Below, piece after piece: positions 1 through 47,417 of a DNA stretch of 47,417 bases; position 1 is the stretch's first letter, and each line of letters starts with the position of its first letter. A model generated the notes under the pieces. It was given only the letters and a program-made list of their open reading frames with translations. It made no database searches and was not told where the DNA came from. The DNA is taken from positions 1 to 47,417 of the forward strand of contig REBY01000188.1 in assembly GCA_007692485.1 (NCBI GenBank). The letters run 5' to 3'. This DNA comes from Pseudomonadaceae bacterium. Its GTDB lineage: Bacteria; Pseudomonadota; Gammaproteobacteria; Pseudomonadales; Pseudomonadaceae. The position numbers and the translations under genes were made by a program.

Positions 1-50
1 AAGAAAACAGTTCCACCACCACGTCGCCACGGTTGCAGTTTGTAGTCGCG

Positions 51-78
51 CTTATACTTTATAGTTTTAAGTAATAAG
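51..78. promoter_or_regulatory. AT-rich dyad upstream of sbp, possible CysB-type operator/promoter
   Basis: CTTATACTT (51-59) and AAGTAATAAG (69-78) form a near-perfect inverted repeat with one base inserted in the right arm. The centre contains TATAGT-like -10 material (60-65). It lies about 110 bp upstream of the first gene of a sulfate-uptake operon. Such operons are usually activated by the LysR-type protein CysB at AT-rich dyads, so a CysB site is an inference; the dyad itself is directly visible. No other structure was identified in positions 1-187. Confidence 0.35.
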
Positions 79-187
79 CAAATCCGTCTAAACCAGTTAT
101 TGTTCTAACCCGCCGAATTCAGTAACCTTTGCAACCCTTTCAGGCGACGTTGTGTCGTGCTGATGACTGTTGCTTTATGGAGGCTGT

Positions 188-1204
188 ATGTCAGGTTTGA
201 TCAAGCGTGCCGGACGTTGGGCCGGTGTGTTGTTGGTAGCTGGTGCAGCACTGAGTTCGGCTCAAGCGGCCGACCGTCAGTTGTTGAACTCCTCCTATGA
301 CATTGCGCGCGAGCTTTTCGCTGCTTATAACGAGAAGTTTGCCGCTCACTGGAAAGAAAAAACCGGTGAGACTTTGGAAGTGCGTCAGTCGCACGGTGGT
401 TCCTCGCGCCAGGCCCAAGCGATCATTCAGGGCTTGCGTGCAGATGTAGTGACCTACAACCAGGTAACCGATGTCGATATTCTGCATGAGCGTGGCAACC
501 TGATTCCGGCAGATTGGCGTGAGCGTTTGCCGAACGCCAGTTCACCCTACTATTCCACCATGGCTTTCCTGGTCCGTGAAGGCAACCCGAAGAACATCCA
601 GAACTGGGATGACCTGGCGCGGGATGATGTGAGCTCTGTACTGCCGAACCCGAAAACCTCGGGCAATGGACGTTACACTTACCTGGCTGCATTGGGTTAT
701 GCCCAACAGACCTATGGTGATGATGAGGAGAAAATCGATAATTTTCTGCGTACCATGCTCAACAATGTTGCGGTCTATGACACCGGCGGACGCGGCGCGA
801 CCACCACCTTCGTCGAGCGCGGTATTGGTGATGTGCTGCTGACCTTCGAGTCGGAAGTAAACAACATTGTGGATGAGCACCCGCAACATGGTTTTCAAGT
901 CGTAGTACCCAAGGTCAGCTTCCTTGCCGAGTTCCCGGTTGCCTGGATTGATCGCAATATCGAGCGCAACAATAACGAAGAACTGGCCAAAGCTTATCTG
1001 GAGTATTTGTATAACGAAGACTCGCAGCGCCTGCTCGCTGGCTTCCACTACCGGGTACACAACGAAACGGTACAGGCCGAGTTTTCCGAGCGTTTCCCTG
1101 AACTGCAGCTGTTGCCGATCGAAGAGATTGCCGGTGACTGGGAGACTGCCATGCGCGAACACTTTGCCAATGGTGCCAAGCTGGATCAGTTGCAGCGTCG
1201 TTGA
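188..1204 (+). CDS. sbp: Sulfate ABC transporter periplasmic substrate-binding protein
   Basis: This periplasmic receptor captures sulfate (and probably thiosulfate) and delivers it to the CysT/CysW channel. The 338-residue product begins with a Sec signal peptide: basic start, hydrophobic core and an AQAA-type cleavage site near residue 28. Mature family signatures follow, including NSSYDIARELF, the QSHGGSSRQA anion-binding stretch, DVVTYNQVTD and PNPKTSGNGRYTYL. An in-frame TTG at 170 exists, but ATG 188 is preferred: GGAGG at 179-183 sits 4 nt before it and the signal peptide then starts normally. It is the first gene of sbp-cysT-cysW-cysA, with 18 bp to cysT. Sbp and CysP are hard to tell apart from sequence alone, so sulfate preference is inferred. 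Confidence 0.93.
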   Translation: MSGLIKRAGRWAGVLLVAGAALSSAQAADRQLLNSSYDIARELFAAYNEKFAAHWKEKTGETLEVRQSHGGSSRQAQAIIQGLRADVVTYNQVTDVDILHERGNLIPADWRERLPNASSPYYSTMAFLVREGNPKNIQNWDDLARDDVSSVLPNPKTSGNGRYTYLAALGYAQQTYGDDEEKIDNFLRTMLNNVAVYDTGGRGATTTFVERGIGDVLLTFESEVNNIVDEHPQHGFQVVVPKVSFLAEFPVAWIDRNIERNNNEELAKAYLEYLYNEDSQRLLAGFHYRVHNETVQAEFSERFPELQLLPIEEIAGDWETAMREHFANGAKLDQLQRR

Positions 1205-1222
1205 ACAGGATAGTTTGATTCG

Positions 1223-2089
1223 ATGAGTCAATCAGTCGTCAGCCGCAAGCTGACAGGGCTCGGTAACCCCGGCAAGCGTGTCTTGCCGGGGTTTGCCTTG
1301 AGTATGGGTATTTCACTGCTGTTTATCAGCATCGTTTTGCTGTTGCCGCTGACCGGGTTAGTGATGCAAACGGCAGAAATGACCTTGGCCGAGTTTTGGG
1401 CCGTGGTTACCGATGAGCGGGTGATGGCCTCCTATAAGGTCACCCTGTGGGCTGCGCTGATTGCTTCTCTGTTCAATGGTGTCGTGGGCTTGTTGCTGGC
1501 CTGGGTGCTGGTGCGTTACGAGTTTCCCGGCAAGGCCATCATGGATGCCTTGATGGATTTACCCTTTGCCCTACCAACGGCGGTAGCCGGTATTACCCTG
1601 GCGGCATTGTTTTCACAGAACGGTTGGTATGGCTCAGTGCTGGCTGAATTGGGCATTCAGGTGGCCTTCACGCCAATCGGCATTATTGTTGCCATGTCGT
1701 TTACCAGCCTGCCCTTCGTCGTACGTACTGTACAGCCGGTGCTGGAAGACTTTGCTCCGGAAGATGAAGAAGCTGCTGTAACTCTGGGCGCATCTGACTT
1801 TACTGTGTTTACCCGTATTCTGTTCCCCAGTATTTGGCCGGCTTTGATGACGGGTATTGCGCTGTCGTTTACCCGCAGCCTGGGTGAGTTTGGTGCCATT
1901 ATTTTTATCGCCGGCAATATGCCTTACGTCAGTGAGGTGACCAGCCTGATGATATTTGTGCGTTTGCAGGAATATGACTATGCCGCCGCCAGTGCCATTG
2001 CTGCGGTGGTATTGATTGCCTCGCTGATTCTGCTGCTGAGCATCAATCTCTGGCAGGCGCGTTATTTGCGCCGGCTACATGGTCGCTAG
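1223..2089 (+). CDS. cysT: Sulfate/thiosulfate ABC transporter permease CysT (CysU)
   Basis: Inner-membrane permease subunit of the sulfate importer, 288 residues, the usual family size. Hydrophobic segments are spread over the length, starting with a strong helix at about residues 25-48. The EAA loop that contacts the ATPase is visible as EEAAVTLGASDFTVFTRILFP, about two thirds along the protein. The segments LPFALPTAVAGITL and SLGEFGAIIFIAGN are typical of the CysT family. An AGGA ribosome site lies between the sbp stop and this ATG. cysW follows after 6 bp, so the two permeases are probably made together and form a heterodimer. Confidence 0.94.
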   Translation: MSQSVVSRKLTGLGNPGKRVLPGFALSMGISLLFISIVLLLPLTGLVMQTAEMTLAEFWAVVTDERVMASYKVTLWAALIASLFNGVVGLLLAWVLVRYEFPGKAIMDALMDLPFALPTAVAGITLAALFSQNGWYGSVLAELGIQVAFTPIGIIVAMSFTSLPFVVRTVQPVLEDFAPEDEEAAVTLGASDFTVFTRILFPSIWPALMTGIALSFTRSLGEFGAIIFIAGNMPYVSEVTSLMIFVRLQEYDYAAASAIAAVVLIASLILLLSINLWQARYLRRLHGR

Positions 2090-2095
2090 GAGTCG

Positions 2096-2965
2096 ATGAT
2101 GCAGACACATGGCAAATTGCGTATTGGTGACAGCCCGCTGGTTAAATGGAGCCTGATTGGCTGTGCTGCGCTACTGACGGCATTGATTTTGGTAGTGCCC
2201 CTGGCGGCGATTTTTATCCAGGCATTCTCCGGTGGCGCGGAGACCTACTGGAACAATCTGACCAACAGCTATACCCGTCACGCCATTATGCTTACCTTGC
2301 TGGTGGCCGCACTGACGGTACCCATCAATCTGGTGTTCGGCGTGTTTCTGGCCTGGCTGGTAACCCGCTTTGAGTTCCCGGGGCGCAAGGCGCTGATCAC
2401 ACTGATCGATATACCCTTTGCCGTGTCGCCAGTGGTTGCTGGCCTGCTCTACCTGTTGCTGTACGGCAGTAATGGCTGGCTGGGCGGCTGGCTGATGAAC
2501 CATGACGTGCAACTGATGTTTTCCTGGCCAGGTATTGTCATGGTCACGGTCTTTGTCACCTGTCCGTTTGTTGCCCGTGAGCTGATTCCGCTGATGCAAC
2601 AACAAGGCCACGAAGAAGAGGAGGCTGGGGTAATCCTTGGCGCCTCGGGTTGGCAGTTATTCCGCCGCGTGACGTTGCCGAACATCCAGTGGGCATTGAT
2701 TTATGGCGTGGTGCTGACCAATGCTCGGGCTGTCGGTGAGTTTGGTGCGGTGTCTGTGGTGTCGGGTAATATTCGTGGTGTTACCAATACGCTACCGCTG
2801 CATGTGGAACTCTTGTACCAGGATTACAACGTGGTGGGTGCCTTCACCAGCGCCTCTCTGTTGGCCGGGATTGCCATGCTGACCCTGTTGGTGAAAAGCT
2901 TCGTCGAATGGCGCCAGGCGCGTCAGCGTGAACCCCTGAATCTGACTGTGGATGGTCGCGGATGA
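2096..2965 (+). CDS. cysW: Sulfate/thiosulfate ABC transporter permease CysW
   Basis: Second inner-membrane permease of the sulfate importer, 289 residues. The EAA loop reads [22 protein letters not shown], and the [19 protein letters not shown] stretch is characteristic of CysW. Two ATG codons lie in tandem (2096 and 2099). The Shine-Dalgarno AGGAG at 2088-2092 is 3 nt from the first and 6 nt from the second, so initiation at 2099 is equally or more likely. The stop codon overlaps the start of cysA (ATGA at 2962-2965), which suggests translational coupling. Confidence 0.94.
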
Positions 2966-4062
2966 GTATCAGTCTGCAAGGTATCGATAAATCGTTTGGC
3001 AACTTCAAGGCGCTGGATAATATCCGCTTGGAGATTGCTGATGGTCAATTGACCGGTTTGCTGGGGCCTTCGGGGTCGGGCAAAACCACGTTGCTGCGCA
3101 TTATCGCCGGCTTGGAGCAGGCGGATGAAGGGCGCATCCTGTTTCACGGTGAAGATGTCAGCAAGCTGCATGTACGTGAGCGACGGGTGGGCTTTGTCTT
3201 CCAGCACTATGCCTTGTTCCGGCATATGACAGTTGCCGATAACGTGGCCTTTGGGCTCGACGTGTTGCCGCGCAAGCAACGCCCGCCGCGAGCAGACATC
3301 AAACGTCGGGTGGCTGACCTGCTTGAGATGGTACAACTGGGACATCTGGCCAAGCGCTTTCCGGCGCAATTGTCGGGTGGCCAGAAGCAGCGGATTGCTC
3401 TGGCACGCGCCATGGCAACGCAGCCGCAAATCTTGCTGCTGGACGAGCCCTTCGGTGCCCTGGACGCCAAGGTACGCAAAGAGCTGCGCCGCTGGTTGCG
3501 CAGCCTGCATGACGAGCTGCACTTTACCAGCGTGTTCGTGACCCATGATCAGGAAGAAGCCCTCGAACTGTCTGACCAGGTAGTGGTTATGAGCGCGGGC
3601 CACATTGAGCAGGTCGATGCCCCGCAAGCCTTGTATGCCAAGCCGGATAGCCGTTTTGTGTTCAACTTTCTTGGTCAGGTCAACGTGCTCACTGGGCGTG
3701 TTGCCGGCCAGCGACTGGCACAGGGTGATGCCTGGGTTGAATTGCCTGAGCCTGAGCGTGGTGAGGAGCTGCAGCTGTTCTTGCGCCCGCATGAGCTCGG
3801 CTTGCACAGTACGCCGGCCGGCCATGCCAACCTGCCGATGCAGATTGAGGCGATCAGTTTGATTGGTGCTGAAGTGCGTATTGAGCTCAAGCCGGTCGGC
3901 TGGTCAAGTGATGATCTCTGGGAAGTTGGGATCAGCCACGCCCAATATAATGCCTGGCACCCGGAGCGCGGGCAGCGCTGTTATGCAGTGCCAACGGTAG
4001 GTCATCTGTTTGCTGCTGACGGACAATCGAAAACCCTCAACTGGCCGGCCCCGTTCGTCTGA
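2962..4062 (+). CDS. cysA: Sulfate/thiosulfate ABC transporter ATP-binding protein CysA
   Basis: Cytoplasmic ATPase that drives sulfate import through CysT/CysW. The 366-residue protein has Walker [10 protein letters not shown] near residue 36, a Q-loop (FVFQHYALF), the ABC signature LSGGQKQR, Walker [13 protein letters not shown] and the switch histidine in VTHDQEE. A C-terminal TOBE-like region of about 120 residues follows, as in CysA proteins. It overlaps cysW by 4 bp. Its 3' end overlaps the 3' end of the convergent hydrolase gene by 26 bp (4037-4062), so there is no room for a conventional intergenic terminator. Confidence 0.95.
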
Positions 4063-5074
4063 GCAGATCGGCACAGGCGGCCATGATCTGTGGGTGATCA
4101 ACCGGGCTGCGGCCCGGTGCGCCGGCAACATGTCCCCAATCCGACACCAGCGGCCGTAACTCGGCATTATGCATCCGTTTTGTCTCCCAGGCAGCGTCTT
4201 CTGCAGTGAAATACAAATCCGTTGTGGACGGCATGATAATGCTGGGCGCCTGAATAGTGCCCAGGGCCTTGTCCAGATCGCCAGCAAAACCGGGCAACTG
4301 GCTGATATCTGCGCGTTGCCAGCTATCCAGCACACATAGCAGGTTATTGGCATCCTGCTGTAGATGGTCGTCTTCCCAATAATCCAGCACATCCTGCAAG
4401 GTTTCCAGTCCCAGATCGCGGTGCAGTTGCTTGCGGAAAAACGCTTGGCTGTAAGCCCAGCCAGCATAGACCCGGCCGAAGGCTTTCAAGCCGGCAGTGG
4501 GGGGTGACTGGTAATGCCCGCTTTGCCAGCTGGCATCACAGGTCAGGGCGGCTTTTACCCCAGCAAGAAAGATCTGGTTGTGCGGCCAGCAGCGTGCGGT
4601 AGCGCAAATACTCAGCAAGCGTTGCACCCGGTCGGGATAGAGCGCACCCCAGTGCAGCGCTTGCATGCCGCCCATCGACCAGCCCATCACCAGCGCGGGG
4701 GCCGCATCGCAAAAGCGGCTTTCAAGCAGCCGCTTTTGCGCACGTACATTGTCATACAGGCTGATGGCCGGGAAGTCTGCCCCAGCTTGCGGATTGCTGG
4801 CATTGGAAGGTGACACGGAAACTCCGTTGCCGATCAGGTTGGGAATCACCACGCAATAGTGTTCGGGATTGAGCGGTGAATGTGCACCAATCCAGGGCAG
4901 AATACCTTCGTGTGTTCCACCATAGTACGTTGGCAGCAGGATCAAGTTGCTGGCGTTAGCATCAAGCTCACCAATTTGCAGGTAGCTGAGCCAACCATCA
5001 TGCAGTTGTTCACCGCTATCGAGCGTGAAATTGCGCAGCTCAAATCGTTGCTCAAGCGGTTGATTTGTAATCAT
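4037..5074 (-). CDS. Alpha/beta-fold hydrolase, MetX (homoserine acyltransferase)-like
   Basis: Predicted cytoplasmic alpha/beta hydrolase of 345 residues. The nucleophile elbow G-W-S-M-G-G is at residues 131-136 (Ser133). A candidate acid lies in STTDLYF and a candidate histidine in DWGHVAG near the C-terminus, arranged as in MetX-type proteins. Family members may be acyltransferases or amide/ester hydrolases, so the substrate cannot be read from the sequence. The open frame extends upstream to 5185, but the ATG at 5074 is chosen because AGAGGA precedes it at good spacing and the upstream residues are not protein-like. It is transcribed divergently from a type III glutamine synthetase across a region with a strong palindrome. 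A role in releasing nitrogen from an amide is an inference from that context. Confidence 0.8.
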
Positions 5075-5140
5075 TTTACCGTCCTCTTGTGGGTGTTGAG
5101 GGTTCGTAATCAAACCATTCGGTGGCATGTCGATTGATTT

Positions 5141-5162
5141 ATACATGCATGCTGGCATGTAT
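5141..5162. promoter_or_regulatory. 22-bp operator-like palindrome between divergent hydrolase and glutamine synthetase genes
   Basis: ATACATGC (5141-5148) and GCATGTAT (5155-5162) are perfect 8-bp arms around the spacer ATGCTG. The site lies almost midway between the divergent starts at 5074 and 5222. Its shape resembles operators of AcrR/TtgR-like TetR regulators. A gene for such a regulator, broken by a stop codon, sits about 2.6 kb downstream. Binding by that protein is inferred; the palindrome is seen directly. Confidence 0.6.
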
Positions 5163-5221
5163 GTTGAATGGAAGATTCGTACCAACCCGACTATGGCTGT
5201 TAGCCAACAGAGGAGTACCCG

Positions 5222-6571
5222 ATGAGCAGTGAATCCTTACAGCAAACCTTGGCCGAAAAAGGCGTCAAGCACGCACTGGCCGGTTATGTTGATATCCATG
5301 GCATCATCAAGGGAAAGTTCGTGCCCTTGCAGCACCTTGATCGCATGTTCAAAGGCTCTGAACTGTTTACCGGCGCCGCCCTGGATGGTGTGCCACAGGA
5401 CATCAGTGACAATGAAGTTGCCGCTATGCCGGATGAAAACTCCATGACCATCTGCCCATGGAATCCCCAACTGGCCTGGTTTGCCAGTGACCTGCACCTG
5501 GAGGGAGCGCCCTTCGAGGCGTGCTCGCGCAATATCCTCAAGCGCCAGGTCGCGGCCGCCGCCGAAATGGGGCTGACCTTTAACTTGGGTATCGAAACCG
5601 AGTTCTTCCTGTTCAAGGATACTCCCGACGGCGGCTTTGCTCCGGTGAGTGATCGTGATGACCTGGCAAAGCCCTGCTACGACCCGCGTACCCTGTTCGA
5701 TAATTTGCCCATTATTGATGAACTCGTCGATGCGATGAACGCCCTGGGCTGGGATGTCTATTCCTTTGACCACGAAGACGCCAACGGCCAGTTCGAAACA
5801 GACTTCACCTATACCGACGCGCTGAACATGGCTGACAGGCTGGTGTTCTTTCGCCTGATGGCGAATGAAATTGCGCGTAAGCATGGCGCCTTTGCCAGCT
5901 TTATGCCCAAGCCGTCCGCCAACCGCACCGGTAGTGGTGCGCACTACAACATGTCATTGGCGGATAGTGAAACAGGGCGCAACCTGTTTGAACCGGAAAA
6001 CGCTGAAGATCCGCACGGTTGCGGTGTTACCACCATGGGCTATCACTTTATTGCCGGGGTGATCAAACATGCGCAGGCGATCAGCGCGGTGATTGCGCCG
6101 ACGGTCAACAGCTACAAGCGGCTGGTACGTAAGGGCGCCATGTCGGGCTCAACCTGGGCGCCGGTATTCGCCTGCTATGGCAACAACAACCGCACCAATA
6201 TGTTGCGGATTCCCTCCCAAGGTGGCCGGGTGGAATGTCGCGCTGCGGATATCGGCTGCAACCCTTATCTGGGCGCTGCCATGCTACTGGCGGCCGGCCT
6301 GGAGGGTATACGCGAAGGCATGGATCCGGGCCAGCCACGGCGTGAAAACATGTACAACTATAGCGACGCCGAAGTGCGAGAACAGGGCATTGAGATGCTG
6401 CCGCAAAATCTCGGCGAAGCCGTGGATGCGTTTGCTGCGGACCCGCTGTCGAAAGCCGTATTCGGTGAGGCGATGTTCGACAGCTTTGTCGCCTACAAGC
6501 GCGATGAATGGACCAGTTACCACACCCACGTATCTGACTGGGAAATCCAGCGTTACCTGAAAATGTTCTGA
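5222..6571 (+). CDS. glnT: Type III glutamine synthetase (GlnT-like glutamate-amine ligase)
   Basis: Glutamine-synthetase-fold ligase of 449 residues. It is predicted to join ammonia or a small amine to the gamma-carboxyl of glutamate using ATP, in the cytoplasm. Visible family features are the beta-grasp start (VDIHGIIKGKFVP), the metal-binding GIETEFFLF strand, DHEDANGQFE, the KPSANRTGSGAHYNMSL nucleotide/ammonia region, and APTVNSYKRLV followed by NNNRTNMLRIP. It matches the short type III / gamma-glutamylmethylamide synthetase subgroup rather than the classical 468-residue GlnA, and no tyrosine adenylylation loop is obvious. AGAGGAG precedes the ATG. A binding-protein gene follows 75 bp downstream and is probably co-transcribed. 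Whether the amine is ammonia or a methylamine-like compound is unknown. Confidence 0.85.
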   Translation: MSSESLQQTLAEKGVKHALAGYVDIHGIIKGKFVPLQHLDRMFKGSELFTGAALDGVPQDISDNEVAAMPDENSMTICPWNPQLAWFASDLHLEGAPFEACSRNILKRQVAAAAEMGLTFNLGIETEFFLFKDTPDGGFAPVSDRDDLAKPCYDPRTLFDNLPIIDELVDAMNALGWDVYSFDHEDANGQFETDFTYTDALNMADRLVFFRLMANEIARKHGAFASFMPKPSANRTGSGAHYNMSLADSETGRNLFEPENAEDPHGCGVTTMGYHFIAGVIKHAQAISAVIAPTVNSYKRLVRKGAMSGSTWAPVFACYGNNNRTNMLRIPSQGGRVECRAADIGCNPYLGAAMLLAAGLEGIREGMDPGQPRRENMYNYSDAEVREQGIEMLPQNLGEAVDAFAADPLSKAVFGEAMFDSFVAYKRDEWTSYHTHVSDWEIQRYLKMF

Positions 6572-6584
6572 ATGCGACTTAGAG

Positions 6585-6618
6585 GGTGAAGTGGCGCGAC
6601 TCTTGCTGTCACTTTACC
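6585..6618. promoter_or_regulatory. Inverted repeat between glnT and the binding-protein gene
   Basis: GGTGAAGTG (6585-6593) and CACTTTACC (6610-6618) pair over 9 positions with one G-U wobble around a 16-nt loop. The repeat sits between the glnT stop and the ribosome site CAGGAG of the next gene. It could be an RNA hairpin that sets the relative levels of the two genes, or a protein site. The sequence does not decide between these. Confidence 0.35.
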
Positions 6619-6646
6619 AACGGTTATTACCTTCAGGAGTTGAACC

Positions 6647-7744
6647 ATGAAAGCACCAACCCGTTTTACCCAGCGTTGCAAGCGCATGTTGACTGGCACC
6701 TTGATGACCATTGCGGCCAGCACTTTTATTCTGCCGGCGGCTGCTACTGCTCAGGAGCGCGACAGTTTCCGCCTGGCCTGGAGCATCTATGCCGGCTGGA
6801 TGCCCTGGCAGTATATTGATGAGTCCGGCCTGATGGATAAATGGGCGGACAAGTACGGTATTGAAGTCGAGATCGTACAGATCAATGACTATATCGAATC
6901 GATCAACCAATACACGGCCGGCCAGTTTGACGGCGTGGTTTCCACCAGTATGGATGCGCTGTCAATTCCAGCCGCTGGTGGTGTGGACACGACCGCGCTG
7001 ATCGTCGGGGATTACTCCAACGGTAACGACGGCCTGGTGATGAAAGACAGTGACGATCTTGCCGACCTCAAGGGCCAGTCGATCAACCTGGTTGAATTGT
7101 CGGTATCCCACTACCTGTTGGCCCAAGCACTCGAAAGCGTTGGCCTGAGCGAGCGTGATGTGACCGTGGTGAACACGGGCGATGCGGATATTGTGGCTGC
7201 CTTCAATACTTCTGGTGTGCGCAATGTGGCAGCTTGGAACCCGCAGCTCTCGGATGTGATGAGCGTGCCGGGCGCCAATCTGGTATTCGATTCCTCGCAG
7301 ATCCCGGGCCATATCAAAGATATGACCATCGTCAACACGGACACCCTGGCTGCTAACCCGGCATTGGGCAAAGCACTCACAGGTGCCTGGTTCGAGCTGA
7401 TGGCGGTGATGGGGACAGATACCGAAGAGGGTGCTGAGATCCGCGCCTTCCTGGGTGAGGCCTCAGGCACTGATCAGACTGGCTATGAAATGCAGCTGGA
7501 TGGCATGAAAATGTTCTGGGAAGCTGCTGATGCGGTCAGCTTTATCACCAGCGAAGAAGCCGTGACGGCGATGGAAGATGTACGCCAGTTCTCCTTCGAG
7601 CGCGGTTTGCTGGGTGACGGCGCTCCGTCAGCCGATTTCGTGGGCATCAGTTTCCCGGGTGACGTGATCCTGGGCGACAGTGCTAATATCAAGCTGCGCT
7701 TCGACCCCAGCTATATGCAAATGGCGGCCGATGGCGAGCTTTGA
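6647..7744 (+). CDS. Periplasmic binding protein, urea-carboxylase-associated ABC family (copy 1)
   Basis: Exported ligand-binding protein of 365 residues. The signal peptide runs to about residue 36 (TATAQE region). The mature part carries LAWSIYAGWMPWQYIDESG, a NitT/TauT-type aromatic pocket start, and QINDYIESINQYTAGQFDG. This resembles the family found beside urea carboxylase genes (TIGR03427-like) and the wider nitrate/taurine/thiamine-precursor binding proteins. CAGGAG precedes the ATG. No permease or ATPase gene of this class is adjacent or elsewhere in the window, so the partner transporter must be encoded elsewhere or the protein acts as a sensor. A clear paralogue is at 35006-36070, and both end in QMAADGEL. 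The ligand is unknown; a nitrogenous compound is inferred from the glnT neighbour. Confidence 0.83.
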   Translation: MKAPTRFTQRCKRMLTGTLMTIAASTFILPAAATAQERDSFRLAWSIYAGWMPWQYIDESGLMDKWADKYGIEVEIVQINDYIESINQYTAGQFDGVVSTSMDALSIPAAGGVDTTALIVGDYSNGNDGLVMKDSDDLADLKGQSINLVELSVSHYLLAQALESVGLSERDVTVVNTGDADIVAAFNTSGVRNVAAWNPQLSDVMSVPGANLVFDSSQIPGHIKDMTIVNTDTLAANPALGKALTGAWFELMAVMGTDTEEGAEIRAFLGEASGTDQTGYEMQLDGMKMFWEAADAVSFITSEEAVTAMEDVRQFSFERGLLGDGAPSADFVGISFPGDVILGDSANIKLRFDPSYMQMAADGEL

Positions 7745-7755
7745 GTGAATTGTGT

Positions 7756-7777
7756 CGCGGCGGGCTTGCCCGCCGCG
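7756..7777. terminator. Strong GC hairpin between the binding protein and the tetR-like gene
   Basis: CGCGGCGGGC (7756-7765) and GCCCGCCGCG (7768-7777) are perfect 10-bp arms separated by TT, starting 11 nt after the stop of the binding-protein gene. No T-tract follows, so it may be a weak or factor-assisted terminator, a 3' stabilising hairpin, or an operator just upstream of the regulator gene. Confidence 0.5.
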
Positions 7778-7796
7778 CCGGAGAATGGAAGCCCGG

Positions 7797-8408
7797 ATGC
7801 GCCGCAGTAAATAAGACGCCGAAAAAACCCGCCTGAAAGTCATTGATGCCGCGCTGACCCTGTTCAGCCGTAATGGCTACTCCAACACCACGCTGGCCAT
7901 GATCGCCACTGAAGCCGGTTACAGCCGCGGGCCGATCTACTGGCATTTCAAGAACAAGGATGACCTCTATCAGGCCGTTCTGGCCATTTCCCAAGAGCCG
8001 CTGGAGCAATTGGTCAATGACATGGCCAACCAAAGCAATCAACCACTGCTAGCGATTGAAACCTTTACCTTGCGTTGGCTGGATCTGTTGGTCGAGGATG
8101 CCTGGTTTCGGCAATCCTTCGAAATCCTGCTGAACAAGACCGAACTGACCGACCAGATGGTACCCACGTTGGAACGCGAGCGCGGACTGACGCTCAGCAT
8201 TGTCGAGGGCTTGCAGAGTTGTTTTGCTGCTGCACAGAGCAAGGGGCAGCTATCCGCCGAGGATCACCCTCGTCGGCTGGCTTTGCTGGTGTATACCCAG
8301 TTGATGGGGATTACCCAGAGCTGGCTGTTTGCGCCGGATCTGTTCGAGCTGGCAGTTGATAAAGCATTTTTCCTGCAGCACATACGGCGCTCATGCGGTG
8401 TCGACTAA
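7797..8408 (+). pseudogene. TetR/AcrR-family regulator with in-frame TAA at codon 6
   Basis: Reading from ATG 7797 gives MRRSK, a TAA at 7812-7814, then DAEKTRLKVIDAALTLFSRN and the rest of a complete TetR protein through 8408 in the same frame. The helix-turn-helix (TTLAMIATEAGYSRGPIYWHF) and the ligand domain are intact and resemble AcrR/TtgR repressors. Homologues commonly read R-R-T-K-E-[DE]-A, so a single G-to-T change (GAA to TAA) would explain the stop. The next ATG (7899) would omit the first helix of the DNA-binding domain, so a start there is unlikely to give a normal repressor. Alternatives are readthrough, a rare CTG start (for example 7833), or a sequencing error. If intact it would have been the natural candidate to regulate the neighbouring glnT/hydrolase/binding-protein genes. 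Confidence 0.7.
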
Positions 8409-8526
8409 TTTAACTATCCAACAGCAGATTTCACTATTATCATCTGACGGTGCTCTGGATCAGGGTGCGTACGCAGGGACTAGGGCCATGAAGGCTCGAC
8501 ATAATAAAGAGTAATGGAGAAATACC

Positions 8527-9150
8527 ATGTTTAAGAAGACACTTCTTGCTGCTGCGGTTGTTGGTATGAGTTCTGTGAGCCTGTTGGCCAATGCCAGTGA
8601 AGCCTATAACGGGTACTTGTTTGGTGCTGTAGGCCAAGCTGACCATAAAGTTAGCAGCAGCACTCGCAATGATTTGGATGCATCAATCAATTCTGTTCCT
8701 GGTGCAACAGTAATTAGTTCATCCATGGACACCAAGGATACTGCCTGGAAAGTGGGTGCTGGTATTCGTGCCCATGAAAATGTCGCTTTCGAGTTCCAGT
8801 ATGTTGACCTGGGTGAGGCGCGCTATAAAGCTGATACTAACCTGGGCCGCCTGACGGCTCCGATTGAAACTCGCGGCTTGGGTGCCAATGCTGTATTTAT
8901 TCTGCCGCTGGACTCAGTTGAGTTGTTTGCCAAGGTGGGCTATCACCAGATGCGCACTAAAGTTCGCGCCAGTATCGGTGGTGCATCATCGTCTGATAGT
9001 GAGAAAAAGTGGCGTACTGGTATGGGTCTGGGTGCAGCCGTTTCTCTTAACCAGGACTTTGCTATCACTGGTGAATATGAGCGTTATCGCAATATTGCTG
9101 GTGAATATAATGTTGATATGTGGTCGCTGGGTCTGCGCTACAAGTTCTGA
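8527..9150 (+). CDS. Small outer-membrane beta-barrel protein (OmpA-like N-terminal type), copy 1
   Basis: Predicted eight-stranded outer-membrane barrel of 207 residues. A signal peptide (MFKKTLLAAAVVG..., cleavage near NASEA) is followed by alternating strands such as AWKVGAGIRAHENVAFEFQY and MWSLGLRYKF. The last residue is phenylalanine, the usual signal for the barrel assembly machinery. GGAG lies 7 nt before the ATG. It is paralogous to the next gene, with matching VGAG-x-R and E-x-QY-x-x-LG strands and the same length class. The role (pore, adhesion or structural) cannot be inferred. A canonical terminator follows, so it is probably transcribed alone. Confidence 0.82.
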   Translation: MFKKTLLAAAVVGMSSVSLLANASEAYNGYLFGAVGQADHKVSSSTRNDLDASINSVPGATVISSSMDTKDTAWKVGAGIRAHENVAFEFQYVDLGEARYKADTNLGRLTAPIETRGLGANAVFILPLDSVELFAKVGYHQMRTKVRASIGGASSSDSEKKWRTGMGLGAAVSLNQDFAITGEYERYRNIAGEYNVDMWSLGLRYKF

Positions 9151-9171
9151 TTTCTGATCAGAGTGGTAATA

Positions 9172-9201
9172 AAAGGGTCTGCCAAAGCAGGCCCTTTTTT
9201 T
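9172..9201 (+). terminator. Rho-independent terminator after the first beta-barrel gene
   Basis: AAAGGGTCTGC (9172-9182) pairs with GCAGGCCCTTT (9187-9197) over 11 bp including one U-G pair. The loop is CAAA and a run of seven T ends at 9201. It begins 22 bp after the stop codon. Confidence 0.9.
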
Positions 9202-9274
9202 GTGCCCAATCGTTCATTGACATCAGTCTTCGGCCAGAACAGCCAGCAAATCTGGTCAGAATGTTACAAGCGGC

Positions 9275-9280
9275 TATAAT
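9275..9280 (+). promoter_or_regulatory. Likely -10 box (TATAAT) for the second beta-barrel gene
   Basis: A perfect TATAAT lies 101 bp upstream of the ATG at 9381 and downstream of the preceding terminator. The best -35 candidate (TCTGGT, 9251-9256, 18-nt spacer) is poor. A leader of about 90 nt is implied. Confidence 0.45.
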
Positions 9281-9380
9281 GGCTCATGGTGGACATGCAA
9301 CAATAGAAGAGGCTTAGGGTAAGGCCCTGATGACTTCCCATGCTGGAAGACTCAACAATAAATGTACAAGGAGCACCCCC

Positions 9381-9971
9381 ATGATGAAGAGAACTACTTT
9401 GGCTGCGGCCATTCTCGCCTGCACTTTCGCGACAGGTCAGGCCGCTGCTGACACCGGTATCTATGTTTTCGGTTCGACCAGTATGGCCTATGCTAACCTG
9501 GACAAACTGCGTAACGACCTTCGTGCTGAAACCGGTGAGCGAGTTTCCAAGGACCGTGCAGATCACGCGTATAAAGTAGGTGCGGGTTATCGTCTGACCG
9601 ATATGTTGGCTGTTGAGCTGCAATACGCCAGCCTTGGCAAATTCAACGCAAGCTCAGCAGGCACCAGTGTCCGTCTGGATCCGGAAGCCTACGGTGCCAA
9701 CCTGGTAGCTACCTGGCCGCTGACGTCAGACATCAGCTTACACGGTAAGGTGGGTGCGCACCGGGTGAAAACTGACTGGCGCGTAACCGATGCCAATGGC
9801 TCTGATTCCGGCAGCAACCGCCGCAACACCCCGACAGTTTCCGTGGGTGGTTCTATGAATATCACCCAAGGGCTGGATTTTGTCGTTGATTACGATCATT
9901 TTTACCGCGTAAACCGTGGCTCACGGGCCAAAATCGATCTGTATTCGGTCGGTTTCCGCTACACCTTCTGA
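9381..9971 (+). CDS. Small outer-membrane beta-barrel protein, copy 2
   Basis: 196-residue predicted outer-membrane barrel. The signal peptide MMKRTTLAAAILACTFATGQ ends at an AAAD-like site. Barrel strands include AYKVGAGYRLTDMLAVELQY and LYSVGFRYTF, with C-terminal phenylalanine. The frame is open upstream to 9330, but AAGGAG at 9368-9373 fixes the start at ATG 9381 (a second ATG is at 9384). It is paralogous to 8527-9150 but diverged, consistent with an older tandem duplication. It has its own promoter-like -10 and its own terminator. Confidence 0.82.
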   Translation: MMKRTTLAAAILACTFATGQAAADTGIYVFGSTSMAYANLDKLRNDLRAETGERVSKDRADHAYKVGAGYRLTDMLAVELQYASLGKFNASSAGTSVRLDPEAYGANLVATWPLTSDISLHGKVGAHRVKTDWRVTDANGSDSGSNRRNTPTVSVGGSMNITQGLDFVVDYDHFYRVNRGSRAKIDLYSVGFRYTF

Positions 9972-9988
9972 GCCTGAGCGTTCAGACC

Positions 9989-10014
9989 AAAGGCCCGGCT
10001 TGTCCGGGCTTTTG
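9989..10014 (+). terminator. Rho-independent terminator after the second beta-barrel gene
   Basis: AAAGGCCCGG (9989-9998) pairs with CCGGGCTTTT (10004-10013) over 10 bp including one G-U pair, with loop CTTGT. It starts 18 bp after the stop codon. Confidence 0.85.
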
Positions 10015-10105
10015 TCATTTTACTGTAGTCAATTTGCCAAGTATCAATGGGTACTCTTAGTGCCACTTTGCGCGTGATTTTCTCGCAGCTGCGAACCCTT
10101 TACCT

Positions 10106-10111
10106 TATAAT
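10106..10111 (+). promoter_or_regulatory. Likely -10 box (TATAAT) upstream of nspC
   Basis: A perfect TATAAT lies 63 bp upstream of the GTG start at 10174. Transcription would start near 10118, almost on top of the in-frame TTG at 10120, which argues against that codon as the start. No good -35 is visible at 16-18 nt upstream. Confidence 0.45.
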
Positions 10112-10173
10112 CGCGCGCTTTGTCGTCCGGCGTTGTGCCGGAACCTCGTCACGGGCAGAGAGGTAGTATTCCG

Positions 10174-11271
10174 GTGATCAAGACTCCGTATTATCTGATC
10201 GATGAAAGCAAGCTGCTACGCAACCTGGAGAAAATCGCCTATGTGCGCGAACACTCTGGGGCCAAGGCCTTGCTGGCACTGAAATGCTTTGCTACCTGGT
10301 CGGTATTCGGGCTTATGAGCCGTTATATGGACGGTACTACCTCGTCATCGCTGAATGAGGTCAAGCTGGGCAAGCTCAAATTCCCTGGCGAAACGCATGC
10401 CTATAGCGTGGCTTATGCGGACAGCGAAATCAGTGAAGTCCTCGAGCATTCCGACAAAATTATTTTCAACTCGATCAGTCAGCTTGAACGCTTCGAGCAG
10501 GCATCAGCCGCCCATGTGCGTGGCTTGCGTCTGAATCCGGGCGTGTCCAGCTCCGAGTTCATCATTGCCGACCCATCACGCCCGTTCAGCCGCCTGGGCG
10601 AGTGGGATGCGGACAAGGTTATGGGTGTGATCGATAAGATCTCTGGCTTCATGATTCATAACAATTGCGAGAACAGTGACTTCGACCTGTTTGATCGCAT
10701 GCTCAGCCAGATTGAAGACCGTTTCGGTGCGCTGCTGGAAAAGGTGGAATGGGTCAGCCTGGGTGGTGGCATTCATTTCACCGGTGAAGGCTACCCGCTG
10801 GACACTTTTTGCGCACGACTCAAGGCGTTTGCCGAGCGTTTTGGTGTGCAGGTCTTTCTGGAGCCGGGCGAGGCGGCAATTACTTTGAGCAGCTCGCTGG
10901 AAGTGAGCGTGCTGGATACGCTGTTCAACGGCAAGCAACTGGCAATTGTCGATAGCTCAATCGAAGCCCACATGCTGGATCTGCTGATCTACCGGCAGCC
11001 GGCCCGCATGGCGCCTTGCGATGGGCCGCATGAATACATGGTGTGCGGTAAATCCTGCCTGGCGGGCGATATTTTCGGTGAGTTCAAGTTTGATCAGCCG
11101 TTGCAGATCGGCGATCGTTTGTCCTTTATCGACGCGGCCGGTTATACCATGGTCAAAAAGAACTGGTTCAATGGGGTGCAAATGCCGGCCATTGCGGTCA
11201 AACGTCTGGATGGCGAGGTTGAACTGGTGCGTGAGTTCGGGTTTGATGATTTTGTTAACGGCCTCTCTTGA
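10174..11271 (+). CDS. nspC: Carboxynorspermidine decarboxylase
   Basis: Pyridoxal-phosphate enzyme that decarboxylates carboxynorspermidine or carboxyspermidine to give the triamine, the last step of the aspartate-semialdehyde route to polyamines. The 365-residue product starts IKTPYYLIDESKLL, as NspC proteins do. The PLP lysine is likely Lys37 in LLALKCFATW. Glycine-rich SLGGGIHFTGEGYPLD and the later CGKSCLAGDIFGEF (substrate cysteine) follow. GTG 10174 is chosen because AGAGAGG (10157-10163) precedes it and homologues begin with this residue; the open frame extends to TTG 10120. The partner dehydrogenase is 49 bp downstream. Confidence 0.92.
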   Translation: MIKTPYYLIDESKLLRNLEKIAYVREHSGAKALLALKCFATWSVFGLMSRYMDGTTSSSLNEVKLGKLKFPGETHAYSVAYADSEISEVLEHSDKIIFNSISQLERFEQASAAHVRGLRLNPGVSSSEFIIADPSRPFSRLGEWDADKVMGVIDKISGFMIHNNCENSDFDLFDRMLSQIEDRFGALLEKVEWVSLGGGIHFTGEGYPLDTFCARLKAFAERFGVQVFLEPGEAAITLSSSLEVSVLDTLFNGKQLAIVDSSIEAHMLDLLIYRQPARMAPCDGPHEYMVCGKSCLAGDIFGEFKFDQPLQIGDRLSFIDAAGYTMVKKNWFNGVQMPAIAVKRLDGEVELVREFGFDDFVNGLS

Positions 11272-11320
11272 GGCACTCTAGCGACCTAAGCCTTTGAAGG
11301 AGGCGTTTCGAGGAAGAGCA

Positions 11321-12559
11321 ATGAAGAAAAACGTTCTGATTGTTGGTGCCGGGGGTGTTGCCCAAGTGGTTGCCCACAAGTGTGCGCAACATAATGATGA
11401 GTTGGGTGATATCCATATCGCTTCTCGCACGGTCGACAAGTGTCAGCAAATCGTTGATAGCGTGCAGGAAAAGGGTAGCCTCAAGGTTGCAGGCCAGTTG
11501 CAGGCGCATGCATTAGATGCGCTGGATATCGAGGCCACCAAGGCCCTGATCAAGCAGACTCAATCCCAGATCGTCATCAATGTCGGATCGGCTTTCATCA
11601 ATATGTCTGTTTTACAGGCCTGCATCGACACCGGTGTTGCCTATCTCGACACCGCGATTCACGAAGAGCCGAACAAGATTTGCGAAACGCCACCCTGGTA
11701 CGCCAACTATGAGTGGAAGCGCAAAGAGCAGTGTGCCGAGAAGGGCGTGACCGCCATTCTGGGTGCCGGTTTTGACCCGGGTGTGGTCAATGCTTACGCT
11801 GCCGTAGCCGTCAATGAGTACTTCGACAGCGTCAGTGATATCGACATTATCGATATCAATGCTGGCAGCCATGGTCGCTACTTTGCGACCAACTTTGACC
11901 CGGAAATCAACTTCCGCGAGTTTACCGGAACGGTCTGGTCCTGGCAGAACCGCCAGTGGGTCAGCAACAGCATGTTCGAGATCAAGCGCACTGACGACCT
12001 GCCAGTGGTAGGTGCCCAGACCAGCTATATGACCGGGCATGACGAACTGCATTCTTTGTCGAAAAACCTGGATGTGCCGAACATCCGTTTCTGGATGGGC
12101 TTTGGCGAGCATTACATCAATGTGTTCACTGTGCTCAATAGCCTGGGTTTGCTGTCGGAGCAGCCGGTGACCACGGCCGAAGGGTTGGAAGTGGTCCCGC
12201 TCAAGGTGGTCAAGGCGGTATTGCCTGATCCGTCTTCGCTGGCGCCTACCTACACCGGTAAAACCTGCATTGGTGATGTCGTCAAAGGCAAGAAAGACGG
12301 CAAAGACAAGGAAGTGTTCATCTATAACGTTGCCGACCATGCCGAGGCTTACGCTGAGGTGGGCAGCCAGGGTATTTCCTATACTGCCGGTGTGCCGCCG
12401 GTCGCCGCTGCACTGCTGATTGCCAGCGGTGAGTGGGATGTTAACAAGATGGTCAACATCGAAGAGTTGGACCCCAAGCCGTTTATCAATCTGCTCAACA
12501 CTATGGGTCTGCCGACCCGGATCAAAGACGAGCAGGGCGATCGCGCCTTGAGTTTCTGA
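11321..12559 (+). CDS. Carboxynorspermidine/carboxyspermidine dehydrogenase (saccharopine dehydrogenase-like)
   Basis: NADPH-dependent reductive condensation of aspartate semialdehyde with diaminopropane or putrescine, yielding carboxynorspermidine or carboxyspermidine for NspC. The 412-residue protein opens with the Rossmann motif VLIVGAGGVAQVVAHKCAQ. It continues with the saccharopine-dehydrogenase-like signatures NVGSAFINMSVLQACI, YLDTAIHEEP and GAGFDPGVVNAYAAVA. GAGGAAGAG sits just before the ATG. It lies downstream of nspC and is followed by a strong terminator, so the two form a compact biosynthetic operon. Which diamine is used cannot be decided from sequence. Confidence 0.9.
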   Translation: MKKNVLIVGAGGVAQVVAHKCAQHNDELGDIHIASRTVDKCQQIVDSVQEKGSLKVAGQLQAHALDALDIEATKALIKQTQSQIVINVGSAFINMSVLQACIDTGVAYLDTAIHEEPNKICETPPWYANYEWKRKEQCAEKGVTAILGAGFDPGVVNAYAAVAVNEYFDSVSDIDIIDINAGSHGRYFATNFDPEINFREFTGTVWSWQNRQWVSNSMFEIKRTDDLPVVGAQTSYMTGHDELHSLSKNLDVPNIRFWMGFGEHYINVFTVLNSLGLLSEQPVTTAEGLEVVPLKVVKAVLPDPSSLAPTYTGKTCIGDVVKGKKDGKDKEVFIYNVADHAEAYAEVGSQGISYTAGVPPVAAALLIASGEWDVNKMVNIEELDPKPFINLLNTMGLPTRIKDEQGDRALSF

Positions 12560-12575
12560 ACAAGGATGATTGTGT

Positions 12576-12612
12576 AAGAAGCCGGCTAATATAGCCGGCT
12601 TCTTTGTTTTTG
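12576..12612 (+). terminator. Rho-independent terminator after the polyamine operon
   Basis: AAGAAGCCGGCT (12576-12587) and AGCCGGCTTCTT (12593-12604) form a perfect 12-bp stem with loop AATAT, followed by TGTTTTTG. It starts 17 bp after the dehydrogenase stop. Confidence 0.92.
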
Positions 12613-12700
12613 ATTGGTCCAGCCTGTCATCGACATCAGGCGCTGTTCAGGTATCATCATCGCCTTGCCATTGTCCGCCAATCCCCTATGCGAGCCAGCC

Positions 12701-14047
12701 ATGACCTCAGCACTATCCAGTCTTTCACTTGCCCAGCGCTTGGCTGGGGTCAGTGATGTTGCCTGTGTGACCGCCGACCTGAATGGTGTGCCGCGCGGCA
12801 AGGTGATGACCCAGGAAGGCTTTATTGCTGGCCGGCGCTTGCACCTGGCACGTGGGGTCTTGCTGCAATGCATTATGGGTGGGTATCCCGAGCCTGAGTT
12901 TTACGGCCATGACGATGGTGATCTGGTCATGCAGCCCGTTACCGGGCAAATCCATCGTCTGCCCTGGGCGGAAGCGCGCGGGTTGGTTATCTGCCAGCCT
13001 GAAGAGCTGGACGGTGGTGCCTGCGGCCTCTCTTCGCGAGCTCTGCTGGCGCGGATACTGGAACGTTATGCCGAGCGCGGCTGGCAGCCGGTGGTGGCCA
13101 CCGAGTTGGAGTTCTATCTGTTTGATGCCGCCTCCGACCCGCAGCAGAGCTTTCTTGCCCCACGGGGTATCGGTGGGCAGCGTGAGCCGGGTATCTCTGC
13201 CTTCAGCGTTGGCAGTGCCAATGGCTTGCAAGCTTTTTTTGCCGAGCTGAAAACCGCGATGGATGCTTTGGGCATTCCGCGCGATACCTTTATGAATGAA
13301 ATGGGCTTGAGCCAGTTTGAGCTGAACTTCGTGCATGGTGATGCCTTGCAGGTTGCTGATCAGACATTTCTGTTCAAATTTATGCTCAGCGAGCTGGCGC
13401 TCAAGCATGGGCTCAAGGCGGTCTGTATGGCCAAGCCGCTGGCGGATATGCCCGGCAGTTCCATGCACGTGCATCAGAGCATTGTCGCCCGAGGTTCCGG
13501 CAAGAATATCTTTACTGACCCGGGCAACGATGCGCCGACTTTCAGTTTCCAGCATTACATCGGTGGTCAGCAGGCGCACCTGGCGGACCTGACCGCCTTG
13601 CTGGCGCCCCATGTGAACAGTTACCAGCGTTACTACAGCCCTTACGCTTCCCCCAACAGTCTTTGCTGGTCGGCTGATAATCGCATGGCCGGCCTGCGGG
13701 TGCCGCATAGTGAGCCGGCTGATCGGCGGGTGGAAAACCGCTTGCCCGGTGCCGACGCTAATCCTTATCTGGCTATCGCGGCGAGCCTGGCGGCCGGTCT
13801 GCAGGGTATTGAGGACGAGTGCTTACCAGCAGAAGAGGCGCGTGGCGAGTTTATTGCCCCGGATGAACTGCTGTTGCCGGTTACCCTGCATCAGGCATTG
13901 CATCGCTTGCAGCGCAGCCGCTTTGCCCGTGACTGGCTCGGTGATGAGTTTGTTGATGGCTTCCTCGCTACCAAGCGTATGGAGCTGGACAGCTATATGC
14001 AGCAGATCAGCCCTTGGGAAAGAACCTTTTTGGGGTCGCAGGTTTAG
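12701..14047 (+). CDS. Glutamine synthetase family protein, PuuA-like (probable gamma-glutamyl-amine ligase)
   Basis: 448-residue ATP-dependent ligase with the glutamine synthetase fold. Visible elements are VTADLNGVPRGKVM in the beta-grasp domain, the metal strand VATELEFYLFD, NEMGLSQFELNF, KPLADMPGSSMHVHQS, and APHVNSYQRY followed by WSADNRMAGLRVP. It resembles gamma-glutamylputrescine synthetase (PuuA/SpuI) more than GlnA. Its position next to carboxynorspermidine genes makes a gamma-glutamylpolyamine product attractive, but that is inference. The frame is open upstream to 12614; ATG 12701 gives a normal family N-terminus although its ribosome site is weak. A terminator separates it from the polyamine operon. 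No PuuB/C/D partners are adjacent; a PuuD-like amidase lies at 24119. Confidence 0.8.
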   Translation: MTSALSSLSLAQRLAGVSDVACVTADLNGVPRGKVMTQEGFIAGRRLHLARGVLLQCIMGGYPEPEFYGHDDGDLVMQPVTGQIHRLPWAEARGLVICQPEELDGGACGLSSRALLARILERYAERGWQPVVATELEFYLFDAASDPQQSFLAPRGIGGQREPGISAFSVGSANGLQAFFAELKTAMDALGIPRDTFMNEMGLSQFELNFVHGDALQVADQTFLFKFMLSELALKHGLKAVCMAKPLADMPGSSMHVHQSIVARGSGKNIFTDPGNDAPTFSFQHYIGGQQAHLADLTALLAPHVNSYQRYYSPYASPNSLCWSADNRMAGLRVPHSEPADRRVENRLPGADANPYLAIAASLAAGLQGIEDECLPAEEARGEFIAPDELLLPVTLHQALHRLQRSRFARDWLGDEFVDGFLATKRMELDSYMQQISPWERTFLGSQV

Positions 14048-14122
14048 TAAGCCAGGTCACCACTGCAGTTATCGGCTTTATTTCGGAGTCCTTGATAAAG
14101 TAGTGATGTCAGGTTTGGTGCT

Positions 14123-14234
14123 TATGGGCATTGCCAGCCCCTTGCTCCAGACACGCTACGAGCCATCCCTGGGGCTCGTCGATGTACATCCCTGTACATC
14201 GACGGTCTGGAGCAAGGGGCTGGCAACGCCCATA
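14123..14234. repeat. 112-bp palindromic element with three-way-junction fold
   Basis: The outer arms 14123-14152 and 14205-14234 are complementary at 29 of 30 positions. Inside lie two further hairpins. One has arms GAGCC (14160-14164) and GGCTC (14173-14177). The other has perfect 12-bp arms, CGTCGATGTACA (14177-14188) and TGTACATCGACG (14193-14204). The whole can fold as a long stem carrying two hairpins. Such length and symmetry suit a mobile intergenic palindrome (MITE- or REPIN-like) or a structured RNA. There is no transposase gene, and no flanking target duplication was established. It also could end transcription of the upstream gene, although no T-tract follows. Confidence 0.75.
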
Positions 14235-14284
14235 GTCGAGTTTTGTGTCGCCTCATCTCTCCCCGAACCAATTTTTATGGCTGA

Positions 14285-14305
14285 CTGCGACCTCACCTGT
14301 CGCAG
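14285..14305. promoter_or_regulatory. Perfect 7-bp inverted repeat upstream of recC
   Basis: CTGCGAC (14285-14291) and GTCGCAG (14299-14305) flank a 7-nt loop, 69 bp before the recC start. It could be an operator overlapping the recC promoter or an RNA hairpin. Function not determinable. Confidence 0.4.
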
Positions 14306-14373
14306 CGGTCCCTGATACTATGTGGCATGAGCTGCGCGGCTGAAGCGCAGTGAGAGCCAACATGGGAGAAGTC

Positions 14374-17300
14374 ATGCAGGACGCCAGTCTCAGCCCCGGA
14401 TTCATGATTTTGCATGGCAACCGCCTGGAAAGCTTGCGCCAGCTGGTGGTCGACTGGATGCGTGAAAACCCCTTGGCGCCGCTGGAAAATGAAGTGGTGC
14501 TGGTGCAGAGCAACGGCATTGCCCAGTGGCTGGAAATGGCCCTGGCGGCCGATCCGGAACAGGGCGGTTGTGGCATTGCCGCCGCGCTGGATGTTCAGCT
14601 GCCCGCCCAGTTTCTCTGGCGGCTGTATCGGGATGTGCTGGGTGCCGAGAGCGTGCCGAGCAGTTCGCCGCTGGACAAGCAGCCGCTGACTTGGCGCTTG
14701 CTGCGCCTGCTTCCCGCCTTGCTGGATGATCCTGCCTTTGCGCCCCTGCAGCGCTTTCTGGCCGACGATGATGACTGCCGCAAGCGCTACCAATTGGCCG
14801 AGCGTCTGGCAGACCTGTTCGACCAGTATCAGGTGTACCGCGCCGACTGGCTGAATGACTGGGCGGCCGGGCAGGACGTTATCCGCCTATCGCGCAATGG
14901 CGCGCGGGCCTTGGCTGAGCATGAGCTGTGGCAGTCGGCATTGTGGCGTGCAGTGCTGGCCGATGTGGGTAGCGAGCATGTGAGCAACAGCCGAGCGGGG
15001 GTGCATCCGCGCGCACTGGACGCGCTGCTCAGTGCACAGCAGCGACCAGCCGGCCTGCCCCGGCGGGTAATTGTATTCGGTATTTCCTCGTTACCGGCCC
15101 AGACCCTTGAAGCCCTGGCTGCACTTGGGCGCTTCAGCCAGGTGCTGCTGGCGGTGCTTAACCCTTGTCAGTTTTATTGGGGCGATATCGTTGCCGACCG
15201 TGAGCTGCTGCGGCACCAATACCGCCGTCAGCCGGCCAAGCCTGATAGCCCGTTGCAGTTAGACGAAAACACCTTGCACCAGCATGCCCATCCCTTGCTG
15301 GCTGCCTGGGGTAAACAGGGCCGCGACTATATCAATCTCCTGGATGTACATGACGAGCGTGCCAGCTATGAGGCGCGCTTTGCTGCCATCAATGGTGGCC
15401 GGGTTGATCTGTTCGAGTTGCCCGCCGGGGAAACACTGTTGCAGCAGTTGCAGCAGGATATCCTCGAGCTGCGCCCACTGGCAGAAACGCGCACGCTGTG
15501 GCCGCCCCTGGCCAGCATCCGGCGGCAGCCGCAGGCCCCAGCGCAACTGAGCCATGACGCCTCGATCAGCATGCACATCGCTCACAGTCCGCAGCGTGAG
15601 GTGGAGATCCTGCATGATCAGCTGCTCGATGCCTTTGGCCGTGAGCCGACGCTGCGCCCGCGCGATGTCATCGTTATGGTGCCGGATGTGGATACCTATG
15701 CGCCGCATATCCAGGCAGTCTTCGGTCAATATGCTCTGGATGACCCGCGCTATATCCCCTTTACCCTGGCCGACCAGAACCAGCGTGGCCGCGAACCGCT
15801 CTTGATTGCCTTGGAGCATTTGCTGCAATTGCCGCATAGCCGTCTGCCGGTTAGCGAAGTGCTCGATTTGCTCGATGTGCCGGCGCTGCGTCAACGCTTT
15901 ACTCTGGTCGAGGCGGACTTGCCAACCTTGCAACGCTGGATTGAAGGCGCCGGAATTCGCTGGGGGCTGGATCAGCAGCGGCGAAGCGCGCGCGGCCTGC
16001 CAGACGGGATGGAGCACAACAGCTGGCGCTTTGGTTGGCGGCGTATGCTGCTCGGGTATGCCACCGGCATGCACGGCGCCTGGGGCGAGATTGAGCCTTA
16101 TGATGAAGTAGGCGGGCTGGATGCTGCGCTGATCGGCCCCTTGGATCAGCTACTGCAAGCCTTGGATCGGCACGAGCAAGCGTTGACCTCCGCAGCCCCA
16201 CCGGAAGCGTGGGGTGAACGCCTGCGCCAACTGCTGGCCGACTTTTTTGCTGCCAGCAGCGAAACCGATCAGCTCTTGCTCGGCCAGTTGCATGAAAGCC
16301 TCGACCAATGGCTGGAACTGTGCGCCGAGGTTAGCCTGGATGAAGCTTTGCCGCTGAATGTGGTGGCCGAGGCTTGGCTGCAAGGTGTTGGCCAGAGCCA
16401 GCTCAGCCAGCGTTTTCTTGCTGGGGCGGTGAATGTCTGCACGCTGATGCCGATGCGTGCGATCCCCTTCCGCCAGGTCTGTTTGCTGGGCATGAATGAT
16501 GGCGATTACCCGCGCGCGCAACCGCCGCTGGATTTTGACCTGATGGCCAACGACTACCGGCCCGGTGACCGCTCGCGGCGCGAGGATGATCGTTACCTGC
16601 TATTGGAAGCCCTGCTGTCGGCGCGCGACAGCCTGTATATCAGCTGGGTCGGGCGCAGTATTCGTGACAATGGCGAACGGCCGCCGTCGGTATTGATTGG
16701 CCAGTTGCGTGATCACCTGGCATCCGGCTGGCAATGCGCTGATGTCGAACACGACCTGCTCCAGGCGCTGACCACCGAGCACCCTTTGCAGCCCTTCAGC
16801 CGCGAGTATTTCGATGGCTCTAATGCCCGGCTGTTCAGCTACGCCAGTGACTGGCGTGTGCTACATGACAGCCCCTTGCTGCCCGTCACTGACAGCGCAC
16901 TGGCGCCGCCCAGCCTCAGCGAGCCGATCGATCTGATGGCCTTGCAGCGTTTCTTGCGTAACCCGGTCGAGCATTTCTTTGCCCAGCGACTCAAGGTCTG
17001 GTTCCGCGATGCCGAGCTGCACAGTGAAGATGACGAGGCCTTCGCGCTGGACGGATTGCAACGCTACGAACTTAGCGAGTGGTTGCTGCAACGCACCCTT
17101 GCCAGTGGTCTGGACGCGGACTGGACGCAGGTGTTGCAACAGGAATCCGAACGCCTGAGCCAGCGCGGGAGCTTGCCCTTGGCGGGCTTTGGTGAGCTTG
17201 ACCGGCAAGCATTGATAGCCCCGCTGGCTGAGCAGTTGCTGCGCTACCGCCAGTTGCTGGAACTCTGGGACCAGCCGGTTGAGCAGCCACTGGCCGTTAC

Positions 17301-17871
17301 CGCTGAGGCGCCGGGAGTTCAACTGCAGGACTGGTTGGGCGGGCTGCGTTCATCCGCCACCCTGGCTGGATCGATGTTGCTGCAACTGGAAACCGGGCGC
17401 TTGCTCGATGGCAACCCAAAGAACCCGTCGCCACGCTGGAAGCGGGTACTCGGCGCGGTTTGTCGTCACTTGTTGGCTTGCGCCAACGGGCATGCGATAC
17501 AAGGCTGCCTGATCGCCGAAGATGCCAACCTGCTGCTGCATCCCGTGCCGCCTACTGAGGCTCAGGCCGTGTTGCAGGCCTGGTTGCAAGCCTGGCAGCA
17601 GGGGCTCTGTCAGCCGCTGCCGCTGGCGCTGGAGACCGCGATGATCTGGCTCCAGGGCGAGGATGCCGGCAAGGCCAGGCTGCGTTATGAAGGCAGCGAT
17701 TACTTGGCCGGCGAAGTCGATCGCAGTGTCGCCCTGCAGCGCAGCTTCCCGGATTTCGCCAGCTTGCTGGAGGCGGGTTTTGTCGACTGGTCCGAGCAGG
17801 TTTACCGGCCGTTGCTGCAGCTGCAAGCGCAGGAGTTATTGGTTATTTGCCCCGTGGAGGCCTCGGCATGA
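14374..17871 (+). CDS. recC: Exodeoxyribonuclease V subunit gamma, RecC
   Basis: Chi-recognition and strand-splitting subunit of the RecBCD helicase-nuclease that processes double-strand breaks for recombination. The 1165-residue product is slightly longer than E. coli RecC. Family features are the start ASLSPGFMILHGNRLESL, APLENEVVLVQSNGIAQWL, the degenerate helicase domains (HSPQREVEILHDQLLDAF), PMRAIPFRQVCLLGMNDGDYPR and the inactive nuclease-like C-terminus. Start choice: the frame is open from 14350, but ATG 14374 follows GGGAG (14364-14368) with a 5-nt gap and gives the usual N-terminus. The stop overlaps the recB start by ATGA. The order recC-recB-recD with overlaps indicates one coupled operon. 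Confidence 0.96.
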   Translation: MQDASLSPGFMILHGNRLESLRQLVVDWMRENPLAPLENEVVLVQSNGIAQWLEMALAADPEQGGCGIAAALDVQLPAQFLWRLYRDVLGAESVPSSSPLDKQPLTWRLLRLLPALLDDPAFAPLQRFLADDDDCRKRYQLAERLADLFDQYQVYRADWLNDWAAGQDVIRLSRNGARALAEHELWQSALWRAVLADVGSEHVSNSRAGVHPRALDALLSAQQRPAGLPRRVIVFGISSLPAQTLEALAALGRFSQVLLAVLNPCQFYWGDIVADRELLRHQYRRQPAKPDSPLQLDENTLHQHAHPLLAAWGKQGRDYINLLDVHDERASYEARFAAINGGRVDLFELPAGETLLQQLQQDILELRPLAETRTLWPPLASIRRQPQAPAQLSHDASISMHIAHSPQREVEILHDQLLDAFGREPTLRPRDVIVMVPDVDTYAPHIQAVFGQYALDDPRYIPFTLADQNQRGREPLLIALEHLLQLPHSRLPVSEVLDLLDVPALRQRFTLVEADLPTLQRWIEGAGIRWGLDQQRRSARGLPDGMEHNSWRFGWRRMLLGYATGMHGAWGEIEPYDEVGGLDAALIGPLDQLLQALDRHEQALTSAAPPEAWGERLRQLLADFFAASSETDQLLLGQLHESLDQWLELCAEVSLDEALPLNVVAEAWLQGVGQSQLSQRFLAGAVNVCTLMPMRAIPFRQVCLLGMNDGDYPRAQPPLDFDLMANDYRPGDRSRREDDRYLLLEALLSARDSLYISWVGRSIRDNGERPPSVLIGQLRDHLASGWQCADVEHDLLQALTTEHPLQPFSREYFDGSNARLFSYASDWRVLHDSPLLPVTDSALAPPSLSEPIDLMALQRFLRNPVEHFFAQRLKVWFRDAELHSEDDEAFALDGLQRYELSEWLLQRTLASGLDADWTQVLQQESERLSQRGSLPLAGFGELDRQALIAPLAEQLLRYRQLLELWDQPVEQPLAVTAEAPGVQLQDWLGGLRSSATLAGSMLLQLETGRLLDGNPKNPSPRWKRVLGAVCRHLLACANGHAIQGCLIAEDANLLLHPVPPTEAQAVLQAWLQAWQQGLCQPLPLALETAMIWLQGEDAGKARLRYEGSDYLAGEVDRSVALQRSFPDFASLLEAGFVDWSEQVYRPLLQLQAQELLVICPVEASA

Positions 17872-20800
17872 CGGCATCAGCAACCCCGCTGGCCCTGCGC
17901 TGCCCCCTGCGTGGCAGCCGGCTGATCGAAGCCAGTGCCGGCACCGGCAAAACCTTTACCATTTCGGCCCTGTACTTGCGGCTGGTATTGGCGCAGGGGG
18001 CGGAGAACGACTTCCCCAGGGCGCTGCTGCCACCGGATATTCTGGTGGTGACCTTTACCGAGGCCGCCACCCAGGAACTGCGTGACCGTATTCGCGCCCG
18101 CCTGGTCGATGCCGCCAAAGCCTTTCGCCAGGAGCTACCTGATCCTGATCCGATCATTGCCGCCCTGTGCCAGCAAACGCCGCCTGAGCAATGGCCGGCC
18201 AGCGCGCGCAAACTGGACATCGCTGCCCAATGGATGGATCAGGCGGCGGTGTCGACCATCCACAGCTGGTGTCAGCGTATGCTGCGCGAGCATGCCTTCG
18301 ATAGCGGCAGCCTGTTCGAGCAGACACTGGAAACGGACCAGCGCGAGCTGCGTGCCGAGGTCGCTCGCGACTACTGGCGGCAGCACTGCTATCCACTGAC
18401 CGGTGCGGCGCTGGCCTGGGTCGCGCATAACTGGCAAACCCCGGATGCCTTGCTCGGGTCTTTGCGGGCGTTGCTGGACGATCAGTTGCCTGCGCCCCAG
18501 GGCAGCCTGGAAGCTGTGGTAACTGATACCCTGGCGCAGCGAGCCCAGGCCTTGGCTGAACTGAAAGCCCCTTGGATGCAATGGGCTAATGAGCTGCAGC
18601 AGTTGCTGGAACAGGCCGTCGAGCAAAAACAGGTCGACGGTCGCAAGCTGCAACGCCGCTTTTTTGCTCCCTGGTTTGATGCTTTACGGGCCTGGGCAGC
18701 GGATGTCGACCAGGACAAGCTGGCGCTGACCGACTCGGCCTGGCAGCGCTTGAGCGAAGAGGGGCTGGCTGAAGCCTGGAAAACCGGCAGCCCGCCCGAT
18801 CACCCGGCGCCACGGCAGCTCCCCGAGCTGCGCCAAGCCTTGGCTGACTTGATATCGCCCCAGGAGGCCGCCCTGAATCATGCGGCCAGCTGGATTGCCG
18901 AGCGCTTTGAACAGGAGCAACGCCGCCGCGCGCAAATGGGGTTTGATGACATGCTCAAGCGCCTGGATGCCGCGCTACAGAGTGACAATGGTGACCGTTT
19001 GGCGGCGGTGATCCGCGAGCAGTTTCCGGTCGCGCTGATCGACGAGTTTCAGGATACCGACCCGATGCAGTACCGTATTTTCAATGCGGTGTATCGCGTG
19101 GCAGAGAATGATCAGGACTCGGCGCTGCTGCTGATCGGCGACCCCAAGCAGGCGATCTACAGTTTTCGTGGCGCAGATATCCACACCTATCTCAGTGCGC
19201 GGCGAGCGACTGCTGGGCGGCACGAGAACCTGGATACCAACTACCGTTCCAGCCAGAGCATGGTGGCGGCGGTCAATCGGGTGTTCGAACTGGCAGAAAC
19301 CAGCAACCCTCAGGGCGCGTTTCATTTCAAACAGGGCAGTGAGAACCCCTTGCCCTTTTTGCCGGTGCTGGCGCAGGGGCGTAAAGACGTCTGGCAGCGT
19401 GATGGCGCACCCGCTCCGGCGCTGAGCGTCTGGCAGCTGGACAGCCAGGAGCCCTTGAGCGGCGATGTCTATCGCGAACAGATGGCCGAGCGCTGCGCCA
19501 GTGCCATGGTCGATATGCTCAATGCCGGCCAGCAGGGCACTGCCGGTTTTGCCCACCCTGACAAACCCTTTGCCAGCGTCAAGCCGGCCGATATGGCGGT
19601 GCTGGTTCGCACCGGTAAAGAGGCTCAATGCATTCGCCGTGCCTTGGCCGCCCGTGGGGTACGCAGTGTTTACCTGTCAGACAAGGATTCAGTATTCGCC
19701 AGCCTGGAGGCGCGCGACGTATTGCGCTGGCTGCGCGCCTGCGCTGACCCCGGTAATGATGGCCTGTTGCGCGCGGCACTCGCCAGCCCCAGCCTGGGCT
19801 TGAGCTGGGCCGAACTGGAACGCCTGAACGAAGATGAGCGTTACTGGGAGCAGCGGGTCGATCAGTTCCATGGCTTGCGGCGCTTGTGGCTGCGCCAGGG
19901 TGTCTTGCCCATGCTGCAGCAGTTGCTGCATGTCTTCCAGTTGCCGGCGCGACTGCTACTGCAAAGCGATGGTGAACGGCGGCTGACCAACTTGCTGCAC
20001 TTGGCCGAGCTATTGCAGCGTGCCGCCCGTGAACTGGATGGTGAGCAGGCGCTGATTCGTCATCTGGCCGAATTGCTCGAGGATGCCAGCGGTAATAGTT
20101 CGGATGACCAGATCCTGCGGCTGGAAAGTGACGCTGAACTGGTCAAGGTAGTGACCATCCACAAATCCAAAGGCCTGGAATACCCACTGGTTTTCTTGCC
20201 CTTTATTGCCCACAGTCGCCCGGCAGACGGCAAACGTCCGCTCTGGCTGCATGAGGGTGACGCGCGCCAGTTGCATCTGCGCCCCGACGAAGACGCGGTC
20301 GCACTGGCCGATGTCGAGCGCCTGGGTGAAGACCTGCGCTTGCTCTATGTGGCCCTGACCCGCGCCCGGCACGCTTGCTGGTTAGGCATTGCAGACCTGA
20401 AAAGCGGTAACCGTAAGTCCTCGGTGTTACACCGCAGCGCCTTGGCCTGGCTACTGGCCGGCGGGCAGCCATTACAACAAAGCGCCCAACTGACCGAGTG
20501 GCTGCAGGCCTGGCAACAGCCTCCGGCCCTTTGTGTCTTGCCTGCCCCCGAGGCGAATGACGACTGCTATCAGCCCGATACGGTTACGCCAGCGGCCATC
20601 AGCGAGCGCCAGCCGAGCCATCCGGCCTTCGAGCGCTGGTGGGTTGGTTCCTACAGCGCGCTGGTCAATGGCCAGGAAAGTTACTCGCTCGACCATGATG
20701 CCAAGGCGGTGTTTATGCCGCCGACGGCAAGCACCGGGCTGACCCCGCACAACTTCCCGCGTGGCCCGCAGCCAGGGGTGTTTCTGCATGGGCTGTTGGA

Positions 20801-21485
20801 GCTGGCGGCGGATGAAGGCTTTGCCGCGTTTGCCCAGCCAGAAAAGCGCAAACAGCTACTGATTCCCCGTTGCCAGCGGCGCAACTGGGGGGAGTGGAGT
20901 GACTGTCTGAACGACTGGTTTGGCCGTTTGCTGGAGCACCCCTGGTTCCTGAGCGGGAAAGCCTTCAGCCTGGCCGAGCTCAAACCGGGTCAGTATCAGA
21001 GCGAATTGCAGTTCATGTTCGCTGCGCATGGCGTTGCTGCGCAACAGATTGATGCCCTGGTGCGTCCTGAAACCCTGGATGCCGAGCACTACCCCCGCTT
21101 GGGCGCGGATCAACTCAATGGCCTGTTCAAAGGCTATATCGATCTGGTGTTTGAACATGATGGGCGTTATTGGGTGCTGGATTACAAATCCAACTGGCTG
21201 GGCCCGGATGCCAGCAGCTACAGCGCGGCTGAGATGTATCGCAGCGTGCAGGAACACCGTTACGACCTGCAGTATGTATTCTATGTGCTGGCCCTGCACC
21301 GCCAGTTGCGCGCCCGTTTGCCGGACTACGACTATGACCGGCATATGGGCGGCGCGGTGTACTGGTTCCTGCGTGGCGTCGATGCGGACAGCGGCGGCCT
21401 TTGGCAGGCCCGCCCGTCACGGGAATTGATTGAAGCGCTGGACCGGCTGTTTGCCGGTCAGACGCAGGAGGCCGCTCATGCCTGA
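17868..21485 (+). CDS. recB: Exodeoxyribonuclease V subunit beta, RecB
   Basis: 3'-5' helicase and the sole nuclease of RecBCD, also responsible for RecA loading. The 1205-residue protein has the superfamily I motifs EASAGTGKT (residues 21-29, Walker A), DEFQDTD (from Asp392), LLIGDPKQAIYSFRGADI and VVTIHKSKGLEYP. The C-terminal nuclease domain keeps its catalytic residues: Asp1092 in YIDLV, and Asp1105 and Lys1107 in LDYKSN, with the same 13-residue spacing as E. coli Asp1067/Asp1080/Lys1082. It therefore appears fully active. ATG 17868 overlaps the recC stop and is preceded by GGAGG. Confidence 0.97.
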   Translation: MTASATPLALRCPLRGSRLIEASAGTGKTFTISALYLRLVLAQGAENDFPRALLPPDILVVTFTEAATQELRDRIRARLVDAAKAFRQELPDPDPIIAALCQQTPPEQWPASARKLDIAAQWMDQAAVSTIHSWCQRMLREHAFDSGSLFEQTLETDQRELRAEVARDYWRQHCYPLTGAALAWVAHNWQTPDALLGSLRALLDDQLPAPQGSLEAVVTDTLAQRAQALAELKAPWMQWANELQQLLEQAVEQKQVDGRKLQRRFFAPWFDALRAWAADVDQDKLALTDSAWQRLSEEGLAEAWKTGSPPDHPAPRQLPELRQALADLISPQEAALNHAASWIAERFEQEQRRRAQMGFDDMLKRLDAALQSDNGDRLAAVIREQFPVALIDEFQDTDPMQYRIFNAVYRVAENDQDSALLLIGDPKQAIYSFRGADIHTYLSARRATAGRHENLDTNYRSSQSMVAAVNRVFELAETSNPQGAFHFKQGSENPLPFLPVLAQGRKDVWQRDGAPAPALSVWQLDSQEPLSGDVYREQMAERCASAMVDMLNAGQQGTAGFAHPDKPFASVKPADMAVLVRTGKEAQCIRRALAARGVRSVYLSDKDSVFASLEARDVLRWLRACADPGNDGLLRAALASPSLGLSWAELERLNEDERYWEQRVDQFHGLRRLWLRQGVLPMLQQLLHVFQLPARLLLQSDGERRLTNLLHLAELLQRAARELDGEQALIRHLAELLEDASGNSSDDQILRLESDAELVKVVTIHKSKGLEYPLVFLPFIAHSRPADGKRPLWLHEGDARQLHLRPDEDAVALADVERLGEDLRLLYVALTRARHACWLGIADLKSGNRKSSVLHRSALAWLLAGGQPLQQSAQLTEWLQAWQQPPALCVLPAPEANDDCYQPDTVTPAAISERQPSHPAFERWWVGSYSALVNGQESYSLDHDAKAVFMPPTASTGLTPHNFPRGPQPGVFLHGLLELAADEGFAAFAQPEKRKQLLIPRCQRRNWGEWSDCLNDWFGRLLEHPWFLSGKAFSLAELKPGQYQSELQFMFAAHGVAAQQIDALVRPETLDAEHYPRLGADQLNGLFKGYIDLVFEHDGRYWVLDYKSNWLGPDASSYSAAEMYRSVQEHRYDLQYVFYVLALHRQLRARLPDYDYDRHMGGAVYWFLRGVDADSGGLWQARPSRELIEALDRLFAGQTQEAAHA

Positions 21486-23523
21486 GCAATTTGATTTATT
21501 GGCGGACACGCCGGTAACCGCTGCCTGGCTGCAAGACAGCCAGCCGTTGCTGGCGCTGCTGGATGCCTGGCAAACACTGGGCTGGCTGCGCCCGCTGGAT
21601 CGTGCGCTGGCAGGCTTTCTCTATGAGCAAGCGCCGGATTGCCCGCCACTGGTTCTGTTGGCCGCTGCCCTGGTCAGCCATCAGCTTGGTCACGGCCATG
21701 TCTGCCTGGATTTGGGGACCACCCTGGAAGAGCCTGATTTTGCCCTATCGCTACCCCCGGAAGGGGCTGAGGCCGGAACGGCGCCGCTACCCTCTGCGGT
21801 GCTGCAGTCGATTGCGGTAACCGATTGGGTGGCTGCGTTGAGTGGCAGTGCAGTCGTGGATAGCGTCAACCCGCACAGCGGGGTGCGCCCCCTGGTGCTG
21901 GTTGGCCAGCGCCTGTATTTGCGCCGCTACTGGCAGTACGAGCGCAATGTGGTGGCTGATCTGAGCGCGCGGTTGCAGATGCCATTGCCGGTCGAAGCTG
22001 ATTTTGCCCAGCGCCTGCAGGGGTTGTTTAGTGGCAGCCAGCAAGCGCCGGACTGGCAACTGCTCGCCTGCGCCCTGGCGGCGCGCGGCCGCTTCAGTAT
22101 TATTACCGGGGGGCCTGGCACGGGCAAAACCACCACCGTGGTGCGTTTGCTGGCGTTGCTGCAAACCCCCGCCGTAGCCGCCGGGCAGCCGCTGCGCATT
22201 CGGCTCGCCGCGCCAACGGGCAAGGCCGCTGCACGGCTGACCGAATCCATTGGCCGCCAGGTGGGTGAGTTGCCGGTAGACGAGGCGGTCAAGCTTGAGA
22301 TTCCAAAGACAGTGGGCACCTTGCACCGCTTGCTGGGCAGCTTGCCGCACAGCCGGCATTTCCGCCATCACCGCGATAACCCGCTGGCGCTGGATGTGTT
22401 GGTGATCGACGAAGCCTCAATGATTGATCTGGAAATGATGGCCTGCGTACTAGCGGCCTTGCCGGCCAATGCGCGCCTGATCCTGCTCGGTGACAAGGAC
22501 CAGTTGGCCTCGGTGGAAGCCGGCGCGGTGTTGGGTGATTTGTGCCGTAATGCCGATCAGGGCTTTTACAGCCCGGCTACTCAGAGTTGGCTGCAAGAGG
22601 TCAGTGGGCAGTTGCTGGCGCCAGCGGGTTTGCAAGTGGGCGAGCAGAGTCAGCACGCGCTGGAGCAACAGACGGCCATGCTGCGTTACTCGCACCGCTT
22701 TGGTGGCGACAGCGGTATTGGCGAGCTGGCGCGGGCAGTGAATCGCTGCGCGGATCAGCAAGCCCGGCAGCTGCTGCAAGCAGATGCATTTGCTGATATT
22801 CAGCAGCGCAGCCTGAGTTCGCCCAAGGACCCGGCCTTTGCTGCCTGTGTGCTGGGTAATGACGCGCTGCCGGGCTATCAGCACTATCTGCAGCTGCTCG
22901 ATGCAGAGCGACCACCGGCGGCTACACCCGCCGAGAGTGACCTGTGGCAGGACTGGGCACGTGGGGTACTGACAAGCTTTGACCAGTTCCAGTTGCTGTG
23001 CGCGGTGCGCAAGGGTGACTGGGGGGTAGAGGCGATCAACCAGCGGGTAGCCACGTTGCTGCATGCCCGTGGGCTGACGCCGGCTGATCAGGGCTGGTAC
23101 GAAGGCCGGCCGGTGTTGGTTACCCGCAATGACTATGCGCTGGGTTTGATGAACGGCGATATCGGCATTGCCCTGCGCATTGCCGAACCCGCCTTGCAGC
23201 CTGGGATGCCGGAGCGGCAGGCCTTGCGCGTGGCCTTTGCGCGCAATGATGGCAGTGGCGGTATTCGCTTTGTATTGCCCAGCCGCTTGCCCGAGGTCGA
23301 TAGTGTCTTTGCCATGACGGTGCACAAGTCCCAGGGTTCGGAATTCGCCCATGCCGCCCTGGTGTTGCCGCCGGCGCGCAACCCGGTACTGACCAAGGAG
23401 CTGGTGTATACCGCGATCACTCGCGCCAGTCAGCGCTTTACCTTGCTGGAAAGTCGTGGGGGTGTATTTGAAGAAGCGGTGCGCACCCCGGTACGGCGCA
23501 TCAGCGGCCTGAAGCTGGACTGA
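21478..23523 (+). CDS. recD: Exodeoxyribonuclease V subunit alpha, RecD
   Basis: 5'-3' superfamily I helicase of RecBCD that sets nuclease activity and responds to Chi. The 681-residue product is longer than E. coli RecD (about 608). Walker A is GGPGTGKTTT with Lys217, Walker B is VLVIDEASMIDLEMM, then LLGDKDQLASVEAGAVLGD. The C-terminal motif is FAMTVHKSQGSEF, followed by LVYTAITRAS. ATG 21478 overlaps the recB stop by 8 bp and the open frame further upstream is inside recB. It ends 5 bp before the end of the convergent yigZ-like gene. Confidence 0.96.
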   Translation: MPEQFDLLADTPVTAAWLQDSQPLLALLDAWQTLGWLRPLDRALAGFLYEQAPDCPPLVLLAAALVSHQLGHGHVCLDLGTTLEEPDFALSLPPEGAEAGTAPLPSAVLQSIAVTDWVAALSGSAVVDSVNPHSGVRPLVLVGQRLYLRRYWQYERNVVADLSARLQMPLPVEADFAQRLQGLFSGSQQAPDWQLLACALAARGRFSIITGGPGTGKTTTVVRLLALLQTPAVAAGQPLRIRLAAPTGKAAARLTESIGRQVGELPVDEAVKLEIPKTVGTLHRLLGSLPHSRHFRHHRDNPLALDVLVIDEASMIDLEMMACVLAALPANARLILLGDKDQLASVEAGAVLGDLCRNADQGFYSPATQSWLQEVSGQLLAPAGLQVGEQSQHALEQQTAMLRYSHRFGGDSGIGELARAVNRCADQQARQLLQADAFADIQQRSLSSPKDPAFAACVLGNDALPGYQHYLQLLDAERPPAATPAESDLWQDWARGVLTSFDQFQLLCAVRKGDWGVEAINQRVATLLHARGLTPADQGWYEGRPVLVTRNDYALGLMNGDIGIALRIAEPALQPGMPERQALRVAFARNDGSGGIRFVLPSRLPEVDSVFAMTVHKSQGSEFAHAALVLPPARNPVLTKELVYTAITRASQRFTLLESRGGVFEEAVRTPVRRISGLKLD

Positions 23524-23528
23524 GCGGG

Positions 23529-24119
23529 TCAGCCCTCGGCGTCAGTCCAGACCAGCTCACCTCGGCAAACCTGTTGCAGCTGGTCGAGAAAATCCTCTGC
23601 GGCGGCGGCATCCAGGCGAACATCCAGTTGCACGCAGTGATTGTGATTGACCGCCAGCAGCTCACCCGCCATTTGATACAGCAGGCGCCGGGCGGTGCTT
23701 TCCTGGGCAAAGGGTAGTTGGCAAAGCAGGCTGCGCTGGCGTACCAGGAGTATACGTTCGGCGTGCAGCAGGGATTGGGCAATGGCATCGGTATAGGCAC
23801 GCACCAGCCCGCCGGCACCCAGCTTGGTACCGCCGAAATAGCGCACCACGGTCGCCAGTACGCCATCGAGTTGCTGGTGGCGCAGCACCTCCAGCATCGG
23901 CCGCCCGGCCGTACCCGATGGCTCGCCATCATCCACCGCCGCACTATGCCCGCCGGCCAGCAAGGCCCAGCACACATGGGCCGCATCCGGGTGCGCGGCG
24001 CGCAATTCAGCCACCCGTTGCTGGGCCGCAGCGCGGTCGCTGACCGGCTCTACACAGCCGATAAAACGGCTTTTGCGGATATCCAGGGTGTGGCTGACAG
24101 GTTGGGCCAGGCTGTACAT
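23529..24119 (-). CDS. yigZ: YigZ/IMPACT family protein
   Basis: 196-residue member of the UPF0029/IMPACT family. The N-terminal domain has KSRFIGCVEPVSD, HVCWALLAGG, DDGEPSGTAGRPMLEVL and VVRYFGGTKLGAGGLVRAY, all classical family signatures. The C-terminal DUF1949 ferredoxin-like region is shorter and more variable. Bacterial members have no settled biochemical role; links to translation control come from the eukaryotic IMPACT protein. The ATG (24119) overlaps the stop of the upstream C26 amidase gene by one base (TGATG), implying coupling. The longer open frame to 24215 lies inside that gene and is rejected as the start. Confidence 0.9.
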   Translation of the reverse strand: MYSLAQPVSHTLDIRKSRFIGCVEPVSDRAAAQQRVAELRAAHPDAAHVCWALLAGGHSAAVDDGEPSGTAGRPMLEVLRHQQLDGVLATVVRYFGGTKLGAGGLVRAYTDAIAQSLLHAERILLVRQRSLLCQLPFAQESTARRLLYQMAGELLAVNHNHCVQLDVRLDAAAAEDFLDQLQQVCRGELVWTDAEG

Positions 24120-24802
24120 CAGGACTTTGCCAGCATCCGGCCTTTGGCCACAGCAATCAGCCTGCCGAACAAGCGTCGATGGCGTGGGCTGAGAATAAGG
24201 AACTCTGGATGCCACTGCACGCCGATCAGAAAGGGACGGTTGGGGTCTTCAATGGCCTGAACGATGCCGTCGAGGTCGCGCCCGGTAATTACCAATCCTT
24301 TACCTACCTGGTCGATGGCCTGGTTGTGCAGGCTGTTGATGCGGCAATGGTCGGCGCGCATCAGCTGGCTCAACTGGCTGTTACTGTCTACGTGCAGGGT
24401 TTTCAGCGGCAGTATGGTCCAGCGGTTGGACGTCATCTTGCGGTGTGATTTCAGCTCCTGAAACAGGTTGCCGCCCAGCCGGGCATTGAGCAGTTGCGCG
24501 CCACGGCAAATACCCAGCAAGGGCAAGCGGTTATCCAGCGCATCATCAATCACTGCCGCTTCCAGCGCATCGCGCTCCGGGTCATATTTGGGGTGCACTT
24601 CAGGTTCAGCTGCGTAGAGTACCGGATCAATATCATGCCCGCCGGTCACTACCACAGCGTCATAACGCAGCTGCCGCCAGTCATCACTGGGGCGCACCTG
24701 CAAGGGTGTTGCACCGTACCAGCGTACGGCACAGGCAACCAGAAAGCGTGGACCAAAGGCGCCCTTTTGCGGGCCGGTGATGGCAACAACGGGTTTACTC
24801 AT
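24119..24802 (-). CDS. C26-family gamma-glutamyl hydrolase/amidase (PuuD-like class I glutamine amidotransferase fold)
   Basis: 227-residue predicted cytoplasmic Cys-His-Glu hydrolase. Family elements are VVTGGHDIDPVLY (residues 51-63), the nucleophile elbow GICRGAQLLN with Cys99, and GVQWHPE with His198 and Glu200. PuuD-type enzymes cleave gamma-glutamyl amides such as gamma-glutamyl-GABA. The protein lies between a GS-fold amidoligase (upstream, 4-bp ATGA overlap) and a YigZ protein (downstream, one-base overlap). It most likely hydrolyses the product of that ligase or supplies ammonia to it; both are inferences. ATG 24802 is chosen because it overlaps the previous stop. Confidence 0.87.
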   Translation of the reverse strand: MSKPVVAITGPQKGAFGPRFLVACAVRWYGATPLQVRPSDDWRQLRYDAVVVTGGHDIDPVLYAAEPEVHPKYDPERDALEAAVIDDALDNRLPLLGICRGAQLLNARLGGNLFQELKSHRKMTSNRWTILPLKTLHVDSNSQLSQLMRADHCRINSLHNQAIDQVGKGLVITGRDLDGIVQAIEDPNRPFLIGVQWHPEFLILSPRHRRLFGRLIAVAKGRMLAKS

Positions 24803-25794
24803 TTGATCTCGCACAGCCAGTCGCGGTTGACGCGATGTTCCCACTTGTCCAGCAAGCGGCCAAGGCCTTGTTCCCAGTACTCGCCATAGGCTTCACAGCA
24901 CGCTTGCAGGCGTGGGCGGTCATTAGCCAGGTGCTCCACTTGCAGCCAGTCTTTCCAGGAGACATGCAAACCCCAACCGGGTTGGTCGATCAGGCAGTCG
25001 GGCAGTCGATAATGAAAAGTTGGACGTTCCTTGATCAGCTCGTCAGCGGCCTTGGCCAGAACCCGTTTTTCATCGATATGCTTGAACAGGGGCAGCATAT
25101 CCAGTGCACGGTTGCGGGTCGGGTTATCGCGCAGGTAATCATCGATCAGGTCGTTGATCGGTGGCCAGTAATCGGCGCTGATCACCTTGCGCACATACTC
25201 CTTGGGGAAGGGATCGACATAGCTGGTCAGGCGCCGGGTAATATTGATATCGGCGCGGGTCTTGATCCAGTCATACAGGCAAAGAAATGCTTTAATGTAG
25301 GCGGTGATCGTGTCGGCTTCGCAGTCCGGCACTTCCGGGTTGAACTGCATACCAAAGGCGTTGGTAATACGGTCACCGGTCCCTTTGGCGCCGGCACGGC
25401 GCAGGTGATCAATCAGCTCATCCACTTCGCCGAGGCGGTCAAGCGGCAGCGGTGGGCTGACCAGTTCCATTGGTACCAGGCCTTCGGACACCCATTTGAG
25501 CGCGTCTTCGGCGGAATTCATCAGCTCATCGCCCAGGTCATGCTTTTTACGTTCTTCGCGGCCGAGTTTTTTCAGCAAACGAAAATCGAACTCCACCACC
25601 CAGTCACCGGCTGAGTCGCCGACCAGGGTACGTTCATACCGGCTGGTCTGTTCGACCGTGCAATCGAGAAAGTCAGCGGCCAGGCGGGCCAGTTGGTCCA
25701 GCGTCAGGCCGTTCATCTCCAGCTCGACGCCCACCCGGCGCTGCTTACCGTCAGCATTTGTCTGCCGTGGCGGCATGGGGAATTCAATGGGCAT
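24799..25794 (-). CDS. Amidoligase family protein (GS-fold COOH-NH2 ligase, Amidoligase_2-like)
   Basis: 331-residue protein of the putative amidoligase family, distant relatives of glutamine synthetase that are thought to form amide bonds using ATP. The conserved metal strand VGVELEMNGL carries Glu24 and Glu26. It is followed by VVEFDFRLL, MELVSPPL, NAFGMQFNPEVPD (the H/N-P element) and an ITRRLTSYVDPFP stretch. No transmembrane or signal segment is seen. The open frame begins at TTG 25800, but ATG 25794 is preferred because AAGGA lies 6 nt before it. The pairing with a C26 hydrolase gene is known in comparative genomics of these ligases. The substrate has not been established and cannot be read from the sequence. 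Confidence 0.83.
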   Translation of the reverse strand: MPIEFPMPPRQTNADGKQRRVGVELEMNGLTLDQLARLAADFLDCTVEQTSRYERTLVGDSAGDWVVEFDFRLLKKLGREERKKHDLGDELMNSAEDALKWVSEGLVPMELVSPPLPLDRLGEVDELIDHLRRAGAKGTGDRITNAFGMQFNPEVPDCEADTITAYIKAFLCLYDWIKTRADINITRRLTSYVDPFPKEYVRKVISADYWPPINDLIDDYLRDNPTRNRALDMLPLFKHIDEKRVLAKAADELIKERPTFHYRLPDCLIDQPGWGLHVSWKDWLQVEHLANDRPRLQACCEAYGEYWEQGLGRLLDKWEHRVNRDWLCEIK

Positions 25795-25831
25795 GGGCAA
25801 TCCTTAAAAAACAATGCAATGATCCTAACAT

Positions 25832-25850
25832 ACCGGGGTGTCAGCCCGGT
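25832..25850. terminator. Hairpin between ggt and the amidoligase gene
   Basis: ACCGGG (25832-25837) and CCCGGT (25845-25850) form a perfect 6-bp stem with a 7-nt loop, directly after the ggt stop on the minus strand. No T-tract follows in that direction, so it may only attenuate transcription into the amidoligase gene or protect the mRNA end. Confidence 0.35.
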
Positions 25851-25851
25851 G

Positions 25852-27573
25852 TCAGTCGCCGAGCACGATACCATCCAGCCGCGGGTCGGCGGCGCCGCGC
25901 CAGCCCGTGTCGATGCGCTGGATGGCATGTACTCCGCTGGTCATGGGTTCTAGGCGCACCCGGTGGCCCAGTGCTTGTAAGGCCTCGGCATGATCCGCCA
26001 GCCAGGTGTCGGCTTCCAGTTCAATGCCCCGCCGTCGTTCCACCATATTCGGTAACGCCAGGGCCTCGGCCAGCTCCATCTCCCAGTCGAGGGTGGCGAT
26101 CAGGCTTTTCACTACATAGCCGATAATCCGGCTGCCGCCGCGTGAGCCAATTACCATGATGGGCTCGCCGTCGGCGTCATAAACGACAAAAGGTGACATG
26201 GAGCTGCGCGGCCGTTTGCCGCCAGCTACCGCATTGGGGTGCTCGCGGTCACTCAGGCGCGGATTGAAGTTGAAGTCAGTCAGTTGGCTATTGATAACAA
26301 AACCCTGACTGAGCATACGGCTGCCGAAAGGGATTTCATTGGAGCCGGTAAAGGCCACCAGATTGCCTGCACTGTCGACCACGCTCAGGTGTGAGGTGCC
26401 GTGTTCCGGTTCGGGTGCCGGTAGTTCGGCCTCAGGTAGCTCGGCGGCGATGCCGGCAACGCCGGGCACGACATCATCTTTTGCCTGCTGAGGGTCTATC
26501 AGGTTGGCACGCTGGGCCAGATAGTCGCGGTCCAGCAGATCCGTCAGGGGCACCTCAACAAAATCCGGGTCCCCCACGTAATACTCGCGGTCGGCAAAGG
26601 CCAGTCGGCTGGCTTCGGCAATCAGGTGCCAGGCCTGGGTGTCATCAGCACTCAGGTCGGGCAGCGGGAAGTGTTCAAGGATGCCCAGTATCTGCAATAC
26701 GGTAATGCCGCCTGACGAGGGCGGGGGCGGGCCGCACAGGGTCCATTGTCGGTAGGCACCACATACGGGCGGGCGTTCGATGGCCGCATAATCATGTAAG
26801 TCGCTGAGCTGCATGTCGCCGCGGCCCCAGCGCGCGTCATGGACGCGCTGTAGAAACTGCTCGCCGATGGCTCCGTGGTAAAAACTGTCGGTCCCTTCAT
26901 CCGCCAGCTGGCGTAGGGTCACGGCCAGCTCCGGGTTATGCAGCCTGGGCGCTTCTTCAGCGGCCTGGCGGCGAAAGTACTGGCGCGTATCGGCGAACAG
27001 GCGTAATGACCAGTCCTGATTGATTTGCTGTTGCAGGCGCGGTGGCATGGCAATGCCCTGCTCAGCCAGTTCGATGGCTGGGGCAAACAGGCTGGCCCAG
27101 GGGAGTTGGCCATGTTCGGCATGGGCTTTCGCCATCAGGGCCAGCAGGCCAGGCACGCCGATCGAGTCGCTGCCGGCCATGGCAACGATGAAGGGCTTGT
27201 TCATTCCCGGCCAGCGGAAGCGGTCAGCGCCGGCGGCCTGGGGGGCCGTCTCGCGGCCATCATAAAAGCGTGTTTGGCCGCTTTGCGCCTCATGTAGCAA
27301 CATAAAGCCACCGCCACCAATGCCGGTTTCTGGTGCCTCGACCAGGCCCAATACCAGCTTGGCGGCAATGGCCGCGTCGACGGCACTGCCGCCCTGACGC
27401 AAGATGTCACGTCCGGCTGCCGCTGCCAGCGGGTGAGGGGCGCTGATCATATGTTGCGGCGCTTCGCGCTCGGCACGGGTTTGCACCGCTGGCGTATCGG
27501 TCGCCGGGTCACTGCCGGTACAGGCAGCGAGCAAAGCCAGTAGCGGGAATCCCAGGAGGCAGTTACGTATCAT
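25852..27573 (-). CDS. ggt: Gamma-glutamyltransferase, predicted lipoprotein
   Basis: Self-processing N-terminal-nucleophile enzyme that cleaves or transfers gamma-glutamyl groups, for example from glutathione, outside the cytoplasm. The product is about 573 residues. The signal ends in a lipobox (LLAAC, cysteine at residue 18), so a lipid anchor is predicted. Conserved parts include GGSAVDAAIAAKLVLGLVE, TGIGGGGFMLL, DGRETAP, PPPSSGGIT, and the autocleavage/nucleophile threonine in EHGTSHLSVVD (Thr393). Three ATG codons lie in tandem (27579, 27576, 27573). AAGG abuts the first and is 6 nt from the third, so 27573 is used. Only 57 bp separate it from the amidoligase gene on the same strand, so it may be the first gene of a four-gene operon. 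Confidence 0.92.
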   Translation of the reverse strand: MIRNCLLGFPLLALLAACTGSDPATDTPAVQTRAEREAPQHMISAPHPLAAAAGRDILRQGGSAVDAAIAAKLVLGLVEAPETGIGGGGFMLLHEAQSGQTRFYDGRETAPQAAGADRFRWPGMNKPFIVAMAGSDSIGVPGLLALMAKAHAEHGQLPWASLFAPAIELAEQGIAMPPRLQQQINQDWSLRLFADTRQYFRRQAAEEAPRLHNPELAVTLRQLADEGTDSFYHGAIGEQFLQRVHDARWGRGDMQLSDLHDYAAIERPPVCGAYRQWTLCGPPPPSSGGITVLQILGILEHFPLPDLSADDTQAWHLIAEASRLAFADREYYVGDPDFVEVPLTDLLDRDYLAQRANLIDPQQAKDDVVPGVAGIAAELPEAELPAPEPEHGTSHLSVVDSAGNLVAFTGSNEIPFGSRMLSQGFVINSQLTDFNFNPRLSDREHPNAVAGGKRPRSSMSPFVVYDADGEPIMVIGSRGGSRIIGYVVKSLIATLDWEMELAEALALPNMVERRRGIELEADTWLADHAEALQALGHRVRLEPMTSGVHAIQRIDTGWRGAADPRLDGIVLGD

Positions 27574-27686
27574 CATCATCCTTGTAGGTTATTCGTCGTC
27601 AAAATCAAGGCACAGGATAGTTGTCAGTCGTTTTACGTTAGAATAGTCTGCTCAACTTCTTCTATTTCACCGTGTGTAGGAACCGC

Positions 27687-27875
27687 ATGTCCAAACTCGC
27701 AGATTTTCGTGCCATTGAACGCCAACTGGCCGATCAATTGGCTCAGTTGGAAACCCTGAAGCAGGATGATCAGCTGAATGCCGAACTGGCGTTCAACGAC
27801 GAACTCAAGGCGCTGATCAAGTCCTACGGCCTGAGCAAGCGTGATGTTGTGGCTATCCTGCAATCAGCCAGTTAA
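27687..27875 (+). CDS. MvaU/MvaT-like N-terminal oligomerisation domain only (62 aa, no DNA-binding domain)
   Basis: The 62-residue product starts MSKLADFRAIERQL and continues through DQLAQLETLKQDD, AELAFNDELKALIKSYG and RDVVAILQSAS. From my knowledge of Pseudomonas MvaU and MvaT, this follows their first 58 or so residues (the coiled-coil dimerisation region) closely. The AT-hook-like C-terminal half, which contains YKNPHTGE and GGNHK-type motifs in those proteins, is missing. I checked the three frames after the TAA and found no remnant of it. AGGA precedes ATG 27687. Such a protein could poison MvaT/MvaU filaments, as truncated H-NST does for H-NS in enterobacteria; this is inference. It could also be a decayed mvaU copy. 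It is divergent from ggt. Confidence 0.75.
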   Translation: MSKLADFRAIERQLADQLAQLETLKQDDQLNAELAFNDELKALIKSYGLSKRDVVAILQSAS

Positions 27876-27928
27876 ACCCTTGCCCTTCGCTTGATCCTAT
27901 ACCCTGAAGTTGTCTGCCGACATGTAAC

Positions 27929-27957
27929 GGCATGGTATTTTATTGCCTGGTTTTTTT
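27929..27957 (+). terminator. Weak terminator candidate after the MvaU-like gene
   Basis: GGCA (27929-27932) and TGCC (27944-27947) can form a short stem, followed by GG and seven T (27951-27957). The stem is weak, so this is tentative. Confidence 0.3.
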
Positions 27958-28064
27958 GCTTAATCGCGTTTCAGTTCCCATACTATTAGCACACTGGCCA
28001 GCGGCCAGTTTCATTAGAAGTGTTGCCGGGCGCTCTTTTGCCTGAAGCAGCCCATCATAAATCA

Positions 28065-28080
28065 TGCCTGCATGCAGGCA
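28065..28080. promoter_or_regulatory. 16-bp perfect palindrome upstream of the BCCT transporter gene
   Basis: TGCCTGCATGCAGGCA is fully self-complementary and ends 25 bp before the ATG at 28106, just ahead of the ribosome site GGGAG. It could be an operator for a dimeric regulator controlling osmolyte uptake or a leader hairpin. A TACTAT-like -10 lies around 27981. The regulator is unknown. Confidence 0.5.
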
Positions 28081-28105
28081 GAACCTCTGCTAGGGAGCAC
28101 GACCC

Positions 28106-29767
28106 ATGGGTAACGATCCCATCAAACCGGGAACCGAGGATCCGCATCAGGATGCCGGCCCGGCGATTCCGGCACCGTCCGGTGAGACCAACCTGATCGA
28201 CACGGACTATGTGATCGGGCAAGACAATATCAAGGGACAGTTTTCCATCGCGCTGGATATTCACGGCAAGGTATTCAGTATTTCCGCAATCACCATTCTG
28301 CTGTTTGTCATCTTGACGTTGGCACTGCAGAACGAGGTTGAGCCCATTTTTGCCGCAGTGCGAAATTGGCTGACTGGCAACCTGGCCTGGTTTTTCATCA
28401 GCGCGGCCAATATCTTCGTGGTGCTTTGTCTGGTGTTGATTGTGACGCCTCTGGGTAAGGTGCGCTTAGGTGGTAAGGACGCCGTAGCAGACCATTCCTA
28501 CCTGGGCTGGTTTTCCATGCTGTTTGCCGCCGGTATGGGCATCGGTCTGATGTTTTATGGGGTAGCTGAGCCAATGGGGCATTTCTCTGCCGCCATGGGT
28601 GGTATCAGCGGTGAAGCCGGTGCCCGCACGGACTGGTCACCTCTGGCAGGTGCTGAGGGTGATGCCGGTGCCGCTGCGCGCCTGGCAATGGCCTCGACCA
28701 TTTTTCATTGGGGTCTGCACCCTTGGGCGATCTACGCCATTGTGGCGCTGGCGCTGGCGTTGTTCTCTTTCAACAAAGGCCTGCCGCTGAGCATCCGCTC
28801 GATCTTTTATCCGCTGCTGGGTGAGCGTGTGTGGGGCTGGCCGGGGCATGTTATTGATATTCTGGCGGTGTTTGCCACTCTGTTCGGTCTGGCAACCTCG
28901 CTGGGTCTGGGCGCACAGCAGGCGGCCGGGGGTATCAATTACCTGTTCGAAATCGGTGGTGGTAACGCCAGTATGGTGTTGCTGATTATCGGGATTACCA
29001 TTATCGCCATGCTGTCGGTACTGGCGGGCCTGGAAAAGGGTGTGAAACGTCTGTCCCAGGTCAACATGACCCTGGCAGTGCTGTTGCTGGGCTTTGTGAT
29101 TGTGGTTGGCCCGACAGTGGCAATTCTGACCGGCTTTTTCAGCAATCTGGGCGCATATTTGCAGTACTTACCCGCCTTGTCGAATCCGGTCGGCCGTGAA
29201 GATGCCAACTTCAGCCAGGGCTGGACTGCCTTCTATTGGGCCTGGTGGATTAGCTGGTCGCCCTTCGTCGGTATGTTTATCGCGCGTGTGAGCCGTGGCC
29301 GTACCGTGCGTGAGTTCCTGATTGCTGTTCTTCTGGTGCCAACAGTGGTCTCGGTACTGTGGATGTCTACCTTTGGTGGTACCGCGATTACCCAGTTCCT
29401 CGGCGGCTTTACCGGGGTGCAGGAAGCGGCGCTGGAAATCCAGCTGTTTGCCATGTTGGCGGAATTGCCGCTGGCAGCGATAACCTCGTTCATCGGCATT
29501 ATTCTGGTGATCATCTTCTTTATCACCTCATCCGATTCGGGGTCGCTGGTGATTGATACCATTACTGCCGGTGGCAAGGTCAATGCGCCTGTGCCGCAAC
29601 GGGTGTTCTGGGTGATTATCGAAGGGGTGATTGCGATTGCCCTGCTGCTGGGCGGTGGCTTGATTGCCTTGCAGGCGATGGCGGTATCGACCGGCTTGCC
29701 CTTCACCATAGTGCTTCTGGTGGGCTGTATCTCGATCGTCAAGGGTTTGATGAGCGAGCCACGCTAG
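28106..29767 (+). CDS. BCCT family transporter (choline/glycine betaine/carnitine type)
   Basis: Inner-membrane symporter of 553 residues for quaternary-ammonium osmolytes. A hydrophilic N-terminal tail of about 50 residues precedes roughly 12 membrane helices. Diagnostic stretches are the glycine-rich GMGIGLMFYGVAEP, WGLHPWAIYAIV and the BCCT signature WAWWISWSPFVGMFIARVSRGRT near two thirds of the length. The C-terminal tail is very short (ends VKGLMSEPR), so the long osmosensing tail of BetP-like members is absent. The exact substrate is not determinable. GGGAG precedes the start and a palindrome lies just upstream. Confidence 0.9.
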   Translation: MGNDPIKPGTEDPHQDAGPAIPAPSGETNLIDTDYVIGQDNIKGQFSIALDIHGKVFSISAITILLFVILTLALQNEVEPIFAAVRNWLTGNLAWFFISAANIFVVLCLVLIVTPLGKVRLGGKDAVADHSYLGWFSMLFAAGMGIGLMFYGVAEPMGHFSAAMGGISGEAGARTDWSPLAGAEGDAGAAARLAMASTIFHWGLHPWAIYAIVALALALFSFNKGLPLSIRSIFYPLLGERVWGWPGHVIDILAVFATLFGLATSLGLGAQQAAGGINYLFEIGGGNASMVLLIIGITIIAMLSVLAGLEKGVKRLSQVNMTLAVLLLGFVIVVGPTVAILTGFFSNLGAYLQYLPALSNPVGREDANFSQGWTAFYWAWWISWSPFVGMFIARVSRGRTVREFLIAVLLVPTVVSVLWMSTFGGTAITQFLGGFTGVQEAALEIQLFAMLAELPLAAITSFIGIILVIIFFITSSDSGSLVIDTITAGGKVNAPVPQRVFWVIIEGVIAIALLLGGGLIALQAMAVSTGLPFTIVLLVGCISIVKGLMSEPR

Positions 29768-29789
29768 ATAGCAGGTAAAGCAATACCAG

Positions 29790-29823
29790 CGGGGCGCTGA
29801 GGGAAACCACAGCGCCCCGTTTG
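29790..29823 (+). terminator. Terminator hairpin after the BCCT gene
   Basis: CGGGGCGCTG (29790-29799) and CAGCGCCCCG (29810-29819) form a perfect 10-bp stem with a 10-nt loop, then TTT. It lies between two convergent genes and may act on both strands. Confidence 0.75.
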
Positions 29824-29826
29824 CGT

Positions 29827-30537
29827 TTAGAGCCAGAAGTCGCTGACCGGGCGGCTGGCATCCACATGCTGGCAGCACTGGGCTTGCAAGAGTTCGGCAG
29901 TGGCCATGGCATCGGTCAGCGCGTGGTGTGGTTGGTAGGCCGGCAGGTTATAGCGCGCACGGCTGTCGGCCAGACGCAGGGAGGGCGGGCGCTTGCCACT
30001 GAGCCGGTCGAGCCAGTGACGGGGTTGGCGCGGATGCTCCCGCGCTTCCAGTTGCATGGTATCGATCAGCGGGAAGTACAGCCCTTGTCCGAGCAATTGC
30101 TTGACCGCATGGCTGAGAAACTGGCGCTCGATCGGGTGGTAATGCACCAGAGCGACCTTGCCCTGCAAATGCTGCAACAGCGCCGGTAGCACCTCTGTTA
30201 AGGGTGGCGCATGACGCACTTCGGCATGGGTAATGCGGTGCAAAGGGATGCTGTCGATGCTCAGGTGACGCGGCCGCACGACCTGATACCAGTGCTCGGC
30301 GCAGCGCACTCGACGGTGGCTGCAATTGACCAAACCGATACTGACAATGGCGTCACGCGCCGGATCAAGACCGGTGGTTTCAATATCCAGGGCTACCAGC
30401 GGCACCTCGGACAGGGGTGTCTGCGGGTCAATAGTGAAACTATGGTAATAGCTGACCAGCTGGCTGCGACCGGCCTGGCTGGCATGCGCAGCGTTATCGG
30501 CCATCAGTGCAGGCCAGTCGGTAGTGGTGTCGCTCAC
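29827..30537 (-). CDS. DnaQ-like DEDDh 3'-5' exonuclease
   Basis: 236-residue exonuclease of the DNA polymerase III epsilon superfamily. Exo I is LVALDIETTGLDP (Asp51, Glu53), followed by VSIGLVNC. Exo II lies in KVALVHYHPIERQFL and Exo III in HHALTDAMATAELL. It is too long for a minimal oligoribonuclease and lacks the replicative epsilon C-terminus, so a stand-alone nucleic-acid trimming enzyme is likely. It starts with GTG at 30537, overlapping the stop of the upstream DUF294/CBS gene by 4 bp (GTGA). The two are therefore probably translated together and may act in one process. Confidence 0.85.
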   Translation of the reverse strand: MSDTTTDWPALMADNAAHASQAGRSQLVSYYHSFTIDPQTPLSEVPLVALDIETTGLDPARDAIVSIGLVNCSHRRVRCAEHWYQVVRPRHLSIDSIPLHRITHAEVRHAPPLTEVLPALLQHLQGKVALVHYHPIERQFLSHAVKQLLGQGLYFPLIDTMQLEAREHPRQPRHWLDRLSGKRPPSLRLADSRARYNLPAYQPHHALTDAMATAELLQAQCCQHVDASRPVSDFWL

Positions 30538-32420
30538 AGGCTGCGCTCCACCCCGCCAGAGGGGTAGCGAAAACGCAAAAATTTCTGCGCGTTGCTGAGC
30601 ACCTGGAAGGCTTCCTTCAGGCTGTGCCTTTGGGTAGCAGTCAGGGCTTCGGGTTCAATGTAGTTGTTCGGATCCTCCTCATGCTCCAGCTGCCAGGCCT
30701 GGTGGCGGATACGCACGCTGGAGAGAAACTCCAGCGCAGCCCGCAAGCCTTCAATGGCTTCGCTGGTCAGCAGCTTGGTTTGCGCAATCGCATCCAGACG
30801 CTCGTTGCTGTTCTGCGCGGTTGAGCCGCAGGCCAGGGCATGCACGCGGATGAGGTCGGTCAACGGTGCGGTGCCGCGTCCTTTGAGGTTGATGATGTTG
30901 TTCTGTTTACCGTCTTTTTCCATCACAAAGGTACGGAAAAAGCCCAGCGGAGGCGTGCGGTTGAGCGCATTGCGCGCCAGGCTGGCGAGAAACGCCGGGC
31001 TCTGGCTCGCCTGCTCGGCAACCTGTTGCTGCAGTTGGACAACCAGTTCGGTTTCGCCATGAACCGCATCCAGGTCAAAGAAAATACAGCTATTGAGCAG
31101 TGTCTGCGGGTTAGGCTTGGCGATCCAGTTGCTGAAGTAACCCTGCCAGACGCTAAGCGGCTGGCGCCAGTCGCGGTTGGTGGCCATGATGCCGCCTTTG
31201 CAGTAGCTGTAGCCACAGGCCGCCAGGCCATCACTGACGCGGGTTGCCAACTGCAGGAAGTAAGCGTCATGCAGGGCAGGGTCAAAGCGTTCATCAAGTA
31301 CCAGAGCGTTGTCCTGGTCGGTCACAATCAACTGTTCATCGCGCGCCATGGAACCCAGCGCCATAAAGCAGTAAGGCACGGGTGGCGGGCCCAGGTCCGC
31401 TTCGGCCAGCTCGATCAGACGCTGGGTGAAGTTGCGCCCGATACTCGACATGGTGCGGCCGATCATATCGGCGGTTGCGCCCTCTTTGACCAGGCGCGCA
31501 AAAGTGGCCTGCACATCCGGTAGCAAGGCTTGCAAGTCATTGGCTGACTGGCAATTGAAGATATTGTTGACCAGATACAAGCTGCTCTGGGTTTCAAAAC
31601 GGGTAATGTCGGCCAGGCTGATAACGCCAACCGGCCGCTGGCGATGCATGATGGGCAGGTGGTGAATATTTGAGCGCAGCATGGTCAACATGGCATCAAA
31701 GACCGAATCGGTACTTTGCAGGGTGACCGGGTTGGCCGTCATCACCTGGCTGATCGGCGTGTCATAGCCCAGCCCCTCAGCGATCACTCGGTTGCGGAAG
31801 TCACGGTCGGTTATAATGCCGATCATATTGGCTGCGTGGGTGTCATTGGTGTGTTCGGCCATAACCAACAGTGAAGAAACGCCGGCCTCACTCATAACTT
31901 GTGCTGCGGCTTGCACCGTTTCGTTGGCAGAAACACTTACCGCACGGCGGCTGAGCAGTTTGCTAACCTTAACCTGCATGCGCTCAGCCGCTTGATCCTG
32001 ATCCGCGACCGCTTTTTGCAGGCGGCTCTGGCCTTCGGCTTCGACAAAGTCGGCAAAGCTGTCAAACTGCTCGCAGAGTTGTTGAAAAAGACTCTCTGGC
32101 AGCAGGTAGATCAGGCAATCTTCCAGCGCCTTTGCCGGGAAACGTACGCGGTTACTGCGCAACAGGCCAAATTGTCCAAAAATATCACCCTCACTCAGGC
32201 GGTTATAGAGTTCGCCACTGCGCCGGTAGACCTCGACCGCACCGCTGCGCACGTAGTGCAGGTGATGAATTGGCTGATCAAAGGCGAGGATATCGCTACC
32301 GGCCTGAAAATAACTGATCTCAACCTGGCTGGCGAGCTGCTCGAGTGTTTCTTCCGGCAGCTGCTCGAAGGGGGCAAAGCGGCTGAGATGGTCGCGGATT
32401 TCAATTAGCTCTATCTGCAT
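30534..32420 (-). CDS. Cyclic-nucleotide-binding / CBS-pair / DUF294 nucleotidyltransferase-like protein
   Basis: 628-residue cytoplasmic signalling protein with four parts in order: a cNMP-binding-like domain (about residues 12-125), a tandem CBS pair (about 150-278), a DUF294-type nucleotidyltransferase domain with GSMARDEQLIVTDQDNALVL from residue 356, and a C-terminal helical DUF294_C region. The architecture suggests adenine-nucleotide or cNMP sensing linked to nucleotidyl transfer (GlnD-like), but the target is unknown. ATG 32420 is preferred over the upstream TTG at 32453 because homologues begin near this residue, although the ribosome site is weak. It overlaps the DnaQ-like gene. Confidence 0.85.
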   Translation of the reverse strand: MQIELIEIRDHLSRFAPFEQLPEETLEQLASQVEISYFQAGSDILAFDQPIHHLHYVRSGAVEVYRRSGELYNRLSEGDIFGQFGLLRSNRVRFPAKALEDCLIYLLPESLFQQLCEQFDSFADFVEAEGQSRLQKAVADQDQAAERMQVKVSKLLSRRAVSVSANETVQAAAQVMSEAGVSSLLVMAEHTNDTHAANMIGIITDRDFRNRVIAEGLGYDTPISQVMTANPVTLQSTDSVFDAMLTMLRSNIHHLPIMHRQRPVGVISLADITRFETQSSLYLVNNIFNCQSANDLQALLPDVQATFARLVKEGATADMIGRTMSSIGRNFTQRLIELAEADLGPPPVPYCFMALGSMARDEQLIVTDQDNALVLDERFDPALHDAYFLQLATRVSDGLAACGYSYCKGGIMATNRDWRQPLSVWQGYFSNWIAKPNPQTLLNSCIFFDLDAVHGETELVVQLQQQVAEQASQSPAFLASLARNALNRTPPLGFFRTFVMEKDGKQNNIINLKGRGTAPLTDLIRVHALACGSTAQNSNERLDAIAQTKLLTSEAIEGLRAALEFLSSVRIRHQAWQLEHEEDPNNYIEPEALTATQRHSLKEAFQVLSNAQKFLRFRYPSGGVERSL

Positions 32421-32485
32421 GGACGACTCATTGCTGGTGGCATGGACGAGCAAGACCTGTCAGTCCAGGCCCGGCGAAATGATGT

Positions 32486-33337
32486 TCAAAGTGTACGAAA
32501 CCAGTTTAGCGCATCTACCCATAAGGGTTCGGCATGCGACCGAAAGTAGCCCATATGGCCAATCTTTCGTGTGCTCACGCGCTGTGGATCGATATCCACT
32601 ACTTGCCAGGGTGCATTCAAATAACCCGGCATAAAGGCATCGCGTGAGCGGGGCAAGGCCCAGGCATCATCCAGCGCATTGGCTGCCATGATCGGGGAAG
32701 TGACCTGTGCCAGCAGGTCGGCCGCTTCGGGGAACAACGGGTCATCCAGGTAATAGCGCGGGAAGCTGCACCAGCGGCGCCATTGCTCATAGGCACCCAG
32801 TGGCAAGTCTTCACCCATGCCCAGTGAGCGCCAGGCCAGATAGCCCTTGCGGCGGGCGATTAGCGGCGCGAATACTTGCCACATGGTCCATACCCGCAAG
32901 CGCTCCAGCGGAGGCATCCAGCCGTGCCAGCCGGCGCCAGTGCCAAAGGTATACAAGCCGGCTACCTTGGCGTGGTTGGGTAGCAAGCCAAAAGCATGCC
33001 CGCCAAGCGAGTGTCCGACCATATACAGGGGGCGCTGGGGATCATGCAGATAGTCAATCGCTGCAGCCAGATCCTGGTTGGCCCAGTCCATGATACTCAT
33101 CTTCTGGCCGCGCAGGTCTCCTGGGTGAGATTTGCCGATACCCCGGTAATCCAGAGTCAGCGCAGTAAAGCCCTGCTGGCGGGCAAACTCAGCGAATCGG
33201 CGGTAGTAGCCTTGCGGAGTGCCGGCGGCACTGGCAATCAATAACCGGCACTCATCCTGCTCGGCAGGGTACAGCGTGGCAGCTAGCGGATAGCCATCCA
33301 GTGCCGACAAGGTGAAAGCTTCAACAGGGTTGCCCAT
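32486..33337 (-). CDS. Alpha/beta hydrolase (serine hydrolase-like)
   Basis: 283-residue hydrolase with an oxyanion/strand region ASAAGTPQGYYRRFA, then LDYRGIGKS and the nucleophile elbow VGHSLGGHAFG (Ser110). A candidate Asp is in ANALDDAWA and a candidate His in KIGHMGYFRSHAEP. No signal peptide is visible. Related Pseudomonas proteins are annotated only as alpha/beta hydrolases, and the substrate is unknown. It is transcribed alone between the DUF294 protein and selO, all on the minus strand. Confidence 0.82.
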   Translation of the reverse strand: MGNPVEAFTLSALDGYPLAATLYPAEQDECRLLIASAAGTPQGYYRRFAEFARQQGFTALTLDYRGIGKSHPGDLRGQKMSIMDWANQDLAAAIDYLHDPQRPLYMVGHSLGGHAFGLLPNHAKVAGLYTFGTGAGWHGWMPPLERLRVWTMWQVFAPLIARRKGYLAWRSLGMGEDLPLGAYEQWRRWCSFPRYYLDDPLFPEAADLLAQVTSPIMAANALDDAWALPRSRDAFMPGYLNAPWQVVDIDPQRVSTRKIGHMGYFRSHAEPLWVDALNWFRTL

Positions 33338-33419
33338 ACAGCCAGAACTCCAGAGCGGTTTAATTATGCGGCAACCCTAACCCAGCCAGCACTGCCTGAC
33401 GAGTCATTTACTGAACCGC

Positions 33420-34880
33420 TCAGGTGCCGCAAAAGGTTGCCTGGACGCGTTCATCAGGCCTAGGCGGGCGGCAATAATCAGCCATGCCTGGTTTGCAGAT
33501 GAAGGGCTGGCTCAGGTGGCTGAGCAACTGCTCGCAGGGCTGCAGGTCACCGAACTGACTGGCGGCCTTTAGGGCATGTTCTACCTGGTGGTTGCGCGCA
33601 ATGACCTGTGGATTGTGCGCCTGCATCAATGCGACCGCAGCAGCACGGTCCAGCGCTTGTTCAGCCAGCCGGGCATGCCAGCGTTGCTTCCACTGGGTAA
33701 ACGCTGCCTTCTCGAACAACGGCTGCGGTGGCAGCTCGGTCAGGCTGGCAGCATCGCCGGCCAAGGCGCGGAAGCTATTGGTGAAGTCAGCTTTTTCCTG
33801 CGCTAACAGCGTCAGCCAGTCCTCGATCAGCGGGCGGTCGGCCTCTGTCGCATCACTCAGGCCGAGCTTACGGCCCATCCCTTGCACCCAGGCTTGCTGG
33901 TAATACTCCACGTAGGCACCGAGCGCATCCTGGGCCAGGTTGATGGCGACTGCCTGGTCTTCGGCCAGCAGTGGCAGCAGACTCTCGGCAAAGCGGGCCA
34001 GGTTCCATTGGCCGATGGCCGGTTGGTTACCGTAGGCATAACGGCCTTGCTGGTCGATCGAGCTGAATACCGTGTTGGCAGCATAGTCATCCATAAAGGC
34101 GCAGGGGCCAAAATCGATGCTTTCGCCACACAGGCTCATATTATCGGTGTTCATCACGCCGTGAATAAAACCGACCTGCATCCATTGGGCAATCAACTGG
34201 GCCTGCCGCTGGATGACCGCATCGAGTAATGCCAGGTAGGGTTGCTCGGCCTGCTGGCAGTCCGGGTAATGGCGGGCGATGCAATAGTCGGCCAGCTCGC
34301 GCACACGTTCAGCGCCACCCTGGCGAATGGCATATTCAAAGGTACCCACGCGCAGGTGGCTGGCTGCGGTGCGCACCAGTACGGCGCCGGGCTCGGCTTG
34401 CTGGCGATAGACCGGTTCGCCGCTGGCGACTACCGCCAGGCTGCGAGTGGTCGCAATGCCCAGACCATGCATAGCCTCGCTGATGATAAATTCACGCAGC
34501 ATGGCGCTGAGGGTCGCGCGACCATCGCCACGGCGGGAGAAGGGCGTTGGCCCGGAGCCCTTAAGCTGGATGTCAATACGCGCGCCGTCTGGCGTCAGCT
34601 GCTCTCCCAGCAACACCGCACGACCGTCGCCAAGGGTCGTGAAGTTGCCAAACTGGTGGCCGGCATACGCCTGCGCGAGCGGCTCGCTGTTGGGTGGTAG
34701 GGCATTGCCCGCGCAAACCGCCAACAGCTCATCGCTATTAAGCGCGGCCGGGTCCAACCCCAGGCTCTCAGCCAGCGCCGGATTTGTCAGTACCCAGTGT
34801 GGTTCAGTAACCGGTGTCGGTGCCTGATGGGCAAATAGACCGGGATTAAGACAGGCGTAGGTGTTTTGCAGATTCCACAT
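33420..34880 (-). CDS. selO: Protein adenylyltransferase SelO (YdiU/UPF0061 family)
   Basis: Pseudokinase-fold enzyme that transfers AMP to protein hydroxyl groups and is linked to oxidative-stress responses. The 486-residue protein has AYAGHQFGNFTTLGDGRAVL, QLKGSGPTPFSRRGDGRATL, MHGLGIATTRSLAVV, and the metal-binding stretch HGVMNTDNMSLCGESIDFGP. It ends in TFCGT, with cysteine where some family members have selenocysteine. ATG 34880 is chosen over TTG 34895 because GGAG lies 6 nt ahead and homologues start near WNLQNTYA. Confidence 0.95.
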   Translation of the reverse strand: MWNLQNTYACLNPGLFAHQAPTPVTEPHWVLTNPALAESLGLDPAALNSDELLAVCAGNALPPNSEPLAQAYAGHQFGNFTTLGDGRAVLLGEQLTPDGARIDIQLKGSGPTPFSRRGDGRATLSAMLREFIISEAMHGLGIATTRSLAVVASGEPVYRQQAEPGAVLVRTAASHLRVGTFEYAIRQGGAERVRELADYCIARHYPDCQQAEQPYLALLDAVIQRQAQLIAQWMQVGFIHGVMNTDNMSLCGESIDFGPCAFMDDYAANTVFSSIDQQGRYAYGNQPAIGQWNLARFAESLLPLLAEDQAVAINLAQDALGAYVEYYQQAWVQGMGRKLGLSDATEADRPLIEDWLTLLAQEKADFTNSFRALAGDAASLTELPPQPLFEKAAFTQWKQRWHARLAEQALDRAAAVALMQAHNPQVIARNHQVEHALKAASQFGDLQPCEQLLSHLSQPFICKPGMADYCRPPRPDERVQATFCGT

Positions 34881-35005
34881 GGGCGGCTCCAGCAACTAAA
34901 AGGCCAGGCCAGCAATTGCCGGCCCAGCCTTCAGTGTAACGGACACCGCCGGTTATGTGGCGCTATGAAGCGACCTGTGACGTATTTGCTGGCGTCTGTT
35001 CTGGC

Positions 35006-36070
35006 TCACAGCTCGCCATCTGCCGCCATTTGCACAAACTCGTGGTTGAAGCGCATGCGCACAAAGTCCTGGTTGCCCCATACCGAACCGTCCGGCATGG
35101 CGATACCAATGACGTCCGCCGAGGGCGCACCATCGCCGAGCAAGCCATGCTCAAAGGAGAAGGCGGTGACAAAGTCCATGGTCTCGGTCAGCCGCTCGGA
35201 GGTCAGGTAATCCAGTTTTGCCTGCGGGGTAGGGAACAGGTAGGTGGCTTCCAGCTGGCGCTCGAAACCGGCCAGATCCGTACCTGAACCTGCCGCCATC
35301 AACTCACGCGCGGCAATGCCTTCATCGGTATCCGAAAGGAAGATGCTGGCCGCCTCGAACCAGGCGCCAGTCACGGCTTTGCCGAGCTCCGGGTTGGCCG
35401 CCAGGGTGGCCGAGTTGACCCCCATGATGTCGAGGATTTCACCGGGGATTTGCGTGGAATCAAAGACTTTGACCGCGTCAGGGTGCTGCATCACGGTTTC
35501 CAGTTGCGGGTTCCACAGGGTAACCGCCTGCACGCGGTTATCGAGGAAGGCGTTGGCGATATCCACATCCGAGGTATTCACCACGCGGACATCACGCTCG
35601 CTGAGGCCAACAGAATCCAGCGCGCGGGCCAGAGTGTAATGGGAAACCGAGAGTTCCAGCAGGTTCACATCCAGGCCGGCAATGTCTTCCAGGCTGTCAC
35701 GGTTTTTCAGTACTACGGCGTCGTTGCCGTTGGAAAAGTCGCCAACAATCAGCGCGGTGGTATCGACCCCGGCGGCAGAGGGAATCGTCAGCATGTCCAT
35801 GTTGGTCATGGTTGCGCCGTCAAAACGCCCGGCGGTATAGAGATTGATGGCTTCGATATAGTCGTTGATCTGTACTAGCTCGACTTCGATGCCGTATTTC
35901 TCGGCCCACTTGTCCATGATGCCGCTCTCGTCCAGGTACTGCCAGGGCATAAAGCCGACATAGATCGACCAGGCCAGAGAAAACTTCTTGGGTTCGGCGT
36001 GGGTGACGCTACTGAAACTGGTAACACTCAATAGCAAAGCTGAGAGCAGACAGAGTCGTTTAATAAACAT
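35006..36070 (-). CDS. Periplasmic binding protein, urea-carboxylase-associated ABC family (copy 2)
   Basis: 354-residue exported binding protein and clear paralogue of 6647-7744. The signal peptide ends near SVTHAEP, followed by FSLAWSIYVGFMPWQYLDESG, VQINDYIEAINLYTAGRFDG, VDTTALIVGDFSNGNDA and an identical QMAADGEL tail. Of several possible starts, ATG 36070 has AGGAGA at 6 nt. As with copy 1, no ABC permease or ATPase gene is nearby. Its neighbours here (SelO, a GNAT-like protein) give no hint of the ligand. Two receptors could feed one unlinked transporter with different specificities. Confidence 0.85.
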   Translation of the reverse strand: MFIKRLCLLSALLLSVTSFSSVTHAEPKKFSLAWSIYVGFMPWQYLDESGIMDKWAEKYGIEVELVQINDYIEAINLYTAGRFDGATMTNMDMLTIPSAAGVDTTALIVGDFSNGNDAVVLKNRDSLEDIAGLDVNLLELSVSHYTLARALDSVGLSERDVRVVNTSDVDIANAFLDNRVQAVTLWNPQLETVMQHPDAVKVFDSTQIPGEILDIMGVNSATLAANPELGKAVTGAWFEAASIFLSDTDEGIAARELMAAGSGTDLAGFERQLEATYLFPTPQAKLDYLTSERLTETMDFVTAFSFEHGLLGDGAPSADVIGIAMPDGSVWGNQDFVRMRFNHEFVQMAADGEL

Positions 36071-36114
36071 GGTCATTCTCCTGTGATAGTGCAATTCGTT
36101 GCGTGCGCTGTGGG

Positions 36115-36666
36115 TCATCGCTTAACGCTGTAGTAATTCGCATAAGGCCATTGATTGAATGGCATCGAACGTCCGGGCCAGGCCAGGTTCTGCAGCGGCC
36201 AATCGTTGGCCAACCAGGTAATGACCTCGGCCTCGATTGCCTGGCGCAGGGGTTCAGGTTCTGTGGTGCGGGTCCACAAATAGGCCTCGCCACCATGGGC
36301 CGGGCTGGCAGTGGGGTAAAGGTACAAGCAGCCCAGGCAGCGTGAGCGATCATGGCTCAGCAGGCTGTAGGCAAAGGACTTGCCCTGCTGGAATTCTGTT
36401 GCATGCCAGGCCAGATCCGCGCGGTCATCGGCTAGCGTCAGGTCGGCGGGCGGCCAGGGATCATCGGCCGCAAACAGCCCCTGCAGTTGCGCGCGACTGG
36501 CCATGACGGCGGCGTAATCCAGCTCCGCCAGAGCAGCGGCGGCTGGCAGCGCCACGCAGTGCTGGCCTTGCCAATGTTGCGGCACCTGACGGCTGGGCGG
36601 TAACAAGGGTTTGAAGACGGGCAACTGTGCGTCGGTGGCATTTCGTGACGCAGACAATGCAGACAT
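36115..36666 (-). CDS. GNAT-like N-acetyltransferase family protein
   Basis: 183-residue protein with the pattern DLAWHATEFQQGKSFAYSLL...RCLGCLYLYPT...GEAYLWTRT. This matches the core strands of a GNAT-like family common in pseudomonads. The classical acetyl-CoA loop (Q/R-x-x-G-x-G/A) is not obvious, so catalytic activity is uncertain. ATG 36666 is chosen over more upstream in-frame codons because GAGG precedes it. It sits 45 bp upstream of the binding-protein gene on the same strand and could be co-transcribed. Confidence 0.65.
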   Translation of the reverse strand: MSALSASRNATDAQLPVFKPLLPPSRQVPQHWQGQHCVALPAAAALAELDYAAVMASRAQLQGLFAADDPWPPADLTLADDRADLAWHATEFQQGKSFAYSLLSHDRSRCLGCLYLYPTASPAHGGEAYLWTRTTEPEPLRQAIEAEVITWLANDWPLQNLAWPGRSMPFNQWPYANYYSVKR

Positions 36667-36916
36667 CAATGGCGACCTCGCTGAGAACCATGTGATCTGG
36701 TCGTCCAGATGGAAATGCGGCGCTAGCCGTCCGGGTCGTCCCGGAATAATGCAGACAAGTGAGCTTGCCTGGAACAAGCAAAGCAGGTTTTATGCCAAAG
36801 AATTGCAGAGTGGCGTAACAGAGACCTTGATGGGTGTCAGCTTGTTAATCAGACGCGCAAGCCGGCCCCGAAAGGGGATGCAGAGCAATGGATTGGCACC
36901 AAAGCGGTGCGCCGCG

Positions 36917-37522
36917 TTAAACCGCTTTTAACAGCAGCGATACCGCCAATGCCAACAGCATCAGCGCAATCAGGCTGTCGAACACCTGCCAGGCGCGTGG
37001 GGTTTTCAGTTGCCGAGCCAGCAGCGGAGCGCCTGCCGTCAATCCGGTAAACCATATGGCAGACCCCAGGGTGGCGCCCAGCGCATAGGCCCAGGGGCTG
37101 GTTTGCTGGGCACCAACGCCACCGATCAGCACTACGGTGTCCAGATACACATGCGGGTTAAGCAGGGTAATCGCCAGAGTCGCTGCGGCCAGTTTGCCGG
37201 CGCCACTGACCTGAAGTGACGGCTGAAGGGTCAGGCTGCCCTGGCCGCGCCAAGCGCGCAGCGCGGCCTGGCCGCCGAGCCAAAACAGCAGGGCGCTACC
37301 GCCCAGCGTGAGTACCGGTATCAGCGCCGGTAGCTGGCGCTGAATCGCATCCAGCGCAAAGATGCCGCTGATGATCAGCAGGCTGTCGCAAGTGATGCAG
37401 ATAGCCGCCAGCAGTCGGCGATGCTGGCCGAACATGCTTTGCGTCAGTACCCAGGTGTTTTGCGCGCCTACCGCGATGATCAGGCTCAGGGTAATCCCCA
37501 GCCCGGAAAAGAACGACCCCAT
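36917..37522 (-). CDS. argO: LysE/ArgO family amino-acid exporter
   Basis: 201-residue inner-membrane exporter of basic amino acids, probably arginine and/or lysine. It has about six hydrophobic segments. Typical stretches are SLIIAVGAQNTWVLTQSMFG near the N-terminus and LAAATLAITLLNPHVYLDTVVLIGG in the middle. CAGGAGG lies 5 nt before the ATG. It is divergent from an ArgP-like regulator gene at 37612, the standard arrangement for this exporter and its activator. Confidence 0.9.
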   Translation of the reverse strand: MGSFFSGLGITLSLIIAVGAQNTWVLTQSMFGQHRRLLAAICITCDSLLIISGIFALDAIQRQLPALIPVLTLGGSALLFWLGGQAALRAWRGQGSLTLQPSLQVSGAGKLAAATLAITLLNPHVYLDTVVLIGGVGAQQTSPWAYALGATLGSAIWFTGLTAGAPLLARQLKTPRAWQVFDSLIALMLLALAVSLLLKAV

Positions 37523-37569
37523 AACGCCTCCTGTCGGATCAGGTCGCCATTGTCTGGGGTCTGGGGTAA

Positions 37570-37601
37570 ATTAATCCAACGAATAAATCTATCGCGAGAT
37601 T
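37570..37601. promoter_or_regulatory. AT-rich divergent argO/argP control region with dyads
   Basis: An imperfect dyad of the LysR T-N11-A type (ATTAAT...ATAAAT, about 37570-37588) adjoins AATCT (37586-37590) paired with AGATT (37597-37601). Both lie in the 89-bp gap between the divergent genes, next to the argP start. ArgP binding is inferred from the regulator family. Confidence 0.45.
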
Positions 37602-37611
37602 AGCAAAATTA

Positions 37612-38481
37612 ATGCTGGACTATCGTTTACTCGCTGCCCTGGCGGCGGTGATTGAAGAGGGCAGCTTTGAGCGCGCAGCGCAGCGGCTGTGCATTACCCA
37701 GTCCGCTGTCAGTCAGCGTATCAAGCAGCTGGAGAGCCGGCTCGGCCAGGCCGCCTTGTTACGCAGCAGCCCACCACAGCCGACCACTTTTGGTCGCCAA
37801 CTGCACAACCATCTGCGCCAAGTAGAGCAGATGGAACAGCAACTGGGTCTGGGTGATCCGCTGGAGGCCGTGCCAATCCGGCTGACGGTCAATGCCGACT
37901 CGCTGGCGACCTGGTTGCCCGCCGCCCTGAGCCTGCCGGACTATCCCGGCGTGCGTTATCACCTGAGCGTGGAAGATCAGGCTGTTGGGCTGCGGCGGAT
38001 GAAAAACGGCGAAGTCATGGCCTGCCTGTGCGCCAGTGCTGACGCGGTGAATGGTGGGCGGGTCGAATTTCTTGGGTTGTTGCGTTACCGCGCGGTGGCC
38101 ACATCGGCCTTCGTTGCGCATCACCAGGCGCTGGCCAGCAAGGGACACTGGTTGAGCCGGGCTCCCTGTCTGGTATTCAATCAGGATGACCGCCTGCAAC
38201 ATGATTATCTCGCCAGCCAGGGCGCGGGCAGCCCGCAGCATTGCCACTACTGCCCGAGTTCAGAAGGCTTTGTGCAGTGTGTGGAGCAGGGCATGGCTTT
38301 TGGTTTGATTCCCGAATTGCAGATCCGCCAGCAACTGGCCAGCGGTAGCCTGATTGAGGTGCTGCCGGACACTCCGGTGGATGTACCGCTCTACTGGCAT
38401 TATTGGCGGGCGGAAAGTGCCGTGCTCAAAACACTGCGCCTGTCAGTGCGCGAGGCGGCGCAGCAAGTACTACAACGCTAA
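37612..38481 (+). CDS. argP: LysR-type regulator ArgP/LysG
   Basis: 289-residue LysR-family transcription factor. The N-terminal winged helix-turn-helix reads LLAALAAVIEEGSFERAAQRLCITQSAVSQRIKQLESRLG, with the SFERAA...QSAVSQRI pattern of ArgP. The C-terminal effector domain of about 200 residues follows. ArgP senses arginine or lysine and activates argO. It is divergent from argO across a short AT-rich region and ends 5 bp before the convergent MscS gene. Confidence 0.9.
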   Translation: MLDYRLLAALAAVIEEGSFERAAQRLCITQSAVSQRIKQLESRLGQAALLRSSPPQPTTFGRQLHNHLRQVEQMEQQLGLGDPLEAVPIRLTVNADSLATWLPAALSLPDYPGVRYHLSVEDQAVGLRRMKNGEVMACLCASADAVNGGRVEFLGLLRYRAVATSAFVAHHQALASKGHWLSRAPCLVFNQDDRLQHDYLASQGAGSPQHCHYCPSSEGFVQCVEQGMAFGLIPELQIRQQLASGSLIEVLPDTPVDVPLYWHYWRAESAVLKTLRLSVREAAQQVLQR

Positions 38482-38486
38482 GGGGA

Positions 38487-39383
38487 TCAGGTGTTTTCCG
38501 GTGAGGCCTCGGTAGCTTGCTCGTCGAGTTGCTCCGCTTTGCTCTCTTCCAGCACGGCTGCTCGTTCCAGCGCCAGGTAGCGGCGCAACATGCCCTGTTC
38601 GGTGCGGCCCTTTTTACGTGCCGGTACCGGAAAGCGCACCAGCAGGCTGATCTCTTCCGGTTTGGGGAACAGCAGCGTCACCCGGGGCTCCACCGAGGGT
38701 ACATCAATCCCCTGTTGTCGGCCGAGCCGTGACAGGTGCTTGCGCGCTGCCTCAATAAACTCACCACACACCTCATTGGCCGACTGCAATAAATGGCGCT
38801 CGGCGCGTTCCCAGTCATCCTTGCGCGACAGCGGCACGACGGTGGTATGCAATACATAATCCTCGGTAAAGCTTTCGTTGATCACCGCTTCGCTGAGAAA
38901 GACCGAGTTGGGCAGCACAATGGCCCGCCCGGTGTGCTGGTGGGATAACTGCTCCGGGCCGATCTCCAGAATGGTGGTGGTCAGCATGGTCAGGTCGATT
39001 ACATCACCGCGCAGCTTTTTCACTTCAATGCGGTCACCCAGGTGAAACATGCCGGCGCTGGAGCGCAGCGCGCCACCGGTAAAACACATCAACAGCTCTT
39101 TGGTCGAGAGGATGATTGCCGCAGCAAAGGCCACCACTGAAAGCGCCAGCGTGCGTAGCTGGTCGGCCCAGACCACGATCAGCATAAATAAACAGGTAAT
39201 CACCGCCACATTCCGCGCCATCACCAGCCAGCGCCGCTGTGATTCATGGTTCGACCAGCTGACGCGACGAATACTGGCCGCGCCCAGGCGGTAGACCACA
39301 ACCAGGCCAATGATCAGCAATATGCTGCTGATCAGCTTGCCGACAAAGGCACTTTCGGAAAGGGTGATAAGCAGGTTATCCAT
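38487..39383 (-). CDS. MscS-family small-conductance mechanosensitive channel-like protein
   Basis: 298-residue membrane protein. Three hydrophobic segments (about residues 13-33, 52-72, 75-100) are followed by the MscS beta domain with HLGDRIEVKKLRGDVIDLTMLTTTILE, VLPNSVFLSEAVINES and a cytoplasmic mixed alpha/beta region. The tail is acidic (EESKAEQLDEQATEASPE). The pore helix lacks the textbook Gly/Ala repeat of E. coli MscS, so it belongs to a divergent branch and may not be a simple osmotic valve. Confidence 0.85.
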   Translation of the reverse strand: MDNLLITLSESAFVGKLISSILLIIGLVVVYRLGAASIRRVSWSNHESQRRWLVMARNVAVITCLFMLIVVWADQLRTLALSVVAFAAAIILSTKELLMCFTGGALRSSAGMFHLGDRIEVKKLRGDVIDLTMLTTTILEIGPEQLSHQHTGRAIVLPNSVFLSEAVINESFTEDYVLHTTVVPLSRKDDWERAERHLLQSANEVCGEFIEAARKHLSRLGRQQGIDVPSVEPRVTLLFPKPEEISLLVRFPVPARKKGRTEQGMLRRYLALERAAVLEESKAEQLDEQATEASPENT

Positions 39384-39584
39384 GGGCTGCGAGTGTCTCG
39401 CCTGAAGAAATGACAGCAGTAAGCAGACTAGATAGTGCCTGATTCAGGGGCGTGCCGCAAAGCAGCTTGTTGAGATAAGCCCAAGATTTTCAACAGGCTC
39501 GACAGGATAAATCACAGCCGTCCTGTACGCATAGGCATGCTGCATAGGAGCGGAAGCTGGTAGACGGAGTTGCTCAGAGGTTCC

Positions 39585-40994
39585 CTAGTGTCGGCGACTT
39601 TGCTTTTTCAGCTCTAGCTCGGCCCGGCTGTGCATGATGCTGGTGTGATAGTTGGTCAATGCCTGACGCGCTGGCTGTGTGTTGGCCGTGGATTCACCAC
39701 TCGAGCCGTCTGGGCCTGTGCGCAAGGCGGCTCCCAGGCGGGCGGCGTCGAAGAAGGAAATATCTTCAAGGCTGGCGCCCTGCAGACTGCGGCGGCCAAT
39801 GGCCGCTGATGCCAGTGCGCTGGCCAGGGGCATGGCAGCAGAGCTGCTTGGAGCACTTGAGTCAGGTGCCACACCCATGGCCGCAAAATAGCTCTGCTTG
39901 AGCTCTCTATCAGGTACTTCGCGGTTGTTGGTCAGGCTGTATGGCGTGGTGTTGCTGGATGTTGTCAGCTCCGGGTCTGCACCGCCCGCAAGCAGCAGCC
40001 CAACGTGGGGTGCTTCACCGTGACTTATGGCGCGGTGCAGTGGCGTCCAGCCGAGATTGTTGCGGATATTCGGGTTGGCTCCAGCTGCGAGTAGAAGCTT
40101 GGTGATGTCATGAGCATTGTTGCGTGTTGCCAGGTGCAGTGGCGTTTGCCCGTCGTTGGTAACTTGATTGGTAATGCTGCCCGCGACCAGCAGAGCCTCA
40201 ATCATCTCGGGAGACCCATAGCGTGCGGCGATGTGCAAGGCCCCCCAGCCTTCGGGATTTGAGGTATTGGGATCGCTGCCGGCATCAAGCAAGAGCCTGA
40301 CGGCATCTGCAGAGTTATAGCGAGCGGCGGTTCGTAGAACCGTCCAGTTTTCGCTGGCGATCGCATTAACATCACTGCCGGCCATCAACAGACGCTGCAT
40401 TTTTGCCAGTCCGGGGTCATTCTCCGGATAGCGGGCTGCTCGCATAAGACTGGTCATGCCGCTATCTGTGCTGGCAAGTGGATCGGCGCCGGCCTCCAAC
40501 AGCAGCCTGACATGCTCGGCGTTACCGAAACGGCTAGCAGTGATCAGTGGGGTTGCGTCGATTTCATTGGTTGATCTCACGTCAATCTCAGCCCCGGCTT
40601 GCAACAAGGCTTGTAGTTTGGCGCCGCCAGGGTCTCGGTCACCAGCGAGTGCGGCCAAGTGCAAGGGCACCCGTCCACTAGTATCTCGGGCATTGATATC
40701 CAGCCCGGCAGCGATCAGTGACTCTACTTGTTCCAGGTTGCCACGGCTGGCGGCCCAGTGCAGCAGCGTCATTCCGTTGCTATCCCGCTGCTCCAGCGCG
40801 GCACTGTCAATCAGCGTCGCCTGGAAGCGTGCCTCGGATGCAACGATGGCTTTTAAAGGAGAAGTTGGCTGTTGCTGACTGACTGGTGCGGGCCGGCTAG
40901 CTGGGGTTTGGGGTTGAGTTTCCAGGCCGACGCAGGCTGCAAGCAGAAGGCCAGTGGACAGGATGGTGCATTGCTTTAATCGGTTAAGGAGCAT
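39585..40994 (-). CDS. Ankyrin-repeat lipoprotein
   Basis: 469-residue predicted lipoprotein with a signal peptide and lipobox LLAAC (Cys21), then a proline/glutamine-rich linker. From about residue 70 to 365 there are roughly nine ankyrin repeats with the G-x-TPLHxAA and LLxAGADPN consensus (for example NGMTLLHWAASRGNLEQVE and NLGWTPLHRAISHG). Some repeats carry insertions such as GDRDPGGAKL and PENDPGLAKM. A serine/alanine-rich segment and a basic tail (KKQSRRH) end the protein. It likely mediates protein-protein contacts in the periplasm or at the outer membrane; partners are unknown. It is flanked by about 200 bp without genes on its 3' side. Confidence 0.82.
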   Translation of the reverse strand: MLLNRLKQCTILSTGLLLAACVGLETQPQTPASRPAPVSQQQPTSPLKAIVASEARFQATLIDSAALEQRDSNGMTLLHWAASRGNLEQVESLIAAGLDINARDTSGRVPLHLAALAGDRDPGGAKLQALLQAGAEIDVRSTNEIDATPLITASRFGNAEHVRLLLEAGADPLASTDSGMTSLMRAARYPENDPGLAKMQRLLMAGSDVNAIASENWTVLRTAARYNSADAVRLLLDAGSDPNTSNPEGWGALHIAARYGSPEMIEALLVAGSITNQVTNDGQTPLHLATRNNAHDITKLLLAAGANPNIRNNLGWTPLHRAISHGEAPHVGLLLAGGADPELTTSSNTTPYSLTNNREVPDRELKQSYFAAMGVAPDSSAPSSSAAMPLASALASAAIGRRSLQGASLEDISFFDAARLGAALRTGPDGSSGESTANTQPARQALTNYHTSIMHSRAELELKKQSRRH

Positions 40995-41084
40995 AACTCA
41001 TTCCCTATTCAGTCATGGGCTTGCGTGAACGATCAACACACTTTCCAACCATTAACTGGCGCTTTAACCTTGCCAGATGAAGGG

Positions 41085-41107
41085 TAATTTTGCCATCACC
41101 AAAATTA
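41085..41107. promoter_or_regulatory. Inverted repeat between ankyrin and NSS transporter genes
   Basis: TAATTTTG (41085-41092) and CAAAATTA (41100-41107) are perfect 8-bp arms around a 7-nt spacer in the 256-bp divergent intergenic region. The AT-rich dyad could be an operator for either gene. A small hairpin (GGCCA 41138-41142, TGGCC 41150-41154) also lies here. Confidence 0.4.
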
Positions 41108-41250
41108 GGTATTCAATTGGGGTCAGCTAAAGTTGATGGCCAGGAAAAATGGCCGCGCTCGGATTTTTCAGCCTGCGCTTTGGCCCTGTATTCCGCAAGC
41201 TTGGCTGTTAGGGTTATTGCTTCGACATTGACTGACTTTAGGAAGGTGCT

Positions 41251-42567
41251 ATGTCCAACCCGGGTGCGGAAACCGCGAAAACGCGCGGACAATGGTCTTC
41301 TGAACCGGCTTTTATCTTCTCCATGGCTGCTGCTGCCGTCGGCCTGGGTAACCTCTGGCGCTTCCCCTATATGGTGGGGGAGTACGGGGGCGGCGCCTTC
41401 ATCCTGGCGTATCTGATTGCGCTCTTTGTCGTCTGCTTGCCGATCATGTATCTCGAAGTGGCTGCAGGTCGGCTGGCACAGGGCAATACTGTTCACACTT
41501 ATCGGCAGGTACACCGCTGGGGCGCTTGGTACGGTTGGTTCGTGGTCGGGCTCACAATTATTATCTCCAGCTATTATTTGGTTATAACCGGCTGGACGCT
41601 GGGTTATGCCGTGGATGCCATGCGCGATGACTTGCAGATTTTCAGCGATTTTTCCGACGGCTATGCCTCGGTGTATTACTTTCTCGGCATTATTGCATTA
41701 AGTAGCCTGGTATTGATCAAGGGTATTAGTGCATTGGAAACCTTCTCCAAGATTCTGATGCCGGTACTCTTGCTGATCATCATCGGTCTGGTTATTACAG
41801 CCTCGCAAATGGAAGGCTGGCAGGAAGCCAAAGAATTTCTGCTATACGCCGACTTCTCTGCCTGGCGGCAGTCGGAACTATGGGTAATGGCCTTTGCCCA
41901 AGGGTTTTATACGCTAGCGATTGGTCAAGGGTATCTGGTTACCTACGGCAGCTATATTCCAAGTAAGGCCCACGTACCCCGCGCCTGCCTGATTGTGGGC
42001 GTTACAGAAACCGCGATTGCCCTGCTGGCGGGCTGGATGATTTTTCCCTTTGTATTTACTTATGGTCTTGACCCAGGGCAGGGCAGTCAGTTGGCTTTCA
42101 GTACGTTGCCCATTGTGTTTGAGAACATGAGCTGGGGCTTGCCGGTTGCCATTGGGTTTTTCCTGCTGTTTTTTATGGCCGCCTTCAGTTCCTGCCTGGC
42201 TGGGTTGAAAGTAATCGTTAGCGCCATTGCTGAAGAATTCGAAATCACTAACTCGCGTGCCGTCGGGCTGGTTGCCATACTAATGCTTACCTTTGGCTTG
42301 CCGTCGGCACTGAGCTTTTCACCCCTGGAACTCAGTGTAGGCGATACGCCGATACTGGACTGGGTCGACCAGCTGGTCGGTGGCCAGGTCGTACTGTTCT
42401 CGGGGATTTTCGGTGCCGGCTTCTTTTGCTGGTTGGTCAAGCCCATGCGCCTGCGCAAAGGGCTTGGCGCCGGTTCCAGTTGGTGGGAATGGCGAATCTA
42501 TCTGGTCGGACGCTGGTTGCCCTTGGTGGTCGTCGGCTGGCTGGCATTGACCTGGGTATTTGGCTGA
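41251..42567 (+). CDS. Sodium-dependent transporter, NSS/SNF family
   Basis: 438-residue sodium symporter of the neurotransmitter:sodium symporter family, probably for an amino acid or related small solute. The diagnostic N-terminus SMAAAAVGLGNLWRFPYMVGEYGGGAFILAYL forms the sodium and substrate site of helix 1. About 11 helices follow, the usual number for short bacterial members. GGAAGG precedes the ATG. The substrate cannot be assigned. Confidence 0.92.
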   Translation: MSNPGAETAKTRGQWSSEPAFIFSMAAAAVGLGNLWRFPYMVGEYGGGAFILAYLIALFVVCLPIMYLEVAAGRLAQGNTVHTYRQVHRWGAWYGWFVVGLTIIISSYYLVITGWTLGYAVDAMRDDLQIFSDFSDGYASVYYFLGIIALSSLVLIKGISALETFSKILMPVLLLIIIGLVITASQMEGWQEAKEFLLYADFSAWRQSELWVMAFAQGFYTLAIGQGYLVTYGSYIPSKAHVPRACLIVGVTETAIALLAGWMIFPFVFTYGLDPGQGSQLAFSTLPIVFENMSWGLPVAIGFFLLFFMAAFSSCLAGLKVIVSAIAEEFEITNSRAVGLVAILMLTFGLPSALSFSPLELSVGDTPILDWVDQLVGGQVVLFSGIFGAGFFCWLVKPMRLRKGLGAGSSWWEWRIYLVGRWLPLVVVGWLALTWVFG

Positions 42568-42594
42568 CGCTCAGGCGTCGGATATCGGGCTACG

Positions 42595-42626
42595 GGCTTT
42601 GGTGCCGCTGCGGTAGCGCCGAAGCC
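42595..42626 (+). terminator. Hairpin after the NSS transporter gene
   Basis: GGCTTTGGTGC (42595-42605) pairs with GCGCCGAAGCC (42616-42626) over 11 positions including two G-U pairs, with a 10-nt loop. No T-tract follows. A shorter hairpin (GACGC/GCGTC, 42566-42579) overlaps the stop codon. Termination is tentative. Confidence 0.4.
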
Positions 42627-42698
42627 TGCGTTGGTCAAGAGCTTCGTGGCGTGGTGTAATCGACTGACAATGCAACGGGCGACGACCGGGGAGTGGCT

Positions 42699-43574
42699 GT
42701 GGCTATTTTGGGCCTGCAGGGGGCGAGTGTATTTTCGCTGATCAAAAATACCGCCAAGAATTTCATCGACGATGATATGTCGACCTACGCGGCGGCCCTG
42801 GCTTACCGGGCGCTTTTCTCGCTGTTCCCCTTTCTGCTCTTTCTGATCGCCGTGCTGAGCTTTCTCAACCTGGGTGATTTCTTTGACGACTTGCGTGAAC
42901 AGACACTGCTGGTATTGCCCACGACCGTACAGGAACTGATTGATACCGTGATCAGCGATTTGCGCGACGGCAGTAACAACATCTTTTCCCTCGCCATACT
43001 GGTGGCTATCGCGGTGGCGTCCAAGGGCGTTCGTTCATTGATGAACGCGATGAACAAAGCCTACAACATCACCGAATCCCGGCCGGCCTGGAAACTCATC
43101 GTGTTGTCCGTGGTGTACACCGTCGGCACCGCCATGCTGCTGCTGTTTGCTACTTCGCTGATGGTTGTCGGGCCGCAGACCATCGAGTGGCTGGCCGGCT
43201 TCGTTGGGCTTAGCGAGCTCGCGGCCAACCTATGGACCTGGCTGCGCTGGCCGTTAGCCGTGCTGTCATTGATGCTGGTTGTCGCCATCCTTTATTACCT
43301 GATGCCGGATGCCGAGCAGCAGTTCCGCTTTATTACGCCGGGCTCAGTGGTTGCGGTCATTGTCTGGATCCTGGCCTCGATGGGGCTCAGCACGTATGTG
43401 AGTAATTTCGGCAATTACGATGTGCTGTACGGCGGTATTGGCGCCATGATTGTGCTGATGTTCTTTTTCTACATCTCATCCGCTGTCTTGCTGCTGGGCG
43501 CGGAGCTGAATGCCACCATCGAACACGCGTCAGCCCAAGGCAAGGCCAAGGGCGAAAGGCAGATTGAGTCCTGA
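42699..43574 (+). CDS. YihY/BrkB-family inner-membrane protein
   Basis: About 291-residue membrane protein of the UPF0761/YihY (virulence factor BrkB-like) family. Key stretches are DDDMSTYAAALAYRALFSLFPFLLFLIAVL, ASKGVRSLMNAMNKAYNI and FGNYDVLYGGIGAMIVLMFFFYISSAVLLLGAELNA, with about six hydrophobic segments. Function in the family is not settled; transport or export roles have been proposed. GTG 42699 is used because GGGAG ends 5 nt ahead. GTG 42693 is also in frame but sits directly on the ribosome site. Confidence 0.88.
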   Translation: MAILGLQGASVFSLIKNTAKNFIDDDMSTYAAALAYRALFSLFPFLLFLIAVLSFLNLGDFFDDLREQTLLVLPTTVQELIDTVISDLRDGSNNIFSLAILVAIAVASKGVRSLMNAMNKAYNITESRPAWKLIVLSVVYTVGTAMLLLFATSLMVVGPQTIEWLAGFVGLSELAANLWTWLRWPLAVLSLMLVVAILYYLMPDAEQQFRFITPGSVVAVIVWILASMGLSTYVSNFGNYDVLYGGIGAMIVLMFFFYISSAVLLLGAELNATIEHASAQGKAKGERQIES

Positions 43575-43685
43575 TGGACGCTGTGCCCGTGCAGCGTTGG
43601 TTATTCGGTCCGAAAGGGTATAGGTTGGCGTGTCCGTTGCAACACTTTGTGCTGAAAGGCACAGCCAGCCAGGAGCGCTGTTTTT

Positions 43686-44651
43686 ATGTTGACCTTTGCC
43701 AACCCTGTGGGTGCCGGGATCCTGTGGTTCCATAACCTGACTACGGCTGAAGGAATACCGGTCGCCTACGATCCGCAGGCGCGGGCTTTTCTGCCAACGC
43801 CGCCATTCTGCGCCAACCGTGACGTTATTGGTTGTAACTGGATTGCGCCCGAGGAAGGCGCTTTTTGCCGATCCTGCGCGATGACGGCGCTGGCGCCAGA
43901 CCCGGCTCTTCCCAACGCCATGGAGAATTGGGCGGTGACCGAAGCGGCCAAGCGTTGGGTATTGGATAATTTTGGTCGCTGGCACTGGTTCCGGCCGGAA
44001 GATCCGGGAGCGCGCCCCACCTTTCACATGCTCGCCGATGGGCATACGCTTGCTGCCATGGGGCATGGTGACGGGGTTGTCACCATCAGCGTATCTGAGG
44101 CCGACCCAGTGGTGCGCGTTACCCGTCGAGAAGCACTGCACGAGCCGTACCGAACGATGATCGGGCATATGCGTCACGAAATCGCCCACATGTTGTGGTG
44201 GCGCCTGAGCCTGCGTGAAGACTTCTTGACCGCTTTCCGGGAGATGTTTGGCGATGAACGTGCCGACTATACGGCGGCGTTGCAGAAGCATTTTGATCAA
44301 GGCCCACCGCAAGACTGGGAGCTCTTCTACCTGACATCATACGCATCGGCCCACCCGCATGAGGATTGGGCTGAAACCGCTGCGCACCTGTTACACCTGA
44401 CCGATATAGCTGACAGTTGTGTGGCGACCGGGTTGACGTCTTCGGAGCTGCCCCGGCACAACTGGGATCCCTACGCAGAACCCGACTCAGCGCTGCTGAT
44501 TCACGTAGCCGCCACATTGGCGGCGCGAGTCAACCATATTAACCGGTCGATGGGGTTGGCAGACCTTTACCCGTTTTCGCTGTCTGAAAAAGCCCAGCGC
44601 AAGCTTGCCTTCGTGCACGGTTGGTTGCGCCGTGGAGCCCTGGGCTACTAA
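43686..44651 (+). CDS. Zincin-like metallopeptidase (zinc-ribbon / Peptidase_Mx type) with degenerate N-terminal ribbon
   Basis: 321-residue predicted metallopeptidase. The catalytic motif HEIAH is at residues 164-168, within PYRTMIGHMRHEIAHMLWW. It is followed by FGDERADYTAAL and SYASAHPHEDWAETAAH, as in the Peptidase_Mx family. Cys42, Cys50, Cys61 and Cys64 form the second half of the usual zinc-binding region. The N-terminal C-x2-C...C-x2-C ribbon normal in this family appears to have lost all four cysteines, while the surrounding residues (WFHN, AYDP) still align. Family members are often near amidoligase or transglutaminase-type genes; an ATP-grasp ligase gene follows 251 bp downstream. 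Substrate unknown. Confidence 0.82.
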   Translation: MLTFANPVGAGILWFHNLTTAEGIPVAYDPQARAFLPTPPFCANRDVIGCNWIAPEEGAFCRSCAMTALAPDPALPNAMENWAVTEAAKRWVLDNFGRWHWFRPEDPGARPTFHMLADGHTLAAMGHGDGVVTISVSEADPVVRVTRREALHEPYRTMIGHMRHEIAHMLWWRLSLREDFLTAFREMFGDERADYTAALQKHFDQGPPQDWELFYLTSYASAHPHEDWAETAAHLLHLTDIADSCVATGLTSSELPRHNWDPYAEPDSALLIHVAATLAARVNHINRSMGLADLYPFSLSEKAQRKLAFVHGWLRRGALGY

Positions 44652-44665
44652 TTGCCGGTTTATTG

Positions 44666-44687
44666 CCGCATAAATGCAGGTTTTTTT
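44666..44687 (+). terminator. Short hairpin with T-run after the metallopeptidase gene
   Basis: CCGCAT (44666-44671) pairs with ATGC-A-GG (44674-44680) with one bulged A, followed by seven T. It lies 15 bp after the stop and suggests that the following ATP-grasp gene has its own promoter. Confidence 0.5.
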
Positions 44688-44902
44688 CTGTTGAACACCT
44701 TGTTGGTCTATAGTGGAGTACGCCGGTTTTGGTTTTTGACGCAGTTGACTGGCTTCACCATGCAATGTGGGCGCACTTGAAACAGCCCAATTGCCAGCTT
44801 TCTTTATCCCCTCTGCACAAATACTGTTTGCGGCTAAAGTTACTTTGTGAGCTTTGGTCTGGTTTGGGTTTGTTTTGAGGAGACTATTCAGGTTAACGAC
44901 GC

Positions 44903-46210
44903 ATGTCGACTACAAGTAATACCAAACTATCCCAAGATGTACTGGCCTGGCGCGATGAGTCCATGGACTCAGTGCAAGGCACCGAGACGCCCAAAGACCC
45001 GAATAAAGGCTTTATCGCCCTGCTGGGCTGGAGCGTCAATGCGATCAAGGCCGCGCAACAGTTTGACCGCCGCTATATCGTTGTCGCGCCGGAATGGGCC
45101 GCTGATTTTTGTACCGCGAATAACATTCCCTTTCTCCCCTGGGACTTTATCCGCCTGAATGATCGCTCCATGGAAATTGCCGAAGTCCTGCAAGCCAAGG
45201 GCGTCGATGTTGCCATACCGCTGTTCGAAGAAACCGTTGAGTGGTCCGGTGCGATCAACTCGGTCCTGATGAAGAACCCGCGCATGTACGGCCAGTCCAT
45301 CCTGTTCCGTGACAAGGCCCTGATGAAACGCCGCGCCCAGCTTGGCGGTATTCGTGTCGGGATCTTTGAAGAGGCCCATGAGAAAGAGGATATCGTCCGC
45401 TTTATGAAGCGCGTCAACCAGACGCTGCTCAAGCTCGATGGCGACCCGGATGACCCGATTCACGTCAAAGCCTTCGACAAGGCCGGCTGCCTTGGTCACC
45501 GGATGATCCGCAAGATCGAAGAGATCGACAATATTCCGCTCGAGGAATACCCCCTGCTGATGGAAAGCCATCTCGATGGTTGGGAGTTTGCCGTTGAGGC
45601 CTGGATTCATGACGGCAAGATCAAGTTTCTCAACATCTCGGAATACGTGACCCTGGGCTACTCAGTCTTCGTACCCGCCACAGAAGAGCTTGAGAGCTGG
45701 CGCCCGGCGATTACCAAGCAAATCGAACTGCTGATCAAAACCTTTGATATCCAGTTCGGCTTGATTCACCCCGAGTACTTCGTCACCGCTGATGGTGAGA
45801 TGTACTTTGGTGAAGTGGCCTATCGCCCACCTGGTTTCAAAGCTTTTGAACTGATCGAACGGGCTTACGGGTTCAATGCGTATCAGGCGTCCATGCTGGT
45901 ATTCGACCCGAAAAGCACTAAAGAGGAAGTCGATAACTTCTTCCCCCGTGAAGTGGTGGATGCCAAGGGCTACGCCGGCTGTTTTGGTGTGTACCCGCGT
46001 CGCCGCGTCGTGAGCAAGCTGGAAATGCCCGCAGAGACGGTAGACCATCCTTATTTCGAGTCACATGAACTGGTCGCCCCGGCAGAAGAAACCGTGCCTG
46101 ACCGCTCGGCCTTCGGCACCCATTGGGGCCTGATCTTCTTCTTCGGCGAAGACCCGATCACGTTGCGGGATCTGTTGAAGGCTCAGGAAGAGCTGGATTT
46201 CTACGTCTAG
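44903..46210 (+). CDS. ATP-grasp domain ligase of unknown substrate
   Basis: 435-residue protein resembling ATP-grasp carboxylate-amine/thiol ligases such as PurK/CarB-like enzymes. The N-terminal pre-ATP-grasp part has FIALLGWSVNAIKAAQQFDRRYIVV. The nucleotide domain includes HVKAFDKAGCLGHRMI, LLMESHLDGWEFAVEAW and the metal-binding GEVAYRPPG region. The C-terminal segment (THWGLIFFFGEDPITLRDLLKAQEELDFYV) is unusual for characterised members. ATP-grasp enzymes join a carboxylate to an amine, thiol or hydroxyl through an acyl-phosphate, but neither substrate can be read here. The nearest upstream purine-rich site (GAGGAG) is about 20 nt from ATG 44903, so the start is moderately certain. Confidence 0.78.
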   Translation: MSTTSNTKLSQDVLAWRDESMDSVQGTETPKDPNKGFIALLGWSVNAIKAAQQFDRRYIVVAPEWAADFCTANNIPFLPWDFIRLNDRSMEIAEVLQAKGVDVAIPLFEETVEWSGAINSVLMKNPRMYGQSILFRDKALMKRRAQLGGIRVGIFEEAHEKEDIVRFMKRVNQTLLKLDGDPDDPIHVKAFDKAGCLGHRMIRKIEEIDNIPLEEYPLLMESHLDGWEFAVEAWIHDGKIKFLNISEYVTLGYSVFVPATEELESWRPAITKQIELLIKTFDIQFGLIHPEYFVTADGEMYFGEVAYRPPGFKAFELIERAYGFNAYQASMLVFDPKSTKEEVDNFFPREVVDAKGYAGCFGVYPRRRVVSKLEMPAETVDHPYFESHELVAPAEETVPDRSAFGTHWGLIFFFGEDPITLRDLLKAQEELDFYV

Positions 46211-46231
46211 GGAATCTGTCGCAACAGCTCA

Positions 46232-46256
46232 GCCAGCCTGACAGCATCAGGCTGGC
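46232..46256. terminator. Bidirectional terminator candidate between convergent genes
   Basis: GCCAGCCTG (46232-46240) and CAGGCTGGC (46248-46256) form a perfect 9-bp stem with a 7-nt loop. It lies between the convergent ends at 46210 and 46265. No T-tract is seen on either strand. Confidence 0.5.
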
Positions 46257-46264
46257 GCTGTGTC

Positions 46265-47417
46265 TTAGCCGTCAATTTTGGCCAGTGATGCCGCCAGGGC
46301 TTCAATCCGTTGGTTGGTTTCCGCGACCAGGGTATCGATCTCACCAGCGGACACGCTGGACTTTTTCGCCAGGGTTCTTACCTCGTCGGCTACTACGGCA
46401 AAGCCACGACCCGCTTCGCCGGCACGTGCCGCCTCAATGGCAGCATTGAGTGCCAACAGGTTGGTTTGATCGGCAATGCTGTTGATGGTTGATAGTATGC
46501 CACTGATCTTGCTACTGACTTGAAGCACTGATTCCATGGCTTCCTGGGTTTCATTCAGCGCCAGGTGGCGATCAGTAATATCAATACCAAAGAGCACGTA
46601 GCGACGTACCTCGCCGGTTACATCTTTCAATGCAACAACCTGATAGTCCAGCGCCAGGGTCGGCATGCCAGAGAGTTCAATCGAGTCTCTGCTGCTGAAC
46701 TCGGCATGGCTGCGCAGCGTATTCAGGTTATCCGGCGTCAGCTTGGCCCAGAGCGCCCTGGCAACTTGAGCCACCTTGTCCTGATCACCATATTTTGCTT
46801 GTAACAGCTCATTGGCAGACAAAAAGCTACCATCTGACTTGAACTCCATAGTGATCATGGAGCGCTCAATGGCCTCCAGTCGCCGGGTAAAGTCAACGGC
46901 AGCCTGTTTGCTCTCGGTGATGTCTGCTTCCACCGAGATAAAGCGCTCCACGCGTCCCTGGTCATCAAAGACGGGTGCAATAGACAAGGATACCCAGTAA
47001 GGCGTGCCGTTTTTGTGATAGTTGAGGATTTCGGTGTAGAACGGCTCTTGGCGGTCCAGGTGGTAGCGGATTTTTTTAACTGTTTCCGGGTTGGTGTCTT
47101 TGCCCTGCAGCATGGGCCCCGGTTTTTTGCCGCGTGACTCTTCCAGGCTATAGCCGGTGAGCTTCTCGAAGCCTGCATTAATGAACTCGATCTTGCCGTT
47201 AGCGTCCGTTATCAGAATGCCGCTATTGGCCTTGTCAGCCACCAGAGACAGCATCTCCATCTTCTCGCGCTTTTCCACTTCTTCGGTAACGTTCTTGAAG
47301 AAAGCGGTATAAGTAATGCGGTCATCAAACTCGATCTTGCTGATCGCCGCCTGCCCCCAGAGAGAGGTGCCGTCTTTGCGTGGCACGGGAATTTCCCGGT
47401 AGCTACCCACAATGCGG
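46265..47417 (-). CDS. PAS-domain methyl-accepting chemotaxis transducer (5' end outside the window)
   Basis: The reading frame is open to the right edge, so only the C-terminal 383 residues or so are present. They contain the end of one PAS/PAC ([19 protein letters not shown]), a full PAS ([20 protein letters not shown] to [11 protein letters not shown]), another PAS-like region ([21 protein letters not shown] to [10 protein letters not shown]), then a chemotaxis signalling tip [36 protein letters not shown]. The signalling domain is short and ends soon after the hairpin tip, as in soluble BdlA/Aer-like transducers. No membrane helix is seen in the visible part. The signal is unknown; PAS domains often bind haem or flavin. 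Confidence 0.87.

Follow-up and report, generated by a model that had tools for sequence, protein, structure and literature searches.

In the window (the whole 47,417-nucleotide stretch of a Pseudomonadaceae contig analysed here), genes for an Amidoligase_2 protein and a C26-type hydrolase form the core of a system with which a lipid-anchored gamma-glutamyltransferase (GGT) is repeatedly, though patchily, associated. In other lineages the ligase gene is adjoined by one for a membrane-anchored gamma-glutamyl cyclotransferase (PF06094, GGACT type), a partner absent from the earlier note on this DNA. Three unrelated classes of enzyme that cut gamma-glutamyl bonds (C26, GGT and GGACT) adjoin one ligase. 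We judge it somewhat probable that the genes encode a gamma-glutamyl amide cycle, in which the ligase would form a gamma-glutamyl amine, the C26 enzyme would reverse this reaction, and the exported GGT or cyclotransferase would split the conjugate outside.

Gene order and conservation of the ligase-hydrolase pair

A ggt lipoprotein gene, an Amidoligase_2 gene (PF12224), a gene for a PuuD-like C26 protein and yigZ lie head to tail on the minus strand over 23529-27579 (Table 1), the cluster that the earlier note had described, and the 57-bp gap after ggt, the ATGA overlap and the 1-base TGATG overlap are all as it had recorded. Three in-phase ATG codons stand at the start of ggt (27579, 27576 and 27573), of which the note had taken the last. 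A promoter scan of the locus was uninformative, with two found versus 2.0 expected by chance, and the promoter and terminator scan as a whole gave a result on par with chance.

Table 1. Features of the gene cluster, in positions of the window
Feature	Position	Strand	Basis or remark
ggt, lipoprotein gamma-glutamyltransferase (P0001)	25852..27579	-	PF01019 and TIGR00066 above cut-off
ggt lipobox cysteine codon (Cys19 of P0001)	27520..27522	-	
ggt predicted catalytic threonine codon (Thr394)	26395..26397	-	alignment with E. coli GGT
ggt-amidoligase intergenic gap, 57 bp	25795..25851	-	without called terminator
Amidoligase (PF12224; P0002), predicted GS-like ATP-dependent COOH-NH2 ligase	24799..25794	-	Pfam, alignment, model
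ATGA overlap, amidoligase stop / C26 start	24799..24802	-	
Peptidase_C26, PuuD-like predicted gamma-glutamyl amide hydrolase (Cys99, His198, Glu200)	24119..24802	-	
TGATG, 1-base overlap (24119), C26 stop / yigZ start	24117..24121	-	
yigZ/IMPACT family, neighbour only, judged outside the system	23529..24119	-	Pfam; 5/32 genus loci

The amidoligase matches the Amidoligase_2 model of Pfam over residues 17-284 with 214 bits (cut-off 22) and has no NCBIfam match. Invariant columns in an alignment of 28 amidoligases (A1) include E24, E26, R52, G59, D60, E68, N152 and R187. When its AF2 model (pLDDT 85.5, pTM 0.85) was compared with the PDB by Foldseek, the first 26 matches were all glutamine synthetases, glutamate-cysteine-ligase-type enzymes or YbdK, none at E<=0.001 and with query TM-scores of 0.22-0.38, so that the predicted structure weakly backs the earlier label of a GS fold. 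Against BFVD the same model gave nine viral matches at E<=0.001, five of them named amidoligase. A direct phage origin of the gene was rejected: a tblastn search of 50,697 phage records with P0002 gave no hit at E<=0.01. The literature searched yielded no enzyme assay or demonstrated substrate of any Amidoligase_2 protein.

The C26 protein scores 157 bits with Peptidase_C26 (cut-off 20.5) and also matches PF00117, the class I GATase model, with 55 bits. Among NCBIfam models it is best matched by that of PuuD (NF008471), with 83.7 bits against an equivalog cut-off of 266; PuuD is the second-best solved relative, and the triad of Cys99, His198 and Glu200 aligns with the same motifs in the PuuD structure 6vtv.

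Profile search placed a C26 gene near the amidoligase gene, in the same orientation, in 34 of 40 named loci, in 17 of 20 class and 17 of 20 phylum loci (counting three loci without a ligase by profile as misses), and beside it in 32 of 32 genus loci (all 31 fetched, plus the window); the named and genus sets have contigs in common. As judged from profile ends, 91 of the 99 loci with C26 have its start between about -25 and +22 nt relative to the stop of the ligase; by that measure ggt gaps are underestimated by about 28 nt (29 in loci of the L001 type versus the true 57 in the window). These counts come from the profile search because clustering of open reading frames, hampered by poor gene calls, lost some of the C26 and ligase genes of the GC-rich loci L023, L028 and L033. 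Among seven plasmid records examined, four carry the ligase without C26; on plasmid pDSHI02 of Dinoroseobacter shibae DFL 12 both genes of the pair are annotated. The pairing that the earlier note singled out is conserved far beyond Pseudomonadales, and is not confined to one clade.

The inclusion of yigZ did not hold up. Its product matches UPF0029 with 116 bits (cut-off 27) and scores 146 bits with TIGR00257, below the cut-off of 168, and is thus a divergent member; the gene is present in five of 32 genus loci, a local neighbour limited to one clade, and is ruled out as a member of the system. Clustering of neighbours returned no further widely recurrent partner family. In 26 of the 31 genus loci fetched a BCCT transporter gene, a candidate member, lies no more than 9 kb away, divergently oriented in the genus. 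It is near the ligase also in Porticoccus (L018, L021) and Thiomicrospira (L029), and is probably a common gene of marine bacteria. A VTT-domain gene follows C26 in five loci.

GGT and GGACT as predicted exported partners

The locus GGT scores 483 bits with G_glu_transpept (cut-off 27) and 372.1 with TIGR00066 (cut-off 357.85). The genome encodes another GGT on contig C168, with which this second paralog shares 39% identity. The locus GGT has a lipobox (LAAC) at Cys19. Of 19 distinct N-terminal stretches of GGTs that were read, 18 have a lipobox; the sole exception (L004) begins within the gene, at the end of a contig. The residue aligned with the nucleophile of E. coli GGT is Thr394, at a position that is Ala in the 2e0w chain, presumably the T391A mutant.

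A lipid-anchored GGT beside the ligase and C26, as the earlier note proposed, recurs in Halopseudomonas and Azoarcus. The gene stands next to the ligase in 18 of 32 genus loci and 12 of 40 named loci; the other 14 genus loci retain the pair without it. Outside the genus, adjacency with a close ortholog was seen in L039 alone among the loci read. The association of ggt is recurrent yet patchy, its adjacency being nearly limited to one clade. This distribution favours the reading in which ggt encodes a plain scavenger of glutathione or gamma-glutamyl peptides that settled upstream, only ligase and C26 forming a unit. We consider that account possible but doubtful: the five tested genomes without an adjacent copy all lack the paralog entirely, close orthologs (53-57%) occur in the three Azoarcus genomes searched, all of which carry the ligase, and GGT matches at E<=1e-100 are enriched in genomes with PF12224 (5 of 20 versus 14 of 349; p 0.002, or 0.0098 minus the window's own genome, uncorrected for kinship and with at most three candidates scored per genome).

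GGACT adjoins the amidoligase in seven of 40 named loci, from Nitrincola, Thiomicrospira, Marinimicrobium, an ectothiorhodospiraceal MAG and a Natronospirales MAG, and occurs together with GGT in none of the 40. Three of the seven proteins were scanned and score 44.5, 46.9 and 46.3 bits with PF06094 (cut-off 22.8); Foldseek matches are AIG2, GGCT and GGACT structures. Glu127 is invariant in all seven, each of which has a hydrophobic N-terminal stretch preceded by net positive charge. The genomes of three of these loci (L029, L031, L034; completeness not given, L031 being a MAG) have no C26 homolog at E<=1e-20, so that GGACT can occur beside the ligase without C26. Among 369 class genomes the GGACT profile matched two, each of them one of the 20 that carry PF12224 (p 0.0028); G365 alone is matched over the anchor as well, for which the chance is 20/369, and the match in G140 covers the enzyme domain only (57-147). 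Weaker matches occur in three more PF12224 genomes, the set in which that level was searched.

From their sequences, GGT and GGACT are both predicted to face outside and to cut gamma-glutamyl bonds. The logic of ligase and hydrolase inside and GGT outside, which the earlier note had put forward, gains weight because an unrelated membrane-anchored cyclotransferase adjoins the ligase in other lineages.

A proposed gamma-glutamyl amide cycle and its alternatives

From the gene order, families, catalytic residues, conservation and co-occurrence established here we infer the reactions, the substrate, the export step and the location of the exported enzymes. A cytosolic GS-type amidoligase would, at the expense of ATP, couple an amine, most likely of the GABA or polyamine type, to the gamma-carboxyl of glutamate or of a peptide ending in Glu. 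The co-translated C26 enzyme would hydrolyse this amide in the cytosol; conjugate beyond the inner membrane would be split by lipid-anchored GGT (Halopseudomonas, Azoarcus) or by the membrane-anchored GGACT-type cyclotransferase, and the amine would be recovered with glutamate or pyroglutamate.

A hint at the amine comes from the gene context of two loci, both from Nitrincola. In these two species the cyclotransferase and amidoligase genes come after a PuuR-like regulator gene, with a GABA/polyamine block facing them. In L034 gabT, gabD and a PotA-type ATPase score above NCBIfam cut-offs, facing the regulator (153 bits, below the cut-off of 211) that heads the GGACT-amidoligase genes; clustering shows the same layout in L038, where one reading frame is gabT-like judging by its start, the ligase is broken into two frames and an intact gabD was not called. 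A further Nitrincola locus, L020, differs in its upstream gene and includes C26. The GGT/GGACT swap and the Nitrincola locus with PuuR-like regulator, gabTD and polyamine transporter point to a gamma-glutamyl amine as the likely product.

It is unlikely, in our estimate, that the system is instead akin to phage envelope-modification cassettes. The viral matches of the amidoligase model and the predicted orientation of both exported partners towards the envelope are in keeping with that idea, as is the PSA-HP1 cassette, which has amidoligases, a cyclotransferase and a glutamine amidotransferase (PMC5498523). Against it stand the negative tblastn search of phage records and the partner in a LUZ24-like phage, a class II GATase and not C26 (PMC3890496). 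Moreover, none of the 10 operon neighbours scanned with Pfam (of about 72 unnamed) is ATP-grasp or Mur-type, and the eight window reading frames scanned include no ATP-grasp or class II GATase.

In MurT/GatD the ligase makes a primary amide from ammonia that its GATase partner supplies. C26 could likewise be a glutaminase feeding the amidoligase rather than a hydrolase of its product, which its match to the class I GATase model and its tight coupling to the ligase would fit. We regard this as improbable, given that three loci combine ligase and cyclotransferase in genomes with no C26 homolog at E<=1e-20, that a cyclotransferase is unable to feed ammonia, and that C26 resembles PuuD. Glutathione amide synthesis, known from Chromatiaceae and considered because Thiocapsa carries the pair, was dropped on account of the far wider spread of the pair.

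The gamma-glutamyl amide cycle may, in a tentative and doubtful extension, be a general bacterial one spanning the inner membrane, in which Amidoligase_2 and C26 would write and erase a tag and interchangeable anchored GGT or GGACT would split it outside, with GABA or a polyamine, imported when conditions are saline or alkaline, as the amine. If true, the cycle would give a function to Amidoligase_2, a ligase family that is widespread; it would also bear on the related phage cassettes.

Comparison with known systems

The neighbourhoods of Amidoligase_2 reportedly described by Iyer et al. 2009 and in Pfam, with a thiol peptidase/GATase-like or Aig2 cyclotransferase partner, share the ligase family and the C26-type partner with the window, and the ligase-C26 pairing is said to have been predicted in earlier work. 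Their cyclotransferase partner is reportedly named for fungi. The lipid-anchored GGT, the membrane-anchored bacterial GGACT alternative and the Nitrincola GABA/polyamine locus set the present loci apart; the partner swap and the amine context look new, the pairing does not.

The Puu pathway of E. coli comprises the GS-like ligase PuuA, the C26 hydrolase PuuD and the regulator PuuR. Its GS-type gamma-glutamylation reversed by a C26 hydrolase resembles what is predicted here, and Nitrincola L034 adds a PuuR-like regulator and gabT-gabD. However, the ligase here is an Amidoligase_2, C26 falls far under the PuuD cut-off, and the eight window reading frames scanned with Pfam include no PuuA, PuuB or PuuC. 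The locus GGT resembles the E. coli and B. licheniformis enzymes in its full-length match, the Thr at the nucleophile position and most substrate-binding positions; unlike them it is a lipoprotein paralog beside a ligase, and it has Glu414 in place of the Asn of E. coli GGT, as in 4y23.

Phage cassettes (PSA-HP1, LUZ24-like, phage ZRK32 and Clostridium prophages) combine an amidoligase with a gamma-glutamyl cyclotransferase, a glutamine amidotransferase or both (PMC5498523, PMC3890496, PMC10945688, PMC11318856). The PSA-HP1 cassette is said to be common to phiEco32 and others (PMC5498523); the record of phiEco32 has entries for YtfP, ATP-grasp and glutamine amidotransferase but names no amidoligase. 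Whereas the LUZ24-like phage has a class II GATase and an ATP-grasp protein, the bacterial loci have C26 and a predicted exported GGT or GGACT.

The four-gene cluster and its products

All four minus-strand open reading frames of the cluster described in the earlier note were recovered; a 57-bp gap and two overlaps separate or join them, in agreement with that note. A Pfam scan placed the products in G_glu_transpept, Amidoligase_2, Peptidase_C26 and UPF0029; in an NCBIfam scan GGT scored above its cut-off, YigZ scored below it, C26 matched only below cut-offs, and the amidoligase had no match. The draft genome of the source organism spans 2.8 Mb at 94% completeness, has Halopseudomonas and Pseudomonas as its closest named relatives, and encodes a second GGT that is 39% identical to the cluster copy.

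The cluster GGT carries a lipobox with Cys19. Aligned with E. coli GGT it retains Arg108, Asp434, and the SSMSP and GG motifs, and Thr394 falls at the nucleophile position, occupied by Ala in E. coli chain 2e0w, which we take to be the T391A mutant. E. coli GGT has Asn where the window GGT has Glu414, whereas 4y23 resembles the window protein here; for all of these residues and motifs we assume the functional roles generally ascribed to them. Cys99, His198 and Glu200 of C26 align with their PuuD counterparts. The ligase model (pLDDT 85.5, pTM 0.85) matched no PDB structure at E<=0.001, and its first 26 PDB hits, with low TM-scores throughout, were exclusively chains of GS, GCL-type enzymes or YbdK; against viral models there were nine matches at E<=0.001, five of them named amidoligase. 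Sequence search found no solved structure of a ligase relative.

Beside ggt lies a 62-aa MvaT/MvaU reading frame covering positions 1-60 of the 120 in the NCBIfam model (67 bits versus a cut-off of 75). It accompanies the ligase in 30 of 31 loci of the source bacterium's genus, the exception being a short contig. All six genus genomes searched encode a short copy (frame 66-97 aa) plus a longer one; five of six other Pseudomonadaceae genomes searched had matches, all in frames of at least 123 aa. The short protein is possibly an anti-silencer. BCCT genes also occur in Porticoccus, where one immediately follows C26 (L018, L021), and in Thiomicrospira (L029), upstream of the gene for GGACT, a gamma-glutamyl cyclotransferase; a VTT-domain membrane protein comes straight after C26 in five scattered loci.

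Features of the cluster, its flanks and related loci (L-numbers denote loci from other contigs)
Feature	Location	Strand	Remark
recD	window 21430-23523	+	convergent; stop 5 bp from end of cluster
yigZ	window 23529-24119	-	
C26	window 24119-24802	-	
amidoligase (PF12224)	window 24799-25794	-	
ggt	window 25852-27579	-	
MvaT/MvaU N-terminal oligomerization domain	window 27687-27875	+	62 aa, without DNA-binding half; 5b52, E 2e-12
BCCT betaine/choline-type transporter	window 28106-29767	+	divergent from cluster
VTT-domain gene	L032:7270-7710		adjoins C26
VTT-domain gene	L116:10197-10622		adjoins C26
VTT-domain gene	L123:7425-7946		adjoins C26
VTT-domain gene	L126:4131-4655		adjoins C26
VTT-domain gene	L127:9987-10430		adjoins C26
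nitrilase-like gene	L039:839-2527		near Azoarcus ggt-ligase-C26 operon; by eye, from start
amidase/allophanate-hydrolase-like gene	L039:5192-7045		near Azoarcus ggt-ligase-C26 operon; by eye, from start
ligase in two overlapping frames	L038:9971-10965		
ligase in two overlapping frames	L040:4554-5094		

Distribution of the ligase-C26 pair

The frequency of PF12224 was 20/369 genomes in the class sample, 24/398 in the phylum sample and 32/298 in the family sample; in the last, every genome with the domain belongs to the source genus, represented there by 37 genomes. One scan of genome contigs yielded 40 named loci, and regions were retrieved from the class (20), phylum (20) and genus (31) samples; among the 24 phylum genomes G000, G365 and G072 were already covered, and the fragmentary G870 was omitted. 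The genus and named sets overlap because several genus regions were taken as the same contigs as named loci. The proposed pairing of amidoligase with C26 was borne out: profile search placed C26 within 3.5 kb of the ligase on the same strand in 34/40 named, 17/20 class, 17/20 phylum and 31/31 genus loci, with L115, L134 and L154, where the profile used found no ligase, scored as misses. Judged from profile ends, the distance between ligase stop and C26 start is roughly -25 to +22 nt in 91 of the 99 C26-bearing loci. Other recurring operon neighbours are few. Eleven plasmid records match the ligase; a C26-type gene follows it in three of seven examined (D. shibae, SC52, where it is annotated type 1 glutamine amidotransferase, and Qingshengfaniella) and in none of the other four (Microvirga, Azospirillum, Indioceanicola, Rhodovastum).

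The ligases of L017, from a MAG labelled Halothece (a cyanobacterium), and L031, labelled Deltaproteobacteria, branch among gammaproteobacterial ones, which may reflect mis-binned contigs or transfer. The two-frame ligases of L038 and L040 represent either a broken gene or a sequencing error.

GGT and GGACT as putative partners of the ligase

Scored across the genus, ggt is immediately upstream of the ligase in 18 of 32 loci; yigZ lies within 3 kb in five of 32 (once 2.9 kb away) and was dropped as a system member. In a tree of 90 ligases all genus sequences form one clade (support 100/96), within which the window, L001, L002 and L157, all with yigZ, group together (100/100), L004 being unplaced. 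Mapped on this tree, ggt is missing in L155, L182-L185 and a nine-row group with L010-L016; genome searches found no cluster-type GGT paralog in any of five genus genomes lacking the adjacent copy. All three Azoarcus genomes searched encode close orthologs of the cluster GGT (53-57%), adjacent upstream of the ligase in L039 and elsewhere in the other two, and in L023 a different GGT (45%) lies downstream of C26 with one reading frame between. Among the class-sample matches listed, no further GGT exceeded 47%. Considering the best three candidates at most per genome, GGT at E<=1e-100 occurs in at least 19 of 369 class genomes, at least five of them with PF12224 (p 0.002; without the source genome p 0.0098, kinship ignored in both).

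A 141-156 aa reading frame adjoins the ligase in seven of 40 named loci, upstream in six and downstream in L031, and is a GGACT/AIG2 cyclotransferase by Pfam in the three scanned. Its model (pLDDT 83, pTM 0.66) matches AIG2-like, GGCT and GGACT structures, and Glu127 of the LDxYE motif, presumably the catalytic Glu, is invariant in all seven. Each has an N-terminal hydrophobic stretch preceded by net positive charge, so that the enzyme domain should, from sequence, face out. GGT and GGACT occur together in none of the 40 named loci; of 12 genomes searched for both, six had a close lipid-anchored GGT, one a strong GGACT match and none both. GGACT is matched weakly in the L023 genome (2e-10), and the genomes of L020 and L030 encode it apart from the ligase. 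With at most the best ten candidates per class genome searched, at least two of 369 matched the GGACT profile, both with PF12224 (p 0.0028): in G365 the match covers nearly the full length and lies 1.3 Mb from the ligase, in G140 it is confined to the enzyme domain. If only G365 is counted, the probability is 20/369. Scoring all candidates in 12 PF12224 genomes gave three weaker matches, not comparable with the other counts. C26 homologs at E<=1e-20 are absent from the genomes of L029, L031 and L034; the L038 genome has one, away from the ligase, and the Marinobacter genomes of L030 and L040 have homologs at 37-39% only.

Substrate context and comparison with known systems

In Nitrincola L034 a PuuR-like regulator precedes GGACT and ligase, facing a block in which polyamine-type ABC transporter genes lie with gabD and gabT. 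Its gabT, gabD and PotA-type ATPase exceed NCBIfam cut-offs, PuuR and the permeases fall below them, and the solute-binding protein had no match at the limit used. By clustering and similar gene starts L038 shares this layout, but there the ligase spans two frames and gene calling yielded no intact gabD. In L020, a third locus from Nitrincola, C26 is present and a different gene lies upstream. This GABA/polyamine context is a hint, not proof, of the substrate.

Such ligases are reportedly paired with a thiol peptidase in proteobacteria and with an Aig2 cyclotransferase in fungi (Iyer et al. 2009, likewise Pfam). The cluster is real and its core mostly known, the ligase-C26 pair being of an already predicted kind. 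Related literature comprises PMC5498523, PMC10945688, PMC11318856, PMC3890496, PMC10580990 and, on MurT/GatD, PMC3267633. Among the literature titles listed, with subscription journals mostly uncovered, none dealt with GGT or GGACT as a partner of the ligase-C26 pair on bacterial chromosomes. What looks new is the predicted exported gamma-glutamyl partner, GGT or GGACT in apparent interchange, together with the GABA/polyamine locus.
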